A stretch of 64,000 nt of DNA from Thiomonas sp. FB-6. Lineage in GTDB: Bacteria; Pseudomonadota; Gammaproteobacteria; Burkholderiales; Burkholderiaceae_C. The translations under genes and the position numbers were made by a program. Every line of letters begins with the position of its first letter. Position 1 is the stretch's first letter. A model generated the notes under the pieces. That model was not told the origin of the DNA and made no database searches. It was given only the letters and a program-made list of their open reading frames with translations. Of the stretch, positions 1-64,000 are shown in pieces. Where the stretch lies: assembly GCF_000377645.1 (NCBI RefSeq), contig NZ_KB898478.1:62001-126000 (forward strand). Reading direction: 5' to 3'.

Positions 1-9
1 GAAGGCGGG

Positions 10-21
10 CGCGGGCCCGCG
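10..21. repeat. 12-bp GC palindrome at the window edge
   Basis: The palindrome CGCGGGCCCGCG lies upstream of the first gene. It could be the tail of a terminator for a gene outside the window. There is no T-tract. I see nothing else in the first 74 bases. Confidence 0.25.
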
Positions 22-74
22 GTGACTTAGCATCGAGGGCTTCGATGCAAGGGAACCAGCAGGGGAAACAGGCG

Positions 75-605
75 ATGGATGCAGTCGAGATCGTGGGTTG
101 CAGCTTCGAGCGCCACGCGGGAGCGATCCTGGACATTTTCAACGAGGCGATCGAGCACTCGACCGCGCTGTACGACTACAAGGCGCGCGAGCCGCAGAGC
201 ATGGTGGCCTGGTTCGACGCCAAGCGCCGCGGCGGCTTCCCGGTGATCGGCGCCGAGGACGCCGCCGGCACCCTGCTGGCCTTCGGCAGCTACGGCAGCT
301 TTCGCGCGTGGCCGGCCTACAAGTACACGGTGGAGCACTCGGTGTACGTGCACAAGGATCAGCGCGGCCGCGGGCTCGGGCGCCTGGTGATGCGGCGCCT
401 GATCGAGGCCGCGCGCGAGCAGGGCCTGCACGCGATGATCGGCGGCATCGACGCCTCCAACGCCGGCAGCATCGCCCTGCACGACAGCCTGGGCTTCCGC
501 CACGTGGGCACGCTGCCGCAGGTCGGCTTCAAGTTCGGCCGCTGGCTGGACCTGGCCTTCTACGAGTTGCTGCTGGACACGCCGGCGCGGCCGGTGGACG
601 GCTGA
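75..605 (+). CDS. GNAT family N-acetyltransferase (phosphinothricin acetyltransferase-like)
   Basis: A 176-residue single-domain GNAT protein expected to move an acetyl group from acetyl-CoA to a small amine, probably in the cytoplasm. The acetyl-CoA pyrophosphate loop is visible as QRGRGLG near residue 97, followed by the usual helix and the late motif NAGSIALHDSLGFRHVG. The early sequence (IFNEAIEHSTALYDY) and the end (FKFGRWLDLAFYEL) resemble the phosphinothricin/methionine sulfoximine acetyltransferase branch. I chose the ATG at 75 because AGGGGA lies about 8 bases upstream; an in-frame ATG at 45 is possible but has a poorer site. The true substrate is not evident; methionine sulfoximine-type compounds are known only for family relatives. 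It is followed after 36 bases by the glycosylase gene and may be co-transcribed with it. Confidence 0.85.
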   Translation: MDAVEIVGCSFERHAGAILDIFNEAIEHSTALYDYKAREPQSMVAWFDAKRRGGFPVIGAEDAAGTLLAFGSYGSFRAWPAYKYTVEHSVYVHKDQRGRGLGRLVMRRLIEAAREQGLHAMIGGIDASNAGSIALHDSLGFRHVGTLPQVGFKFGRWLDLAFYELLLDTPARPVDG

Positions 606-641
606 GGCCGTGCACGCGCGCGGGCCGGGGTTCGGCGGGCC

Positions 642-1586
642 ATGAACACCGATCCGGCGGCCGGGCCCGGGGCGCGCCGCTTCCTGCTGGACCTGCCGCT
701 GCGGCCGCCCTACGACTGGCCGGCCATGCTCGGCTTCCTGGCGCTGCGGGCGATTCCCGGCGTGGAGGCCGTGCACGGCGAGGCCTACGCGCGCAGCATC
801 CGCGTGGACGATGCGCGCGGCTGGATGCTGGTGCGCCCGGCGCCGCGCGAATCGGCCTTGCGCGCCGAGCTGCATCTGGTCCAGGGCAGCCCGGGCCCCC
901 GGCTGCTCGCCCGCCTGCGCCACCTGTTCGACCTCGACACCGATCCCGGACCCATGCTCGCCCACCTCGGACGCGACGCGCTGCTGGAGCCGCTGGTCGC
1001 CGCGCGCCCCGGGCTGCGGGTTCCGGGCGCCTGGGAGGGCTTCGAACTCGGCGTGCGCGCGGTGCTGGGGCAGCAGGTCACGCTGGGCGCGGCGCGCACC
1101 CTGGCCGCACGCCTGGTGGCGCTGCACGGCGAAGCCTTGCCGGCCCCGCCGGATGCGGTGTTCGCCGGCATCGATCGCCTGTTCCCCCGCGCCGCGCGGG
1201 TGGCCGAGGCGCAGGAGCTGGGCCTGGCGCTACGCATGCCCCGCGCCCGCGCCGCCGCGCTATGCGGGCTCGCGCGCGCGGCGGCGCAGGACCCGGGGCT
1301 GCTCGGCGACGGCACGGGCACGCAGGCGCTGGAAGCCTCGCTGGCGCGGCTGCGCGCGCTGCCCGGCATCGGCGACTGGACGGCGCAGTACATCGCGATG
1401 CGCGCGCTGCGCCAGCCGGACGCCTTTCCCGCCGGCGACGTCGGCCTGGCGCGGGCCGTCGCGGTGGACGGCCGGCGCCCCGGTGCGCCCGAGCTGCTCG
1501 CCCGGGCCGCCGCGTGGCGCCCCTGGCGCGCCTACGCGGCCTTGCACCTGTGGACGGCGGACGCCGGCGCGGGGCCGCGCAAGTGA
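642..1586 (+). CDS. alkA: DNA-3-methyladenine glycosylase II (AlkA-type, HhH-GPD)
   Basis: A 314-residue base-excision repair glycosylase that removes alkylated purines. The N-terminal part (about 15-130) matches the AlkA N-terminal fold (LPLRPPYDWPAMLGFLALRAIPGVE), and the C-terminal part is the helix-hairpin-helix glycosylase domain. The hairpin reads LPGIGDWTAQYIAMRAL, and the catalytic aspartate follows as D266 in FPAGDVGLARA. The segment FELGVRAVLGQQVTLGAART is also typical. There is no Ada domain fused to it. The gene stops one base before the convergent pilY1 stop codon, so the 3' ends of the two transcripts almost certainly overlap. Confidence 0.9.
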   Translation: MNTDPAAGPGARRFLLDLPLRPPYDWPAMLGFLALRAIPGVEAVHGEAYARSIRVDDARGWMLVRPAPRESALRAELHLVQGSPGPRLLARLRHLFDLDTDPGPMLAHLGRDALLEPLVAARPGLRVPGAWEGFELGVRAVLGQQVTLGAARTLAARLVALHGEALPAPPDAVFAGIDRLFPRAARVAEAQELGLALRMPRARAAALCGLARAAAQDPGLLGDGTGTQALEASLARLRALPGIGDWTAQYIAMRALRQPDAFPAGDVGLARAVAVDGRRPGAPELLARAAAWRPWRAYAALHLWTADAGAGPRK

Positions 1587-1587
1587 C

Positions 1588-4500
1588 TCAATGGATGCGC
1601 CACTGCACGATGGTGTTCAGTCCTGAGCGGCTGAACAACAGCGGGCTTTGCGGGTTCTGGGTCTGCTGGGTGCTGCCGTACAGGGGCAGCGCGGTGCCGG
1701 AGATCGAGATGCTGGGCGAATAGGCCTTGCCCTCGCCCAGGTCGAGGTTGGCGGTGAGGTACTTGCCGTTCTGCTCGACCTTGTTGAGCGGGAAGGTGCC
1801 CGAGGGCAGGTCGAAAAAGTCGTAGTAGCCCTCGCCCGCCACGTTGCAGGCCTGCGCGACCGCCGACGGCGGCACGTAGATCGGCACCACCAGCACCCCG
1901 TTGACCACCAGCGGCAGGTCGGAGATGGTGGCGCCGGTCTGCAGCGGTGCGGGCGTGGTGCTGCTCGACAACTGGGTCCACCCCGAGGTGCCCCAGGAGT
2001 AGCTCTTGCCCGGGCCGCTGGCCCACAGCGGGTTCCAGCCGGCATTGTTGATGCCGAACACCGTGATCACGGTGGTGCTGGTGGCCCACAGGTAGGGCTG
2101 GTTCTTGTACTGCTGGTAGCCGACAAACTGCACCGCCTGCTGGTCCTCGGTGCTGCCCAGCTGGCCGATGTTGCCGATGTCGGTGGACGCGTCGCCGGTG
2201 AAGGACATCGAGTACACCTTGCCGTCGGAGGTGCCGAAATACATCACCCCGGAGCTGCCGTCGTAGAACAGGTTGCTGGTCACGTACTGCCCGGTGCTGC
2301 CGATGGCCGAGGCCGGGATCAGCGCATTGGTCGACGCCCCGGTGGCGATGTTGAACTCGTACAGGTAGGTGGAGGTGCTGCCGCCGCTGCTGCTCGCGTT
2401 CACCAGGAACGCGGCGTACTGGCTGGTTCCGATCGAGGCCACGACCGGCGCCTGGCGTTGCGGGTAGCCCACGGTGGTGCCGCTGGGCAGCGCGGTGGTG
2501 TTGGCCGGCATGGTGGCCTGGTAGGGCCCGAAGGTGGCGATGACCTTGGAGGGGGTCGGCACTTCGGTGCTCCCCGAGCCGGCCGTGCCGTCGAGCAGCT
2601 TCAGGTCATACCAGAGCGCCCCCCCGGCGGCGCTGCCGATCACGTAGCTCCCCCAGGCGGCGGGCGAGGCCGAGGTGTCGTAGGCGTCGGCCACCGCGAA
2701 CTTGCCGGCGAAGTTGTCCTGGTACGGGAAGGTGGTGTAGTTCTGCAGGCCGCTGACGAAGGAGCGCGGCATCCAGCCCCAGTTCATCGTGCCGGTGCTG
2801 GCGTCCACCGAATACAGGAAGCCGTCGTCGTTACTGAACAGCAGCGCCGGCGCGCGCTTGGATTCGGTCTGCGCGAAGGTCGCGTAGCCCGGCATGGTCA
2901 GCAGCGTGGGGTCGTTCGGCGGGTTCAGCAGCGTGGCGTAGTCGCCGGGCGAGAATTCGTCGAGCAGCGAGCCCACCGCGCGCGAACCCAGGTAGGGCGC
3001 GCTGCAGCCCGTGGGCGTCGCGGAATAGCTGGTGTTGGGGTCCACGGTGTAGTTGACCACCGCCGAGGTGCTGGGCACGCAGGTGGTGGGGGTGGCGGGC
3101 AGGCCGAAGGCCGCGCTGTCCAGCGAGCTCAGCAGGGTCGCGGTCTGGCCGTCGGAACCCGTCGAATACAGCCCGCCGCTGCGCAGCGCGTCGGTCATCT
3201 TGCTGCCGGCCTCCCAGGACGCCGTGCTGCTCGGGTTGCCAGCGGCGTCCAGGCCGTAGGCGTTGACGTAGCCCTGCACCGGGCTGGGGTTGGAGGTCAG
3301 GGTGTACAGCAGGCTGCCCGAAGTCACCGTCAGCGGCGCCACCGGCGAGCCGATGGTGCGGGCCGCCGGCGAGGCCTCGAAGCAGGTGATCTCGTGCACG
3401 TTGGTGCCGCCGCCGGTGGAGCCGCCGAAACCGAACAGGTAGCTGCTCGGAGGCGCTCCGTTGGTATCGGAAATCGGCACCTGGTTCATCACCTGCTTGA
3501 ACGCCAGGCTGCCGTCCGGATTGGTCAGGTTGCCGTAGTCGTAATAGAAGGAAAGCAGCCCGGCGGAGGTGATGATCACCTTGTAGGTGATCGGGGTCGC
3601 CTTGGTGCGCACGGCCGAGGAACTGCCCTCCTGCGACGAGATGGGCGTGCTCGTGGGAAGCGTGACCACCGAGGACTGGATCACGCTGTAGTCGTTGACC
3701 GGAGTGCTGGTGTCGTAGGGCGAGCTGGGCAGGGCGTACTGCGAGTAGTCGTACACGTAGCCCGTGCTGCAGGTGTTCTGCAGCGCCTGGGTCTGCAGCG
3801 ACGAACTCAGCGACGAGGGATAGTCGCTCGGGTAGGCGGAACTGAGATTCGCATAGGTGGTGCTGTAGCCGGTCGTGGTGCTCTGGCTGCAGGTGATCTT
3901 TGTCGACTGCTTGTTCCAATAGCCTGTCTTGTAATAGCTGCTGTAGGCGTACCGATACAGGAAGCTGGACGTGCCCGTGCAGGTGTCGTTCAGGCCCTGT
4001 TGCGCGGTGGTAGCCCCAGGACCGCTGCTCGAATCCTTGCCGCTCTGCTGGGGCGGGTAGTAGGTTGAGTATTTCTGGTTCAGGTCCGCGTAGGTCGTCC
4101 CCGGAATCGTGACCGCGGGGCAGCTGTAGGCGGTGCTGGTCTGCACAGCCTGCGGCGAGGTCGTCGAGGTGGTGTTGTAGTTCCACAGCGTGCCCGTGGA
4201 ACAGGTGGCCTTGACCGCGGCCTTCTGGTCCGACGAGGTCAGGGTACTCGGGTAGTACTGCGGGTAGTTGGTGTTCAGCCAGGCCCAGTTCACGCTGCCG
4301 GGGCCGCGCAGGCCGAACTCGCCCGGGTTCTGGTGGCCCTCGTTGGCGGCCACCGAGGTCTGCCCGGTGTTGGTGTTGTCGGCGTAGTTCAGGTAGTTGC
4401 CGTACTCGTCGATGCCCAGGCCCACGTAGCCGCCGATCATGCCGTTGTACGGGGAGTTTCCGTTGGAGCAGCTGTAGCCCAGGCTGCCCCCGAAGGCGCC

Positions 4501-5052
4501 CAGGTCGCCTGCGCCGAAGTAACCCGAAGACAGGTAGGGGCTGTCGTCGCCGTACTGGCTGGCGTCGATCAGGTAGAAACCGATGCCGTCGGCGCCAGGG
4601 TGGGTGCCGTTGCTCGCCCCGTAGGCATTGCCGCCATAGGTGTAGGTGGTGAAGGTGACCTGGATGCCCTCGTTGGCCAGGAAGGGCACGGTGGAAATGA
4701 TCGCGCCGGCTTCGTTGCCGCCCTGCGAGCCGCCGTTGGTCAGGCGCAGCGCGCCCGACCCCGACGCGTCGGCGGCGGTCCCGCCCGAAGGCAGGCCCAC
4801 GAAGGGCAGCTTGGCCGAGGTGTAGTAGGGATCGCCGATGCAGGCCGGAACGCCGATGCCGCTGGTGACCGTGGTGCTGGAGTCCCCCGCGGTCAGGCAC
4901 GCTCCACCCAGCGCGACCCAGCTGTTGGTGGCTTGGTGGCCCGTGAAGTTGTCCTGCACGACGTTCGCGGTCTGCGCGTCGGCCGTGCCCATGCAGGCCA
5001 TCAGCGCCGACAGCCCCAGACCCGCGCACATCCACTGCGATGGCTTGCCCAT
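1588..5052 (-). CDS. pilY1: PilY1-like type IV pilus tip protein with lectin-like N-terminal region
   Basis: A 1,154-residue secreted protein, last gene of the minor pilin operon. Residues 1-26 form a signal peptide ending TADA. Residues ~30-250 resemble an L-type (legume-like) lectin domain (ADGIGFYLIDAS; YVGLGIDEYGNYL). Residues ~253-461 hold three imperfect repeats of 65-80 residues, each starting with a (Y/W)AxL..YP.YYP-like stretch and containing TC(S/T)G. The lectin-like fold seems to resume afterwards (ITSAGLLSFYYDYG; FGFGGSTGGGTNVHEITC). From ~695 to the end is the PilC/PilY1 beta-propeller (SNDDGFLYSVDASTGTMNW; SYVIGSAAGGALWYDL; DGSSGVMYFGTSDGKVYSM). I did not find the classical DxDxDxxxD calcium loop. 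PilY1 proteins cap type IV pili and mediate adhesion and twitching. The start at 5052 is favoured over 5058 by spacing to GGGAGA. Family assignment is firm; the carbohydrate-binding role is inference. Confidence 0.85.
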   Translation of the reverse strand: MGKPSQWMCAGLGLSALMACMGTADAQTANVVQDNFTGHQATNSWVALGGACLTAGDSSTTVTSGIGVPACIGDPYYTSAKLPFVGLPSGGTAADASGSGALRLTNGGSQGGNEAGAIISTVPFLANEGIQVTFTTYTYGGNAYGASNGTHPGADGIGFYLIDASQYGDDSPYLSSGYFGAGDLGAFGGSLGYSCSNGNSPYNGMIGGYVGLGIDEYGNYLNYADNTNTGQTSVAANEGHQNPGEFGLRGPGSVNWAWLNTNYPQYYPSTLTSSDQKAAVKATCSTGTLWNYNTTSTTSPQAVQTSTAYSCPAVTIPGTTYADLNQKYSTYYPPQQSGKDSSSGPGATTAQQGLNDTCTGTSSFLYRYAYSSYYKTGYWNKQSTKITCSQSTTTGYSTTYANLSSAYPSDYPSSLSSSLQTQALQNTCSTGYVYDYSQYALPSSPYDTSTPVNDYSVIQSSVVTLPTSTPISSQEGSSSAVRTKATPITYKVIITSAGLLSFYYDYGNLTNPDGSLAFKQVMNQVPISDTNGAPPSSYLFGFGGSTGGGTNVHEITCFEASPAARTIGSPVAPLTVTSGSLLYTLTSNPSPVQGYVNAYGLDAAGNPSSTASWEAGSKMTDALRSGGLYSTGSDGQTATLLSSLDSAAFGLPATPTTCVPSTSAVVNYTVDPNTSYSATPTGCSAPYLGSRAVGSLLDEFSPGDYATLLNPPNDPTLLTMPGYATFAQTESKRAPALLFSNDDGFLYSVDASTGTMNWGWMPRSFVSGLQNYTTFPYQDNFAGKFAVADAYDTSASPAAWGSYVIGSAAGGALWYDLKLLDGTAGSGSTEVPTPSKVIATFGPYQATMPANTTALPSGTTVGYPQRQAPVVASIGTSQYAAFLVNASSSGGSTSTYLYEFNIATGASTNALIPASAIGSTGQYVTSNLFYDGSSGVMYFGTSDGKVYSMSFTGDASTDIGNIGQLGSTEDQQAVQFVGYQQYKNQPYLWATSTTVITVFGINNAGWNPLWASGPGKSYSWGTSGWTQLSSSTTPAPLQTGATISDLPLVVNGVLVVPIYVPPSAVAQACNVAGEGYYDFFDLPSGTFPLNKVEQNGKYLTANLDLGEGKAYSPSISISGTALPLYGSTQQTQNPQSPLLFSRSGLNTIVQWRIH

Positions 5053-5092
5053 GATCATTCTCTCCCGTGCGCGCCCGAACCGGGTCGGCGCC

Positions 5093-5650
5093 TCAGCGTA
5101 TGCACAGCTTGTAGACGGCCTCGGTATCGGTGCCGACCTGGCCGCGCGCATCCAGCGTGTGCACCCACACGTCGTAGTACACCGCCGTCAGTCCCTGGGT
5201 GTTGCAGGCCGAGGTGTCGGTGCGCCCGGTGGGCTGCACGAACACCCAGGCGGTCTGGGTCGTGCCGGTGGGCATGGTGGCCTTCGCGCAGGTGTCCGTG
5301 GAGGTGGCCTTGTTGATGCAGGTCAGCCAGTAGTCGGGGCTCGGCGTCACGGCGTTGGCCGGGCTGACGTTGAGGTACCAGGCCTGGGAGGTCGCGGACA
5401 CCTCCAGCGGGGAGGTGGCGCCGGTGGTGCCGATCTGGGTGGAGATCCACTGCAGCGCCAGGTCGCTGGCCTGGGTGTTCTTCTGGCGCTCGCTGAAGCG
5501 GTCGGTCAGGCCGGTGTCGGTCAGCCCGCCGCGCAGGGCGAACAGCGCGCCCAGGAAGATCAGCAGCAGCGCGATCAGCGCGTACACCAGGATGGCGCCG
5601 CGCTGGCGCGTCGCGCCGGGTGCGCGGCCGCGTGCGGGGCTCATTCCCAT
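5093..5650 (-). CDS. pilX: Type IV pilus minor pilin PilX
   Basis: A 185-residue minor pilin. A short basic leader ends in QRG, followed by AILVYALIALLLIFLGALFA, a hydrophobic N-terminal helix typical of PilX. As in other PilX proteins the usual Glu at +5 is absent. The C-terminal globular part has four cysteines (CINK, DTCAK, SACN, KLCIR) that could form disulfides. The start at 5650 is chosen because GAGGGA lies six bases upstream; ATG 5644, which overlaps the pilW stop as ATGA, is the alternative. It is translationally coupled to pilW and lies 40 bases before pilY1. PilX normally joins PilV, PilW, FimT/FimU and PilY1 in the complex that primes pilus assembly. Confidence 0.85.
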   Translation of the reverse strand: MGMSPARGRAPGATRQRGAILVYALIALLLIFLGALFALRGGLTDTGLTDRFSERQKNTQASDLALQWISTQIGTTGATSPLEVSATSQAWYLNVSPANAVTPSPDYWLTCINKATSTDTCAKATMPTGTTQTAWVFVQPTGRTDTSACNTQGLTAVYYDVWVHTLDARGQVGTDTEAVYKLCIR

Positions 5651-6897
5651 GTTGCGTCCCTCAGCGCGATCACGATGGTGTTGACCTGGAAATGCCGATG
5701 CTTCTCGGCGGTGGACACGCTGTAGTCGGTGAAGGCGTCCGGCGCCGTCAGCCCGCTGGCCGGCTGCGGTACCGTGATCTTGGACGGCGCGGTGTAGCTG
5801 CTGTCGTCGTACAGGGTGCGCGTGACCACGGCCAGCGCCACCGAGACCACCTGGTCGGTCGCCGGGTTCACGTCGCTCCAGGCCTTGAAGGTGGGAATGG
5901 CGGTGCCCGGCGCGGTGCCCTGCGGGATGGTGCCGAACAGGGCCTGCAGGCTGACCACCCCCGGCGCCAGCGCGTCGGTGCCGATCAGGCTGTCGGTCAG
6001 GGCGCTGAACACGCTGCGCATCAGCACCGGGTAGCCGTTGCTGTTGTCGATCCAGTACTCGACGATCTGCATCGAGCTGGTGGACTGCCCGAGGTCGAGC
6101 AGGCGCGCGTGCTGCAGCTGGCCCACGCTCAGCGTGCCGTAGCTGGTGGAATTGCCCGTGATCTGGGTGGCGAAGTCGCTGTAGGCGTTGGCCGGCATGA
6201 GCTTCGAGCCGGGCGTGCTGGTCACCTTGGTGCCGGAAATGGTGGACACGGGAATGCGCATGCACACCAGGGCGCCGCTCATGGGCACCTGCAGCATCGC
6301 CACGTCGCCGGCGCTCAGGCCCGAGGTGGTGGTCAGTTGCAGGGTGCCGCTGGTCATGGTGCTCGACCAGCTGCTGCCGTAGGCCGCGGTGGCAATGGGC
6401 GACGGCAGCAGCACGTTGGGCGAGGCGCCGGTGGTGGTGTACTGGGGCACCGAGGGCGAGGCCGCGAACAGCAGCACCTGGGTCTTGTTGGACCAGCCCG
6501 AGGGCGGATAGCTGGTGGTGCCGTTGGTGAACGGCAGGTTGCCGCCGTGGGTCTGGCCCTGCCCCCACACCGGGTAGATGTTCGGGGGCTGCGTGGTCAG
6601 GCTGGAATCGTGCATCAGCGTGAGCGCGCACTGCGCCTGCGCGGCACCCAGCATGAAGCCCGCGCTGTTGGCATCACGGGTCATCAGCGTGAGCACGCCG
6701 CGGATGTTGTTGTTCAGCGTACCCAGCGTGGTGGCGTTCTTGCTGCTGCTGGCCGAGAACACCAGCACGCCCAGGATCGACAGCGACATGATCAGGGCCA
6801 CCGCGATGGCCACCATCAGCTCGACCAGGGTCACGCCGGCCTGGCGCCGGCGCCCGCTCGCCCGCGGAGCTTCAGCTGTGGATGCCGATCTGCGCAT
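5641..6897 (-). CDS. pilW: Type IV pilus minor pilin PilW
   Basis: A 418-residue minor pilin, within the usual PilW size range. The prepilin peptidase site is G followed by VTLVELMVAIAVALIM, with Glu at +5 and a long hydrophobic helix, after a basic leader of about 21 residues. The remainder is a Ser/Thr-rich globular domain typical of PilW. I chose ATG 6897 (MRRSAST), which overlaps the end of pilV by 26 bases; an upstream in-frame ATG at 6993 would add 32 residues before the leader and is unlikely. Its stop codon lies inside the start region of pilX. Expected role: inner-membrane assembly and tip-complex subunit of the type IV pilus. Confidence 0.85.
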   Translation of the reverse strand: MRRSASTAEAPRASGRRRQAGVTLVELMVAIAVALIMSLSILGVLVFSASSSKNATTLGTLNNNIRGVLTLMTRDANSAGFMLGAAQAQCALTLMHDSSLTTQPPNIYPVWGQGQTHGGNLPFTNGTTSYPPSGWSNKTQVLLFAASPSVPQYTTTGASPNVLLPSPIATAAYGSSWSSTMTSGTLQLTTTSGLSAGDVAMLQVPMSGALVCMRIPVSTISGTKVTSTPGSKLMPANAYSDFATQITGNSTSYGTLSVGQLQHARLLDLGQSTSSMQIVEYWIDNSNGYPVLMRSVFSALTDSLIGTDALAPGVVSLQALFGTIPQGTAPGTAIPTFKAWSDVNPATDQVVSVALAVVTRTLYDDSSYTAPSKITVPQPASGLTAPDAFTDYSVSTAEKHRHFQVNTIVIALRDATWE

Positions 6898-7324
6898 GGA
6901 ATACCTGCGAACGTTGGGTGGAACCGTCGTTCCAGTACAGCGTGGCGGTGATGCCGCAACTGGTCGACGAGCAGCTGTTACCCGAAGCGTCATTGCCCGG
7001 CACGATGGTCACGGCCAGGCTGGGAATCTGCGCCTGGGCCTGGGTCAGCCAGTCCTTCAGCCAGCTGGGCATGCTGGCCGGCGCGCTCACCTTGGTGACT
7101 CCGCTGGAGGGCAGGCCCGACATGTTGTTGGCCAGCGCGGCCATCAGGCTGTCGGCCGCCGTCTGCACGTTGATCACGTTCTGGTTGGCGAAGGGTGTGG
7201 GCGCGCCGCGCGCGTACAGCCCGGCCAGGCCCAGCAGGCCGAAGGAGAAGATCAGCAGGGCCACCAGCACCTCGATCAGGCTGGCCCCGAACTGGCGACG
7301 CGGACGCTGGCGCTCAGGATGCAT
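6872..7324 (-). CDS. pilV: Type IV pilus minor pilin PilV
   Basis: A 150-residue minor pilin of the usual PilV length. The leader is MHPERQRPRRQFG and the mature protein begins ASLIEVLVALLIFSFGLLGL, with Glu at +5 and an alanine instead of the common phenylalanine at +1. The motif FSFGLLGLAGL is characteristic of PilV. Two close cysteines (NSCSSTSC) near the C-terminus may form a disulfide. It overlaps fimT by 11 bases and pilW by 26, so the operon is tightly coupled. It is expected to join the tip/initiation complex with FimT, PilW and PilX. Confidence 0.87.
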   Translation of the reverse strand: MHPERQRPRRQFGASLIEVLVALLIFSFGLLGLAGLYARGAPTPFANQNVINVQTAADSLMAALANNMSGLPSSGVTKVSAPASMPSWLKDWLTQAQAQIPSLAVTIVPGNDASGNSCSSTSCGITATLYWNDGSTQRSQVFHAQIGIHS

Positions 7325-7871
7325 AGCTGGGATTGGGCACGAGGGTGCCGGAGGCGAAGACCTGGAAGGACGCGGTGGTGGTGCCGGTCTTGTACTGGAT
7401 CACGCCGACCGGCGCGCCGCTGACGGTGCCGATGGAGTTGAAAGTCAGCGTGGCCGCACAACTGGTGGTGGAGCCGCCCACCAGGGAGCAGCTCACCCCG
7501 GGCGCGTCCGCCTGCAACTGGGTCGAGCTCAGGGAGTGCCCCGGGAATGCGGTCGACTTGATCGAACTGCTCGAGGCGTCGTACGTGTCCTCGGTGACGC
7601 TCCAGGAGCCGTCGGCGTTGAGGGTCATGACCACCGCCTGGCCGGACAGCGCCTCGCCCTGCGCCCAGGCCAGGTCCTGCGCGAACTGGTTGGTCAGGTC
7701 GGTGCCGTGCTGGCTTTGCACCAGGGACTGGAAAGAGGGCACGGCGATCGCCAGCAGCACCCCCATGACCACCATGGTGAGCAGGAGTTCCAGCAGCGTG
7801 AAACCCGCCTGCGCGGCGTCCGCGCCCGGGCGGGAAGCGGGAAGGGGAAGGGGAAGGTCATTGCACCGCAC
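7314..7871 (-). CDS. fimT: FimT/GspH-type minor pseudopilin
   Basis: A 185-residue pseudopilin. The leader (about 23 residues, Pro/Leu-rich, partly encoded by CCTTCC repeats) ends in QAG, and the mature helix starts FTLLELLLTMVVMGVLLAIA with Glu at +5. The FimT/GspH fold is supported by WAQGEAL after the helix, a hallmark of this family. It begins with GTG at 7871, overlapping the end of the pilE-like gene by 14 bases. FimT-type proteins are minor pilins and in some species bind DNA during natural transformation. Whether this one does cannot be judged from sequence alone. Confidence 0.85.
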   Translation of the reverse strand: MRCNDLPLPLPASRPGADAAQAGFTLLELLLTMVVMGVLLAIAVPSFQSLVQSQHGTDLTNQFAQDLAWAQGEALSGQAVVMTLNADGSWSVTEDTYDASSSSIKSTAFPGHSLSSTQLQADAPGVSCSLVGGSTTSCAATLTFNSIGTVSGAPVGVIQYKTGTTTASFQVFASGTLVPNPSYAS

Positions 7872-8283
7872 AGTCGCCCTCCTGGTCCCGGGTCCAGCAG
7901 TTCGCGTTGGCGGTCCAGCCCGGAGCCGCGCCCAGGGTCTTCCTGCTGCCCTGGTCGTCCAGGGTGAAGATGAATCCGGCCGCCGGCCCGGTGCCGGTGG
8001 CCGTGATGGTGTAGGAGGTGGAGGTCGTCGACGAGCAGGTGATGGTGAAGTTGGTCGCGGTCACCGGGCTGGGGCAGCTCGTCGGATATTTCTCGTTGTC
8101 CTGCGCGTACTTCTGCACTTCGTTGGCCTGCTCCACCAGCGCGTCCTGCGCGCCATGCATGTACCCGCGCATGACGTAGGCGTTGTAGGCCGGAATGCCC
8201 ACGGCCGCGAGCACGGCGACGATCGCCACCACGATCATCAGCTCGATCAGCGTGAATCCCCCCGAAGCGACTGGTCTCACCAT
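7858..8283 (-). CDS. pilE: PilE-like minor type IV pilin
   Basis: A 141-residue type IVa pilin-like protein, first gene of the operon. The leader is very short (MVRPVASGG) and is followed by FTLIELMIVVAIVAVLAAVG, an almost canonical pilin helix with Glu at +5. Length and three cysteines in the C-terminal half (CPSP, CSST, CWTRDQEGDC) match PilE minor pilins found beside pilY1. In Pseudomonas and many betaproteobacteria pilE is the last gene after pilY1; here it is first. It could be mistaken for the major pilin, but the operon context favours a minor pilin. The start has GCGGAA about five bases upstream. Confidence 0.85.
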   Translation of the reverse strand: MVRPVASGGFTLIELMIVVAIVAVLAAVGIPAYNAYVMRGYMHGAQDALVEQANEVQKYAQDNEKYPTSCPSPVTATNFTITCSSTTSTSYTITATGTGPAAGFIFTLDDQGSRKTLGAAPGWTANANCWTRDQEGDCAVQ

Positions 8284-8619
8284 GTTGTTCCGCGTTCTCG
8301 TGCGCCGGATCCCGGATGGCCGGCCGCGGCAAGGAGCCGGAGGCAGGCATCGGGGTTTGTCCCGAATTTAACGCGATTATCACGGTGAATCGGTTTTGAT
8401 TTGCCATATCAACCCATGAGATGGCGCACGCCTTGTTGTTTTGACACCATCCGAGGCACCCCCCTGGGGTATTCCCGAACTTTGCGGGCCGTCAAGACGC
8501 GCAGCCTCGGCACGGCCTATGGTTCCGTCCTAGGATCCTGCGGGTGGAAGCGACCCACGGCCGTGCCGGCCGGCGCCCGCGCGGATCGCCACTGTTCGAT
8601 GCGGCTCCGGGAGCATGCG
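8284..8619. other. Divergent control region between the pilin operon and cydABX
   Basis: This 336-base gap must hold promoters for both directions. Its middle part (8360-8430) is clearly richer in A+T than the flanking genes and contains the palindromes listed separately. The half nearer cydA also contains CCCCTGGGG (8462-8470). I found no coding sequence with a convincing start here and no confident -35/-10 pair. Confidence 0.5.
8375..8412. promoter_or_regulatory. Operator-like palindromes upstream of pilE and cydA
   Basis: Two adjacent dyads are visible. GATTATCACGGTGAATC (8375-8391) is symmetric around TCAC-G-GTGA. Next to it TTGAT (8396-8400) and ATCAA (8408-8412) form an inverted pair. 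The second pair has the half-sites of an FNR/ANR box but a 7-base spacer instead of the canonical 4. Oxygen-responsive control of cydAB is common in relatives; assignment here is inference. Confidence 0.35.
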
Positions 8620-10227
8620 ATGATCAATCCCACCGTCGTGGAACTCTCGCGCTGGCAATTCGCCGCCACCGCGCTGTACCACTTCCTGTTCGTCCCCCTC
8701 ACGCTGGGCATGACCTTCATGCTCGCGGCCATGGAAACCGTGTACGTGACCACCGGTCGCGAGATCTACCGGCGCATGGTGGAGTTCTGGGGCAAGCTGT
8801 TCCTGATCAATTTCGCCCTGGGCGTGGCCACCGGCCTGACCATGGAGTTCGAGTTCGGCACCAACTGGTCCTTCTACTCGGGCTTCGTCGGCGACATCTT
8901 CGGCGCCCCGCTGGCCATCGAGGGGCTGATGGCCTTTTTCATGGAGTCCACCTTCATCGGACTCATGGTGTTCGGCTGGAAGCGCCTGAGCAAGATGCAG
9001 CATCTGCTCGTGACCTACCTGGTGGCGCTGGGATCGAACCTGTCGGCGCTGTGGATCCTGGTGGCCAACGGCTTCATGCAGGACCCGCAGGGCGCGCATT
9101 TCAACCCGGTGACCATGCGCATGGAGCTGACCAGCCTGCCGGCGCTGATCTTCAGCCCCGACGCGCAGGCCAAGTTCGTGCACACCAGCATCGCCGGCTA
9201 CGTCACGGCCTCCATCTTCGTGTGCGGCATCAGCGCCTGGTACCTGTACCGCGGGCGCCACGTCGAGCTGGCGCGGCGTTCCTTCCGCATGGCCGCGCTG
9301 TTCGGCGTGCTGGCCACGGCCGGCGTCATCACCCTGGGCGACGCGCTGGGCTTCGTGGGCGCCCACGCGCAGCCCTCGAAACTGGCGGCCATGGAGGCCA
9401 TGTGGAAGACCGAGCCGGCGCCGGCCGCCTTCAACGTCGTGGCCTGGCCCGACCAGAAGCGCCACGACAACGCCTTCGCGCTGCGCATTCCCTACGTGCT
9501 CACGCCGCTGCTGACCCACACCATGGACCAGACGGTGCCGGGCATCGACGCCATCGTGCAGCACAACCGGGAGCGCATCGTCAGCGGCGTGCAGGCGGTG
9601 CAGGCGCTCAAGCAGCTCAGCGCCAAACCGGGCGACGCGGCCGCGACGGCGCAGTTCCAGGCCCACGAGTCCGACCTGGGCTACGGCTTCCTCGCCGAGC
9701 GCTACGCGCCGGACGACGACCTGGCGCGCCTGAGCCCGGCCGACCTCGACAAGGCCGCCTGGGACAGCATTCCCGACGTATTCGCCGAGTTCTGGAGCTT
9801 CCGCCTGATGGTGGGCATGGGGCTGCTGATGCTGGGCTTTTTCGTGCTGTCCACGCTGTTCACGCTGCGCCGCGACCTGCAGCGCCAGCGCTGGTTCCTG
9901 CGCCTGGCGCCGTGGATGATCCCGGTACCTTTCCTGGCCTGCGAATTCGGCTGGCTCACCGCCGAGCTCGGGCGCCAGCCGTGGACGGTGTACGGACTGC
10001 TGCCCACCTGGATGAGCGCCTCCACCCACAGCGTGGGCTACATGGCCTTCTCGCTCATCGGCTTCGTCACGCTGTATTCGGTGTTCATCGCCATCGAGAT
10101 GTACCTGATGCTGCGATTCATCCGCCAGGGCCCGCCCGAGCATGACGGCGGGGCGGCCGGGTCGCACCGGCCCGCCTGGGGCGGCGGCTTCGCCCCCGCG
10201 GCGGCCATGATGCGCAAGGGAGACTGA
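8620..10227 (+). CDS. cydA: Cytochrome bd ubiquinol oxidase subunit I
   Basis: A 535-residue inner-membrane subunit carrying hemes b558, b595 and d, which oxidises ubiquinol and reduces oxygen with high affinity. Likely heme ligands are visible at H21 (ALYHFLFVPLTLGM), H188 (KFVHTSIAGYV) and M397 (FRLMVGMG), matching the E. coli positions closely. The GRQPW motif is near residue 450. The long stretch between about 255 and 390 indicates the long Q-loop type, like E. coli CydA. ATG 8620 is chosen because GGGAG is seven bases upstream and the protein then begins like known CydA; the reading frame stays open further upstream but that part is not conserved. The gene lies three bases before cydB. 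Confidence 0.96.
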   Translation: MINPTVVELSRWQFAATALYHFLFVPLTLGMTFMLAAMETVYVTTGREIYRRMVEFWGKLFLINFALGVATGLTMEFEFGTNWSFYSGFVGDIFGAPLAIEGLMAFFMESTFIGLMVFGWKRLSKMQHLLVTYLVALGSNLSALWILVANGFMQDPQGAHFNPVTMRMELTSLPALIFSPDAQAKFVHTSIAGYVTASIFVCGISAWYLYRGRHVELARRSFRMAALFGVLATAGVITLGDALGFVGAHAQPSKLAAMEAMWKTEPAPAAFNVVAWPDQKRHDNAFALRIPYVLTPLLTHTMDQTVPGIDAIVQHNRERIVSGVQAVQALKQLSAKPGDAAATAQFQAHESDLGYGFLAERYAPDDDLARLSPADLDKAAWDSIPDVFAEFWSFRLMVGMGLLMLGFFVLSTLFTLRRDLQRQRWFLRLAPWMIPVPFLACEFGWLTAELGRQPWTVYGLLPTWMSASTHSVGYMAFSLIGFVTLYSVFIAIEMYLMLRFIRQGPPEHDGGAAGSHRPAWGGGFAPAAAMMRKGD

Positions 10228-10230
10228 GCC

Positions 10231-11364
10231 ATGGACCTGTATCTCGCTCTCAAGGTGTTGTGGTGGCTGCTGTTGGGCGTGCTGCTCATGGGCCTGGCCA
10301 TCATGGTGGGCATGGACATGGGCGTGGGCACGCTGCTGCGCTTCGTGGGGCGCAACGACACCGAGCGCCGCGTGTGCCTCAACGCCATCGGCCCGCACTG
10401 GGACGGCAACCAGGTGTGGTTCATCCTGGGGGGCGGCGCCATCTTCGCCGCCTTCCCGCTGATCTACGCCACGGCCTTCTCGGGGCTGTACATCGTGATG
10501 TTGCTGCTGCTGTGGACCATGATCGTGCGTCCGCTGGGTTTCGAGTACCGCAGCAAGATCGCCTCGCCCGCGTGGCGCGAGGCCTGGGACTGGGCGCTGC
10601 TGGTCAGCGGCGCGGTTCCGATGATCATCTACGGCGCCGGCATGGGCAACATGCTGCTGGGCGTTCCCTACCACTTCAGCTGGAACATGCGCTCGTACTA
10701 CACGGGCAGCTTCCTGGCCCTGCTGAACCCCTTCGCGGTGCTGTGCGGGCTGTTGTCGCTGACGCTGTCCATCCACATGGGCGCGGCCATGCTGATGGGG
10801 CGCGCCGGCGGTGCCGTGGCGCGTCGCGCGCGCGCGGCCTCCTCGGGCGCGCTGCTGCTGGCGCTCGTGCTGTTCACCGCCGGCGGCGTGTGGGTGTCGC
10901 GCATGCACGGCTACGTGCTCGACGCCGGGCCCGCGCCGGCCGCCGCGCAGAACCCGTTGCAGCAGACGGTGAGCCTGCACGCCGGCGCCTGGCTGGGCAA
11001 CTTCCGCGCGCAGCCGCTGCTGTGGGCGGTGCCCCTGCTGGGCTACGCGGGCATGCTGCTGGCGCTGGCCTCGGTGCGCGCGCGGCGCTCCACGCTGGCC
11101 TGGTGGTCGGGCGCGCTGGCCTGGATCGGCGTGATCGGCACGGCCGGCGTGGCGCTGTTCCCCTTCATGATGCCCTCCAGCCTGGATCCCTCGCAGAGCC
11201 TGACGGTGTGGAACTCGGTGTCCAGCCTGACCACGCTGCTGTGGATGACCGGCTTCACGCTCGTGTTCGTGCCCCTGATCCTCTGGTACACCAGCTGGGC
11301 CTTCTGGGTCATGCGCGGCGAGGTCGATGCGAAGGCGCTGGAATCGGACGAACACGCGTATTGA
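10231..11364 (+). CDS. cydB: Cytochrome bd ubiquinol oxidase subunit II
   Basis: A 377-residue polytopic membrane protein, close to the 379 residues of E. coli CydB. It pairs with CydA in the bd oxidase. Family signatures are WDGNQVWFILGGGAIFAAFP near residue 55 and FPFMMPSSLDPSQSLTVWN near residue 312. GGGAGA lies seven bases before the ATG. It is followed after 20 bases by the small gene cydX, so cydABX is one transcription unit. Confidence 0.96.
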   Translation: MDLYLALKVLWWLLLGVLLMGLAIMVGMDMGVGTLLRFVGRNDTERRVCLNAIGPHWDGNQVWFILGGGAIFAAFPLIYATAFSGLYIVMLLLLWTMIVRPLGFEYRSKIASPAWREAWDWALLVSGAVPMIIYGAGMGNMLLGVPYHFSWNMRSYYTGSFLALLNPFAVLCGLLSLTLSIHMGAAMLMGRAGGAVARRARAASSGALLLALVLFTAGGVWVSRMHGYVLDAGPAPAAAQNPLQQTVSLHAGAWLGNFRAQPLLWAVPLLGYAGMLLALASVRARRSTLAWWSGALAWIGVIGTAGVALFPFMMPSSLDPSQSLTVWNSVSSLTTLLWMTGFTLVFVPLILWYTSWAFWVMRGEVDAKALESDEHAY

Positions 11365-11384
11365 ACGGCAGCTCGGAGAACGCC

Positions 11385-11576
11385 ATGAAAACCTTTTTCC
11401 TGTTCGTGCTCTACCTGCTGATCGCGCTGGTCACCATCGTGCTCGGCGTGATCCTGGGCGACTACGCCTCGTGGTATTTCGCGTGGATCGTCGGCACCGT
11501 GATGATCGTGCTGGTCTCCGCCGCCGGCGGCGCCTGGCTGGACACGCAGGACGAGGACGAAGCGCTGCCCCGCTGA
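11385..11576 (+). CDS. cydX: CydX-like small subunit with an extra N-terminal membrane segment
   Basis: A 63-residue protein directly after cydB. Residues 30-50 (WYFAWIVGTVMIVLVSAAGG) match the WYFAWILG start of E. coli CydX, a single-helix subunit needed for stable bd oxidase. Unlike the roughly 37-residue E. coli protein, the CydX motif is preceded by about 28 residues forming another hydrophobic helix (FFLFVLYLLIALVTIVLGVI). The acidic tail DTQDEDEALPR also fits CydX. GGAG lies eight bases before the ATG at 11385. No internal ATG begins at the WYFAW motif, so the extension looks genuine. It may represent a fusion with another small oxidase subunit, but that is a guess. The stop lies 13 bases from the convergent cydC stop. 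Confidence 0.8.
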   Translation: MKTFFLFVLYLLIALVTIVLGVILGDYASWYFAWIVGTVMIVLVSAAGGAWLDTQDEDEALPR

Positions 11577-11589
11577 GGCCATTAGTTAG

Positions 11590-13368
11590 CTATCCAGCAT
11601 CGCGGGCGGCTTCGCGCCAGCGCGCCACCGGCCCACGCCAGGCGATGCGCCCGCGCTCCAGCACGGCGACCTCGTCGACCAGCGCGGCCAGCGCGCCCAG
11701 GCGGTGGGTGATCAGCAGCACCGAGCGGCCGCGCATGGCCGCGGACAGTGCCTCGTAGAGCTCGCGCTCGGTGTTCGCGTCCAGCGCGTCGGTGGGCTCG
11801 TCCAGCAGCAGCACCGGGCCGTCCCGGAGCAGCGCGCGCGCGATGCCCAGGCGCCGCGCCTGCCCGCCGGACAGGCGCGTGCCGCCCTCGCCCAGCGGGC
11901 TCTGGTAGCCCTCGGGCAGGGATTCGAGGAACTCGTGCAGCTGGGCCGCGCGGCAGGCCGCGTAGACCTGCGCCGGCGTAGCGTCGGGATCGGCCAGCAG
12001 CAGGTTGTCCAGCACCGTGCCGTGAAACAGGTAGTCGTCCTGGCCGACCACGGTGAACAACGCGCGGGCGTCGTCGCCGCGCAGCTCGCGCAATTCGCGC
12101 CCGCCGACGCGCACGCTGCCCTGCTGGTACTCGCGCAGCCGGGTGAGCACCTGCAGCAGGCTGCTCTTGCCGGCGCCGCTGGCGCCGACCAGCGCCAGGC
12201 GCGCACCCGCGGGCAAGTCCAGGTCCAGCCCGTCGAGCACCCAGGGCAGGCCCTCGGCGTAGCGCATGCGCAGGCCGCGAAGCTCCAGCGCGCCGCTGCC
12301 CGGCATCGGCCCCGCTTCCCGGATCGTCGGCTCGGACACGGCCGGCGGGGTGTCGGCCAGCTCGAACACCCGGCGCGCGGCGGCCAGCATCTCGCCCAGC
12401 ATCTGGAAGGCCAGCGGCAAGGGCGCTACCGCCTCGAAGGCGCCCAGCGCGAACAGCGCCAGCATGGGCAGTTGCGCCGGCGGCGTGCGCCCCGCCGCCA
12501 CGGCCGGCAGCAACAGCACCAGCGCCGAGCCCACGGCCAGGTTCGCGCACAGCCCGACGGCCGCGCCCGACAGCCCCGCCAGGTCGCTGAGCCGGCGCTG
12601 GTGGCGCAGCAACTCGGCGCTGGCGCGGTCCACGCGCCGCAGCGCCAGTGCCTCGGCGCCGTAGACCCGCAGGTCCAGCGCGCCGGCCAGTGCGTCGGCC
12701 ACCTCGATGCGCAGCTGGTTGCGCTGCAGCAGCGCGCCGGTGGCCGCGTCGCGCCCGCGGCGCCAGGCCCACCAGGGCACGCCGACGCCGGCCAGCGCCA
12801 GCCAGGCGCCCAGCAACAGCGCCAGCGCGGGGCTGAACAGCGCCACGGCGGCAAGCATCCCCAGGCTGGCCACCGCCGCCACGCCGGCGGGCAGCAGCAG
12901 GCGCAGGTAGACCTGGTTCAGGGTGTCGATGTCGGCCTGCATGCGCGACAGCAGGTCGGCGCTGCGCAGCAGGTCCAGGCGCGCCGGCGCCAGCGGCTCG
13001 ATGGCCAGGTACAGCCACACCCGCAGCCGCGCCAGGATGCGGAAGGTGGCCTCGTGCGTAGCCAGGCGCTCGAGGTAGCGCCCGCCGGTGCGCGCGATGG
13101 CCAGGCCGCGGATCAGCGCGGCCGGCGTGAAGTAGTCGAACACCGCGCCGGAGGCGCCGGCCAGCGCCATGGCGGCGATGAACCAGCCGGAAACGGCCAG
13201 CAGCCCGACGTTGGCCAGCACCGCCAGCAGGGCCAGCGCGGCACCGGCCAGCATCCAGCCGCGCTGCGGCGCCATCAGGCGTAGCAGGCGCAGCAGGTCG
13301 CGCCGGCCGCGTCCGGGCGAGGCGGTCGGGTGCTCGGTCACGCCACCTCCCTCCCCGGCCGCGCTCAT
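11590..13368 (-). CDS. cydC: Thiol reductant ABC exporter subunit CydC
   Basis: A 592-residue half-transporter: six membrane segments (about 30-310) then an ATPase domain. Walker A is GASGAGKSS, the signature LSGGQARR, and Walker B VLLLDEPTDALD. With CydD it forms the heterodimeric exporter of cysteine/glutathione to the periplasm that is required for cytochrome bd assembly. Its ATG (13368) overlaps the cydD stop as ATGA, showing translational coupling. It faces cydABX tail to tail. Confidence 0.93.
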   Translation of the reverse strand: MSAAGEGGGVTEHPTASPGRGRRDLLRLLRLMAPQRGWMLAGAALALLAVLANVGLLAVSGWFIAAMALAGASGAVFDYFTPAALIRGLAIARTGGRYLERLATHEATFRILARLRVWLYLAIEPLAPARLDLLRSADLLSRMQADIDTLNQVYLRLLLPAGVAAVASLGMLAAVALFSPALALLLGAWLALAGVGVPWWAWRRGRDAATGALLQRNQLRIEVADALAGALDLRVYGAEALALRRVDRASAELLRHQRRLSDLAGLSGAAVGLCANLAVGSALVLLLPAVAAGRTPPAQLPMLALFALGAFEAVAPLPLAFQMLGEMLAAARRVFELADTPPAVSEPTIREAGPMPGSGALELRGLRMRYAEGLPWVLDGLDLDLPAGARLALVGASGAGKSSLLQVLTRLREYQQGSVRVGGRELRELRGDDARALFTVVGQDDYLFHGTVLDNLLLADPDATPAQVYAACRAAQLHEFLESLPEGYQSPLGEGGTRLSGGQARRLGIARALLRDGPVLLLDEPTDALDANTERELYEALSAAMRGRSVLLITHRLGALAALVDEVAVLERGRIAWRGPVARWREAARDAG

Positions 13369-15182
13369 GCCGGCTCTCCGCGCTGCGTGCGCAGCAGGCG
13401 AGCCAGGGCGCCGCCGGCCGCGGCGAGCTGCGCCGGGCTGCCCTGCTCGGCCACGCGCCCGGCCTCCAGCACCACCACGTGGTCGGCCAGTTCCAGCGTG
13501 CGCAGCCGGTGGGTCACCATCAGCACGGTGCGTCCGCGCACGGCGGCGCGCAGCGCGTCCAGCACCTGTTGCTGCGCATCGGCATCCAGGCTCGCGGTGG
13601 GCTCGTCGAGCAGCAGCAGCGGCGCGTCGCGCAGCAGCGCGCGGGCCAGCGCCAGGCGCTGCACCTGCCCGCCCGACAGGCCCGCTCCGCGCTCGCCCAG
13701 CAGGGTGTCGAAACCCTCGGGAAGCGCATCGATGAACGCCTCGGCGCCGGCCGCGCGCGCGGCGCGGCGCAGTGCCTGCAGGTCCGCATCGGGGCGCGCC
13801 AGGCGCAGGTTGTCGGCGATGCTGGCGGCGAACACATGGGCACGCTGCGGCACCAGCGCGACGCCGCGCAGCCACTCCCGCGTGTCGAAGGACTCCAGCG
13901 CCACACCGTCCACCTCGATGCGCCCGCGCTGCGCGCGGGCCAACCCGAGCAGCAGCGCCAGCACCGTGGACTTGCCGGCGCCGCTGGCGCCGACCAACGC
14001 GGTCACGCGGCCAGCGGGCGCCTCGAAGGCGCAGCCGCGCAATGCCTCGCGCCCCGGCTCGTAGGCGAAATGCAGGTCGTCGAAACGCAGCGCCGGCGGC
14101 GTGGCGGGCGGCCGCGCACGGCCGCCCGCCTGCGCCGGCGGCTGCAGCTCGAACACCGGCTGCAGGCGCTGCGCGGCGCCGATGGCGTCCATGCGCAGGT
14201 GGTACACGCCGCCCAGCGCGCGCAGCGGCGCGTAATACTCGGGCGCCAGCAGCAGCACGAAAAAGCCCTGCAGAAAATGCATCTGGCCCCACATCAGCCG
14301 AAAGCCGATCAGCACCGCCACCATGGCGATGCTCACGGTGGAGAGGAACTCCAGCACCACCGAGGACAGGAAGGCCACGCGCAGCACCCGCATGGTGGCC
14401 GCGCGGTATTCCTCCGACACCTGCTGCACCACCAGCCCCTCGCGCCGGCTGGCGCCGAGCAGGCGCAGCGTAGTCAGGCCCTGCAGGGTGTCCAGGAAGC
14501 GTGCCGACAGACGCGCCAGGCGCAGCCACTGCTGCTGGTTCATGTCCTCCGCGCCACGGCCGATCAGCCACATGAACAGCGGGATCAGCGGCGCTGTGAA
14601 CAACAGGACCAGCCCGCTGATCCAGTCCACCGGGAACACCGCCAGCAGGATGGCGGCCGGCACAAGCGCGGTCACCCGGGCGGTGGGCAGGTAGCGCGCG
14701 AAGTAGGCTTCCAGCGCCTCGATGCCGTTGACCAGGCTGTTGACCAGGTCGCCACGCTGCCGGCCGCGCAGCCACAGCGGCCCCAGGCGCTGCACGTGGG
14801 CGAGCAGCTCGCCGCGCAATTGCTGGCGCAGCGCGGCTCCGGCCCGGAAGGCCACCCGCTCGGAGCCGCGCACCAGCGCGAAGCGCAGCAGATACAGCAC
14901 GAGGAGTGCCAGCAGCCACGCCGGCGCGTGGCGCGGCAGCGCACGCTGCTCGACTGCGGAGGCGATGAGGCGCGCCAGCACCCCCGCCTGCGCCACCACC
15001 AGCACGCCTGAAGCGGTGCCCAGCGCCACCGCCTGGCGCAGCGCGCCGCGCAGGCGCGGCACGAAGCCGTTCAGCCAGGCCTGCGCACGCGGGTCGCGCG
15101 ACGGCGGAGCTGTGTCCGGCGCGGGCGGCGTGGGGGTGGGGGCGGAGATGGGGGCGGAGATGGGGGCGGCGGGGGTGGACAT
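13365..15182 (-). CDS. cydD: Thiol reductant ABC exporter subunit CydD
   Basis: A 605-residue half-transporter, partner of CydC. Membrane segments occupy about 40-330 and the ATPase domain about 350-600, with Walker [10 protein letters not shown], signature LSGGQVQR and Walker [13 protein letters not shown]. The first 30 residues ([20 protein letters not shown]) are a Pro/Ala-rich extension encoded by a 12-base tandem repeat (15138-15173); there is no alternative ATG nearby, so the start is kept at 15182 although no good Shine-Dalgarno is visible. The 255 bases upstream, shared with the divergent c-di-GMP gene, hold no gene and no promoter that I would defend. Confidence 0.93.
15138..15173. 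repeat. 12-bp tandem repeat at the cydD N-terminus
   Basis: The unit GGGGGCGGAGAT occurs twice (15138-15149, 15150-15161) and is followed by a degenerate third copy. In the cydD reading direction it encodes ISAP repeats. The 12-base period preserves frame, so copy-number change would alter length but not abolish translation. Confidence 0.7.
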
Positions 15183-15437
15183 CGGCTCGGCAGCCCGGCA
15201 CGGGGGCCAGGCGTCAAGCTTACGCGAGCCGGCATGCGCGCGGCGGGGCTGGGCCAGGATCCCCGGCGCGCCGGGCGCGGCGTGAAAACATCATGAAACC
15301 GCCATAAGTTTTGCGTAGGCGGCCGGCTGAAGGTACGCTGGGAGGGCGTCCTCGCCGGGCGTGGCGCTCCGGCGCGCGCGTGCCGGGCGGGGCTCCTCCG
15401 ATCGCAGCCTGCAGCGCGAGCCTTTCCGAGTACGCCG

Positions 15438-18400
15438 ATGCGCAGAATCCTCTGGTTCCTGCTGCAGTTCGCCGCCGCCGCCGGCGCGGTGGCGCACGCG
15501 CAGCCGGCGCCGCGGGAAATCCGCGTGGTCACGGACGACAACTACCCGCCTTTCGTGTTCCGCGGCGCCGACGGCGCGCTGCGCGGCTACGAGGTCGAGA
15601 TCTGGAAGCTCTGGCAGCGCAAGACGGGCATCCCGGTCGAGTTCAGCGCCGAGCACTGGGCCGACGCCCAGCACGACCTGCTGGCCGGGCGCGCCGACGT
15701 GATCGACATGATCTTCCGCACGCCCCAGCGCGAGCCCTACTACGACTTCTCCAAGCCCTACGCGACGCTTCCGGTGAGCATCTACGTGGACCAGGGCCTC
15801 CACGGCATCGATTCGCCGCAGGCGCTGCGAGGCTTCCAGGTGGGCGTCGAGCAGGGCGACGCCTGCGTGTCGCACCTGCGCGCCCTGGGCGTGGATTCGC
15901 TGCGCCTGTTCCCGGACTACGCGTCGCTGCTGCGGGCGGCCCGAGCCGGCGAGGTGAAGATGTTCTGCATGGACAACGATCCGGCGGACTATTACCTGTA
16001 CCTCTACCGCAGCCAGTTGCGCTACTCCAAGGCCTTCACCCTGTATACCGATCAGTTCCGCTGGGCCGTGCGCAAGGGAGATGCCGCCATGCTGCGCACC
16101 GTCTCCGACGGCATGGCACGCATCACGCCCCAGGAGCGTGCCGCGCTGGCCGACAAGTGGCTGCGCAAGCCGCTGGACTTCGCCGACTACGCGCGCTGGC
16201 TGTACGCCGGCCTCGGCGGCCTGCTGGCGCTGGGCGCGCTGGTCGCCTTGTGGGTGCGCAGCCTGCGTGCGGCGGTGCGCGCGAAGACCGCCGAACTCAG
16301 CCGCCAGATGGCCCTGCTCGAACTGGAGCGCGCGCGCCTGCACAGCCTGGTCGAGACCAACCCGGACGGCATGTGGCTGAAGGACCTGGACGGCGTGTAC
16401 CTGCATTGCAACGAACCCGCGCTGCGCTACATCGGCAAGACCCGGGAACAGGTGCTGGGCCGGCGCGACGGCGACTTCCTGCCGGAGGACATCGCCGCGC
16501 GCACCGTCGCCGGCGACCGCGAGGCACTGCGCGGCGGCTGCGAAGTGCGCAGCGAGGCCACGCTGCCCAATCCGGACGGCGGAGACTTCGCGCTCGAGGT
16601 CCTGAAAATCCCCGTGCCCGCTCCCGGCGGGGGCTACCTGGGCGTGCTCGGCGTGGCCCGCGACATCTCCGAGCGCAGGCGCATGGAAAGCACCATCCGG
16701 CTGTGGGCGGAGGCCTTCCGCAACGCCGGCTTCGGCCTGTCCATCTCGGATGCGCGCAGCAACCGCTACCTGGACGTCAACCCCGCCTTCGCGCAGCAGC
16801 GCGGCTACACGCGCGAGGAACTGACCGGCCAGCCCGTGACCAGCGTGATTCCCGCCGAGATCCTGCCGCGCTATCTGGCCAACCGCGCGCGCGGCGACGA
16901 ACAGGCCCACTCGGTGTACGAATCGCTGGCCTTGCGCAAGGACGGCTCACGCTTCCCGGTGCTGCTCGACGTCACCGTGATGTTCGACGACGACGGCCGC
17001 GCGGAGCGGCGCATCGTGTATTCGCTGGACATCAGCGAGCGCCTGCGCAGCGAGAACGAACGCCGCCTGTGGGCGCACACCTTCGAGCATGCCGGCTTCG
17101 GCGTGGCCGTGTCCGACGTGCACAGCGACCAGATCGTGGCGGCCAACCGCGCCTATGCGCGCCAGCGCGGCTACGCGGTGGACGAACTCATCGGCATGCC
17201 GCTGGAGCGCCTCTACCCGGCCGACCGTCGCGACCAGGCGCGCGAGATGCTGGAGCGCGCCGCCCAGCAGGGGCATTGCGTGTTCGAGTCCGAGCACCTC
17301 ACGCGAGGCGGCCAGCGTATTCCCGTGAGCCTGGACATGACCCTGGTGCACGACGACGAAGGGCAGGTGCGCTACCGGGTCGTGTACTCGCAGGACATCA
17401 CGGCCCGCCGCCAGGCCGAGCGCGAGCTGCGCATCGCCGCGGCCGCCTTCGAGTCCCAGGAAGGCATCGTGGTCACGGACACGCGCGGCAGCATCCAGCG
17501 TGTGAACTCGGCCTTCTCGCGCATCACGGGCTGGAGCGCCGCCGAGGCCATCGGCCGCCACCCGGCCATGCTGCGCCCGGAGCAGCGCCGGCCCGGCCTG
17601 GGCGCGGGCCCCTTGCGCGGCCTGGCGCGCAACGGCTACTGGAGCGGCGAGACCTGGAGCCGGCGCAAGGACGGCGAGGCCTTCCTGGCACGGGTGGCCA
17701 TCTCCGCCGTGCGCGACGAGGCCGGCACGGTGCAGCACTACGTCGGCACCATGACCGACATCACCGAGGAACGCGAGGCCAGGCGCCAGGCCGAGCGCCT
17801 GGCGCGCCACGACCCCCTGACCGACCTGCCCAACCGACAGTACCTGCGCGAGCTGGCCGGCGCCGCGCTGGCGCAGGCACGCAAGAGCGGCGAGCTGGGC
17901 GCGTTGATGATGCTCGACGTGGACCATTTCGCACTGATCAATGCGGCCCACGGGCACCGCCACGGCGACCTCGTGCTGGTGGAGCTGGCCCGGCGCCTGC
18001 GCCTGGCGCTGCGCCCCGGCGATGCGCTGGGGCGGTTCACCGGCGACAAGTTCGTCGTGCTCATGGAAGGCATCGGAGGCGAATGGATGCATGCCACGCA
18101 CCGCGCCGGCGCCGCCGCGGCGCAGATGCGCGAGGCCGCCGGCGCGCCCTTCGAGTGGCCGGACAAGCGCATTCCCGGCGTCGGCCTGAGCATCGGCCTG
18201 AGCCTGTTCGGCCCGGAGACCGACGCGCGCCTGGACAGCGATGCGCTGCTCGCGCAGGCCGAGGCCGCGATGTACCGGGCGCAGGAAGCCGGACGCAACA
18301 TCACCCGCGTGTTCGAGCCTTCGATGCAGGCCGAGCTCGACGCCCGCGGCCGGCTGGTGGACGACCTGCGCGCCGGCATCTCCCAGGGCCAGTTGCTGCT

Positions 18401-19115
18401 GCACCTGCAACCCCAGGTGAACGGGGAAGGCCAGGTGCTCGCGGCGGAGGCGCTGGTGCGCTGGCAGCATCCCACGCGCGGGCTGCTGCAGCCCGGCAGT
18501 TTCATCGGCGTGGCGGAGGAGACGGGGCTGATCGACGCGCTGGGCCGCGAGGTGCTGCGCATGGCCTGCGCGCAGATCGCCGCGTGGTCGCGCGAGCCCG
18601 CGACGCGCGAACTCTCGCTGTCGGTCAACCTCAGTGCGCTGCAGTTCCGGCGCGAGGACTTCGTCGCCGAGATCCTCGACACGGTGGCCGCCTCGGGCAT
18701 CGATCCGCGCTGCCTGAAGCTGGAGCTGACCGAGAGCATGGTCATGGACGACCTGGACGACGCCGTGCACAAGCTCGGCCGGCTCAGGAGCCACGGCCTG
18801 CGCATCGCGCTGGACGACTTCGGCACCGGCAGCTCCTCGCTGTCCTACCTCACGCGCCTGCCGCTGGATCAGCTGAAGATCGACAAGGCCTTCGTGCGCA
18901 ATCTGCCCGACAGCCGCAGCGACGCGCTGGTGGCGCAGACCATCATCGCCATGGCCAGGGGCCTGGGCCTGGAGATCGTGGCCGAAGGCGTGGAGACGGA
19001 CGCGCAACTGCGCTTCCTGCGCGACCACGGCTGCGAGCTCTACCAGGGCTACCTGCTCGGGCGCCCGGTGCCGATCGAGCAGTTCATGCGCTCGGCGGCC
19101 TTGCAGGTGGATTAG
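15438..19115 (+). CDS. Periplasmic SBP3 sensor, four PAS, degenerate GGDEF and EAL protein (c-di-GMP phosphodiesterase)
   Basis: A 1,225-residue inner-membrane signalling protein. Order: signal peptide 1-21; periplasmic amino-acid-binding-like domain ~25-245 (TDDNYPPFVFRGADGALRGY); membrane helix ~254-273; four PAS domains starting near 300, 424, 546 and 669, of which the second and third are clearly duplicated (xAGFGxxxSD...QRGY); GGDEF domain ~790-955; EAL domain ~964-1225. The GGDEF motif reads TGDKF at ~867, so cyclase activity is probably lost. The EAL domain looks intact: EALVRWQHP (~1003), SVNLSALQF, ELTES, DDFGTGSS, KIDKAFV, EGVET and QGYLLGRP. Likely role: lower c-di-GMP in response to a periplasmic amino acid or similar ligand. 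It ends in an overlap of stop codons with lrp on the other strand. Confidence 0.9.
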   Translation: MRRILWFLLQFAAAAGAVAHAQPAPREIRVVTDDNYPPFVFRGADGALRGYEVEIWKLWQRKTGIPVEFSAEHWADAQHDLLAGRADVIDMIFRTPQREPYYDFSKPYATLPVSIYVDQGLHGIDSPQALRGFQVGVEQGDACVSHLRALGVDSLRLFPDYASLLRAARAGEVKMFCMDNDPADYYLYLYRSQLRYSKAFTLYTDQFRWAVRKGDAAMLRTVSDGMARITPQERAALADKWLRKPLDFADYARWLYAGLGGLLALGALVALWVRSLRAAVRAKTAELSRQMALLELERARLHSLVETNPDGMWLKDLDGVYLHCNEPALRYIGKTREQVLGRRDGDFLPEDIAARTVAGDREALRGGCEVRSEATLPNPDGGDFALEVLKIPVPAPGGGYLGVLGVARDISERRRMESTIRLWAEAFRNAGFGLSISDARSNRYLDVNPAFAQQRGYTREELTGQPVTSVIPAEILPRYLANRARGDEQAHSVYESLALRKDGSRFPVLLDVTVMFDDDGRAERRIVYSLDISERLRSENERRLWAHTFEHAGFGVAVSDVHSDQIVAANRAYARQRGYAVDELIGMPLERLYPADRRDQAREMLERAAQQGHCVFESEHLTRGGQRIPVSLDMTLVHDDEGQVRYRVVYSQDITARRQAERELRIAAAAFESQEGIVVTDTRGSIQRVNSAFSRITGWSAAEAIGRHPAMLRPEQRRPGLGAGPLRGLARNGYWSGETWSRRKDGEAFLARVAISAVRDEAGTVQHYVGTMTDITEEREARRQAERLARHDPLTDLPNRQYLRELAGAALAQARKSGELGALMMLDVDHFALINAAHGHRHGDLVLVELARRLRLALRPGDALGRFTGDKFVVLMEGIGGEWMHATHRAGAAAAQMREAAGAPFEWPDKRIPGVGLSIGLSLFGPETDARLDSDALLAQAEAAMYRAQEAGRNITRVFEPSMQAELDARGRLVDDLRAGISQGQLLLHLQPQVNGEGQVLAAEALVRWQHPTRGLLQPGSFIGVAEETGLIDALGREVLRMACAQIAAWSREPATRELSLSVNLSALQFRREDFVAEILDTVAASGIDPRCLKLELTESMVMDDLDDAVHKLGRLRSHGLRIALDDFGTGSSSLSYLTRLPLDQLKIDKAFVRNLPDSRSDALVAQTIIAMARGLGLEIVAEGVETDAQLRFLRDHGCELYQGYLLGRPVPIEQFMRSAALQVD

Positions 19116-19588
19116 CGCGCCAGCGGCAGCCGCACCTCGGCCTTGATCTCCTTGAGCACGATGCTCGAGCGCACGTGCGTGACCCCCGGCAGGCGGAACA
19201 GCACCTGGTGCTGGAAGCGCTCGTAGCTCTCGATGTCGGGCTGCGCGATGGTCAGCAGGTAGTCGGCCTGGCCGGTGGTCGACAGGCAGCGCACGATCTG
19301 CGGCACCGCCAGCACCGAGCGCTCGAAATCCTCGACGATGCTCTCGCTGTGCCGGCTCAGGTTGATCTCGGCCACCACCAGCAGGTTCAGGCCGACCTTC
19401 GCGCGGTCCACCAGCGCGGTGTAGCCGCGCACCACCCCGCTGGCCTCCAGTTCCTTCACCCGGCGCCAGCACGGCGTGCTGGACAGGCCGACCTTGTCCG
19501 CCAGCTGCTGCACGGTCTGGCGCGAATCGCGTTGCAGCTCCTCGAGAATGCGCCGGCTGTAGGCGTCGAGGACAAATTGCTCGCTCAT
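19112..19588 (-). CDS. Lrp/AsnC family transcriptional regulator
   Basis: A 158-residue regulator with an N-terminal winged helix (LDAYSRRILEELQRDSRQTV; VGLSSTPCWRRVKELEASGV) and a C-terminal RAM ligand-binding domain (LVVAEINL; GQADYLLTI; GVTHVRSSIVLKEIK). Such proteins are octameric or tetrameric and respond to amino acids. It is divergent from the indolepyruvate oxidoreductase gene, which it probably controls in response to an aromatic amino acid. ATG 19588 is preferred over 19594 because GGGGGA would abut the latter. A 9-base inverted repeat overlaps its start (listed separately). Confidence 0.9.
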   Translation of the reverse strand: MSEQFVLDAYSRRILEELQRDSRQTVQQLADKVGLSSTPCWRRVKELEASGVVRGYTALVDRAKVGLNLLVVAEINLSRHSESIVEDFERSVLAVPQIVRCLSTTGQADYLLTIAQPDIESYERFQHQVLFRLPGVTHVRSSIVLKEIKAEVRLPLAR

Positions 19589-19592
19589 ACCC

Positions 19593-19637
19593 ATTCCCCC
19601 GAAATTCCTTCCCGATTCTGCGCCGAAACGGGGGAAT
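19593..19637. promoter_or_regulatory. Inverted repeat between lrp and the indolepyruvate oxidoreductase gene
   Basis: ATTCCCCCG (19593-19601) and CGGGGGAAT (19629-19637) are perfect inverted copies with centres 36 bases apart. The left copy covers the Shine-Dalgarno region of lrp. Arrangement and position suit an Lrp-type operator giving autoregulation and control of the divergent gene. Binding is inferred, not shown. Confidence 0.4.
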
Positions 19638-19696
19638 CCGGAAAGATTTTTTCTCCGTCCGGGCACTATGGTTCTTGTGCTCTCCTGGAGGCCGCC

Positions 19697-22600
19697 ATGT
19701 CCACCGTCCTGCCCGCATCCACCGCTGCCGCTGCCGCCGCCGCCGCCGCCGATTCCGCTGCGTCCGCAGCCTCCCCGTCCACCCCCCCGCCCTCCGACCC
19801 GCCGCTGCGCGGCGACTACCAGTTGCGCGACGCGCTGCTGGCCTCGCGCGGGCGGGTGCTGCTCACCGGCACGCAGGCCCTGGTGCGCCTGCTGCTGATG
19901 CAGCGCGCCAGCGACGCCGAGCAGGGCCTGGACACGCGCGGCTTCGTCAGCGGCTACCGCGGCTCGCCGCTGGGCTTGGTGGACCAGGAACTGTGGCGCG
20001 CCAGCAAGGAACTGGAGGCCGCCGGCGTGCGTTTCGTGCCCGGGGTCAACGAGGAACTCGCGGCCACCCAGGTGCTGGGCACGCAGCGCGTGGAGACCGA
20101 CCCCGAACGCACCGCCGCCGGGGTGTTCGCCATGTGGTACGGCAAGGGCCCGGGCGTGGACCGCGCCGGCGACGCGCTGCGCCATGGCAACGCCTACGGC
20201 GCCTCGCCGCACGGCGGCGTGCTCGTGGTGGCGGGGGACGACCACGGCTGCGTGTCCTCCTCGTTCCCCCACCAGAGCGACCTCGTGCTGCAGGGCATGG
20301 GCATGCCGGTGGTGGCGCCGTCCAGCGTGGCCGAGTACCTGGAGTTCGGGCTGTACGGCTGGGCGCTGTCGCGCTACTGCGGCGCCTGGGTGGGCATGAC
20401 AGCCCTGTCCGAGGTGGTGGAAAGCCGCGCCAGCGTCGACCTGGACCTGCTGCGGGCGCGCCGCGTGGCCTGGCTGGACGCGGCCGCGGTGGCGGCCGCC
20501 ACCGGACACCAGGCCCCGGCCGACGGGCTGCACTACCGCTGGCCCGACCTGCCCTCGCTGCGCATCGAGACCCGCCTGGCCGACAAGCTGCAGGCGGCGC
20601 GCGCCTTCGCGCGGGTCAACAGCATCGACCGCGAGCTCATCCGCAGCGAGCACGCGCGCGTGGGCATCGTCACCTGCGGCAAGGCGCACCAGGACCTGAT
20701 GGAAGCGCTGCGCCGCCTGGAGATCAGCCCGCGCATGCTGGCCGAGGCCGGCGTGCGCCTGTACAAGGTCGGGCTGTCCTTCCCGCTGGAGTCGACGCGC
20801 GCGCTGGAATTCGCGCGCGGCCTGGAAGAACTGCTGGTGGTGGAGGAGAAGGCGCCGGTGGTGGAGAGCCAGCTGCGCGAGCTGCTGTACAACCAGCCGG
20901 CCGAAAGCCGCCCGGCGATCATCGGCAAGCACGACCGCGACGGCCGCCCGCTGGTGGGCGCCACCGGCGAGCTGCGGCCCTCGCGCCTGATCGAGCTGCT
21001 GGCCGACTGGCTGGTGCGCCACTTCCCCGACCAGGCCACCTTCAACGACCACCGGCGCCACGTGCGCGACTTCCTGCCCGCGCAACTGCCGCCCAGCCCG
21101 GTCGACGCGCTGCGGCGCATCCCCTACTTCTGCGCCGGCTGCCCGCACAACACGTCCACGCGGGTGCCCGAGGGCTCCAGCGCGCGCGCCGGCATCGGCT
21201 GCCATTTCATGGCCAGCTGGATGGACCGCGACACCGAGGGCCTGATCCAGATGGGCGGCGAGGGCGTGGACTGGGTGTCCCACTCCATGTTCACACGCGC
21301 GCCGCACGTGTTCCAGAACCTGGGCGACGGCACCTACTACCACTCGGGCTACCTGGCGATCCGCCAGGCCGTGGCCGCGGGTTCGCGCATGACCTACAAG
21401 ATCCTGTTCAACGACGCGGTGGCGATGACCGGCGGCCAGCCGGTGGACGGCCCCCTCAGCGTCGACGCCATCGCGCGCCAGGTGGAAAGCGAGGGCGTGC
21501 GCTGCGTGGCCGTGGTGTCGGAGAACGTGGCCGCGTACCGCGCCATGCAGGGGCGCTTCCCGCCGGGCACGCGCTTTCATCACCGCGACGAGCTCGACGC
21601 CGTGCAGCGCGAGCTGCGCGAGATGGAGGGCGTCACCGTGCTCATCTTCGAGCAGACCTGCGCGGCCGAGCTGCGCCGCCGGCGCAAGAAGGGGCTGGCG
21701 CCCGAGCGCACGCAGCGCCTGTTCATCAACGAGCTGGTCTGCGAAGGCTGCGGCGACTGCTCGGTGCAGAGCAACTGCGTGGCCGTGCAGCCGCTGGAGA
21801 CGCCGCTGGGGCGCAAGCGGCGCATCGACCAGACCGCCTGCAACAAGGACTACTCCTGCGCCAAGGGCTTCTGCCCGAGTTTCGTCAGTGTCGAGGGCGC
21901 CAGCCTGAAGCGCCGCCTGGGCCTGCAGGCGCAGGCGGCCGAGCAGCTGCTGGCGCGCGCCGCCGCCCTCCCCCAGCCCGCGCCCCATGTCTGGGACGCG
22001 CCCTACGACCTGATGGTCACCGGCGTGGGCGGCACCGGCGTGGTCACGGTGGGCGCGCTGGTGGCCATGGCCGCGCATCTGCAGGACTACCACGCCAGCG
22101 TGCTGGACTTCATGGGCTTCGCGCAAAAGGGCGGCGCCGTGCTGTCCTTCGTGCGCCTGGCCGACCGCGCCGAGCGGCTGCACCAGGTGCGCATCGACGC
22201 CCAGCAGGCCGACGCCATGCTGGCCTGCGACCTGGTCACCGCGGCCAGCGCCGAAGCGCTGCAGACCGTGCGCCACGGGCGCACCCGCATCCTGGTCAAC
22301 GAACACGCGGCGCCCACCGCGCACGCGGTGCTCGACCGCGACGCGCCGTGGCCGGCCGAGCAGCTGCTGGCCAAGCTGCGCGGAGCCGCCGGGGCCGAAT
22401 ACGTGCGCACGCTGGACGCCCAGGCCTGGGCCGAGGAATTCCTGGGCGACACCACCGCGGCCAACGTGCTGGCGCTGGGCCACGCCTGGCAGCTGGGCCT
22501 GGTTCCGGTCAGCGCGCAGGCGCTGGAGCGCGCCATCGAGCTCAACGGCGTGGCGGTGCAGGCCAACCGCATCGCCTTCGCGCTGGGCCGCCTGTCGGCC

Positions 22601-23353
22601 GCCGACCCGGCGGGCTGCCGCGAACTCCTGCAGCAGCCGCAGCCGGCCCCCGCCGAGGCGCCCGACCTGCTGCGCACGGCCATGGAGCATCTGCGCGCCT
22701 GGCAGGACGAGGCCTGGGCGCAGCGCTTCGCGCGCCGCGTGGAAGCCGTGCGCCGCCGCGAGGCCGAGCTGAGCGGTGACGGCCGCCTGGCCGAGGCCGC
22801 GGCGCGCAGCCTGCTGCGCCTGATGAGCTACAAGGACGAATACGAGGTGGCGCGCCTGTACACCGACGGGCGCTTCGCGCAGGCCCTGGCCGAGCAGTTC
22901 GAAGGCGGAGCCCGCCTGCGACTGCACCTGGCCCCGCCCTGGCTGGCGCGCCCGCGCGCGGGCGCGGCGCCGCGCAAGCTGCGCGTGGGCGCCTGGGTGC
23001 TGGGCCCGCTCAAGCTGCTGGCGCGCGCGCGGCGCCTGCGCGGCACCTGGCTGGACCCCTTCGGCCACGGCGCCGAGCGGCGCATGGAGCGCGAGCTGAT
23101 CACCGAGTTCGAGCAGCTGCTCGACGAGATGCTGCCCCAGCTCGACGCCTCCAGGCTGGAGCTCGGCATCGCGCTGGCCTCGCTGCCGCAGCAGATCCGC
23201 GGCTTCGGCCACGTCAAGCTCGCCGCCGTGCAGTCCGCGCGCCTGCGGCGCGACGAACTGCTTCACCGCCTCGACCCGCTGCGCTACGCGCGCCCGGCGC
23301 AGGCGCCGCAGGCCGGGCAGCTGCGCGGCATCGCCATCAGCGTACAGCGCTGA
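19697..23353 (+). CDS. Indolepyruvate:ferredoxin oxidoreductase, fused alpha-beta form
   Basis: A 1,218-residue enzyme that oxidatively decarboxylates arylpyruvates (indolepyruvate, phenylpyruvate) to aryl-acetyl-CoA, using thiamine diphosphate and passing electrons to ferredoxin. Seen in order: N-terminal pyruvate-oxidoreductase domain (~35-240, FVSGYRGSPLGLVDQ); Cys-rich PYFCAGCPHNTST near 478; TPP-binding domain with NLGDGTYYHSGY; iron-sulfur motif CEGCGDCSVQSNC near 681 plus a second cysteine run (CNKDYSCAKGFC); and the gamma-type domain beginning GVGGTGVVTVGAL near 776. The first 35 residues are an Ala/Ser/Pro run unlike the rest. TGGAGG lies five bases before ATG 19697. Divergent lrp suggests amino-acid-dependent control. 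It probably serves aromatic amino acid degradation. Confidence 0.93.
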   Translation: MSTVLPASTAAAAAAAAADSAASAASPSTPPPSDPPLRGDYQLRDALLASRGRVLLTGTQALVRLLLMQRASDAEQGLDTRGFVSGYRGSPLGLVDQELWRASKELEAAGVRFVPGVNEELAATQVLGTQRVETDPERTAAGVFAMWYGKGPGVDRAGDALRHGNAYGASPHGGVLVVAGDDHGCVSSSFPHQSDLVLQGMGMPVVAPSSVAEYLEFGLYGWALSRYCGAWVGMTALSEVVESRASVDLDLLRARRVAWLDAAAVAAATGHQAPADGLHYRWPDLPSLRIETRLADKLQAARAFARVNSIDRELIRSEHARVGIVTCGKAHQDLMEALRRLEISPRMLAEAGVRLYKVGLSFPLESTRALEFARGLEELLVVEEKAPVVESQLRELLYNQPAESRPAIIGKHDRDGRPLVGATGELRPSRLIELLADWLVRHFPDQATFNDHRRHVRDFLPAQLPPSPVDALRRIPYFCAGCPHNTSTRVPEGSSARAGIGCHFMASWMDRDTEGLIQMGGEGVDWVSHSMFTRAPHVFQNLGDGTYYHSGYLAIRQAVAAGSRMTYKILFNDAVAMTGGQPVDGPLSVDAIARQVESEGVRCVAVVSENVAAYRAMQGRFPPGTRFHHRDELDAVQRELREMEGVTVLIFEQTCAAELRRRRKKGLAPERTQRLFINELVCEGCGDCSVQSNCVAVQPLETPLGRKRRIDQTACNKDYSCAKGFCPSFVSVEGASLKRRLGLQAQAAEQLLARAAALPQPAPHVWDAPYDLMVTGVGGTGVVTVGALVAMAAHLQDYHASVLDFMGFAQKGGAVLSFVRLADRAERLHQVRIDAQQADAMLACDLVTAASAEALQTVRHGRTRILVNEHAAPTAHAVLDRDAPWPAEQLLAKLRGAAGAEYVRTLDAQAWAEEFLGDTTAANVLALGHAWQLGLVPVSAQALERAIELNGVAVQANRIAFALGRLSAADPAGCRELLQQPQPAPAEAPDLLRTAMEHLRAWQDEAWAQRFARRVEAVRRREAELSGDGRLAEAAARSLLRLMSYKDEYEVARLYTDGRFAQALAEQFEGGARLRLHLAPPWLARPRAGAAPRKLRVGAWVLGPLKLLARARRLRGTWLDPFGHGAERRMERELITEFEQLLDEMLPQLDASRLELGIALASLPQQIRGFGHVKLAAVQSARLRRDELLHRLDPLRYARPAQAPQAGQLRGIAISVQR

Positions 23354-23368
23354 ACGGCCGCGCCGGCT

Positions 23369-24433
23369 TCACTCGTCGGAGTCGGCGCCGGTCAGGTACC
23401 AGCTGGCCTGCGCCAGCGGCGCCGGCGTGCCGGGCGCCAGCGCGAGGATCATGGGCTGCGCGCCGGCCTCGCGCAGGCGCAAGCCGGCCGCGCGCAGCCC
23501 GGCCAGCAGCCACGGCGGGCCGCCGCATTGCATCGAAAGGCTGCGCAGCCCCTGCGCCTGGGCCTTGCGCGCGGCCAGGCGCAGCAGCTGCGCGGCCAGC
23601 CGGGCCGAAGGCTGCTGCACCAGCAGGTCGCGCACGTGCATCGCGGCGCCCTCGATCTCGCAGGCGGCGTAGCCGGCCAGGCGCCCCGAACGCGCATCGG
23701 CCAGCACGACGAAGCGCGTGCGGTGCCAGGCGCGCGGCTCGAAACGCCAGCGCAGAAAGGCCAGGTCGCGCCGGCCCAGCACGCAATCTCCCAGGGATGC
23801 GCGGGCGCGGGCCCAGAGCTCGTCGAAGCGCGCATCCGGGCCTTCCAGCCACTGCTCCTGCAAGGAACGGCCGGCGCTCAGCAGCCCCGCCGCGTGGCGC
23901 AGCGAGAAGACCGCGTCCAGCCCGGCGCCCACGGCCCGGCGCAACACCAGGGGCCAGCCGGCCGGAAGGTAGGCCTCGCTGCGCAACGCCCGCGCGTGCC
24001 GGCCCATGCCGGGCAGCACCTGGTAGCCGGCGCGCCGAACCACCGGCAGCGACTTGGCGTTCGGGAAGCCGTACAACAGCTCGTGGCGCGCCAGGCCCTG
24101 CTCCAGCGCGGCGCGCTGCAGCAGCAAGGCGGGGTACAGCGTGCGGTGGTGGCGGTCCACCGCGAAGTCGCCCATCAGCGCGGCGTCCAGTTCGCGGCCC
24201 TGCCAGCCCAGGTGCCGGCCGCCCAGGCCGGTGACGCCGACCACCCGCTGATCGTGCACCAGCAGCAGCAGGCGCGGCTGGCCCGCGGGGTTGCGCAGGT
24301 AGAACCAGTCCAGCTTGAGCGGCCTGCGTTCGGCGTAGCCCAGGGCCTGGCTCCACAGCTCGACGACCGCCGCGGCCTGCTCGGGCAGGCGCGCCGGCTC
24401 CACGAGATAGCCCGAGGCCGGGGCCTCAGCCAC
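23369..24433 (-). CDS. Two-domain GNAT family acyltransferase-like protein
   Basis: A 354-residue protein with two GNAT-like halves. The first half has LVHDQRVVGVTGLGGR and a likely cofactor region DFAVDRHHRTLYPALLLQRA followed by LLYGFPNAKSLPVVRRAGY; the second half repeats the theme more weakly (FVVLADARSGRLAGYAACEI). Proteins of this build occur near polysaccharide and lipid-modification genes. The GTG start at 24433 has GGAGG six bases upstream and overlaps the preceding gene by eight bases, so it is the last gene of the cluster that begins at 30994. A role in acylating the cluster product is inference. The stop lies 15 bases from the convergent oxidoreductase stop. Confidence 0.75.
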   Translation of the reverse strand: MAEAPASGYLVEPARLPEQAAAVVELWSQALGYAERRPLKLDWFYLRNPAGQPRLLLLVHDQRVVGVTGLGGRHLGWQGRELDAALMGDFAVDRHHRTLYPALLLQRAALEQGLARHELLYGFPNAKSLPVVRRAGYQVLPGMGRHARALRSEAYLPAGWPLVLRRAVGAGLDAVFSLRHAAGLLSAGRSLQEQWLEGPDARFDELWARARASLGDCVLGRRDLAFLRWRFEPRAWHRTRFVVLADARSGRLAGYAACEIEGAAMHVRDLLVQQPSARLAAQLLRLAARKAQAQGLRSLSMQCGGPPWLLAGLRAAGLRLREAGAQPMILALAPGTPAPLAQASWYLTGADSDE

Positions 24434-25340
24434 CTGGCGCCTCCGCCGCGCGGCGCGCCAGCAGCACGCGCTCGTGGCCCTGCGCGTCGAGCACCGCGCG
24501 CACCTCGTCGTAGCGGCGCTCGCGGCGCGCCAGCTGCAGCATGGCGGGGCCCTGGCCCAGGCCTACCTCGACGCACAGCCAGCCTCCGGCGCGCAGCAGG
24601 CCCGGGGCCTGGCGCAGCAGGCGCATCAGGATGCCCACCCCGAAGGCGCCGCCGTCGAAGGCCATCGCCGGCTCGAAGCCGATGATCTCACGGGGCATGG
24701 AGTCCAGGCGCGCGCTGGAAATGTAGGGCGGCGCCGAGATCAGCAAGTCCACCGCGCCGGCCCAGTCGGCGCCCTCGAAGGGCGCCAGCAGGTCGCCCTC
24801 GTGCCACTGCACGCGCGCATCCAGGCCCAGCAGCGCGGCGTTCTCGCGCGCCAGCTCCAGCGCCTGCGCCGACAGGTCGGCGCCGTGCACCCGTGCCGAG
24901 GGCAGCGCGCGCGACATGGCCAGCGCCAGGTTGCCGCTGCCGCAGCACACGTCGATGCAGCAGGGCGCGTCGCCGGCGGCTTCCAGCAGCAAGGCGCGCG
25001 CCGCCTCGCCCAGCATTTCCGTCTCGCGCCGCGGGATCAAAGCGCTGGGACGGGCCAGCAGCTCCAGGTCCATGAAGCGCTGGCGCTCCAGCAGGTAGGC
25101 CAGCGGCTCACCGGCCAGGCGGCGCGCCACCAGCGCGTCCAGGCGCTCCAGCCCGGCGGCGTCCAGCTCCGGCGGCTCCTGCAGTTGCGCCGCCTGCACC
25201 GACAGCTGCAGCCCCGCGGCGCGGCACCACAGCGCGCGCAACGCCGACTCGGGCGTCTCCTCGGGCTTGTCGGGAAGGGTCTGCAGCGAAGCCTGCAGGC
25301 GTTGCAGAAGCTGCCCGGAATGCGCGCCGCCGAAGTTCAC
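24426..25340 (-). CDS. PrmC/HemK-like N5-glutamine methyltransferase with altered NPPY motif
   Basis: A 304-residue SAM-dependent methyltransferase of the PrmC/HemK family, normally modifying the GGQ glutamine of release factors. The PrmC N-terminal region is recognisable (RLAGEPLAYLLERQRFMDLE; ALIPRRETEML) and so is motif I (DVCCGSGNLALAMS). The catalytic NPPY motif is APPY: Ala203 replaces the asparagine that contacts the substrate glutamine amide (codon GCG at 24732-24734). GTG 25340 overlaps the upstream stop codon as GTGA, and AGGAG lies nine bases upstream. Membership in an ACP/ligase operon and loss of the key Asn suggest a substrate other than release factors. A housekeeping prmC should exist elsewhere. 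Confidence 0.78.
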   Translation of the reverse strand: MNFGGAHSGQLLQRLQASLQTLPDKPEETPESALRALWCRAAGLQLSVQAAQLQEPPELDAAGLERLDALVARRLAGEPLAYLLERQRFMDLELLARPSALIPRRETEMLGEAARALLLEAAGDAPCCIDVCCGSGNLALAMSRALPSARVHGADLSAQALELARENAALLGLDARVQWHEGDLLAPFEGADWAGAVDLLISAPPYISSARLDSMPREIIGFEPAMAFDGGAFGVGILMRLLRQAPGLLRAGGWLCVEVGLGQGPAMLQLARRERRYDEVRAVLDAQGHERVLLARRAAEAPGG

Positions 25341-26320
25341 GCCTGCGTCTCCTGCTCGCCGCCCTCGAGGCGCAGCGCCGGCCAGTGCAGGTAGGCCGTG
25401 CCGCGCCGCTTGGCGTCGATGTCGGAGTACACATGGCGCGCCTGCGCCGCGTCGATGCCCAGCGCGCCGGCCAGCTGCTCCGGCGCCACGCCGTGGTCGC
25501 GCGCCCACAGCGCCAGGTCCATCTGCGGCCAGGCGAGCGCGAAATAGAACTCGTCCTGCCCCTGCGCCAGGCTGTAGGTGTCGGTGGTGGGCTGGGCCTC
25601 GCAGACCTCGCGCGGCAGGCCGAGGTGGCGCGCCAGCGCGTACACCTGGGTCTTGTACAGGTGGGCGATGGGCTTGAGGTCGGCCGCGCCGTCGCCGTTC
25701 TTGACGAAAAAGCCCTGGTCGAACTCCAGCCGGTTGGGGGTCCCCAGCACCGCGTAGTTCAAGGCGTCGGCGTGGTGGTATTCGAGGTTCTTGCGTACGC
25801 GCTGCTTGAAATTGGTGGCCGCCACGATGCGCAGGTAGGCCTGCAGCGGCAGGCGGCGGCGCCGCAGCTGGCCTTGCGGATCCTGCACCACCAGGTCGAA
25901 GAAGTGCACGCGGCCGGCCGCGCCCTCGGCGATGGCCAGCTTGCTTTTCCAGCCGGGGCCGTAGTCGGGGAACAGCTCGCGGATGGCCTGGTCGCGCCGC
26001 TCGTAGCAGCCCAGGCCCTCCAGCGCCGGCGTGATGTCCTCGTGCAGGCAGCGCAGCCCGAGTTCGCGCGCCACCTGCTCGCCCAGGCGCGTCGACGCCG
26101 CGCCCGATTCGCGCTCGGGCATGAGCAGCGCGACCACCCGCTGCGCTCCCAGCGCGCGCGCCGCGAGAGCCGCGCACACCGAACTGTCGACCCCGCCGGA
26201 CAGGCCCAGCACGAGGCCGCGCCGGTGCATGCGCGCCAGCGAGGCGCGCAGGAATTCCCCGATGCGACCGAGCTCCGCGTCGCAGTCGAGTTCCAGCACC
26301 CGCGGGGACAGTTCCTGCAC
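25337..26320 (-). CDS. NAD-synthetase-like ATP-pyrophosphatase in the ACP/ligase cluster
   Basis: A 327-residue member of the NadE PP-loop ATPase family. The PP-loop is LGLSGGVDSSVCAAL near residue 40, and later NadE hallmarks are GTPNRLEFDQGFFVKNGDGA and LYKTQVYALARHLGLP. It lacks the glutaminase domain and carries about 50 extra residues (FFDLVVQDPQGQLRRRRLP) between the PP-loop part and the GTPNR part. The end of the domain (QPTTDTYSLAQGQDEFYF) differs from the usual E. coli-type sequence. GTG 26320 with GAGG six bases upstream begins just after acp. Known family chemistry is amidation of an adenylated carboxylate; acting on a pathway intermediate rather than on NAD is a hypothesis based on context. 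Confidence 0.78.
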   Translation of the reverse strand: MQELSPRVLELDCDAELGRIGEFLRASLARMHRRGLVLGLSGGVDSSVCAALAARALGAQRVVALLMPERESGAASTRLGEQVARELGLRCLHEDITPALEGLGCYERRDQAIRELFPDYGPGWKSKLAIAEGAAGRVHFFDLVVQDPQGQLRRRRLPLQAYLRIVAATNFKQRVRKNLEYHHADALNYAVLGTPNRLEFDQGFFVKNGDGAADLKPIAHLYKTQVYALARHLGLPREVCEAQPTTDTYSLAQGQDEFYFALAWPQMDLALWARDHGVAPEQLAGALGIDAAQARHVYSDIDAKRRGTAYLHWPALRLEGGEQETQA

Positions 26321-26328
26321 GGCGCGCC

Positions 26329-26595
26329 TCAGGCCGGCTGCCCGGTCTCGCGCTTGCGCTGCACGAAGGCGGCGATCGCGTCCAGGGAGTCCAGGTTCTC
26401 GGGCACCATCTCGGCGTCGAGCACGCGCACGCCGAAGGACTCCTCCAGGTACAGGATCAGCTCCAGGATTCCCGTGGAATCCACGATGTGTCGGTCGAGC
26501 AGCGAGTCGGCGTCGCCGAACTCCAGGTCCTGCGCGCCCATGAGGAAATTCTCGCGGATGTAGCCGCGCACCTGCTGCTGGATGGTCGTGGCCAT
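26329..26595 (-). CDS. Acyl carrier protein, dedicated type
   Basis: An 88-residue carrier protein. The phosphopantetheine attachment site is Ser40 in RHIVDSTGILELILYLEE, where the usual DSL is DST. The first helix (VRGYIRENF) and last helix (LDAIAAFVQRKRE) fit the fold. It is not the fatty-acid ACP, whose sequence is more acidic and lies in the fab operon. ATG 26595 is favoured over 26601 by distance to GGGGGG. It sits between the AMP-forming ligase and the NadE-like gene; most likely it carries the acyl or aminoacyl group loaded by that ligase. Confidence 0.88.
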   Translation of the reverse strand: MATTIQQQVRGYIRENFLMGAQDLEFGDADSLLDRHIVDSTGILELILYLEESFGVRVLDAEMVPENLDSLDAIAAFVQRKRETGQPA

Positions 26596-26634
26596 CGTCA
26601 TGCCCCCCGTGGTTGCATCCCCGCGCCGCCGTCC

Positions 26635-28179
26635 TCAGAGCAGCGAGGCGCGGCGCACTTTTCCATTGTCCGTCTGCGGCAGCTCGGGAACGAATTCCAC
26701 CTGCCGCGGCACCATGAAACTCTCCAGGCGCGCCTGGCAGTGCCGCAGCACCGCGCGCTGGTCCAGCACCTGTCCGGGCGCGAGCACCACGAAGGCCTTG
26801 ATCGCCTCGCCCAGCAGTTCGTCGGGCACGCCGACCACCGCCGCCTGCTGCACGCCGGCCAACTCGTGCAGCACGTTCTCCACCTCGCGCGGGCTGACCT
26901 TCTCGCCGCGGCTCTTGATGATGTCGTCCTTGCGCGCGACGAAATACAGCCAGCCTTCCTCGTCGCTGCGGAACACGTCGCCGGTGTACAGCACCATCTC
27001 TCCCGGCAGCGGCCCCGGGCGCAGGCGCTCGGCGCTGGCCTGCGGCTGCTTCCAGTAGCCGCGCATGACGTGGCTGCCGCGCACCACCAGCTCGCCGGTG
27101 CTGCCGTGCGGCAGGCGCCGGCCCTGCTCGTCGACCAGCCACAGTTCCTCGTTGGGCATGCCGCGGCCCACGCTTTGCGGGCGGATGTCCAGCTGCTCGG
27201 GCGGCAGGTAGCTCACGCGCTTGCATTCGGTGAGCCCGTACATGGAAAACAAGGTGGCCTGCGGGAAAGCGTCGCGGATGCGTCGGATATGCGACACCGG
27301 AAGCGCCGCCGCGGTGTTGGTCACCAGGCGCAGGCTGCGCAGATCGAAGCTGGACAGGTCCATGCCCAGCAGCATGGCGAACATGGTCGGCACGCCGGCG
27401 AACACGGTGGCGCCCTCGCGCGCCATGTCCTGCAGCACGCGCGCCGGATAGGTGAAGGAGCGCTCCAGCAGCACCGTGGCTCCCAGCGCGAAGGCCATCA
27501 GCACCTGGTACAGGCCGTAGTCGAAGGCCAGCGGGAGCGCGCAGGTGATCACGTCGTGCTCGTGCAGCCCCAGGTAGCCGCTGACCGACCCCAGTGCGCT
27601 GAGCATGTTGCGGTGGCTGAGCATCACGCCCTTGGGCCTGCCGGTGGAGCCGGAGGTGTAGAGGATGGCCGCCAGGTCCTGGTCGATGGTCGCGCCTTCG
27701 TCCGGGGCCCGCGCCTGCGCGCCCTCGGCTGCCGGCGGGTAGGCGAGCTGCCCGGGCAGCGCCTGGGCCGGCGCCGGGTAGCCGTCGTCGGCCAGCCAGC
27801 AGTTGCGCACGCCCGGCGCCAGGGCCAGCGCCTGCCGCGCCACCTCGGCCAGCGCGTGCTGCGTGACCAGCGCCGCGGCCTCGGCGTCGGCCAGCACGTA
27901 GGCCAGCTTGTCGGCCTTGGTCAGGGTGTTCACCGGCATGAACACGGCGCCGATGCGCAGCACCGCGTAGAGGGCCGCGACCATGTGCTCGGAGTTGTCC
28001 AGGAACAGCGCCACGCGGTCGCCGCGGCCGATGCCCTGGGCGCGCAGGCTGGCAGCCAACGCGGCGCTCAGCCCGTCGATGTCGGCGTAGCTGCTGCGGC
28101 GACCCTCGCGCACCAGCGCGGTCTTGTCCGGAATGCGCCGCACCTGCGTCTCGAAAGTCTGGTGCAGCAGATGGGCCAT
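26635..28179 (-). CDS. AMP-forming acyl-ACP/acyl-CoA ligase
   Basis: A 514-residue class I adenylate-forming enzyme. Motifs in order: the AMP-binding loop LYTSGSTGRPKGVMLSH near 172, YGLTE (within MYGLTECKRVSYLP) near 318, the hinge YTGDVFRSDEEGWLYFVAR, and the C-terminal catalytic lysine region DNGKVRRASLL. It activates a carboxylic acid as an adenylate and would transfer it to the adjacent carrier protein. Ligases of this type accompany asparagine-synthetase-like genes in exosortase/exopolysaccharide loci, but no exosortase is in this window. The substrate is not evident. No clear Shine-Dalgarno precedes ATG 28179. Confidence 0.88.
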   Translation of the reverse strand: MAHLLHQTFETQVRRIPDKTALVREGRRSSYADIDGLSAALAASLRAQGIGRGDRVALFLDNSEHMVAALYAVLRIGAVFMPVNTLTKADKLAYVLADAEAAALVTQHALAEVARQALALAPGVRNCWLADDGYPAPAQALPGQLAYPPAAEGAQARAPDEGATIDQDLAAILYTSGSTGRPKGVMLSHRNMLSALGSVSGYLGLHEHDVITCALPLAFDYGLYQVLMAFALGATVLLERSFTYPARVLQDMAREGATVFAGVPTMFAMLLGMDLSSFDLRSLRLVTNTAAALPVSHIRRIRDAFPQATLFSMYGLTECKRVSYLPPEQLDIRPQSVGRGMPNEELWLVDEQGRRLPHGSTGELVVRGSHVMRGYWKQPQASAERLRPGPLPGEMVLYTGDVFRSDEEGWLYFVARKDDIIKSRGEKVSPREVENVLHELAGVQQAAVVGVPDELLGEAIKAFVVLAPGQVLDQRAVLRHCQARLESFMVPRQVEFVPELPQTDNGKVRRASLL

Positions 28180-28222
28180 GGGATCGGGAACCGGGTGGGT
28201 GCGACCGGCGAGTGTACGGAAT

Positions 28223-30175
28223 TCAGGCGCCGGGGTCCTCCCGGCTTCGCGGGGGGCGGCCCAGCACGAACTGCCGGTGCAGCAGCATGGTGGACAGCAC
28301 GCCGACGAAGGCCATGTTGTCCGCGAAGCCGATGGCGCGCCCGGCCCGGCATTTGGCGAGCAGGCGCGCCACGCCCGCCGCGTCGAAATAGCCCGCAGCC
28401 TTCAGCGACTCCGCGCTGAGCAGTTCGGCCACCCAGTCCAGCTCGGCGCCGTTGTCGAAAAAACACCGGCTGTCCGGCGCGCGGTAGGGCTGCTTGGAGC
28501 GCGAGAGCACGGATTCGGGCAGCAGCCCGCGCATCGCGCGCTTGAGCAGCCACTTCTCGTTCAGCCCCATGAGCTTGTAGCGGGCGGGCAGGCGCGCCGC
28601 GAACTCGATCAGGTGATGGTCGAGGAATGGGAAACGCCCTTCCACCGCGTGCGCCATGGCCATGCGGTCTCCCTGCGTGCACAGCAGGTACTGCGACAAC
28701 AGCGTGGTGGACTCGATGTACTGGTCCTGCTGCAGCGGGCCCCAGGCGCCGAACGCGGCCGGCAGGCCGCGCGCCAGATCGCCGGCCACGTCGCGGCCCC
28801 GCAGGGTGTCGCGCAGCTCGGGGGAGAACAACTGCCAGCAACGCTGGGTGGTGCTCCAGCGGGTCATGTGCCCGTAGCCGGGGCGGCCGAGCTGCTCCGG
28901 GTCGGCGCGGAAGAAGCCGCGCGCCAGCGCGGCGCTGGCGGTCGGCGAGTGGGCGAGCTAGGGATACAGGCGCCCCAGCAGGCTGGCACGCCAGGCGGAC
29001 TGTGGTGCGCGCGCCATGAAGCGCCGCACCCGCGCTTCCTTGAACAGGTCGTAGCCCCCCAGCACCTCGTCAGCCCCCTCCCCGGTGAGCACGACTTTGA
29101 AGCCGGCGGCGTGCACCTGCCGCGCCAGCAGCATCAGCGGCACCGGGGCGGTGCGCAGCATCGGGGCCTCGGCATGCCAGACCGCCTGCGCGAAGGCCTG
29201 CGCGATGTCGCGGTCGCTGCAGCGCCAGGACTCGTGCTCGCAGCCGAGCTCGCGCACCAGCTGCTGCTGCTGTTCGCCTTCGTCGAACTCGGGATCGTCG
29301 AAACGGATGGAGAAGGTGCGCAGATGCCGCGCGCCGCCGCGCCTGGCCAGCGCCGCCACCGCCGCCGAATCCAGCCCGCCGCTGAGGTAGGCGCCCACGG
29401 GAACGTCGGCACGCAGGCGCTGGTCCACGCTGGCTTGCAGGCGTTGCAGCAGTTCCTGCGCGCATGCGTCCGCGTCGAAATCCCGCGCCGGGTCCTCGCG
29501 CCGCGGAAAACTCCAGTCCCAGTAGCGCCAGGCGCGCTCGCCCTGTTCGTCCACGGCCAGGCAGCTGCCGGGCTCCAGGCTGCGCACCCCCTCGAAGGGG
29601 CTGTGCCCGGCCAGCGGCCCCCAGGTGGTGAACACCTCCGCCAGCACCTGCGGATCCAGGCGCGGGCTCCACCCCGGCATGGCCGCCAGCGCCTTGACCT
29701 CGGAGGCGAAACCCAGGCGCGAACCGTCGCGGCGCAGGAACAGCGGGCGAATTCCCGTGCGGTCCCGGGACAGCAGCAGGCGCCGCCGGCGTGCGTCCCA
29801 CAGCGCGAAGGCGAACTGGCCGTCCAGGCGCTCGGGCAAGGCGTCGCCCCAGGCCTCGTAGCCGTGCACCAGCACCTCGGTGTCGCAATGGGTGGCGAAC
29901 ACATGGCCCAGGGCCAGCAGCTGGCGCCGCAGCTCCGCGTGGTTGTAGATCTCGCCGTTGAAACTCACCCACACGCTGGCGTCCTCGTTGCCCATCGGCT
30001 GGGCGCCCGCGTTCGGGTCGATCACCGCCAGGCGGGTATGCCCGAGCACGGCGGGGCCGCAGGCGCGCACGCCCCGGCCGTCGGGCCCGCGGTGATGCAG
30101 CGCGCGCACCATGGCCCCGACCACCTCGGCCGAGGGCGCCTGGCGGAAATCGAGCAGGCCGGCGACGCCGCACAT
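28223..30175 (-). pseudogene. asnB: Asparagine-synthetase-like amidotransferase interrupted by an amber codon
   Basis: A class II glutamine amidotransferase plus ATP-dependent synthetase of about 650 residues. Cys2 (MCGVAGLLDF) is the glutaminase nucleophile, and the PP-loop is YLSGGLDSAAVAAL near 262. At 28958-28960 a TAG codon (position 406) interrupts the frame after GRLYP; the same frame then continues for 244 residues with family sequence (MAMAHAVEGRFPFLDHHLIE; LNEKWLLKRAMRGLLPESVL). This is a nonsense change, not a frameshift. A tyrosine here (TAC or TAT) would be one base away. Neither half alone is a complete enzyme: the first lacks the end of the synthetase domain. It could be a recent pseudogene, a suppressed stop or a sequence error. 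Fifteen bases separate it from the upstream SDR gene. Confidence 0.8.
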
Positions 30176-30190
30176 GAGGCGGGACGCCGC

Positions 30191-30994
30191 TCAGTAATGA
30201 ATGCTGCGCGGCGCGCCGCCGCCCACGGCGATGGCGTCGCCGTTGATCGCGCGCGAACGCGGCGAGCACAGGAAGGCCACCACGTCGGCCACCTCGGAAG
30301 CGTCCACCAGGTGGCGGATGGAGTTCTGGGCGGCCATCTCCTGCTCGATCACCTCGGGTTCGACGCCGCGCGCCTTCGCCTTCGCCGCCACCAGCGCGGG
30401 CGTGCGCTCGGTGCGCGTGGTGCCGGGGTGCACCACCGAGCTCTGGATGCCGAAGCGGCCGAGTTCATCGGCCATGTTCTTGGTCAGCGCGGACACCGCG
30501 ACATTGCGCACGCTGCCCACCGCGTGCCCGGTCTGGCGCGCGCCCAGGCCGCTGACGTTGACGATGCGCCCCCAGCCGCGCTCGCGCATGCCCGGAACCA
30601 CCGCCTGCGCGCAGCGCAGGTAGCCCATGACCTTGGTGTCCACCTCGCCCAGCAGGTAGTCGGCGCGGATCTGCTCGATGGTCGGCGGCGCCGCGAAGCC
30701 TGAAGGCTCGGCAGCGGCGTTGACCAGGATGTCGATGCCGCCGCCGAGCAGGCGCTCGGCCTCGCGCACCGCCGCGAGCACCTGCTGCTCGTCCGTGGTG
30801 TCGGCGCGTACCGCCACCACCGTGGCGGCGCATTGCGCGGCCAGTTCGGCGGCCGCCTCGCGCAGCGCCGGCTCCTGGCGCGCCAGCAGCGCCACCAGCG
30901 CGCCTTCCTGCGCCAGCGCCCGCGCCACGGCCTTGCCGATGCCCCGGCTGCCGCCGGTGACCAGCGCGCGCTTTCCCGAAAGTTGCAGATCCAT
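30191..30994 (-). CDS. SDR family protein lacking the catalytic Tyr-Lys pair
   Basis: A 267-residue Rossmann-fold protein of the short-chain dehydrogenase/reductase family, first gene of the cluster. The nucleotide loop TGGSRGIG is near residue 14, and NAAAEPSG replaces the usual NNAG. The serine of the catalytic triad may be kept (NVSG), but where YxxxK is expected the sequence reads AVGSVRNVAVSALTK, so Tyr and Lys are both absent. The end is conventional (VAFLCSPRSRAINGDAIAVGGG). I recall other SDRs with the same GSVRNVA pattern, so this looks like a subfamily and not decay. It may bind NAD(P) without standard redox chemistry. A 13-base direct repeat sits just upstream. Confidence 0.85.
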   Translation of the reverse strand: MDLQLSGKRALVTGGSRGIGKAVARALAQEGALVALLARQEPALREAAAELAAQCAATVVAVRADTTDEQQVLAAVREAERLLGGGIDILVNAAAEPSGFAAPPTIEQIRADYLLGEVDTKVMGYLRCAQAVVPGMRERGWGRIVNVSGLGARQTGHAVGSVRNVAVSALTKNMADELGRFGIQSSVVHPGTTRTERTPALVAAKAKARGVEPEVIEQEMAAQNSIRHLVDASEVADVVAFLCSPRSRAINGDAIAVGGGAPRSIHY

Positions 30995-31017
30995 GCCGCT
31001 GTCTCCAGTGTTCAGGC

Positions 31018-31045
31018 TGCGATTGTGCCCTTTGCGATTGTGCCC
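31018..31045 (-). repeat. 13-bp direct repeat upstream of the SDR gene
   Basis: TGCGATTGTGCCC occurs at 31018-31030 and again at 31033-31045, two bases apart. Read in the direction of the SDR operon, each copy is GGGCACAATCGCA, containing a -10-like CACAAT. The gap is otherwise GC-rich, so the exact repetition stands out. It may be an operator or overlapping promoter of the 31.0-23.4 kb cluster. Confidence 0.5.
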
Positions 31046-31096
31046 GTTACGGCCGCGCCCGCCGCGACTGCGCCGGCAACGGCGTGCCGGCCCTGC

Positions 31097-31978
31097 TCAG
31101 GCGCGCTGCGCCAGCAGCCGGTGGCGCAGCGAAGGGATCTGGTTCAGCGCCAGGCCGCCCACCACCATGGCGGCGGCGGCGAGCTTCCAGGCCTGCAGCG
31201 GCTCGTGCAGCACCAGCGCGGCGGTGAGCATCCCGCTCACCGGCACCAGCAGCGTGAACGGCGCGATCTGCGCAGCGGGATAGCGGCGCATCAGCATGGC
31301 CCACAGGCCGAAGCCGAACAGCGTGGCGGGGTAGGCCTGGAAGCCCACCACCAGCCAGGACATCGCGTCCATGTCGCGCAGCGCGCGCAGGTCCGTGCCG
31401 GCGCCCTCGAGCAGCACCGACAGCAGCAGCAGCGGAGGCACCGCGTACAGGCTGGCCCAGGACGCCAGCGCCACCGCGTTGACCGGGCCCAGGCGGCGCG
31501 CCATCACGTTGGCCACCGCCCACGACGCGGCGGCGACGATCAGCAGCAACAGGCCGACCAGCGAGGTGCGCTGCTGCAGGTTCCAGGCCACCACGCCCAT
31601 GCCGGCCAGCGCGATCGCCCCGCCGAGCAGTTGTACCGGGCGCGCCTTCTCGCGCAGCAGGGCCCAGGCCAGCGCGATGGTGAAAAAGGCCTGCAGCTGC
31701 ATGACGATCGACGCCAGGCCGGCCGCCATGCCCAGTTTCAGGCCCGTCATGAGCAGGCCGAACAGCACCGCGAACTGCGCGATCCCCCACGCGGCCACGC
31801 GCCACCAGGGCAGCGCCGGCCGGCGCACCAGCAACACCACGGGAAAGGCGGTGAAGGCAAAGCGCAGGGCACAGAACAGCAGCGGCGGCAGGCCGCGCAG
31901 CCCCAGCTTCATGACGACGAAGTTGCTGCCCCAGATGACCACCGTCAGCAGGGCCAGCAGCAGATCGCGGATTCGCAT
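31097..31978 (-). CDS. EamA/DMT superfamily transporter
   Basis: A 293-residue integral membrane protein with about ten hydrophobic segments in two similar halves, as in EamA-type drug/metabolite transporters. Recognisable stretches are LLLALLTVVIWGSNFVVMKL at the start and YPATLFGFGLWAMLMRRYPA in the second half. Members export amino acids or metabolites; the family does not allow a substrate call. It follows xthA after nine bases and is probably co-transcribed with it. Confidence 0.87.
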   Translation of the reverse strand: MRIRDLLLALLTVVIWGSNFVVMKLGLRGLPPLLFCALRFAFTAFPVVLLVRRPALPWWRVAAWGIAQFAVLFGLLMTGLKLGMAAGLASIVMQLQAFFTIALAWALLREKARPVQLLGGAIALAGMGVVAWNLQQRTSLVGLLLLIVAAASWAVANVMARRLGPVNAVALASWASLYAVPPLLLLSVLLEGAGTDLRALRDMDAMSWLVVGFQAYPATLFGFGLWAMLMRRYPAAQIAPFTLLVPVSGMLTAALVLHEPLQAWKLAAAAMVVGGLALNQIPSLRHRLLAQRA

Positions 31979-31987
31979 GCGGCGCCT

Positions 31988-32809
31988 TCAGAACGACAGT
32001 TCGTAATCGATGGACAGCGGCGCGTGGTCGGAAAAGCGCTGGTCGACGTAGATGCTCTCGCTGCCGCGGCGCGCCAGCGCCGCCACCCCCGGCGTGGCCA
32101 GGTGGTAGTCGATGCGCCAGCCGACGTTGCGCGCGCGCGCCTGGCCGCGGTTGCTCCACCAGGTGTACTGGTCGGGCTGTGCGTTGAGCGCGCGGAATAC
32201 GTCCACCCAGCCCAGGTCGTCGATGACGTGGCTCATCCAGGCGCGCTCCTCGGGCAGGAAGCCGCTGTTCTTCAGGTTGCCCTTCCAGTTCTTCAGGTCG
32301 ATTTCCTTGTGCGCGATGTTCACGTCGCCGCACAGGATCACCTCGCCCTGCGACTGCAGTTCACGCATGTGCTGCTCGAAGGCCTGCAGGAAGCGGAACT
32401 TGGCCTGCTGGCGCAGCTCGCTGCTGGACCCGGAGGGAAAGTACACCGACACCAGGGCCAGGCGCCGGCCGCCGGCCAGGCGGTAGCGCGCCTCCAGGTA
32501 ACGCCCCTCGGCGTCGAACTCGGGACTGCCGAAGCCCACGCGCACATCCTCGGGCTCCATGCGGTAGTACAGCCCCACGCCGCTGTAGCCCGGGCGCTCG
32601 GCATGGTGGAAGGCCCCGCGCAGCCCGCCCAGGCCGCGCATGGCGTCGCTCAGGTCGGCCGGCGTCACCCGGATCTCCTGCAGGCACAGCCAGTCGGGGC
32701 GCGCCTGCTCCAGCAACCAGGGCCCCAGCCCCTTGGTGACCGCGCTGCGCAGGCCGTTGGCGTTCAGGGTGGTGACGCGCAGCGCGGGCGCGGGGGAAGC
32801 TCGAGACAT
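31988..32809 (-). CDS. xthA: Exodeoxyribonuclease III / AP endonuclease
   Basis: A 273-residue exonuclease III-type phosphodiesterase that cleaves at abasic sites and trims 3' ends in base-excision repair. The family residues are visible: NANGLRS, WLCLQEIR, GYSGVGLY, YFPSGSS, CGDVNIAHKEIDLKN, WRIDYHLAT and the final FSDHAPL. ATG 32809 fits the usual start (RVTTLNANGLRS close to the N-terminus); the frame continues open upstream without a sensible start. It diverges from the secreted coiled-coil protein gene across 169 bases. Confidence 0.93.
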   Translation of the reverse strand: MSRASPAPALRVTTLNANGLRSAVTKGLGPWLLEQARPDWLCLQEIRVTPADLSDAMRGLGGLRGAFHHAERPGYSGVGLYYRMEPEDVRVGFGSPEFDAEGRYLEARYRLAGGRRLALVSVYFPSGSSSELRQQAKFRFLQAFEQHMRELQSQGEVILCGDVNIAHKEIDLKNWKGNLKNSGFLPEERAWMSHVIDDLGWVDVFRALNAQPDQYTWWSNRGQARARNVGWRIDYHLATPGVAALARRGSESIYVDQRFSDHAPLSIDYELSF

Positions 32810-32978
32810 GGCGAAGACGTGGGGCGGTTGGATAGACTTGCGGCGTGGCGCGGCGGCGCGCGACGTATGCAGATTTGCGCATGCGGACCCGCGATTGTGC
32901 GCCCGGGCGCAAAATTCTGTCGGGGATCGCCGCTGCCGTTCCGATCGCCGGCGAACCGAGTCACGAGGGAATGCACCG

Positions 32979-33626
32979 ATGCAAAGCCAAGCAGTTCGCA
33001 GCCGCGCCTCCTGGGCCGTGTGGGCGGCGCTTTGCGCCTGCCTGCCCGCCGAGGCGCAGGCCACGGTGTTCCTGTGCCATGACGGACGCGGCGGCACCGT
33101 CACCACCGATCACCTGGGCTCCGACTGCCTGCAGTACGGGGGCAAGGAACTCAACCCCGACGGCAGCGTGCGCCGCCTGATCCTCACCCAGCAGCAGCAG
33201 GCGCAGCAGGAGCAGGCGCAGCAGCGCGAACAGGCCGAACGCGATCGCCAGCTGCGGCGCCAGCGCGAGGAGCGCGCGCTGCTGGCCCGCTACCCGGACG
33301 AGGCCTCGCTGCAGTCGGCCCACGCCGCCGACCTGCACAGCGTGCAGGCCCTGATCGACGCGGCGCGCCAGCGCCTGAAGGTGCTCGAGCGCGAACGTCA
33401 CGACAACGCGCTGGACGCGCAGTTCTACCCCAACGGCAACTACCCCGCCGACCTGCGCTCGCGCATGCAGATCAACCAGACCCAGCGCGCGGAGGAACAG
33501 CAGATGATCATCGCGCAGCAGCGCGAGATCCTCCGCGTCGACCAGCGCTACCAGGAACTGCTGGCGCGCCTGCGCCCGCTGTGGGCGCGCCAGCGCGCCA
33601 CCGGGGACGACGCCCCGGCGAAATGA
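32979..33626 (+). CDS. Secreted coiled-coil protein with a DUF4124-like N-terminus
   Basis: A 215-residue protein of unknown function. Residues 1-28 form a signal peptide ending AEAQA. The next segment (VFLCHDGRGGTVTTDHLGSD) resembles the DUF4124 family found in many proteobacterial envelope proteins, with two cysteines. From about residue 70 onward it is a Gln/Arg/Glu-rich coiled coil beginning with QQQQAQQEQAQQREQ. GAGGGA lies nine bases before ATG 32979. It is monocistronic and ends in terminator-like hairpins shared with gatB. It probably acts in the periplasm. Confidence 0.8.
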   Translation: MQSQAVRSRASWAVWAALCACLPAEAQATVFLCHDGRGGTVTTDHLGSDCLQYGGKELNPDGSVRRLILTQQQQAQQEQAQQREQAERDRQLRRQREERALLARYPDEASLQSAHAADLHSVQALIDAARQRLKVLERERHDNALDAQFYPNGNYPADLRSRMQINQTQRAEEQQMIIAQQREILRVDQRYQELLARLRPLWARQRATGDDAPAK

Positions 33627-33627
33627 G

Positions 33628-33673
33628 CCCCGGCTGAAGCTGCCGGGGCCTCGGCCCCCGCGGGCCGGGCCGA
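33628..33673. terminator. Bidirectional terminator-like hairpins between convergent genes
   Basis: CCCCGGC (33628-33634) pairs with GCCGGGG (33642-33648), and TCGGCCC (33651-33657) pairs with GGGCCGA (33667-33673). The two stems lie in the 59-base gap between the convergent DUF4124-like gene and gatB. There is no T-tract, so the terminator role is inferred from position. Confidence 0.5.
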
Positions 33674-33685
33674 AGCGACCGGGCT

Positions 33686-35140
33686 TCAGCCCTCGATAGC
33701 CGCGCGCAGCGCCTCGCCGACCTGCTGCGGGTTGGCGCGCCCGCCGGTGGCCTTCATCACCTGGCCCACCAGCGCGTTCAGCGCCTTGGCCTTGCCGGCG
33801 CGGAATTCCTCGACGTTCTTCGGGTTCGCCGCCAGCACCACCGCCACCGCGCCGGCGATGGCCGAGGCGTCGCTGATCTGGCGCAGCCCGCGCGCGTCGA
33901 TGATGGCGTCCACGCCGCGCTCGCCCTGCCACAACGCCGCGAACACCTCGCGCGCGGTCTTGCCCGACAGCGTGCCGTCGGCCTGGCGCGCGATCAGCGC
34001 CGCCAGCTCGGCCGCGGGCAGCGGGCAGACCGCCATGTCGAGCTCGTCGCGGTTGAGAGCCGCGGCCAGTTCGCCCATGATCCAGTTGGCGGCCGGCTTG
34101 GCCGCCGCCCCGGCATCCAGGCAGGCCTCGAAATAGCCGGCGTGCGCGCGACTCTGGGTCAGGTAGGCGGCGTCGGCCGCGCTCAGGCCGTGCTGGCGCT
34201 CGAAGCGCGAGGCCATCTGCGCGGGCAGCTCGGGAAGCTGCGCACGCACGCGCTCCACCCAGGCCGGCTCGATGAGCAGCGGCGGCAGGTCGGGGTCGGG
34301 GAAGTAGCGGTAGTCGTGCGAGTCCTCCTTGGTGCGCATCGTGCGCGTCTCGCCCCGGTCGGGGTCGAACAGGCGGGTCTCCTGGCGCACCGTGCCGCCG
34401 TCCTCGATCAGCTCGGCCTGGCGCCGCGCCTCGAACTCGATGGCGCGCTCCAGAAAGCGGAAGCTGTTGAGGTTCTTGATCTCGCAGCGCGTTCCGAGCT
34501 GCGCGCCGGGCCGGCGTACCGAGACGTTGGCGTCGCAGCGGAAGGAGCCTTCCTGCAGGTTGCCGTCGCAGATGTCCAGCCACATCACCAGCGCGTGCAG
34601 CGCGCGCGCATAGGCCGCCGCCTCCGAGGGGCTGCGCAGCACCGGCTCGCTGACGATTTCCAGCAGCGGCGTGCCGGCGCGGTTCAGGTCGATGCCGGTG
34701 GCGTCCTGGCCGCCCCAGTCCACGCCGTGCACCGACTTGCCGGCGTCTTCCTCCAGGTGCGCGCGCGTGAGCTGCACCTCGCGCGCTTCGCCGTCGGCCA
34801 CGTAGGGCACCTTGCCGCCCTGCACGACGGGAATCTCGAACTGGCTGATCTGGTAGCCCTTGGGCAGGTCCGGGTAGAAGTAGTTCTTGCGCGCGAACAC
34901 CGACAGGGGCGCCACCACCGCGCCCACCGCGAGCCCGAAACGGATCGCGCGCTCGACGGCGCCGCGATTGGCCACCGGCAGCGTGCCGGGCAGCGCCAGG
35001 TCGACCTCGCTGGCCAGCATGTTGGGCTCGCGCCCGAAGAGGTTGGGCGCGTCGGAGAACATCTTCGACGCGGTGGACAGCTGGACGTGGGTCTCCAGCC
35101 CGATGACGACTTCCCAGCCGGGAAGGGCGAATGAGGACAT
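33686..35140 (-). CDS. gatB: Asp-tRNA(Asn)/Glu-tRNA(Gln) amidotransferase subunit B
   Basis: A 484-residue tRNA-binding and kinase subunit of GatCAB, which converts misacylated Glu-tRNA(Gln) or Asp-tRNA(Asn) to the amide form. Signatures are [20 protein letters not shown] at the N-terminus, [14 protein letters not shown] near 95, [20 protein letters not shown] near 143 and the C-terminal YqeY-like helix ([20 protein letters not shown]). Its presence implies that one amide aminoacyl-tRNA is made indirectly. It is the third gene of gatC-gatA-gatB, 42 bases after gatA. Confidence 0.96.
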
Positions 35141-35182
35141 GGTGCTCGCTCGGAACTCGCGGGAAGGAAAGGGGCCGCGCCC

Positions 35183-36670
35183 TCAAAGGGCCGGCGCGCG
35201 CCGGTGCCAGTCGCTCACCTGCTGCAGCTGGTGCGCGGCGTGCAGCAGCCGCGCCTCGCCGAAATGCGGCGCCACCAGCTGCAGGCCCACCGGGCGCCGC
35301 GCGTGCTCGCCGCGGCCGAAGCCGGCCGGCACGCTCATCGCCGGCAGCCCGGCCAGGCTGGCCGGCAGTGTGTGCAGGTCGGCCAGGTAGCTGGCCAGCG
35401 GATCGGTCTGCTCGCCCAGGTTCCACGCCACCGTGGGCGCCACCGGCCCGGCGATGAGGTCGCAGGACTCGAAGGCGGCGAGGAAATCCTGCGCGATCAG
35501 GCGGCGGATCTTCTGCGCCTGCAGGTAATAGGCGTCGTAGTAGCCGTGGGACAGCACGTAGGTGCCGATCAGGATGCGCCGCTTGACCTCCGGCCCGAAA
35601 CCCTCGGCCCGGCTGTTGGCGTACATCTGCGCCAGGTCCGCGTACTGCTCGGCGCGGTGGCCGTAGCGCACGCCGTCGAAGCGCGAGAGGTTGCTCGAGG
35701 CCTCGGCCGGCGCCAGGATGTAGTACGCCGCGACCGACAGGTCGCTGCGCGGCAGCGCGATGTCCACCAGTTGCGCGCCCAGGCCGCGCAACTGCTCCAG
35801 CGCCTCGCGCACCGCCTGCTCGACCTCCCCGGACAGGCCCTGCGCGAACCACTCGCGCGGCAGGCCGATGCGCAGCCCGGCCAGCGGGCGCGCGGCGTCG
35901 GCGCCCTCGCGCGGTGCGTCCAGCGCGGCCGTGTAGTCGGGCACCGGGTGCTGCACGCTGGTCGAGTCGCGCGGGTCGAAACCGGCCATCGCGCCCAGCA
36001 CCAGCGCGCAATCCCAGGCGCTGCGCGCCATCGCGCCGGCCTGGTCGAGGCTGGAGGCGTAGGCGATCATGCCGTAACGCGAGCACACCCCGTAGGTGGG
36101 CTTGATGCCGGTGATGCCGCAGAATGCCGCCGGCTGGCGGATCGAGCCCCCGGTATCGCTGCCGGTGGCCGCCGGCACCAGGCGCGCCGCCACGGCGGCG
36201 GCCGAGCCGCCGGAGGAGCCGCCGGGCACGGCGCCGGCGTCCCAGGGGTTGCGCACCGCGCCGAAGGCCGAGTTCTCGTTGGCCGAGCCCATCGCGAACT
36301 CGTCCATGTTGGTCTTGCCCAGGCACACCGCGCCGGCCTCGCGCAGCCGCACCACCACGGTGGCGTCGAAGGGGCTGCGGTAGCCCGCCAACATGCGCGA
36401 GCCGGCGGTGGAGGGCATGTCGCGGGTGACGAACACGTCCTTGTGCGCCAGCGGCAGGCCCAGCAGCGGCGCCGCCGAGCCCGAGGCGCGAGCGGCGTCG
36501 GCCTCGCGCGCGGCCGTCAGCGCGGCGTCGGCGTCCACATGGACGAAGGCGCCCAGGCCCGCGTGGCGCTCGATGCGCGCCAGGTGGTGGCGCACCAGTT
36601 CCTCGCTGGACACGCTGCCGTCGCGCAGCGCCTGCAACTGGCCGCGCAGGTCTTGTTCGGCGAGGCTCAT
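35183..36670 (-). CDS. gatA: Asp-tRNA(Asn)/Glu-tRNA(Gln) amidotransferase subunit A
   Basis: A 495-residue amidase-signature glutaminase that supplies ammonia to GatB. The catalytic Ser-Ser-Lys triad is visible: Lys in [11 protein letters not shown] near 78, and the serines in [14 protein letters not shown] and [14 protein letters not shown] (~155-185). The start is ATG 36670, overlapping the gatC stop (ATGA), which drops an unconserved open stretch upstream. Confidence 0.96.
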
Positions 36671-36975
36671 TCCACCACCCTCGGCACGATGAACAGACCG
36701 TCCTGCGCGGCGGCGGCATTGGCCAGGGCCGCCTCGCGCAGCCGGGCCTCGGGGGGACGCGCCTCGTCCTCGCGCAGGCGCAGGGGCATTTCGTGCAGCA
36801 CGGCCAGCGGATGGGCCAGCGGCTCCACGCCGGAGGTGTCGACCGCGCGCATCGGTTCCACCACCTCGGTGAAAAAGGCGTTGATCTGTTCGAGCATCGC
36901 GGCCTGTTCGGCCGCGTCCAGGTTCAGCCGGGCAAGGCTTGCGATGCGCTGGATGTCGCTGGGTTGCAGGGGCAT
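36667..36975 (-). CDS. gatC: Asp-tRNA(Asn)/Glu-tRNA(Gln) amidotransferase subunit C
   Basis: A 102-residue subunit that wraps around GatA and stabilises the complex. It begins [20 protein letters not shown], the normal GatC start; the middle ([20 protein letters not shown]) and the acidic-to-basic C-terminus ([17 protein letters not shown]) also fit. ATG 36975 gives the family length; longer in-frame starts are not conserved. It heads the operon and diverges from mreB over 163 bases. Confidence 0.94.
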
Positions 36976-37027
36976 GGCCGGTTTGGACGCGTCCGCGGCG
37001 TTTCGCGCGGAGCAGGCAAAAGAGGCC

Positions 37028-37033
37028 ATTGTA
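37028..37033 (-). promoter_or_regulatory. Candidate -10 box for gatCAB
   Basis: On the minus strand TACAAT is found about 50 bases upstream of the gatC start, in a short A+T-richer patch of the gatC-mreB gap. I see no good -35 at 16-18 bases, so this is only a candidate. I could not pick out the mreB promoter in the same gap. Confidence 0.3.
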
Positions 37034-37075
37034 CGGCCCGTCATCCAGTAACATGTCTGGATTCCCGGTGCTTGA

Positions 37076-38182
<1,107 letters not shown>

Positions 38183-38186
38183 GACT

Positions 38187-38208
38187 CGCGCGGGGCACGC
38201 CCCGCGCG
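38187..38208 (+). promoter_or_regulatory. Strong hairpin between mreB and mreC
   Basis: CGCGCGGGGC (38187-38196) and GCCCCGCGCG (38199-38208) are perfect inverted copies two bases apart, starting four bases after the mreB stop. There is no T-tract. The position suggests attenuation or 3'-end protection of the mreB transcript, allowing more MreB than MreC and MreD. This is inference. Confidence 0.5.
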
Positions 38209-38221
38209 CGCGCATCACGCG

Positions 38222-39124
38222 ATGGCCTTCGCAACCCTGGAGCGCTCCCCGCCGCCGTTTTTCCGGCAAGGGCCGTCGGCCGCCGCCCGGCTGGTGTTCT
38301 ACGCGGCGCTGTCGCTGCTGGCCATGGCGCTGGACGCGCGCTGGCACCTGCTGGGGCCGCTGCGCCTGGGCATCGACGTGGCCGTCGCCCCCGTGGTGGA
38401 GGTGGCGCGCAGCCCCTGGCTGGCCTGGCAGGCGCTGGCCGGCCACACCGAATCCCTGGAGCGCGCGCAGTCCGAACTGGCGCTGGCGCGCCAGCGCAAC
38501 CTGGAACTGGCGCTGACGGCGCAGCGCGAAGCCGACCTGGAACGCCAGAACGCGCAATTGCGCCAGTTGCTGCAGTTGCGCGCGGCGGTGCCGGTGCACG
38601 CGTCGGCCGCGCAGATCGTCGCGCAGGCGCGCGACCCCTTCTCGCGCAAGCTGCTGCTGGACCGCGGCGCCACCGCCGGCATCGAGCCCGGCTCTCCGGT
38701 CATCGACGCCCACGGCTTGCTGGGCCAGGTGACCATGCTGTCGCCGCTGGGCGCGCAGGTCACGCTGATCACCGACCGCGACTCCGCCGTGCCGGTGGAA
38801 GTGGCCCGCAACCGCGCGCGCGGCGTGCTGGTGGGCGACGCCGGAACCACCACCGGCGGGCTGCAACTGCTGTGGCAGGCCAACGACGGCGACCTGCGCC
38901 CGGGCGACGTGCTGGTGACCAGCGGCCTCGACGGGGTCTACCCCGCGGGCCTGGCCGTGGCGCGCATCGACAAGGTCCGGCGCGAGCCCGATTCGGCCTT
39001 CGCCCGCGTGCTGTGCACCCCGCTGGCCCATGTGGACGCCGGGCGCTACGTGCTGGTGCTCACCCCGCAGCGCCCGCTGGAGCCGGCGCCGAAGCCGCCC
39101 ACGCCGGCGGCGCGCCGCCGATGA
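38222..39124 (+). CDS. mreC: Rod-shape determining protein MreC
   Basis: A 300-residue bitopic inner-membrane protein with a large periplasmic domain. After a cytoplasmic N-terminus there is a membrane helix (~22-40), a coiled coil (~75-115, LERAQSELALARQRNLELAL), and the beta domain (PFSRKLLLDRGATAGIEPGS; VTLITDRDSAVPVEV; GDVLVTSGLDGVYPAGLAV). It links MreB to PBP2 and RodA. The C-terminus is Pro-rich (PLEPAPKPPTPAARRR). Confidence 0.95.
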   Translation: MAFATLERSPPPFFRQGPSAAARLVFYAALSLLAMALDARWHLLGPLRLGIDVAVAPVVEVARSPWLAWQALAGHTESLERAQSELALARQRNLELALTAQREADLERQNAQLRQLLQLRAAVPVHASAAQIVAQARDPFSRKLLLDRGATAGIEPGSPVIDAHGLLGQVTMLSPLGAQVTLITDRDSAVPVEVARNRARGVLVGDAGTTTGGLQLLWQANDGDLRPGDVLVTSGLDGVYPAGLAVARIDKVRREPDSAFARVLCTPLAHVDAGRYVLVLTPQRPLEPAPKPPTPAARRR

Positions 39125-39146
39125 ACGCCACGGCGAGGGCCCGGAC

Positions 39147-39701
39147 ATGAGTTCCCTGCGCGGACCGCGCCCATCCTCCGGCGACGGCCCCTCGCGCGGC
39201 GAGGTGCTGCTGCTGGCGGCGCAACCCTGGTTCATCTGGGTCACGCTGGTGGCCGCGCTGGTGCTCGAGTTCATGCCCCTGGGGCGCCAGCCCTGGCTGC
39301 CCGACCTGCTGGCCATGACCCTGGTGTTCTGGGCGGTTCACCAGCCGCGCCGCGTGGGCATCGGCTCCGGCTTCGTGTTCGGCCTGCTGATCGACGCCCA
39401 GCACGCGGCGCTGCTGGGTGAGCACGCGCTGGCCTACAGCCTGCTGGCCTTCTTCGCCGTCATGCTGCACCGGCGCCTGGTGTGGTTCTCGCTGCCCCAG
39501 CAGGCGCTGCAGATCCTGCCCCTGTTCGCGGCCGCGCGCCTGCTCGAGTTCCTCGTGGCCATGACGGCCGGCGCCTCGCCGCCGGGCCTGAGCTACGCGG
39601 CCGCGCCGCTGCTGCAGGCGGCGTTGTGGCCGCTGTTGAGCTGGCTGCTGCTGGCCCCGCAGCGGCGCGCACCCTCGCCCGACGAGAATCGGCCGCTGTG
39701 A
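39147..39701 (+). CDS. mreD: Rod-shape determining protein MreD
   Basis: A 184-residue membrane protein with five or six hydrophobic segments (LVAALVLEFMPLGRQPWLPD; SGFVFGLLIDAQHAALLGEH). The pattern FGLLIDxxxxxxLGxHAL is characteristic of MreD. ATG 39147 gives a normal length; it lies 22 bases after the mreC stop. Its stop codon overlaps the GTG start of mrdA. Confidence 0.92.
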   Translation: MSSLRGPRPSSGDGPSRGEVLLLAAQPWFIWVTLVAALVLEFMPLGRQPWLPDLLAMTLVFWAVHQPRRVGIGSGFVFGLLIDAQHAALLGEHALAYSLLAFFAVMLHRRLVWFSLPQQALQILPLFAAARLLEFLVAMTAGASPPGLSYAAAPLLQAALWPLLSWLLLAPQRRAPSPDENRPL

Positions 39702-41944
39702 ACAGCCCGGAACTGAAGAACGTCGGGCGCGAACTGCTGCGCTTCAGGCGGCGCCTGCTGCTTGCCGTGGGCGGTGTCGTGCTGGCCTTCGGGCTGCTCA
39801 TCGGACGCTGGCTGTGGCTGCAGGTGCTGCGCCACCGCCAGTACTCGCTGCAGGCGCGGGACAACCGCGTGGCCATCGTGCCGGTGCAGCCCTCGCGCGG
39901 GCTCATCGTCGACCGCAACGGCATCGTGTTGGCCGACAACTTCGCCGCCTACACGCTGGAGATCACGCCCAGCAAGACGGTGGGGCTGGCGGCCACCATC
40001 GCCGCGCTGCGCGCGGTGGTGCCCATCTCCCCGCACGACGAACGGCGCTTCCACGCGCTGCTGTCGCAAAGCCGCAGCTTCGAGTCCGTCCCCATCCGCA
40101 GCCGGCTCAGCGACGCCGAGGTCGCTCGTTTCGTCGCGCAGCGCTTCCGCTTCCCCGGCGTGGAGGTGCACGCCCGGCTGTTCCGCTCCTATCCGCTGGG
40201 CTCGCTGGGCTGCCACGTGATCGGCATGGTCGGGCGCATCAGCGCCGGCGAGCAGCAGCAATTGCAGGACTCCGACCAGGCCGCCAACTACCAGGGGGCC
40301 GACCACATCGGCAAGACCGGGGTGGAACTGGGCTGGGAACGCCAGCTGCACGGCACCATCGGCTTCGACGAGGTGGAGGTCAACGTCGCCGGCAAGCCGG
40401 TGCGCAAGCTGCGCAGCAAGCCGCCGGTACCCGGCAGCACCCTGGTGCTGTCGCTGGACGCGCGCATGCAGAAGCTGGCCGAGGATCTGTACGGCGAGCG
40501 CAGCGGCGCCTGCGTGGCCATGGACCCGCGCAGCGGCGAGGTGCTGGTGATGGCCTCGATGCCCACCTTCGACCCCAACCTGTTCGTCGAGGGCATCGAT
40601 CCGCAGAACTGGAACCAGCTCAACACCGACCCCCGCCGCCCCCTGCTCGACCGCGTACTGCGCGGCACCTTCCCGCCGGGCTCCACCTACAAGCCCTACC
40701 TGGCGCTGGGCGCGCTGAGCCTGGGCCTGCGCACCGCCAGCTACACGCTGAACGACCCGGGCTTTTTCATGCTCGGGCACCACAAGTTCCGCGACGACGT
40801 GCCCGGCGGCCACGGCAAGGTGGACATGCACAAGGCCCTCGAAGTGTCCTGCGACACCTATTTCTACATGGTGGCCAACGACTGGGGCGTCGACGGCATG
40901 CACGACTGGACGCGCCACTTCGGATTCGGGCGCCTGACCGGCGTGGACCTGCCCGGCGAGGCGCGCGGCATCCTGCCCTCCAAGGCCTGGAAAAAGCACG
41001 CCTACAAGACCCCCGCGCTGCAACGCTGGTACGCGGGCGAGACCATCAGCCTGGGCATCGGCCAGGGCTACAACAGCTTCACCCCCATCCAGCTGGCCAA
41101 CGCGCTGGCCACCATGGCCAACGGGGGCACGCGCCACAAGCCCCGCGTGGTGCGCATGGTGGAGGACATGGCCACGCACCGCTTCGATCCGACGCCCGCG
41201 GAAGTCGCCGAGCGCCTGCACCTGAACGCCGCGGACTGGCAGGTGGTGCACGACGGCATGGTGGCCGTGAACGCCGAAAAGCAGGGCACCGCCTACGCGG
41301 TGTTCAAGGATGCGCCCTACACCAGCGCCGGCAAGACCGGCACGGCCCAGGTGTTCACGGTGGGCCAGCACCAGCGCTACGAGTCCGCCGACCTCGCGCG
41401 CCACCTGCTCGACCACGCCCTCTACACCGTATGGGCGCCGGCGGACAACCCCACCATCTGCGTCGCGCTGATCGTCGAGCACGCGGGCTGGGGCGCCAGC
41501 GCGGCCGCGCCGATCGCGCGCAAGCTGATCGACTACCACCTGCTGGGCAAGCTGCCCAGCGACGAGGAAATCCAGAAGATCTCCGGGCGCAAGCCCGTGC
41601 CGCTGCCCTTTCGCTACGCCGGCGTGCGCGACGGGCTGCCGCCGGTGCCCGGCGCCCACGCGCCGCCCCAGGCGGGGGCTTCCTCCGCGGCCGAGGCCTC
41701 CAGCGCCGCGGCGCCTCCGGTGCGCCCCTGGCCGGCGGTTGCCTCCGCAGCGGCCTCCATGCCGGCTGCCCCGACCGGCCCGGCAGCACCCCGCGCCGCG
41801 GGCGGCTACGCGCAGGCGCGCGCCAGCGCCGCGCTGGCGCAGGAAGGGCGCTACGCTGGCGCGGCATGCGGCGGCGGCCCGCTGTTCAGCCGCTTCGGCG
41901 CCGCCCACGAATGCCCCTTGCCGGACGAAGGAGTGCGCCTGTGA
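39698..41944 (+). CDS. mrdA: Peptidoglycan D,D-transpeptidase PBP2 with long C-terminal tail
   Basis: A 748-residue class B penicillin-binding protein that cross-links side-wall peptidoglycan with RodA. It has a membrane anchor (~18-40), a pedestal (SRGLIVDRNGIVLADNFAAY) and a transpeptidase domain with active-site Ser329 in GSTYKPYLAL, the SxD motif in EVSCDTYFY, and KTG at 546-548 (AGKTGTAQVF). E. coli PBP2 has 633 residues; the last ~120 here are an Ala/Pro-rich low-complexity tail in the periplasm. GTG 39698 overlaps the mreD stop as GTGA. Confidence 0.96.
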   Translation: MNSPELKNVGRELLRFRRRLLLAVGGVVLAFGLLIGRWLWLQVLRHRQYSLQARDNRVAIVPVQPSRGLIVDRNGIVLADNFAAYTLEITPSKTVGLAATIAALRAVVPISPHDERRFHALLSQSRSFESVPIRSRLSDAEVARFVAQRFRFPGVEVHARLFRSYPLGSLGCHVIGMVGRISAGEQQQLQDSDQAANYQGADHIGKTGVELGWERQLHGTIGFDEVEVNVAGKPVRKLRSKPPVPGSTLVLSLDARMQKLAEDLYGERSGACVAMDPRSGEVLVMASMPTFDPNLFVEGIDPQNWNQLNTDPRRPLLDRVLRGTFPPGSTYKPYLALGALSLGLRTASYTLNDPGFFMLGHHKFRDDVPGGHGKVDMHKALEVSCDTYFYMVANDWGVDGMHDWTRHFGFGRLTGVDLPGEARGILPSKAWKKHAYKTPALQRWYAGETISLGIGQGYNSFTPIQLANALATMANGGTRHKPRVVRMVEDMATHRFDPTPAEVAERLHLNAADWQVVHDGMVAVNAEKQGTAYAVFKDAPYTSAGKTGTAQVFTVGQHQRYESADLARHLLDHALYTVWAPADNPTICVALIVEHAGWGASAAAPIARKLIDYHLLGKLPSDEEIQKISGRKPVPLPFRYAGVRDGLPPVPGAHAPPQAGASSAAEASSAAAPPVRPWPAVASAAASMPAAPTGPAAPRAAGGYAQARASAALAQEGRYAGAACGGGPLFSRFGAAHECPLPDEGVRL

Positions 41945-43056
41945 ACACGGTGATCGACCGCCCCTCGCTGCGTCAGCGCCTGCGCCCCTACGTCAGCGGC
42001 TTCGACCTGCCGCTGCTGTGCGCGCTGCTGATGCTGGTGGCCATCGGCTGCATCGTGCTGTTCTCCGCGCTGCAGGGCCAGCCCATCCATTTCAGCGACC
42101 AGTTGCGCAATCTGCTGTTCGGCCTGCTCGTGCTGTTCACGGTGGCTCAGGTGCCGCCGCAGCGCCTGATGCAGATCGCCGTGCCCCTGTACACGCTGGG
42201 AGTGGCGCTGCTTGTGGCCACCGCGGCCTTCGGTCTGGTGCGCAAGGGCGCGCGGCGCTGGCTGGACCTGGGGGTGGTGATCCAGCCTTCGGAAATCATG
42301 AAAATCGCCATGCCTTTGATGCTGGCGTGGTATTTCCAGAAGCGCGAAGGCCTGATCCGGCTGCGGGACTACGGCATCGCCGGCCTGTTGCTGGCCATTC
42401 CGGTGGGGCTGATCATGAAGCAGCCCGACCTCGGCACCGCCATGCTGGTGCTGTCCACGGGATTTTTCGTCATCTTCTTCGCCGGCCTGTCCTGGCGCGT
42501 GCTGCTGGCCGGCGCGGTGGCGGCGGCCGCGGCGGCTCCGGTACTGTGGCATTTCATGCACGATTACCAGCGCCAGCGCATCCTGATGCTGCTGGATCCG
42601 CAGTCCGATCCGCTGGGCACAGGCTTCAACATCATCCAGTCCATGATCGCCATCGGTTCGGGTGGGGTGTGGGGCCAGGGCTACCTGCACGGCACCCAGG
42701 CCCACCTGAATTTCGTGCCGGAATCCCACACGGACTTCGTGTTCGCGGTGCTGGCCGAGGAATGGGGCCTGGTGGGCAACGTGACCCTGGTGCTCAGCTA
42801 TGTGTTCTTCATCGGCCGCGGCCTGTACATTGCGTCCCAGGCTCCCACGCTGTTCTCGCGTCTGCTGGCCGCGTCGATCACCATGATCTTCTTCACCTAT
42901 GCCTTCGTGAACATGGGCATGGTCTCGGGCATCCTGCCGGTGGTCGGCGTGCCCCTTCCCTTCGTCAGCTACGGCGGCACGGCTCTGGCCACGCTGATGC
43001 TGGGCACGGGAATCCTGCTGTCCATCGCCCGCTCGCGCCGCCTGGTGCAAAGCTGA
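41941..43056 (+). CDS. rodA: Peptidoglycan glycosyltransferase RodA
   Basis: A 371-residue SEDS-family polymerase with about ten membrane helices that builds glycan strands together with PBP2. SEDS signatures are GLVRKGARRWLDLGVVIQPS near 96, KQPDLGTAMLVLSTG, QSMIAIGSGGVWGQGYLHGT and PVVGVPLPFVSYGGTALATL. GTG 41941 overlaps the mrdA stop as GTGA. It closes the operon; a hairpin lies 17 bases beyond the stop. Confidence 0.96.
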   Translation: MNTVIDRPSLRQRLRPYVSGFDLPLLCALLMLVAIGCIVLFSALQGQPIHFSDQLRNLLFGLLVLFTVAQVPPQRLMQIAVPLYTLGVALLVATAAFGLVRKGARRWLDLGVVIQPSEIMKIAMPLMLAWYFQKREGLIRLRDYGIAGLLLAIPVGLIMKQPDLGTAMLVLSTGFFVIFFAGLSWRVLLAGAVAAAAAAPVLWHFMHDYQRQRILMLLDPQSDPLGTGFNIIQSMIAIGSGGVWGQGYLHGTQAHLNFVPESHTDFVFAVLAEEWGLVGNVTLVLSYVFFIGRGLYIASQAPTLFSRLLAASITMIFFTYAFVNMGMVSGILPVVGVPLPFVSYGGTALATLMLGTGILLSIARSRRLVQS

Positions 43057-43072
43057 GCAGGTCCGGGCGCCG

Positions 43073-43093
43073 CCCTGGATATACCGTCCAGGG
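43073..43093 (+). terminator. Hairpin after rodA
   Basis: CCCTGGA (43073-43079) and TCCAGGG (43087-43093) form a 7-base stem with a 7-base loop just after rodA, followed by TATTTGT, a weak T-rich run. The rest of the gap to 43260 is unusually A+T-rich for this genome and contains TATATA at 43181-43186, a possible -10 for the next gene without a clear -35. Confidence 0.45.
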
Positions 43094-43260
43094 TATTTGT
43101 AACGATAAATCCGATAACACCCATGGGAAGAATCCATTGGACTTTTGCGGATTGTTGCGCAGAATGCGTTTTCGTTTTTCTATATAGGCATGTGTTTATG
43201 GATCGATTCGATCCTGCCGCGGCCGGCCTGGGCTGCACCACCCTCGAGGAGATTTTTGCC

Positions 43261-43764
43261 ATGAAGCTGATTCGCGCTTTCCGGGCCGCGCTGCTCGCCC
43301 TCGGTCTCGGCCTGGCCGTCGCGGCACCGGCCGGCGCCGCCGATGCGCCGGCCCAACCGGTGGCCAAGTTCGACTTCGACCACCCCACCTTCGCCCATCA
43401 ACTGCCCTTCGCCACGCGCCAGGTGGTGATCCAGGTGAGTGAGAACGACCCCACCTACTGGAACCTGGTGCTGAACAACGCGCAGAACCTGCTCGACTTC
43501 TTCGGCCAGGAGAACATCCGCGTGGTCGTGGTCGCCTTCGGGCCCGGCCTGCCCATGCTGCTCAAGAACAGCCCGGTGGCCGCGCGCATCGAATCCGAGA
43601 ACAGTGAAGGCGTGGAGTTCGACGCCTGCCACAACACCATGAAGGCGATGGCGCGCAAGATCGGCCACATGCCGGTGGTGGTGCCGGAAGCCACCGTGGT
43701 GCCCGCCGGCGTCGCGCGCATCATGCAACTCGAACACGCGGGCTTCGCCTACCTGCGCCCCTGA
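43261..43764 (+). CDS. Periplasmic DsrE/DsrF-like protein
   Basis: A 167-residue protein with a signal peptide (residues 1-27, ending AGAA). The mature part has the DsrE-type alpha/beta fold: NDPTYWNLVLNNAQNLLDFF, VRVVVVAFGPGLPMLLKNSP-like stretches and one cysteine, C123, in EFDACHNTMKAM, at the position used by sulfur-carrying DsrE/TusD proteins. Exported DsrE-like proteins are common in betaproteobacteria and their function is unknown. GAGGAGA lies nine bases before ATG 43261. It is monocistronic, between a promoter-like A+T-rich stretch and a strong terminator. Confidence 0.85.
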   Translation: MKLIRAFRAALLALGLGLAVAAPAGAADAPAQPVAKFDFDHPTFAHQLPFATRQVVIQVSENDPTYWNLVLNNAQNLLDFFGQENIRVVVVAFGPGLPMLLKNSPVAARIESENSEGVEFDACHNTMKAMARKIGHMPVVVPEATVVPAGVARIMQLEHAGFAYLRP

Positions 43765-43772
43765 GTTTTCCA

Positions 43773-43795
43773 CCCCACGCCGGCCGGGCGTGGGG
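43773..43795 (+). terminator. Terminator hairpin after the DsrE-like gene
   Basis: CCCCACGCC (43773-43781) and GGCGTGGGG (43787-43795) form a perfect 9-base stem with a 5-base loop nine bases after the stop codon. The T-run lies before the stem (GTTTTCC) and not after it, so the structure may work in both directions or be Rho-assisted. Confidence 0.6.
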
Positions 43796-43850
43796 TCATC
43801 GCGGCCGGCGGCCACGCCCGCCGGCCCGCCCGCATATGCTGGACGGCGCG

Positions 43851-45173
43851 ATGTCCTACGCGCCGTTCACGCCCCGTCCCCTGCCCCGGCTGGACGGCCA
43901 TTGCCTGTATGCCGAGACGGCGCACGCCCGCCCGGAGTTGCCCGCGCTACGCGAAGCGGCCGAGGCCGACGCCTGCGTGGTCGGCGCCGGCATCGCGGGC
44001 CTGTGCGGCGCCATCGAACTGGCGCGCGCCGGCCTGCAGGTGGTGGTGCTGGAAGCCCGGCGCGTCGGCTCCGGCGCCTCGGGGCGCAATGGTGGGCAGG
44101 CGCTGGGCGACTTCGCCTGCGGCATCGAGGCGCTGGAGCGCAGGCTGGGCCCCGCCGGCGCCGAGCGTGCCTGGGAGATCTCGCAGCTGGCGCTGAGCCG
44201 CCTGCGCGAGCGCATCCGCGAGCACGTCATCGATTGCGACTGGCGCGACGGCGCCGTGCTGGCCGCCCGCGGCGAGCGCCAGGCCGCGGGCCTGCAGGCC
44301 GCGATGCGCCACCGCCAGCAGCGCTACGGTGCCGAGCAGCTGCGCTGGATGGGCGCCGAGGAACTGCGCGCCGGCCTGCTCAGCGAGCGCTACGCGGGCG
44401 GCGTGCTCGACCCGCTGGGGGGACAACTGCATCCGCTGAACTACACCCTGGGCCTGGCGCGCGCGGCACGCGCTTTGGGCGTGCGCATGCACGAGCACAG
44501 TCCGGTGCTGAGCCTGCGGGCCGGCTCCGGCGGCGGCCATCAGCTGGCCTGCCCGCAGGGACAGCTGCGCTGCCGCCTGCTGCTGCTGGCCGGCGGGGCG
44601 GTGCCCGGGCTGCCGCTGCGGCGCCTGCAGGCGCGCATCCTGCCGGTGGCCAGTTGCATATGCGCCACGGAACCGCTGGGCGCGGCGCTGCCGCCGGCGG
44701 GCTTCGCGGTGTGCGACACGGAATTCGTGCCGGACTATTTCCGGTTCTCGGCCGACGGGCGCCTGCTGTTCGGAGGCGGCGCGCATTGGCGGGCCGGGCG
44801 CGCGCTGCGCGATCCGGCCGAACGCCGCCGGCGCCTGCGGCGGGCCATGCTGCGGGTGTTCCCTCAATGGGAATCCCTGCGCATCAGCCACGACTGGGGC
44901 GGCTGGATCGACGTCAGCCTCAACCGCGCGCCCGATTTCGGTCGCCTGGGCCCCGCGGCGGTGTACCTGCAGGGCTTTTCCGGGCACGGCCTGGCACTTT
45001 CCGGCATGGCCGGGGAACTGGCGGCGCAGGCCTTGCTCGGAGGACCCGGCGCCAGCCCGGACTTCGATCTCATCGCCGGGCTGCCGCATGCGGCGCTGCC
45101 GCTGTCGGCCCTGTTGCGTATACCGATGGCCGCTTTCGGTGCATCATGGGGCTGCTTTCTGCATACATCGTGA
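43851..45173 (+). CDS. puuB: Gamma-glutamylputrescine oxidase (FAD-dependent)
   Basis: A 440-residue DAO-family flavoprotein. PuuB oxidises gamma-glutamylputrescine to the aldehyde, releasing ammonia and hydrogen peroxide. The FAD loop is VVGAGIAGLCGAIELARAGL near residue 43, followed by GSGASGRNGGQAL, and the C-terminal FAD contact is YLQGFSGHGLALSG. Length fits PuuB (426 in E. coli). ATG 43851 is preferred over 43836 because GGA lies nearby and the family begins close to it. Six polyamine genes downstream support the assignment, although a five-gene ABC transporter intervenes. Another amine oxidase of the same family cannot be excluded. Confidence 0.8.
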   Translation: MSYAPFTPRPLPRLDGHCLYAETAHARPELPALREAAEADACVVGAGIAGLCGAIELARAGLQVVVLEARRVGSGASGRNGGQALGDFACGIEALERRLGPAGAERAWEISQLALSRLRERIREHVIDCDWRDGAVLAARGERQAAGLQAAMRHRQQRYGAEQLRWMGAEELRAGLLSERYAGGVLDPLGGQLHPLNYTLGLARAARALGVRMHEHSPVLSLRAGSGGGHQLACPQGQLRCRLLLLAGGAVPGLPLRRLQARILPVASCICATEPLGAALPPAGFAVCDTEFVPDYFRFSADGRLLFGGGAHWRAGRALRDPAERRRRLRRAMLRVFPQWESLRISHDWGGWIDVSLNRAPDFGRLGPAAVYLQGFSGHGLALSGMAGELAAQALLGGPGASPDFDLIAGLPHAALPLSALLRIPMAAFGASWGCFLHTS

Positions 45174-45219
45174 CAAACAGACGCATTCGAGCGCTTTTTT
45201 GTGTCGCTTTGCTGATTGT

Positions 45220-45248
45220 TTGACGACAAGGTCTTGCCTTGTTACTTT
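45220..45248 (+). promoter_or_regulatory. Candidate sigma-70 promoter for the HAAT transporter operon
   Basis: TTGACG (45220-45225) and TACTTT (45243-45248) are 17 bases apart in the A+T-rich 203-base gap before the solute-binding protein gene. The -35 matches 5/6 of consensus, the -10 only 3/6. The gap holds no gene. Confidence 0.35.
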
Positions 45249-45376
45249 TTTGCGTCGCGCAACCCCGGCAAACCCGCATGCCGCAATGGGATTTCGGGTT
45301 CTAGCATCCGCGGTGCATCTTACCTACATCCCTAGAAGAGGCTCCCCAAGGCCCACGACAACCATTGGAGACCGCA

Positions 45377-46642
45377 ATGCAGCAACCGCGCAAGCAAGGG
45401 CTTGGCAGCAGCGATTTCGACCGTCGCGATTTCATCAAGACCGCCGGCGCCACCGGCCTGGCCGCCCTCCTGACCCAGGCGCCCACCTGGGCCGCCAGCG
45501 AGAAACCCATCAAGATTGGCATGGTGGACCCCATCACCAGCACCTTCGCGGCGCTGGGCCAGAGTGAAATCAAGGGGGCCAAGTTCGCCGAGGCCGAGAT
45601 CAACAAGGCCGGCGGCGTCATGGGCCGTCCGCTGCAGCTGTTCGTCGAGGACAGCGCCGGCAACCCCGGCGCCGCCGTCGACAAGTGCTCGCGCCTGCTG
45701 AGCCAGAACAACGTCGACTTCCTCATGGGCACGGTGAACTCGGCCGCCTCGCTGGCCGTGTCGCAATTCGCCGCTCGCCACAAGAAGGTGTTCATCGCCA
45801 CCGGCGGCCACGTCGACGCGCTGACCGGCACCTCCTGCAACCCCTTCACCTTCCGCACCTGCTCGACCACCTGGATGCTGACCTCCGGGGACTTCGAGAC
45901 CCTGTTCAGCAAGTTCGGCAAGAAGTGGTACTTCCTGACCACCGACTACGCCTTCGGCAAGTCCGAGCAGACCGACTACGAGACGCAGATCAAGAAGGCG
46001 GGCGGCACGGTGGTCGGCGGCGCGCTGGCGCCGGTGGGCACCACCGACTTCTCCTCCTACCTGATCGACGTGAAGGCCAAGGCCCCGAACGTGCTGTGCC
46101 TGCTGCTGGCCGGCAACGACCAGGTCAACGCGATGAAGCAGATCGCGCAGTTCGGGATCAACAAGGACATCGCCGTCGGCGGCGCCCTGTTCGAGCTCGA
46201 GCAGGCGCAGGCGCTTCCGCCCTCGGCCCTGTACGGCTGGTGGACCATGGAGTGGTACTGGAAGCAGCCGAAGACCCCGCACGTGGCGGACTTCGTCAAG
46301 CGCTTCGCCGCCGCCAACAACGGCGAGTACCCGACGGCGCGCGTGTGGTTCGGCTACGCGACGACCCACGCCTTCCGCCTGGCCGTGGAAAAGGCCAAGT
46401 CCACCGACACCTTGAAGGTGATCAAGGCGCTCGAAGGCCTGGAGCTGCCGCCCGAGGTCGCGCTGCAGCCGCACCTGCCGGTGTACCGCGCCGCGGACCA
46501 CCAGCTGATGATCAGCATGTTCCCCGGCCACGTGAACACCGGGGGCAAGTACCCCGACCTGTTCGAGGTTTCGAACATCGTGGCGGGCGCCTCGATCGCC
46601 AAGTCGGCGGCCGAGATGGGCTGCAAGATGCCCACCGTCTGA
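45377..46642 (+). CDS. Tat-exported solute-binding protein of a branched-chain-amino-acid-type ABC transporter
   Basis: A 421-residue periplasmic binding protein. The signal contains a twin-arginine motif (DRRDFIKTAGATGLAAL) and ends about residue 39. The mature part has the two-lobed HAAT/LivJ fold (IKIGMVDPITSTFAALGQSE; GAKFAEAEINKAGGVMGRPL; FFLMGTVNS-type segment; FGYATTHAFRLAVEKA). HAAT proteins bind branched-chain amino acids, amides, urea and other small solutes. Position between puuB and the spu operon suggests a polyamine-related or GABA-like ligand, but the sequence does not show it. ATG 45377 has TTGGAG six bases upstream. It heads a five-gene transporter operon. Confidence 0.88.
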   Translation: MQQPRKQGLGSSDFDRRDFIKTAGATGLAALLTQAPTWAASEKPIKIGMVDPITSTFAALGQSEIKGAKFAEAEINKAGGVMGRPLQLFVEDSAGNPGAAVDKCSRLLSQNNVDFLMGTVNSAASLAVSQFAARHKKVFIATGGHVDALTGTSCNPFTFRTCSTTWMLTSGDFETLFSKFGKKWYFLTTDYAFGKSEQTDYETQIKKAGGTVVGGALAPVGTTDFSSYLIDVKAKAPNVLCLLLAGNDQVNAMKQIAQFGINKDIAVGGALFELEQAQALPPSALYGWWTMEWYWKQPKTPHVADFVKRFAAANNGEYPTARVWFGYATTHAFRLAVEKAKSTDTLKVIKALEGLELPPEVALQPHLPVYRAADHQLMISMFPGHVNTGGKYPDLFEVSNIVAGASIAKSAAEMGCKMPTV

Positions 46643-46763
46643 TCGCCTGATGGCGTCCGCCCGGAGCCTTGCACGGCCCCGGGCGGACGACTCAGCCGCG
46701 CATCGGGCTTTTCCACCCAACGCAGGCCGGTGCTTCCGTGCCGGCCCGCGCGGAGTCACCTTC

Positions 46764-47633
46764 GTGAGCGTCGTAGTCTTCTTCAACTTGTTCAACGGCC
46801 TGATCACCGGCGCCTTCTACGCGCTGCTGGCGCTGGGCCTGGCGCTGATCCTGGGCCTGAACAACACCATCAACTTCGCCCAGGGCACCTTCATGGCCCT
46901 GTCGGCGTATTTCGCCTACAGCCTGGCGCCCCACCTGGGCTTCTGGGGCGCACTGATCGTCGCGCCCCTGCTCTCCGGCGTGCTCGGCCTGGTGGTCGAG
47001 ATGCTGCTGGTACGGCGCCTGTACAAGCGCGACCCGCTGTATTCGCTGCTGATGACCTTCGGCCTGGCGCTGATCATGCAGGACATGATCCGCACCGTCT
47101 GGGGCCCCGTCGGCGTGCCGCTGAGCATCCCGGATGCCCTGGCGCATCCGCTGAGCCAGACCTACTTCTTCCTCACGGGTTACCGGCTGTTCGTGGTCGC
47201 GGTGGCTCTGATCGGCACCGGCGCGCTGTTCGCGCTGCTGCGCTACACGCGCCTGGGCATCCGCATCCGCGCCGGCAACGCCGATCTGGAGACGGTGGCC
47301 TCGCTGGGGGTCAACATCTACCTGCTGCGCAGCGCCAACTTCGTCATCGGCATCATCTTCGCGGGCATCGCGGGGATCCTCGCCGCAGGCCAGCTCGGCC
47401 TGGACCCGACCATGGGTGACGGCCTGCTGATGCCCGCCTTCGTGGCCATCGTGGTCGGCGGCGTCGGCTCGCTGCTGGGCTCGCTGATCGGCGGGCTGCT
47501 GATCGGCCTGGCCGCCGGCTTCACCACGGCTTTCTATCCCGCGGCCAGCGAAGCCGTGATCTACCTGCTCATGGGGCTGATGCTCATCGTGCGTCCGCGC
47601 GGTCTGCTCGGCCAGGAGGGACTTCTGGAATGA
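46764..47633 (+). CDS. HAAT ABC transporter permease LivH-type
   Basis: A 289-residue membrane subunit with about eight helices. LivH hallmarks are NLFNGLITGAFYALLALGLA, LGLNNTINFAQGTFMALSAY and PAFVAIVVGGVGSLLGSLIG. The GTG start at 46764 has GGAG nine bases upstream; an upstream open stretch is not conserved. Its stop overlaps the next gene's start as ATGA. Confidence 0.9.
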   Translation: MSVVVFFNLFNGLITGAFYALLALGLALILGLNNTINFAQGTFMALSAYFAYSLAPHLGFWGALIVAPLLSGVLGLVVEMLLVRRLYKRDPLYSLLMTFGLALIMQDMIRTVWGPVGVPLSIPDALAHPLSQTYFFLTGYRLFVVAVALIGTGALFALLRYTRLGIRIRAGNADLETVASLGVNIYLLRSANFVIGIIFAGIAGILAAGQLGLDPTMGDGLLMPAFVAIVVGGVGSLLGSLIGGLLIGLAAGFTTAFYPAASEAVIYLLMGLMLIVRPRGLLGQEGLLE

Positions 47634-48634
47634 GTGCAAGCGAAACCGCGGCCAAGCTGCCGGCGGCGCCCGGCAGGCGCCGCACGGCCAACCGCATCCA
47701 CCCCGGCACGCTGGTGCTGGGCCTGTTGCTGGTCACCCTGCCGCTGTGGGTCACCCACGTCGGCGGCTACACCGACATCGTCTCGCGGGTGCTGATCTAC
47801 GCGCTGGCGGCCATGGGCCTGAACCTGCTGCTGGGCTTCACCGGCGGCCTGTCCTTCGGCCACGCGGCGTATTTCGGCCTGGGCTCCTACGTGGTGGGCC
47901 TGATGCTCAAGTACGCCACCCACAGCGTGCCGCTGGCGCTGATCGCGGGCACGCTGGCCGGGGGCATCGTCGCCTCGGTGCTGGCGCCCCTGTGCGTGCG
48001 CCGGCGCGGCATCTATTTCGCGATGATCACCATCGCCATCGGCCAGTTGTTCTATTTCGTCGCCATCCGCTGGGCCTCGGTCACCGGCGGCTACGACGGG
48101 CTCACGGGCTTCTCGCGCCACGCCATCCACGTGCTGCCGAGCCTGACCTGGACCCTGGGTTCCACGGGCTTCTACTACCTCGTGCTGCTGTGCTTCGCGA
48201 TCGCCGCGTGGGTCATTTTCGCGATCCTCAACTCGCCCCTGGGCCACAGCTTCGTGGCGGTGCGCGAGAACCAGAAGCGCCTGCGCTTCCTGGGCGTGAA
48301 CGTGCACTTCTACGCCGGCGTGTCCTTCGCCATCTCCGGCTTCATCGTCGCGCTGGCCGGCGGGCTCAACGCCCTGCTGGACAACTTCACCTCGCCCAAC
48401 AGCCTGAGCAACAACCTGTCGGGCGACCTGGTGATCATCGCGGTGCTGGGCGGCATGCGCAATTTCTGGGGCCCCTTCGTCGGCGCCGCCATCTTCGTGC
48501 TGGTGCGCGACTACGCCAGCAACGCCACCAGCAACTGGATGACGGTGATCGGCCTGATCTTCGTCCTGTCCGTGATGTTCTTCCCGCTGGGCGTCATGGG
48601 CTTCCTGCAACGCAAGGGCAAGGTGCAGTCATGA
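47630..48634 (+). CDS. HAAT ABC transporter permease LivM-type
   Basis: A 334-residue second permease. LivM signatures are LIYALAAMGLNLLLGFTGGL and SFGHAAYFGLGSYVVGLM, followed by NLSGDLVIIAVLGGMRNFWG towards the C-terminus. The N-terminus has about 25 charged and Ala-rich residues before the first helix. Start and stop both overlap the neighbouring genes (ATGA), so all subunits are coupled. Confidence 0.9.
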   Translation: MSASETAAKLPAAPGRRRTANRIHPGTLVLGLLLVTLPLWVTHVGGYTDIVSRVLIYALAAMGLNLLLGFTGGLSFGHAAYFGLGSYVVGLMLKYATHSVPLALIAGTLAGGIVASVLAPLCVRRRGIYFAMITIAIGQLFYFVAIRWASVTGGYDGLTGFSRHAIHVLPSLTWTLGSTGFYYLVLLCFAIAAWVIFAILNSPLGHSFVAVRENQKRLRFLGVNVHFYAGVSFAISGFIVALAGGLNALLDNFTSPNSLSNNLSGDLVIIAVLGGMRNFWGPFVGAAIFVLVRDYASNATSNWMTVIGLIFVLSVMFFPLGVMGFLQRKGKVQS

Positions 48635-49380
48635 GCCTTCTCGAATTGCGCTCCGTGTCGCGCCGCTTTGGAGCGCTGCAGGCCCTGAGCGATATCTCCC
48701 TCCAGGTCGCCCAGGGCGAGCTGCGCGCGGTCATCGGCCCCAACGGGGCCGGCAAGACCACGCTGTTCAACCTGATCAGCGGCTTCTTCCCGCCCAGTGC
48801 CGGCGAGATCGTGTTCGAAGGCGAGGCCATCCAGCGGGTCAACCCGGCCGCGCTGGTGCGCCGCGGCATCATCCGCACCTTCCAGATCACCGAGGTGTTC
48901 CTGTCGCTGAGCGTGCGCGAGAACGTGCGCATCGCGGCCGAGGTCTCGCTGGGCTGGAGCGCGCGTCCGTGGCTGTCGCGTGCGCAGCGCGAACGCGTGG
49001 AGGAACGCGTCGACGAGTTGATGCACATGGTGGGCCTGACCGGCAAGGACGACCGCATCGTCGGCGAGCTCTCGCACGGCGACCAGCGCGTGGTCGAAGT
49101 GGCCATCACGCTGTCGCGCAAGCCCAAGCTGCTGCTGCTCGACGAGCCCACGGCCGGCATGGGCGACGAGGAAACCCAGATGATGACCGGGCTGATCCGC
49201 CGCCTGAATAAGGACCAGGGCATCACCACGCTGTTCGTGGAGCACGACATGGAGATCGTGTTCGGCATCGCCGACCGCATCACCGTGCTCGACAACGGAC
49301 ACTTCCTGGCCGAGGGCACCGCCCAGGAAATCGCCAGCAACCCCAAGGTGCAGGCGGCCTACCTCGGCCAGCAGGCCTGA
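48631..49380 (+). CDS. HAAT ABC transporter ATPase LivG-type
   Basis: A 249-residue ATPase. Walker A is GPNGAGKTT near 38, the signature ELSHGDQR replaces the canonical LSGGQ as is normal for LivG, Walker B is [11 protein letters not shown], and the switch His follows in FVEHDME. RTFQITEVFLSLSVREN is the usual LivG Q-loop region. Confidence 0.9.
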   Translation: MSLLELRSVSRRFGALQALSDISLQVAQGELRAVIGPNGAGKTTLFNLISGFFPPSAGEIVFEGEAIQRVNPAALVRRGIIRTFQITEVFLSLSVRENVRIAAEVSLGWSARPWLSRAQRERVEERVDELMHMVGLTGKDDRIVGELSHGDQRVVEVAITLSRKPKLLLLDEPTAGMGDEETQMMTGLIRRLNKDQGITTLFVEHDMEIVFGIADRITVLDNGHFLAEGTAQEIASNPKVQAAYLGQQA

Positions 49381-49407
49381 GGCCGGGAAGTCAGCAAGGT
49401 ACTGAAC

Positions 49408-50124
49408 ATGAGCATGGTCCTGGAAGTCGATTCGATCCATACCTATTACGGGAAAAGCCACATCCTTGATGGGGTCTCCCTGAACATCCGCGAAGGCGAA
49501 CTGGTGGCGTTGCTCGGGCGCAACGGTGCCGGCAAGACCACCACGCTGCGCTCGATCATGGGCCTGACGCCGCCGCGCAAGGGCAGCATCAAGCTGTTCG
49601 GCAAGGACACCACCGGGGCGCCGGCGCACCGCGTGGCGACCGCCGGCGTGGGCTACGTACCCGAGGGGCGGCGCATCTTCGGCCACCTGTCGGTGCACGA
49701 GAACCTGCTGGTTTCGCGCCAGACGGAAGGAACCTGGAACATCGATGGGGTGTACAAGCTGTTCCCCCGCCTGCACGAGCGCCGCACCAGCAAGGGCGGG
49801 CGCCTGTCGGGCGGCGAGCAGGAAATGCTGGCCATCGCCCGCGCGCTGCTGCTCAACCCCAAGCTGCTGATCCTCGACGAGCCCTCGCAGGGCCTGGCGC
49901 CGATCATCGTGCAGGAAGTCATGCGCACGGTGGCCCGCATGAAGAGCGAGGGCATCGCGGTGCTGCTGGTGGAACAGAACGTGTTCGGGGCCCTGGAATT
50001 GGCCGACCGCGCCTACGTCCTGGGCGAGGGACGCGTGGTCTACGACGGAACCGCCGCGGAATTGCGCGCCGACACCTCGCGCATGGAGCAGCTTGCCGGG
50101 GTCGCGCACGCCGCGCACGCCTGA
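49408..50124 (+). CDS. HAAT ABC transporter ATPase LivF-type
   Basis: A 238-residue ATPase partner of the LivG-type subunit. Walker A is GRNGAGKTTT, the signature RLSGGEQEML, Walker B LLILDEPSQGLAP, and VGYVPEGRRIFGHLSVHENL is typical of LivF. It lies 27 bases after the LivG-type gene and ends the transporter operon before a terminator hairpin. Confidence 0.9.
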   Translation: MSMVLEVDSIHTYYGKSHILDGVSLNIREGELVALLGRNGAGKTTTLRSIMGLTPPRKGSIKLFGKDTTGAPAHRVATAGVGYVPEGRRIFGHLSVHENLLVSRQTEGTWNIDGVYKLFPRLHERRTSKGGRLSGGEQEMLAIARALLLNPKLLILDEPSQGLAPIIVQEVMRTVARMKSEGIAVLLVEQNVFGALELADRAYVLGEGRVVYDGTAAELRADTSRMEQLAGVAHAAHA

Positions 50125-50129
50125 AGCCC

Positions 50130-50150
50130 GGGGGCAACAGTCCTGCCCCC
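50130..50150 (+). terminator. Terminator-like hairpin after the HAAT operon
   Basis: GGGGGCA (50130-50136) pairs with TGCCCCC (50144-50150) across a 7-base loop, six bases after the livF-type stop. There is no T-tract directly after it (ATCAGGGTTT). Confidence 0.5.
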
Positions 50151-50267
50151 ATCAGGGTTTGCCCTTGCGCTTTCGGGCCTGCGGCGAGAAACTTGAGGCC
50201 TAGCGGTCCCGGCCGCGGGCCCCTCATGTCGCAGGGAGCCGCGGGCCGGGCGCGCCAGGCCCGGACC

Positions 50268-51089
50268 ATGACCCATGCAGTGCCCCTGGTGGCGGTGGCC
50301 ACCGACATCAAGACCCTTTGCGGCCAGCCCGTGCACGCGGTGGCGCGCAAGTACGTCGACCCCCTGCTCGAGATCGCCGGCTGCCTGCCGCTGCTGCTGC
50401 CGTCCTTCGGCACCCGCACGCCGGTGGACGACGTGCTCGCCTCGGTGCACGGCCTGTTGTTCTCCGGGTCGCCGTCCAACATCGAGCCCCATCACTACGG
50501 CGAAGCGCTGGACAACCCGGAGTCCCCGGCCGACCCCGAGCGCGACGCCACCACGCTGCCGCTGATCCGCGCCGCCATCGAGCGCGGCATGCCCGTGTTC
50601 GGCATCTGCCGCGGCTTCCAGGAAATCAACGTCGCCCTCGGCGGCAGCCTGCTGCAGCAGGTGCACTTCACCGAGGGCTACGCCGACCACCGGGAGGACG
50701 AAAGCCTGCCGCTGGAACAGCAGTACGGCCCCGCGCACGAGGTGCACGCGGTGCCGGGCAGCTGGCTGGAGGGCCTGGTCGGGCGCCCGAACTGGAGCGT
50801 CAACAGCCTGCACGGCCAGGGCATCAAGCGCCTGGCCCCGGGGCTTGTCGCCCAGGCGCACGCGCCGGACGGCCTGGTCGAGGCCTATACCCATGCCGAC
50901 TCTGCCGGCTTGCTGCTTGCGGTTCAATGGCATCCTGAATGGCGCGCGATGAACAACCCGGTGTCCCGCAGCCTGTTCCACGCCTTCGGCGAAGCCTGCC
51001 GCGCCTACGCGGCGCAGCGCCTGGCCCCGCAAGCCCCGCAACGCAGGGCCGAGCGGGCCACACTGGTGGCACAAGCCGAAGCCGCGTGA
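50268..51089 (+). CDS. puuD: Gamma-glutamyl-GABA hydrolase
   Basis: A 273-residue class I glutamine amidotransferase-like hydrolase (peptidase C26), equivalent to E. coli PuuD and Pseudomonas SpuA. It splits gamma-glutamyl-GABA to glutamate and GABA, the last step of the glutamylated putrescine pathway. The nucleophile is C114 in FGICRGFQEINVALGGSLLQ, and the catalytic His is H222 in VQWHPEW. ATG 50268 (MTHAVPLVAVATD) fits family starts better than ATG 50226. It begins the block colinear with spuABC. Confidence 0.9.
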   Translation: MTHAVPLVAVATDIKTLCGQPVHAVARKYVDPLLEIAGCLPLLLPSFGTRTPVDDVLASVHGLLFSGSPSNIEPHHYGEALDNPESPADPERDATTLPLIRAAIERGMPVFGICRGFQEINVALGGSLLQQVHFTEGYADHREDESLPLEQQYGPAHEVHAVPGSWLEGLVGRPNWSVNSLHGQGIKRLAPGLVAQAHAPDGLVEAYTHADSAGLLLAVQWHPEWRAMNNPVSRSLFHAFGEACRAYAAQRLAPQAPQRRAERATLVAQAEAA

Positions 51090-51104
51090 ACGGCAGGGCC
51101 TGAA

Positions 51105-51152
51105 CCGGACTGCTGAACGCCTTCGCTCGAGCGAAGCCGCCCAGCAGTCCGG
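51105..51152. repeat. Nested palindrome between puuD and puuA
   Basis: Outer arms CCGGACTGCTG (51105-51115) and CAGCAGTCCGG (51142-51152) are perfect inverted copies of 11 bases. Between them lies a perfect 16-base palindrome, CTTCGCTCGAGCGAAG (51121-51136). GGCAGGGCC flanks the structure on both sides (51092-51100 and 51152-51160). It could act as an operator, attenuator or mobile hairpin element. Confidence 0.65.
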
Positions 51153-51205
51153 GCAGGGCCCAGGGGCCCCGGGTCGTTGGCCGGCGCGCATCACGCCCAG
51201 CCACC

Positions 51206-52813
51206 ATGCAACCCACCTCCGCCCCCGAAAGCCTGCGCACGGCCCTGGCCGACGCCCCCGAGGCGATTCCCAGTGCGATTCCCAGCGCCATCCCCAGCGC
51301 CATCCCGAGCGCGGCTCCTGGCGCGCCTCCCGGCACGAATCCTGGCACGAAGCCCGGCGAGCCTTCCGCGCAGCACCCCGCCGAGCACCCCGCGCACCCC
51401 GCGCACCCCGCCTTGCCCGCGCTGCTGGCGCCCACTCCCGAAGACGGCGCCGCGCCGCGCGACTTCCCGCAACTCGAAGCCTGGCTGAACCGCAGGCGCA
51501 TCACCGAGATCGAGTGCCTGGTGCCGGACCTGACCGGCGTGGCCCGGGGCAAGATCCTGCCGCGCAGCAAGTTCACCAAGGACCGCGGCATGCGCCTGCC
51601 GGAAAGCATCATCGGCCTGACCGTCACCGGCAACTGGCCCGAGGACGACAGGCTCGCCGAGCTGATCAGCGACATCGACCGCGACATGCACCTGGTGCCC
51701 GACCCCTCCACCGTGCGGCCGGTGCCCTGGGCCACCGACCCCACCGCCCAGGTGATCCACGATTGCCATTTCCGCGACGGCCTCGAGGTCGACTACGCGC
51801 CGCGCAACGTGCTCAAGCGCGTGCTGCGCCTGTACGAGCAGCGCGGCTGGGAGCCGGTGGTGGCGCCGGAGATCGAGTTCTACCTGGTGGCCAAGAACAC
51901 CGACCCCGACCAGCCCCTGCACCCGCCGCTGGGGCGCTCCGGCCGCGCCGAGACCTCGCGCCAGCACTACAGCATCGACGCCGTCAACGAATTCGACCCG
52001 CTGTTCGAGGACATCTACGACTACTGCGAGGCCATGGAACTCGACGTGGACACGCTGATCCACGAAATCGGCGCCGGCCAGATGGAAATCAACTTCCTGC
52101 ACGGCAACGCGCTGGACCTGGCGGACAAGGTGTTCTTCTTCAAGCGCACGCTGCGCGAGGCCGCGCTGCGCCACAACATGTACGCCACCTTCATGGCCAA
52201 GCCCATGGCGGAAGAGCCGGGCAGCGCCATGCACGTGCACCAGAGCGTGGTCGACCGCGTCACGCGGCGCAACCTGTTCAGCGCGCCCGACGGCACGCCG
52301 GCACCCGCCTTCCTGCACTACATCGGCGGCCTGCAGCGCTACGTACCCCACGTAATGGCGCTGTTCGCGCCCTACGTGAACTCCTACCGGCGCCTGGCCG
52401 GAGGGGATGCCGCCCCCACCAACGTCGAGTGGGGCACGGACAACCGCACCGTGGGCATCCGTGTGCCCGAATCGAATCCCCAGAACCGGCGCCTGGAAAA
52501 CCGCGTGATCGGCGCCGACGCCAACCCCTACGTGGCGCTGGCGGCCACGCTGGCCTGCGGCTACCTGGGCATGGTCGGGCAGATCGAGCCGCTGCCGGAG
52601 ATGAAGACCCGCGCCGACGGCCGAGGCCGCGCCGTCTCGCTGGCCCAGAGCCTGTCGGAGGCCGTGCGCCTGCTCGACGACGCACCCGAGCTCGAGAACC
52701 TGCTGGGGCGCCGCTTCTGCGGCATCTACAAGGCGGTCAAGACCAGCGAGCATGCCGAGTTCCTGAAGGTCATCAGCCCCTGGGAACGCGAACACCTGTT
52801 GCAGCATGTCTGA
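51206..52813 (+). CDS. puuA: Gamma-glutamylputrescine synthetase (glutamine synthetase family)
   Basis: A 535-residue GS-fold ligase like PuuA/SpuB, which joins glutamate to putrescine using ATP. GS motifs are VAPEIEFYLV, GAGQMEINFLHGN, KPMAEEPGSAMHVHQS, DNRTVGIRVP and RLENRVIGADANPYVALAAT. E. coli PuuA has 472 residues; here about 80 N-terminal residues precede the conserved start (QLEAWLNRRRITEIECLVPD). That extension is Pro/Ala/His-rich and contains AIPS four times, encoded by a 12-base tandem repeat. The next gene overlaps its stop by eight bases. Place in the operon matches spuB. Confidence 0.9.
   Translation: MQPTSAPESLRTALADAPEAIPSAIPSAIPSAIPSAAPGAPPGTNPGTKPGEPSAQHPAEHPAHPAHPALPALLAPTPEDGAAPRDFPQLEAWLNRRRITEIECLVPDLTGVARGKILPRSKFTKDRGMRLPESIIGLTVTGNWPEDDRLAELISDIDRDMHLVPDPSTVRPVPWATDPTAQVIHDCHFRDGLEVDYAPRNVLKRVLRLYEQRGWEPVVAPEIEFYLVAKNTDPDQPLHPPLGRSGRAETSRQHYSIDAVNEFDPLFEDIYDYCEAMELDVDTLIHEIGAGQMEINFLHGNALDLADKVFFFKRTLREAALRHNMYATFMAKPMAEEPGSAMHVHQSVVDRVTRRNLFSAPDGTPAPAFLHYIGGLQRYVPHVMALFAPYVNSYRRLAGGDAAPTNVEWGTDNRTVGIRVPESNPQNRRLENRVIGADANPYVALAATLACGYLGMVGQIEPLPEMKTRADGRGRAVSLAQSLSEAVRLLDDAPELENLLGRRFCGIYKAVKTSEHAEFLKVISPWEREHLLQHV
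51263..51310. repeat. 12-bp tandem repeat, four copies, at the puuA N-terminus
   Basis: Four units (GCGATTCCCAGT, GCGATTCCCAGC, GCCATCCCCAGC, GCCATCCCGAGC) lie head to tail and encode AIPS-AIPS-AIPS-AIPS. The substitutions are synonymous, which implies that the peptide repeat is either maintained or old. Confidence 0.75.
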
Positions 52814-54230
52814 GCAGCCCGCCCCCGATCCCGCCGCCGGGCCCGCCGCCGCGCCCGGCGTCGACGAACTGCTGGCCGCCGACGTCGAGCACCACCTGCA
52901 CCCCTTCACCGATCCGCGCGACCTGCAACGGCGGCCGCCGCGGCTCATCGTGCGCGGCGAGGGCGTGCGCATCTGGGACGGCGAGGGCCGCGAGATCCTC
53001 GACGCCATGTCCGGCCTGTGGTGCGTCAACCTGGGCTACGGGCGCCGCGACCTGGCCGACGCGGCCCACGAGCAGCTGCTGCGCCTGCCCTACTACAACA
53101 CCTTCTTCCGCAGCACCACGCCGCCGGCGGCCGAACTCGCCCGCGAAATCACCGCGCTGGCGCCGGGGGGCATGCGCCACGTGTTCTTCACCGAAAGCGG
53201 CTACTCCGCCAACGACACCATGGTGCGCATCGTGCGGCGCTACTGGGAGCTGCGGGGACAGCCCGGGCGCAAGGTGCTGATCGCGCGGCGCAATGGCTAC
53301 CACGGCAGCACCCTGGCGGCCGCCTCGCTGGGCGGCATGGCCGACATGCACGCGCAGGGCGGCCTGCCGCTGCCGGACTTCGAGCACATCGAGCAGCCGC
53401 ACCAGCTGGCGCTGGCCCGGCCCGGCGAAAGCGAGCAGGAATTCGGGCTGCGCGCCGCCGGCTGGCTGGAACAGCGTATCGCCGAGATCGGCCCCGAGCG
53501 CGTCGCCGCCTTCGTCATGGAACCGGTGCAGGGCGCCGGCGGCGTGATCGTGCCGCCGGCCGGCTACGCGCGCGAAATCCAGCGCATCTGCCGGCGCCAC
53601 GAGGTGCTGCTGGTCAGCGACGAAGTCATCTGCGGCTTCGGACGCCTGGGCCACTGGTTCGGTTGCCAGCACCCGCACATCGGCATCGAGCCCGACCTCA
53701 TCACCTTCGCCAAGGGGGTCACCTCGGGCTACCTGCCGCTGGGCGGCGTGCTGCTCGGCCCGCGCGTGGGCGGCGAGCTGGCCGCGCGCGGCGGCGAGTT
53801 CGAGCATGGCTTCACCTATTCCGGCCATCCGGCCTGCTGCGCGGTCGCGCTGGCCACGCTGCGCGCGCTGCGCGCCGAGGGCGTGCTCGAGCATGTGCGC
53901 GAACGCGCGGAGCCGCGCCTGCGCGCGGGCTTCGCCGAGCTGGCCCGCCATCCGCTGGCCGGCGACCCGGCGGGCCTGGGCCTGACCGCCGCGCTGATGC
54001 TGTGGCGCGACAAGTCGCGGCGCGTGCCCTTCCCCGCCGAGGCGCAGGCCGGGCTGCGCTGCCGCGAGGCCTGCTTCGATGCCGGCGTGGTCATGCGCGC
54101 GGTCGGCTCGCGCATGATCGTGGCGCCACCGCTTGTCAGCACCGAGGCCGAGCTCGACGAGATGGTCCGGCGCATCGCCATCGCGCTGGATCGGACCCAG
54201 GCCGGGCTGCGGGCCGATGGCTGGCTCTAG
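52806..54230 (+). CDS. spuC: Putrescine/polyamine-pyruvate aminotransferase (class III, SpuC-like)
   Basis: A 474-residue PLP enzyme that transaminates putrescine (or cadaverine, spermidine) with pyruvate. The PLP lysine is K303 in ITFAKGVTSGYLPLGG, and the aspartate contact is in LLVSDEVICGFGRLG. The phosphate region reads FFTESGYSANDTMV; the family usually has SGSEAND, so a Tyr-Ser pair replaces Ser-Glu. The N-terminus has a short Pro/Ala-rich stretch. It overlaps puuA by eight bases and potF by 14. It provides a route to 4-aminobutanal that bypasses glutamylation. Confidence 0.87.
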   Translation: MSEQPAPDPAAGPAAAPGVDELLAADVEHHLHPFTDPRDLQRRPPRLIVRGEGVRIWDGEGREILDAMSGLWCVNLGYGRRDLADAAHEQLLRLPYYNTFFRSTTPPAAELAREITALAPGGMRHVFFTESGYSANDTMVRIVRRYWELRGQPGRKVLIARRNGYHGSTLAAASLGGMADMHAQGGLPLPDFEHIEQPHQLALARPGESEQEFGLRAAGWLEQRIAEIGPERVAAFVMEPVQGAGGVIVPPAGYAREIQRICRRHEVLLVSDEVICGFGRLGHWFGCQHPHIGIEPDLITFAKGVTSGYLPLGGVLLGPRVGGELAARGGEFEHGFTYSGHPACCAVALATLRALRAEGVLEHVRERAEPRLRAGFAELARHPLAGDPAGLGLTAALMLWRDKSRRVPFPAEAQAGLRCREACFDAGVVMRAVGSRMIVAPPLVSTEAELDEMVRRIAIALDRTQAGLRADGWL

Positions 54231-55392
54231 CGCTGCACCCCTTGGCGCCTCGGCGGGGGCTGCCATTTCCCTGACGCAGTGGACCAGGCAGGCCCTGGCA
54301 TGGGCGCTGGCGCTGCTGGCCGGCCTGCTCGCGCCCTGGGCGGCGCCGCGCGCGCAGGCCGCCGAAGCGGTGCTCAACATCTACAACTGGTCGGACTACA
54401 TCGCTCCCACCACCTTGCCGGATTTCGAGAAACTCACCGGCATCCAGGTGCGCTACGACACCTTCGACAACAACGCTCCGCTGTTCGCCAAGCTGGTCAG
54501 CGGCGACTCCGGCTACGACATCGTGGTGCCGAGTTCGAACTGGGCGGCCATCGAACTGCGCGGCCGCCTGCTGCGCCCGCTCGACAAGGCGCGCATCCCC
54601 AACCTGCGCAATCTCGACCCGCGCCTGATGCGCCTGCTGCAGGGGGTGGACCCCGGCAACAAGTACCTGGTGCCGTGGATGTGGGGCTACGTCACCGTGG
54701 GCATCAACGAGGCGCGCGTGCGCCAGGCCCTGGGCACCATGCCGCTGCCCGCCAACCCCTGGGACCTGGTATTCGACCCGCGCTACGCCGACCGCCTCGG
54801 ATCCTGCGGCATCTCCATGCTCGACTCCGGCGGCGACCTCATGGAAGCCGCGTTCAACTACCTGCACATCCCGCAGAGCACCGAGGATCCGGACGACTTC
54901 GCCCGCGCCTTCGCGCTGCTGCGCAAGGTGCGGCCGGACATCACCGAGTTCTCGTCCTCGGGCTACATCAACGACCTCGCGGGCGGCTCCATCTGCGCCG
55001 CCGTGGGCTTTTCCGGAGACATGGGCATCGCCGCCTTCCGCGCCTCCCAGGTTCCCCACGGCCCGAAGATCCGCGTGTTCCCCCCCAGCCACGGCGCGGT
55101 GATCCTGATCGACACCATGGCCATTCCCGCCACCGCGCGCAACGTGGACAACGCCTACCGTTTCATCGACTACCGGCTGCAGCCGGGGGTGTGCGCGGCC
55201 GACAGCAACGCCGTGTACTACGCCAACCCGGTGCCCGCCTCGCGCGCCCAGGTGCTGCCTCGCGTGGCCGGCAACGACTTCGTGTTCCTCGACCCCACGA
55301 TGATGGACAAGCTGATCCCGCCGAAGGTGTACAGCGCCGAGCAGCGCCGCACGACCACCCGGCTGTACACCCGCCTTCGCGCAGGCCTCTGA
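54217..55392 (+). CDS. potF: Polyamine ABC transporter periplasmic binding protein
   Basis: A 391-residue PotF/SpuD-type binding protein. The signal peptide ends near residue 48 (APRAQAA). The mature start LNIYNWSDYIAPTTLPDFEK is the family signature; VVPSSNWAAIELRGRLLRPL and YINDLAGGSICAAVGFSGD contain ligand-pocket residues conserved in PotF-like proteins. ATG 54217 lies inside the end of spuC. Pseudomonas has two such genes (spuD for putrescine, spuE for spermidine); only one is present here, so its specificity is uncertain. Confidence 0.9.
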   Translation: MAGSSAAPLGASAGAAISLTQWTRQALAWALALLAGLLAPWAAPRAQAAEAVLNIYNWSDYIAPTTLPDFEKLTGIQVRYDTFDNNAPLFAKLVSGDSGYDIVVPSSNWAAIELRGRLLRPLDKARIPNLRNLDPRLMRLLQGVDPGNKYLVPWMWGYVTVGINEARVRQALGTMPLPANPWDLVFDPRYADRLGSCGISMLDSGGDLMEAAFNYLHIPQSTEDPDDFARAFALLRKVRPDITEFSSSGYINDLAGGSICAAVGFSGDMGIAAFRASQVPHGPKIRVFPPSHGAVILIDTMAIPATARNVDNAYRFIDYRLQPGVCAADSNAVYYANPVPASRAQVLPRVAGNDFVFLDPTMMDKLIPPKVYSAEQRRTTTRLYTRLRAGL

Positions 55393-55428
55393 TCCGCAGC
55401 GCCGCGCAGCGATGCGACCGCCCAGCCC

Positions 55429-56634
55429 ATGCCCAAGCCCACGCACAACCCCATGCCGGCGCCGCCTGTCGCGCCACCTTTCGCGCCACCTTTCGCGCCA
55501 CCTGTCGCGCCCGCTCGCGGCCCCGCCGTCGCCGCCCCGCCCCCCACCTGCGCACAGCCCCCCTTCGTGCGCGTCGAGCACCTGGCCAGGCGCTATGAGG
55601 AGCTGAGCGCGGTCGACGACGTCAGCATCGACATCGCGCAGGGCGAAATCTTCGCGCTGCTGGGTGCCTCGGGCTGCGGCAAGTCCACGCTGCTGCGCAT
55701 GCTCGCCGGCTTCGAGCGCCCCGACCGCGGCCGCGTACTGCTGGCCGGGTGCGACATCACGGCGCTGGCCCCCTACGAGCGGCCGATCAACATGATGTTC
55801 CAGTCCTATGCGCTGTTCCCGCACCTGAGCGTGTACGACAACATCGCCTTCGGCCCGCGGCGCAGCGGCATGGACCGGCGGGCCGTGGACCAGCGGGTGC
55901 GCGAGATGCTCGAACTGGTCGAACTGCAGGCCTACGCGCGGCGCAGGCCCCACCAGCTGTCGGGCGGACAGCAGCAGCGCGTGGCGCTTGCGCGCAGCCT
56001 GGCCAGGCGTCCCCAGCTGCTGTTGCTGGACGAGCCGCTGGGCGCGCTGGACCGCAAGCTGCGTGAACGAACCCAGATCGAACTGGTATCCATCCTGCGC
56101 CGGGTGGGCGTGACCTGCGTCGTGGTCACCCACGACCAGGAAGAGGCCATGACCATGGCCGACCGCATCGCCGTGATGCGCGAAGGCCGCTTCGTGCAGG
56201 TGGGCGAGCCCCTGGAGATCTACGAAAACCCCAAGAGCCGCTTCGTGGCCGACTTCATCGGCAACGTCAACCTGTTCGCCGGCGAACTGGTCACCGACGA
56301 GCCCGAGCGCTGCGAGATCCGCACTCCGGAGGCCTTGTTCCACGTCGGCCACGGCATCCCCGGCACGCTGGGCATGCGCGTCAGCGTCGCGCTGCGCCCC
56401 GAGAATATGCGCCTGCAGGCAGGCCATGCACCCGGCGCGCCCAACCAGTTGCATGCGCGGGTCGCCGCGCGCGCCTACCTGGGCAGCTACACCCAGTACG
56501 AACTCGAACTCGCCGGCGGCCGGCGCATCCGGGTGGCGCAGGCCAACGCCGACCGCCACGTCGAGGCCTTCGACGGCGGCGCGCCGGTCACCGTGCGCTG
56601 GAGCGAGACGGCCGCGATGGTGATCCAGGACTGA
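55429..56634 (+). CDS. potG: Polyamine ABC transporter ATPase
   Basis: A 401-residue ATPase of the PotA/PotG type. Walker A is GASGCGKST near 80, the signature QLSGGQQQRVALARSLA, Walker B LLLLDEPLGALD; a C-terminal regulatory TOBE-like domain follows (VSVALRPENMRL; AYLGSYTQYELEL). The first 45 residues are Pro/Ala/Phe-rich (APPVAPPFAPPFAPPVAPAR), encoded by a 12-base repeat, and are not part of the normal protein; the conserved part begins FVRVEHLARRYEEL. No alternative ATG lies close to that point. Confidence 0.92.
   Translation: MPKPTHNPMPAPPVAPPFAPPFAPPVAPARGPAVAAPPPTCAQPPFVRVEHLARRYEELSAVDDVSIDIAQGEIFALLGASGCGKSTLLRMLAGFERPDRGRVLLAGCDITALAPYERPINMMFQSYALFPHLSVYDNIAFGPRRSGMDRRAVDQRVREMLELVELQAYARRRPHQLSGGQQQRVALARSLARRPQLLLLDEPLGALDRKLRERTQIELVSILRRVGVTCVVVTHDQEEAMTMADRIAVMREGRFVQVGEPLEIYENPKSRFVADFIGNVNLFAGELVTDEPERCEIRTPEALFHVGHGIPGTLGMRVSVALRPENMRLQAGHAPGAPNQLHARVAARAYLGSYTQYELELAGGRRIRVAQANADRHVEAFDGGAPVTVRWSETAAMVIQD
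55465..55512. repeat. 12-bp tandem repeat, four copies, at the potG N-terminus
   Basis: Units CCTGTCGCGCCA, CCTTTCGCGCCA, CCTTTCGCGCCA and CCTGTCGCGCCC lie head to tail and encode PVAP/PFAP repeats. Copy number and period equal those in puuA, although the sequence is unrelated. Confidence 0.75.
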
Positions 56635-56649
56635 AGGGGCCCGGGCGCC

Positions 56650-57588
56650 ATGCCAGCCTCCGCCCCCTCTCCCCGCGCCGAGCCTGGCTCGGCGCACCGG
56701 CCCCGGCGCAACTGGGGCCGCGCGGCGCTGATCGCCGCGCCGCAGGCCTGGCTAGGCCTGTTCCTCCTGCTGCCCTTCGCCATCCTGCTCAAGATCAGCC
56801 TGTCGGAAAGCGACATCCTGGGCATCGGCTTCGAGCCCATGGTCTCGCTGGCGCGGCAGAACCTGGTGATCAAGCTGCGCCTGGCGGCCTACATCGCGCT
56901 GGTGCACGACCACCTGTACCTGCTCACCTACCTGTCCTCGCTGGGCTACGCGCTGGCCACCACGCTGCTGTGCCTGCTCGTGGGCTACCCGTTCGCGTAC
57001 TTCGTCGCGCGCGCCCGCCCGGGCCGGCGCCCCGCGCTGCTGATGCTGGTGATGCTGCCCTTCTGGACCTCCTTCCTGATCCGCATCTATGCCTGGAAGA
57101 ACCTGCTGGACACCAACGGGCTGGTGAACCAGCTGCTGCTGGCCGCCGGCCTCGTGCAGGCGCCGCTGCACATGATGTTCACGCCCTTTTCCTTCATGAT
57201 CGGCATGGTGTACGGCTACATCCCCTTCATGATCCTGCCGCTGTACGCCACCCTGGTCAAGCTCGACCCGCGCCTGCTGGAGGCCTCCGCCGACCTCGGC
57301 GCCACCCCGTGGCAGAGTTTCTGGCGCATCACCGTGCCGCTGTCGCGCCCGGGCGTGCTGGCCGGCTGCGCGCTGGTGTTCATCCCCGCGGTGGGGGAGT
57401 ACGTGATCCCCTCGCTGCTGGCCGGGCCCTCGACCCTGAACATCGGGCGCATCCTGTGGGACGAGTTCTTCAGCAACCTGGACTGGCAGCGCGCCTCGGC
57501 GGTGGCCTTCGTGATGGTGGCGCTGGTCATGCTTCCCATCGTGCTGTTCAGCCGGGCGCGCGCGCGTTCCCTGGAGGCCGTGGAATGA
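56650..57588 (+). CDS. potH: Polyamine ABC transporter permease PotH
   Basis: A 312-residue permease with six helices. Signatures are LMLVMLPFWTSFLIRIYAWK and the EAA-type loop LEASADLGATPWQSFWRITV, followed by FIPAVGEYVIPSLLAGPSTL. It is second of the ATPase-permease-permease set; the stop overlaps potI as ATGA. Confidence 0.92.
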   Translation: MPASAPSPRAEPGSAHRPRRNWGRAALIAAPQAWLGLFLLLPFAILLKISLSESDILGIGFEPMVSLARQNLVIKLRLAAYIALVHDHLYLLTYLSSLGYALATTLLCLLVGYPFAYFVARARPGRRPALLMLVMLPFWTSFLIRIYAWKNLLDTNGLVNQLLLAAGLVQAPLHMMFTPFSFMIGMVYGYIPFMILPLYATLVKLDPRLLEASADLGATPWQSFWRITVPLSRPGVLAGCALVFIPAVGEYVIPSLLAGPSTLNIGRILWDEFFSNLDWQRASAVAFVMVALVMLPIVLFSRARARSLEAVE

Positions 57589-58397
57589 ACTCCGGCCGCG
57601 GCTTCGCGCGGGCCTGGATGGGCCTGGTCTACCTGTTCCTGTACCTGCCCATCGCGGTACTGGTGGTCTATTCCTTCAATGCCTCGCGCATGGTCACCGT
57701 GTGGGGCGGCTGGACCCTGGACTGGTACGCCGCCGCCGTAGCCGACCGCGAACTCATGCGCGCCCTCGGGCTGTCGCTGAACATCGCGCTGGCCACGGCC
57801 ACCGTGTCGGTGCTGCTGGGCACCCTGGCAGCCTTCGCGCTCGCGCGCTACCGGCGTTTCGCCGGCAAGGGCCTGCTGAACCTGATGGTCAACATCCCCC
57901 TGGTCATGCCCACGGTGGTCATCGCGCTGGCCCTGCTGCTGTTCTTCGTCGCCGTGCAGAAGGCTCTGGGCTTTCCGCACAAGGGCTTTTTCACGATCTT
58001 CATCGGCCACACGGTCATGGCCATGTCCTACGCCACGGTCGTCGTGCAGTCGCGCCTGAAGGAGGTCGACCGCTCGCTGGAGGAAGCGGCGATGGACCTC
58101 GGGGCGCGCCCGCTGCAGGTGTTCCGGCTGGTCACGCTGGCCTCGATCTCCCAGGCCCTGGTCTCGGCCTGGCTGCTGTGCTTTTCCCTGTCACTGGACG
58201 AGGTGGTGATCTCGGCCTTCCTGTCCGGCCCCGGATCGACACCGCTGCCGGTGCTGATCTTCTCGCGCGCGCGCCTGGGCCTGAGCCCGACCATCCACGT
58301 GGTCGGCGCCGTCACGGTCTACCTGGTCGTGCTCGCGGTGGCGGCCTTCGGGCTGCTCATGGCGCGGCGCTCGCTCCGCCGGGCCGCCCCCGCCTGA
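57585..58397 (+). CDS. potI: Polyamine ABC transporter permease PotI
   Basis: A 270-residue permease with six helices. It has YLFLYLPIAVLVVYSFNASR at the start, the coupling loop LEEAAMDLGARPLQVFRLVT and FSLSLDEVVISAFLSGPGST, all typical of PotI. It ends the colinear spu-type block. Confidence 0.92.
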   Translation: MNSGRGFARAWMGLVYLFLYLPIAVLVVYSFNASRMVTVWGGWTLDWYAAAVADRELMRALGLSLNIALATATVSVLLGTLAAFALARYRRFAGKGLLNLMVNIPLVMPTVVIALALLLFFVAVQKALGFPHKGFFTIFIGHTVMAMSYATVVVQSRLKEVDRSLEEAAMDLGARPLQVFRLVTLASISQALVSAWLLCFSLSLDEVVISAFLSGPGSTPLPVLIFSRARLGLSPTIHVVGAVTVYLVVLAVAAFGLLMARRSLRRAAPA

Positions 58398-58478
58398 CCC
58401 CCCGCCGGGCGCGCCGCGCCCCACGCCGGCCGATTGCGTACGCAGGTCCCGGCACGGTGGATAATTCGCTGCCAAGTC

Positions 58479-58524
58479 CCCGGCCGGCCTTCCGGCCGGG
58501 CTTCCGGCCGAGCCATCGGCCGGA
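58479..58524 (+). terminator. Two tandem strong hairpins after potI and before the permease
   Basis: CCCGGCCGG (58479-58487) pairs with CCGGCCGGG (58492-58500), loop CCTT. Three bases on, TCCGGCCGA (58503-58511) pairs with TCGGCCGGA (58516-58524), loop GCCA. A -10-like GATAAT lies just upstream (58460-58465). The pair may end the potFGHI transcript or act as a leader element of the next gene. Confidence 0.5.
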
Positions 58525-58592
58525 TGGCTTTGCCGGATCCGCCGCCGCGCCCCGAGCGCCCAACGACACCGACCTGCCCGCTGCTGCCCGCC

Positions 58593-59990
58593 ATGCCCCA
58601 CCGACCGGAACCCGTCGCGCTCGACGGCAATGCTCTCGGACTCACCGAATCCACGATCATGGGGGTGGCGGGAACCGCCCCCGTGTTCTCCATCGCCGCG
58701 ACCAGCGCCGCGCTGGTGGCCGGCGTGGGCGTGCTGGCGCCCGCCAGCCTGCTGTACTGCGGGCTGATCATGTTCGGCGTGACCTTCGCCTACATGCACC
58801 TGAACCGGCTGGACGCCAATGCCGGGGCCTCCTACGCCTGGGTGAGCAGCATTTTCAGCCGCGCCCTGGGTTTCCTGGCCGGCTGGGCCCTGCTCGTGGC
58901 CTCGGCCATGTTCATGGTCTCGGGCACGATCCCGGCGGCCACCGCCACGCTGGCCCTGGTGCATCCGGCCGCGATGGGCAACACCGCGGTGGTCACGCTG
59001 GTGGCCGCCGGCTGGCTGATCCTGGTCAGCGCGGTGATCCTCAAGGGCATCAAGCTGACCAGCTACGTGCAGGTCACGCTGACCATGCTCGAGCTCGGCA
59101 TCCTGGTGGTCATCGTCGGCACCGCGCTGTGGAAGTTCTCCGCCGCGCCGGCACACGCCATCCACTGGTCCGACTTCGACCCCCGGGCCTTCAGCCCCCA
59201 TGTCTTCACCCTGGGCGCGCTGACGGCCATCTTCTTCTACTGGGGCTGGGACGTCACGGTCAACCTCAACGAGGAAACGCGCGATGGCAGCTGGGTGGCC
59301 AGCGTGGGCTCGCTGCTGGCCATGCTGATCATCATCGCGCTGTTCATCCTGTTCATGGTGGTGGCGCTGATGGCGCTGAGCGACAAGGAGATCCAGGGCG
59401 CCAACACCAACATCATGCTGGCCATCGCCGACAAGCTGTTCCCGCGCCCGTGGAACTACATGGCGGTGCTGGCCGTGATGCTCAGCACCCTGGGCACGCT
59501 GGAGACCTCCATCCTGCAGTTCACCCGCACCATGTTCGCGCAAAGCCGCGACGGCATGCTGCACCACCGCTACGCGCACCTGCACCCGACCTGGGACACC
59601 CCCTGGGTGGCCACGCTGGCCATCGCCGGCTTCGGCCTGCTGCTGCTGTTCCTGGCCTCCTTCATCCCCACGGTCAACCAGATCATCCAGGATTCCATCG
59701 ACGCCATCGGCTTCCAGGCCTCCTTCTACTATGGGCTGGCCTGCCTGGCCTGCGCCTGGTACGTGTGGAAGCACCAGCGCGGATCGTGGTTCCACGTGGT
59801 GTTCTTCCTGCTGTGGCCGCTGTGCTCCGGGCTGTTCCTGTGGTTCATCGGCCTGTACAGCCTGCCCACCTTCGACGCCATGACCAACACCATCGCCATC
59901 GGCGGCGTGCTCATCGGGCTGGTGCCGTTCTGGCTCAACCGCAGGAAGGCCTTCCCCACGGCGCAGGCGCAGCCGGTCAACGAACTCTGA
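58593..59990 (+). CDS. APC superfamily amino acid/polyamine permease
   Basis: A 465-residue secondary transporter with about 12 membrane helices. APC signatures include LGLTESTIMGVAGTAPVFSI at the start, NAGASYAWVSSIFSRALGFL near 75 and FFYWGWDVTVNLNEETRDGS near 215. E. coli puuP, the putrescine importer of the Puu pathway, belongs to this superfamily. Here it stands between potI and the aldehyde dehydrogenase, so putrescine or GABA are plausible substrates. ATG 58593 is chosen as the family start; the open frame upstream crosses the hairpins and is not conserved. Confidence 0.85.
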   Translation: MPHRPEPVALDGNALGLTESTIMGVAGTAPVFSIAATSAALVAGVGVLAPASLLYCGLIMFGVTFAYMHLNRLDANAGASYAWVSSIFSRALGFLAGWALLVASAMFMVSGTIPAATATLALVHPAAMGNTAVVTLVAAGWLILVSAVILKGIKLTSYVQVTLTMLELGILVVIVGTALWKFSAAPAHAIHWSDFDPRAFSPHVFTLGALTAIFFYWGWDVTVNLNEETRDGSWVASVGSLLAMLIIIALFILFMVVALMALSDKEIQGANTNIMLAIADKLFPRPWNYMAVLAVMLSTLGTLETSILQFTRTMFAQSRDGMLHHRYAHLHPTWDTPWVATLAIAGFGLLLLFLASFIPTVNQIIQDSIDAIGFQASFYYGLACLACAWYVWKHQRGSWFHVVFFLLWPLCSGLFLWFIGLYSLPTFDAMTNTIAIGGVLIGLVPFWLNRRKAFPTAQAQPVNEL

Positions 59991-60292
59991 GCCCCGGCCC
60001 GCGCAGGCCCCACCCCGCCGTGGCGAAGCCTGCGAGCACCGCGCGCAGGCGCCAACCGGATACGTATGCGGACGTCATCGTGCCCGCGGCGCGCCCGGCA
60101 GGAGGGATTTGGCGAACACGATGCCCAAGACGGCCGGCGCGTTCCGCATGAACGGGGCCCCGGCCGCGGAGCCATCGCGCGCATGGCGGCGGGCTCCGGC
60201 ACGCAGGACGTAGGCGGGGACAAACGTGCGAAGATTGCACCTGCGCGCGGCCGAGTCACGGTGTGCGCCTACCCCCGATCGAGGAGCCCCTG
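59991..60292. other. 302-base gap before puuC
   Basis: I see no convincing gene. A 30-codon frame starts at 60121 (MPKTAGAFRMNGAP) behind AGGAGGG, but the spacing of 13 bases is too long and no family is recognisable. No strong promoter pair or palindrome is evident. It separates puuC from the permease, so puuC probably has its own promoter. Confidence 0.4.
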
Positions 60293-61807
60293 ATGAATCA
60301 ACCCACAGCGCGCGACACCTGGCACGCCCGCGCGGCCGACCGCATCTCCGCCGGCATCGACGGGCGCCTGCTCATCGATGGCCACCGCTACCACGCGGTG
60401 GACGGGCGCTGCTTCGACTGCGTCTCCCCGCTGGACGGCAAGGTCATCGCCCGCGTGGCGCGCGGCCAGGCGGCCGACGTGGAACTGGCCGTGACCAGCG
60501 CCCGCGCCGCCTTCACCGACGGGCGCTGGAGCGCGCGCTCCCCCGCGGCGCGCAAGAAGGTGCTGCTGGCCTTCGCCGAGCGCATCCGCGCCGCGCGCGA
60601 GGAACTGGCGCTGCTGGAGACCCTGGACATGGGCAAGCCCATCGCCGCCGCGCTGTCGGCCGACGTGCCCGGCACCGCGCGCTGCATCCAGTGGTACGCG
60701 GAGGCGGTCGACAAGGTCTACGGCGAAATCGCCCCCACCGGGCGCGACGCGCTGGCGCTGGTCAGCCGCGAGCCGGTGGGCGTGGTCGGCGCCATCGTGC
60801 CCTGGAACTACCCGCTGCTGATGACCTCCTGGAAAATCGGCCCGGCGCTGGCCGCCGGCAACAGCGTGGTGCTCAAGCCCAGCGAGCGCTCGCCCCTGAG
60901 CGCGCTGCGCCTGGCCGAGCTCGCGCTGGAAGCCGGCCTGCCCGAAGGCGTGTTCAACGTGGTGCCGGGCTTCGGCGCCGAAGCCGGCGAGGCGCTGGCG
61001 CTGCACATGGACGTGGACGCCATCGGCTTCACCGGCTCCACCCGCACCGGCCGGCGCATGCTGGAATACGCCGGACGCAGCAACCTCAAGCGCGTGTTCA
61101 ACGAGCTCGGCGGCAAGTCGGCCAACATCGTGTTCGCCGACTACGAGGACCTGGAGCGCGCCGCCGCTACCGCGGCCGGCGCCATGTTCTACAACCAGGG
61201 CGAATCCTGCAACGCGCCCTCGCGCCTGCTGGTGCAGGACAGCATCGCCGACGCCTTCGTCGAACGCCTGGCCGCGCTGACCCCGGGCTATGCCCCCGGC
61301 GACCCGCTGGACCCGACCACCCGCCTGGGCGCGCTGGTCGACGCGCAGCAGACCGCCACCGTCATGGACTACATCCAAAGCGGGCTGCAGCAGGGCGCGC
61401 GCTGCGTGGCCGGCGGCGAGCAGGTGCTGCAGGAGACCGGCGGGCAGTTCGTCGCGCCCACGGTGTTCGACGGCGTGGACAACACCATGCGCATCGCGCG
61501 CGAGGAGATCTTCGGGCCGGTGCTGTCGGTGATCCGCTTCTCCACCGAGCAGGAAGCGCTGCGCATCGCCAACGACTCCAGCTACGGGCTGCACGCGGCG
61601 GTGTGGACCCGCAGCCTGGACCGCGCGGTGCGCGTGTCGCGCGCGCTGCACGCCGGCACCGTGCACGTCAACGAATACGATGAGGACGACATCACCGTGC
61701 CCTTCGGCGGGGTCAAGCAGTCCGGAAACGGGCGCGACAAGTCGCTGCACGCGCTGGACAAGTACTCCGAGCTGAAGACCACCTGGATGCGCATCGACCC
61801 GGCCTGA
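60293..61807 (+). CDS. puuC: Gamma-glutamyl-gamma-aminobutyraldehyde dehydrogenase
   Basis: A 504-residue aldehyde dehydrogenase like PuuC/KauB, oxidising gamma-glutamyl-aminobutyraldehyde or 4-aminobutanal with NAD(P). Catalytic C306 is in [12 protein letters not shown], and E271 in NELGGKSAN; the cofactor loop is [13 protein letters not shown] and the N-terminal signature [19 protein letters not shown] lies eight bases before ATG 60293. It can complete both the PuuB branch and the SpuC branch. Its stop overlaps the queA start as TGATG. Confidence 0.9.
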
Positions 61808-62895
61808 TGTCCCAGCCCAGCCCCACCTCCGCGCTGCGTCCCGGCCAGTTCTCGCTGGCCGACTTCGACTTCGAGTTGCCGCCCGAGCTGATCGCGCAGC
61901 ACCCCACCGCGCAGCGCAGCGCCAGCCGCCTGCTCGACGCCCGCGGGGACCTGCGCGACCGCGTGTACACCGAGCTGCCCTCGCTGCTCGAACCCGGCGA
62001 CCTGATGGTGTTCAACGACACCCGGGTGATCAAGGCGCGGCTGTTCGGCGCCAAGGCCTCGGGCGGGGCGGTGGAGCTGCTGGTCGAGCGCGTGCTCGAC
62101 GGCCACGAGGTGGTCGCGCACATGCGCGCCAGCCGCAAGCCCGCCGCCGGCAGCCGGCTGAGCATGCAGGGCGGCTTCGAGGCCGAGGTGCTGGGGCGCT
62201 GGCCGCAGCCCGACGGCGCGCTGTTCCACCTGCGCCTGAGTGGCGAGCCCTACGCGCTGATGCAGGCCCACGGCCACGTGCCGCTGCCCCCCTACATCAC
62301 CCACGCCGACGACGCCGACGACGCGCGGCGCTACCAGACCGTGTTCGCGCGCGTGCCCGGCTCGGTGGCCGCGCCCACGGCGGCGCTGCACTTCGACGAG
62401 GCGCTGCTGGAGCGCCTGCGCGAGCGCGGCGTGCGCAGCGCGCACCTGACCCTGCACGTGGGCGCCGGCACCTTCCAGCCGGTGAAGGTCGATGACCCCG
62501 CCCACCACCCCATGCACAGCGAGCGCTTCATGGTGCCCGGCGCCACGCTGCAGGCCATCGCCGAGACCCGCGCGCGCGGCGGGCGCGTGCTGGCCGTGGG
62601 CACCACCACCGTGCGCGCCCTCGAATCGGTGGCCCGGGATCTGGGCGCCGAAGGCCTGGCCGCCGGCGCCGCGCGGGACTGGAGCGGCGAGACGGACATT
62701 TTCATCGCCCCCGGGCACCGTTTCGCCTGGATCGACCTGATGCTGACCAATTTCCACCTGCCCCGGTCCACGCTGCTGATGCTGGTCAGCGCCTTCGCCG
62801 GCATGGAGCCGATCCGCCGGGCCTATGCGCATGCGGTGCGGGAGCGGTACCGGTTCTTCAGCTACGGGGACGGGATGTTGCTGGAGCGGGGGTGA
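61807..62895 (+). CDS. queA: S-adenosylmethionine:tRNA ribosyltransferase-isomerase
   Basis: A 362-residue enzyme that builds epoxyqueuosine on tRNA by transferring the ribosyl group of SAM. Signatures are [57 protein letters not shown] and [20 protein letters not shown]. The start overlaps the puuC stop (TGATG), so it is probably translated from the same message although functionally unrelated. Confidence 0.96.
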
Positions 62896-63055
62896 GGACG
62901 CGCATGGTTCATGCGCTGGATCAGCCTTCGCGGGGTTGACCCGGATTCAGGGGGGTGTGCGCGGGCGGCCATCCTTCCTATAGTTGCGAAAACGCATGGA
63001 TGCGGACTTTTGCTCCGAATGTGTCATTTCGTAACTTTTGCAACCAGGTCCAGAC
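62896..63055 (+). promoter_or_regulatory. Gap with candidate promoter before the CelD-like gene
   Basis: The 160-base gap turns A+T-rich after 62975. TATAGT at 62979-62984 is a good -10, but no -35 stands at the right distance. An imperfect dyad (GTTGCGAAAA near 62983 and TTTTGCAAC near 63036) surrounds the start-proximal part. No gene is seen. Confidence 0.3.
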
Positions 63056-64000
63056 ATGCTTCGACGAACCATGCAGGTTGTCGCGCCGATCCGCTCCGCG
63101 GTCCCGATGCTTGTGGCCCCCATGTCGCGCCCGTGCACCGACCTGGACATCAGCGTGGTCTCGGAGCTCCAGGCCTTCGACCAGCTCGCCCCGGACTGGA
63201 AGGAGCTGCAGTCCCGAGACACCAGCAGCAGCATTTTCCTGAGCTGGGACTGGCAGCGCCTGTGGTGGAAGCACTATGGGAGCGACCGGGAACTGTGCAT
63301 CGTCGTCGCTCGCATCGCCCACCAGGTGGTCGGGCTGCTGCCCCTGTACGTGGAGCGTCACCGGCGCGCTGGCGGACTGTTCGAGGCGCGCAAGCTGCGC
63401 CAGATCGGCGTGGGCGGAGACACGGCGCCCGACGATCTGGGAGGACTGTTCCTGCCCGAGCACGAACAGGACGCCAGCCGTGCCATCGTGCGCTACCTGG
63501 CCAGGGAGTTCCGGCGATGGGACATGCTCGACTGGAGCGACCTCGCACCTGGCACGGCACTGGCCCACGCGCTGCAGACGGAGCTGCGCGACGAGAGCCT
63601 GCGGGTGAACTCTGTGCTGTCGGATCCGATCACCTTCGGCAGGCTGCCCAGCTGCTGGGATGCCTACCGCAAGGGCTTGAGCCGCAACCGGCGCGAGGTC
63701 ATGGGCCGCAAGCGGCGAAAGTTCGAAGCGCTTGCCGGCGCATGCTGCAGGCTCGTCGATGCCCCCACCGAGGTGGACGCGGCCTTCGATCGCCTGGCCG
63801 AGTTGCATCGTCTGCGCTGGTCGAGTCGCACCGAGCGTCCGGCGTTCTCCACGGCGCAGTACATGGGGTTCCACCGGGAACTCATGCGGGCGCTTGTGCC
63901 CCAGGGACGCCTGTGCCTGCTGGAACTCGAGCTCGGCGGCCGGAGCATCGCGATGCTCTACGGCCTGCGGTACAAGGGACGCTTCTGCCTGTTCCAGACG
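63056..64000 (+). CDS. CelD/FemAB-like GNAT acetyltransferase (partial, runs off the window)
   Basis: An open frame of at least 315 residues continues past the window end. The N-terminal part has SIFLSWDWQRLWWKHYGSDR and VVGLLPLYVERHR, the pattern of the BcsL/CelD (acetyltransferase_6) group involved in exopolysaccharide or cell-surface glycan acylation. The C-terminal GNAT half is entered (LSRNRREVMGRKRRKFEAL; LELELGGRSIAMLYGLRYKG) but is cut off. Several ATGs lie near the start (63056, 63071, 63107, 63122); the true one is unclear. Its base composition is slightly less G+C-rich than its neighbours. It may belong to a polysaccharide locus beyond the edge. Confidence 0.75.
   Translation, partial: MLRRTMQVVAPIRSAVPMLVAPMSRPCTDLDISVVSELQAFDQLAPDWKELQSRDTSSSIFLSWDWQRLWWKHYGSDRELCIVVARIAHQVVGLLPLYVERHRRAGGLFEARKLRQIGVGGDTAPDDLGGLFLPEHEQDASRAIVRYLAREFRRWDMLDWSDLAPGTALAHALQTELRDESLRVNSVLSDPITFGRLPSCWDAYRKGLSRNRREVMGRKRRKFEALAGACCRLVDAPTEVDAAFDRLAELHRLRWSSRTERPAFSTAQYMGFHRELMRALVPQGRLCLLELELGGRSIAMLYGLRYKGRFCLFQT

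Follow-up and report, generated by a model that had tools for sequence, protein, structure and literature searches.

A conserved gene cluster of Thiomonas sp. FB-6 that may encode a carrier-protein pathway for a modified aminoacyl group

Results

The window, by which we mean the whole 64,000-nucleotide stretch of Thiomonas sp. FB-6 DNA that was analysed, carries seven genes that clearly belong together and that we tentatively read, with somewhat less than even confidence, as a pathway in which a modified aminoacyl group would be assembled on a carrier protein and then passed to an amine. The genes lie on the minus strand from position 30994 to position 23369 and are separated successively by 15, 43 and 33 bases, an overlap of 4 bases (the NadE-like gene with the ACP gene), a gap of 26 bases, and an overlap of 8 bases. 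These coordinates and gaps agree with the single run of seven genes described in the initial annotation, and the domain assignments made there (SDR, AsnB-type, AMP-forming ligase, ACP, NadE-like, PrmC/HemK-like, and GNAT) were upheld. No promoter-like match was found at the cluster, and four terminator-like matches were counted against 2.1 expected, an uninformative excess.

Four of the genes, encoding the AsnB, ligase, ACP, and NadE-like proteins, form a core cassette that ranges from Thiomonas-like bacteria to nitrogen-fixing rhizobia. The search for conserved neighbourhoods that had been proposed at the outset found these four genes syntenic in relatives, and at 67 of 97 loci among the matches listed all four fall inside a stretch of 6 kb. 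The 97 loci were obtained from 103 by removing L066, L073, L116, L091, L121, and L057, which come from duplicate genomes or a near-identical strain; duplicates were retained in the counts given below for 93 and 77 rows. Loci were anchored on the NadE-like gene, one of the searches supplying its best 80 matches, and those with unequal contig ends or cut short were kept. Because of this anchoring, the loci give no measure of the frequency of the other genes where the NadE-like gene is missing, and the reverse tests consisted of a ligase search of 299 family genomes and a check of split loci. A close ligase (at least 487 bits) was present in 17 of the 299 genomes, all 17 of which carry the NadE-like gene (hypergeometric 8e-27, ignoring kinship); as judged from their size and handles, the NadE-like and ligase searches covered the same 299 genomes. 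The grouping of the genes exceeds chance, and homology and co-conservation define both the gene set and its co-occurrence. Three Thiomonas-like genomes carry the pathway in two pieces, with asnB and the GNAT gene coupled at a second locus, apart from the ligase, ACP, NadE, and PrmC genes, and the same-genus genome G158 has neither the NadE-like gene nor a close asnB. The gene upstream of asnB at the split loci encodes MoaA-type domains (radical SAM and molybdenum cofactor synthesis C) and was set aside.

The AMP-forming ligase (26635 to 28179, minus strand) looks, from its sequence, like a VinN-type adenylation enzyme whose substrate would be an amino dicarboxylic acid resembling aspartate, and not like a generic acyl ligase. 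When the ligase core was compared with solved structures, VinN was the best match (198.6 bits) and aligned with no gap through the TECKR loop; LgrA scored 159.4 (two domains summed), the beta-aminoacyl-ACP synthetase 7dq5 117.2, and malonyl-CoA synthetase 109.9. With the full-length protein, LgrA, which has two matching domains, scored above VinN (317.9 versus 263.3). The available part of the VinN literature describes a pocket of D230, F231, S299, K330, and R331, in which D230 serves the amino group, a bulky residue occupies position 231, and K330 and R331 lie in a shortened loop. These positions (VinN numbering inferred from the PDB chain position via a constant offset of 16) align with D220, Y221, T289, K320, and R321 of the ligase, the Asp, Lys, and Arg being identical and Tyr and Thr standing for Phe and Ser. 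Among the matches listed, and with duplicates counted, Arg is found at position 321 in 93 of 93 cluster ligases, of which 47, that of S. meliloti among them, have the D..KR form. Since 45 of the 87 non-redundant ligases among the matches listed are not of the D..KR form, amino-acid use is not required of all members, a point against our preferred reading. The D..KR label changes at least four times on the ligase tree.

The ACP (26329 to 26601, minus strand) has a DSTG phosphopantetheine site that, serine included, is unchanged in all 93 relatives aligned (duplicates included; among the matches listed), and on the strength of homology the acid is probably loaded onto this protein. The best NCBIfam match of the ACP, the ornithine-lipid ACP, is one of several observations consistent with a lipid pathway, in which the ACP would receive a fatty acid from the ligase and the GNAT would make an N-acyl amino acid or a similar lipid. 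The ligase scored 417.6 on a long-chain-fatty-acid ligase NCBIfam subfamily (cut-off 476), the S. meliloti protein SMb20650 is called a predicted long-chain ligase in the available part of its report, and the predicted fold of the tandem GNAT (23369 to 24433, minus strand, GTG start) resembles N-myristoyltransferase as well as Eis. We nevertheless regard a lipid product as improbable: the ligase pocket is VinN-like with its Arg present throughout, the ACP match (51.8 bits) falls far below its cut-off of 130, and SMb20650, in the same partly available source, did not revert any of the reported phenotypes of the fadD mutant. The GNAT fold bears out the two domains proposed earlier for this protein; five of 25 rows (L066, L073, L117, L078, and L075) were left out of its alignment.

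The NadE-like PP-loop amide synthetase (25337 to 26332, minus strand; exact start codon unsure) contains an inserted segment and matches NF002048 (PRK00876.1) at 467.9 bits, above the cut-off of 313. Its predicted structure has the fold of an NH3-dependent NAD synthetase (2e18; E 2.1e-16, TMt 0.76), and the PP-loop residues S45, G46, G47, D49, and S50 are invariant in 18 sequences. The AlphaFold model is of only moderate quality (mean pLDDT 80.4, weak loops). NF002048 is named NAD(+) synthase; a name is no proof of function, and it counts against our preferred reading.

The PrmC/HemK-like methyltransferase (24426 to 25310, minus strand; start codon unsure) scored 196.5 bits on TIGR03534 (PrmC), narrowly below the cut-off of 199.1, and 176.1 on the wider HemK family TIGR00536, above the cut-off of 115.5. 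APPY replaces NPPY in this protein, and the first letter of the motif in 42 relatives among the matches listed is N in 22, A in 10, and L in 10. The gene is coupled to the ligase by co-conservation: a PrmC gene lies near 39 of 42 D..KR ligases but near none of 45 others (counted over the 87 non-redundant loci whose ligase was aligned, among the matches listed; kinship was weighed by the change count on the ligase tree only). The family names NAD(+) synthase and PrmC, together with the NadE-like score above the NF002048 cut-off, could suggest housekeeping genes that are adjacent by chance. The likelihood of such an arrangement is negligible, given the conserved synteny, the presence of a separate housekeeping NadE (C1:209376-210140, 231.8 bits) and PrmC (C1:238366-239139, 257.3 bits) in the genome, and the divergence of the cluster NadE, which carries an insertion and, where the two proteins align, shares 26% identity with the housekeeping NadE. 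The cluster genes are thus not the sole copies, a point that the initial annotation had singled out for checking, and housekeeping NAD and PrmC roles were rejected.

The SDR-family protein (30191 to 30994, minus strand) is accessory. Its best NCBIfam match, PRK06125.1, lies below the cut-off, and Ser and Val are found at the spacings of the catalytic Tyr and Lys; in three orthologues Ser is kept in all three and the second position is Val in two and Ile in one. An orthologue was found only in L063-L065 of the 103 loci, among the matches listed, which rules out the SDR as a core gene and marks it as a local addition. Of the three proteins said earlier to deviate at key residues, the SDR and the PrmC-like protein do so; for AsnB, apart from the stop described below, this was not confirmed, its Cys2 and SGGLDS showing no deviation on comparison with aligned relatives.

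The AsnB frame is divided by a single in-frame TAG (28958 to 28960, minus strand), which was absent from the initial annotation, into ORFs of 405 and 214 amino acids. The N-terminal part (28961 to 30175, minus strand) has the glutaminase domain with Cys2 and the PP-loop SGGLDS, and the C-terminal part (28223 to 28867, minus strand) is a separate ORF starting from ATG 28867. Among the matches listed, duplicate genomes included, the position of the stop is occupied by a sense codon in all 77 relatives aligned; Cys2 is kept in 76 of the 77, the remaining one having a gap. This stop may damage the pathway in this strain, which counts against our preferred reading. That the stop is genuine and the cluster decaying in this strain is a serious but doubtful possibility, compatible with the other readings and weighed apart from them; an error in the assembly has roughly the same likelihood as a real stop, and in each of the seven genes the codons differ from those of close relatives mainly at the third position (for AsnB, 61/44/201 at the three codon positions versus L063), so that any gene loss would be very recent.

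The AsnB parts scored 312.1 and 88.9 bits on TIGR03108 (exosortase A amidotransferase), and three intact AsnB relatives scored 400.7, 446.7, and 404.7, all below the cut-off of 816.9; the ligase scored 471.4 on TIGR03098 (exosortase A-associated ligase; cut-off 592.35). XrtA-family membership was rejected for both proteins by these cut-offs, as was the NAGGN amidotransferase TIGR03104 for AsnB (303.7 and 74.9 bits; cut-off 570.1). The genome has no TIGR02602 match, so the earlier remark that no exosortase is visible here holds genome-wide. The accompanying statement that similar sets occur beside exosortase and exopolysaccharide genes fits the finding that, of nine neighbour families of EPS/XrtA type, three or more occur at 16 of 97 loci, among the matches listed.

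That neighbourhood, and the good, if sub-threshold, TIGR03108 scores of the AsnB proteins, point to a second use of the amidating enzymes: AsnB and/or the NadE-like protein would act on a sugar uronic acid, giving a uronamide as WbpS does, and the ligase, ACP, PrmC, and GNAT would separately make an aminoacyl group and attach it to an amine of that sugar. WbpS/WbqG members are tied to uronamide formation in the partly available literature. We hold this reading to be unlikely, while giving it real weight, as 81 of the 97 loci have fewer than three EPS/XrtA-type families (sugar-nucleotide genes were not scanned in every neighbour) and the NadE-like gene tracks the ligase.

Discussion

In the pathway that we prefer, the VinN-like ligase would recognise an amino dicarboxylic acid resembling aspartate as a beta-amino acid, adenylate it with one carboxylate left free, and load it onto the dedicated ACP. 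The free carboxylate, presumably held by Arg321 while in the ligase, would then be amidated by the AsnB-type enzyme, which uses glutamine, by the NadE-like enzyme, which uses ammonia, or by both; the PrmC-like enzyme would N-methylate the amino (or amide) nitrogen, and the tandem GNAT would move the completed acyl group off the ACP and onto an amine, in all likelihood that of an amino sugar in a surface glycan or in a glycan precursor. We infer the aspartate-like nature of the acid, all chemistry after loading, the order of the steps, the acceptor, and the product. The earlier proposal of an ACP-bound acid that is amidated and/or methylated and then transferred fits these findings, except that the SDR is a local addition and AsnB is interrupted here. 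The presence of two amide-forming enzymes for one carboxylate, the lack of a recognisable acceptor gene, and the absence of the exosortase family from the genome count against the pathway.

A broader proposal, which we offer as speculative and rather unlikely, is that the cassette is a widespread amidation pathway in which a NadE relative, taken out of NAD synthesis, and an AsnB-type enzyme amidate aspartyl-ACP (or another dicarboxylyl-ACP where the ligase is of another type). An N-methylated isoasparagine-like group would be put on cell-surface amino sugars, and in exosortase A clusters a decarboxylating sibling set would play the corresponding part. If true, this would supply a substrate and a chemistry for a gene set recorded as NAD(+) synthase, asparagine synthase, and acyl--CoA ligase, and would cover the ACP/ligase pair of the S. 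meliloti megaplasmid. It would also suggest that the exosortase-associated ligase and decarboxylase genes make an aminoacyl group, and so bear on the compound whose attachment to PEP-CTERM proteins has been proposed in a partly available source.

The asnB-ligase-ACP-nadE set as a whole was not found described in the accessible part of the open-licence PubMed Central literature. The same four core genes and ligase type occur as asnB-acp-ligase-nadE on the S. meliloti megaplasmid (L058, and L057 on pSymB of another strain); there the ACP precedes the ligase, no PrmC, GNAT, or SDR of the window's kinds was found in the stretch. In the window AsnB is interrupted. From its gene content, its location on pSymB, and the acp-ligase cotranscription described in the available part of the report, this locus is presumably that of SMb20651 (ACP) and SMb20650 (ligase), the relatives of the cluster proteins that have been studied.

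The exosortase A EPS sets (TIGR03098 ligase, TIGR03099 decarboxylase, and TIGR03108 amidotransferase) contain ligase and AsnB families related to those of the cluster, and in some relatives the cassette is embedded among XrtA-type genes. They differ in that the window proteins fall below the family cut-offs and the genome lacks an exosortase; eight XrtA-type ligases read FDAG and TEAFR, whereas the window ligase has the TECKR loop. Ligase rows L152 and L170 were excluded from that reading, as the wrong frame had been read. The XrtA-type ligase gene was followed by a gene for the TIGR03099 PLP decarboxylase at three of three loci scanned, and in this sibling set the free carboxylate would probably be removed, as by VinO, where in the cluster it would probably be amidated. 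The Bordetella O-antigen may offer a further parallel to the cluster.

In the Wbp/Vim pathway of type IX secretion, as far as the available accounts describe it, uronamide formation is the task of the AsnB-type enzyme WbpS, and VimA attaches an amino acid to the amine of a sugar, so that AsnB-type amidation and amino-acid transfer to an amine are combined as proposed here; unlike the cluster, those accounts mention no ligase/ACP or NadE-like gene. In vicenistatin biosynthesis, from the portion of the literature available, VinN is a 3-methylaspartate adenylation enzyme that loads the stand-alone ACP VinL, and VinO is a PLP decarboxylase. The VinN/VinL/VinO system thus resembles the cluster in its stand-alone adenylation enzyme and stand-alone ACP, as well as in the pocket Asp, Lys, and Arg, and differs in that the seven genes here include no decarboxylase or polyketide synthase and have AsnB, NadE-like, PrmC-like, and GNAT genes instead.

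Cluster organization and an interrupted AsnB gene

A re-reading of the gene positions confirmed that the cluster (30994-23369, minus strand) comprises seven genes with gaps of at most 43 bases or overlaps, and searches of Pfam and NCBIfam returned the domains assigned in the initial annotation. That annotation had overlooked an in-frame TAG at 28958-28960 (minus strand), which interrupts AsnB and splits it into ORFs of 405 aa and 214 aa. A sense codon occupies this position in all 77 aligned relatives, and AsnB is uninterrupted in three near relatives (L063-L065), which share 87-92% identity for SDR, AsnB, ligase and NadE. Because the substitutions relative to L063 and L065 lie mostly at third codon positions in every cluster gene, the stop is either a very recent mutation or an error of assembly.

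On the same strand and upstream of the SDR gene, stopping some 100 bases short of it, is a gene of the EamA/DMT transporter type, recognised by eye (31097-31978); its position is kept in L063-L065, the gene is present also in L066, and its product is possibly an exporter. Beyond the window, a 1713-aa open frame with two phosphopantetheine-binding domains (G000:C8:127491-130805 of the same assembly; the match starts about 1.5 kb past the right end) possibly encodes an NRPS/PKS.

The Thiomonas sp. FB-6 assembly (4.2 Mb, 79 contigs) carries elsewhere a canonical NadE gene (231.8 bits) and a canonical PrmC gene (257.3 bits), so that the NadE-like and PrmC-like genes of the cluster are not the only copies, and another full-length Asn_synthase match, free of stops, lies on contig C28. 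Neither an exosortase nor, at E 1e-5, a second GNAT copy was detected in this genome. The cluster NadE has an insertion and is 26% identical to the housekeeping NadE over the aligned part; a structure model and fold search predict the fold of an NH3-dependent NAD synthetase, and the protein scores over the cut-off of NF002048, named NAD(+) synthase in NCBIfam.

Conservation of the gene set

Among 299 family genomes, 18 encode the NadE-like protein (E 1e-20), as do 15 among 398 phylum genomes (E 1e-60), both counts including the window's own genome. Removal of six duplicates from 103 loci (17 neighbourhoods, the best 80 among the matches listed in genome contigs, and 6 plasmid loci) left 97, mainly from Pseudomonadota, with a few from assemblies labelled Myxococcota, Krumholzibacteriota or Chloroflexota. 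The neighbourhood proved to be conserved: within 6 kb of the NadE-like gene were ACP in 87 loci, ligase in 86, AsnB in 70, PrmC in 39, GNAT in 23 and SDR in 3, and the four core genes (AsnB, ligase, ACP and NadE-like) occurred together in 67, in 59 of them all on the NadE strand. In eight loci, some on short contigs, the NadE-like gene stood without any other core gene. Conversely, ligases scoring 487 bits or more were present in 17 of the 299 family genomes, all 17 of which carry the NadE-like gene; the ligase of the eighteenth NadE genome is divergent (33% identity). Another seven genomes lack a NadE-like match, and the ligases they have are all more distant (344-358 bits). Two distant ligases, one from a NadE-less genome and one from a genome with both kinds, scored over the cut-off of TIGR03098, the XrtA (exosortase A)-associated ligase, and a TIGR03099 decarboxylase gene (PLP) directly follows the ligase in the three loci scanned. 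We regard the case for the gene set and functional unity of the cluster as strong. Between PrmC and the NadE-like gene of one relative (L048, 8257-8537) lies a fragment that resembles the C-terminus of a second ligase plus an ACP and looks like the leftover of a duplication.

In G165, G049 and G244, whose ligases group with those of Thiomonas intermedia and its kin, ligase, ACP, NadE and PrmC are present with no AsnB nearby. All three genomes have a close AsnB at a separate locus (56-57% identity, 754-761 bits with the G240 protein as query), directly adjoined by a GNAT with 40-42% identity to that of the window, and G158, of the same genus and lacking the NadE-like gene, has no AsnB above 252 bits. 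Since split loci keep AsnB beside GNAT and G158 has no close AsnB, both genes appear to be part of the pathway even where they lie apart from its other genes. An SDR membership, as initially assumed, could not be upheld, since orthologues of this gene occur in only three loci; some cassettes are accompanied by other SDR genes and by KAS III genes. KAS III-like genes accompany the cassette in L049, L052, L053, L092, L100, L104, L110, L114 and L132, several of which also have GNAT and SDR genes, a hint that the chain of the loaded acid is extended.

Ligase specificity and the proposed methylation and transfer

VinN is the nearest match to the substrate-binding core of the window ligase (198.6 bits). 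According to two reviews, the substrate of VinN is 3-methylaspartate, which is recognised as a beta-amino acid in a pocket shaped by D230, F231, S299, K330 and R331 and is loaded on VinL, a stand-alone ACP. The window ligase has D220, Y221, T289, K320 and R321 at these positions, the correspondence being inferred from PDB chain numbering that differs by a constant 16. In VinN, R331 holds the free carboxylate of the substrate. Position 321 is Arg in all 93 cluster ligases, and 47 have both D220 and K320 (the D..KR type); at 220 the others mostly carry S, A, G, N or T. From these residues we read the cluster ligases as all loading a dicarboxylic acid, one that would also bear an amino group in the case of the D..KR type; on the strength of homology, aspartate-like loading by the window ligase is probable.

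A PrmC gene lies near 39 of 42 D..KR ligases (the exceptions are L058, from S. meliloti, L115 and L123), whereas none was found near the 45 others. This coupling does not reflect a single inheritance, because on the ligase tree the D..KR label must have changed four times or more, and it points to a PrmC-like enzyme whose substrate depends on the amino group. The first letter of the NPPY motif varies among 42 relatives (N in 22, A in 10, L in 10), which speaks against release-factor methylation by the A and L forms. The GNAT model (pLDDT 92.4) is that of a tandem GNAT of the Eis/N-myristoyltransferase type (Z 20.7-22.8 among the 50 matches listed), an assignment of fold alone and not of donor or acceptor. 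The amide, methyl, transfer and glycan steps of the pathway are those that we infer.

Comparison with surface glycan loci and known systems

In 16 of the 97 loci, three or more of nine EPS/XrtA-type neighbour families occur. When one representative of each family was scanned, those for chain length (TIGR03007), deacetylase (TIGR03006), export (TIGR03027) and glycosyltransferase (TIGR03013) scored over the cut-off; those for tyrosine kinase (TIGR03018), outer-membrane protein (TIGR03016), ATPase (TIGR03015) and O-ligase (TIGR03097) scored under it, and the ninth gave only a Pfam acetyltransferase match. The annotated S. meliloti stretch contains no EPS/XrtA-type genes. In this relative, according to PMC7232532, the ligase SMb20650 and the ACP SMb20651 are cotranscribed, SMb20650 acylates SMb20651 in E. 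coli, and SMb20650 does not replace FadD. The XrtA-type ligases differ from the D..KR type in that they share its Asp and Arg but lack the Lys (8 of 8 readable rows).
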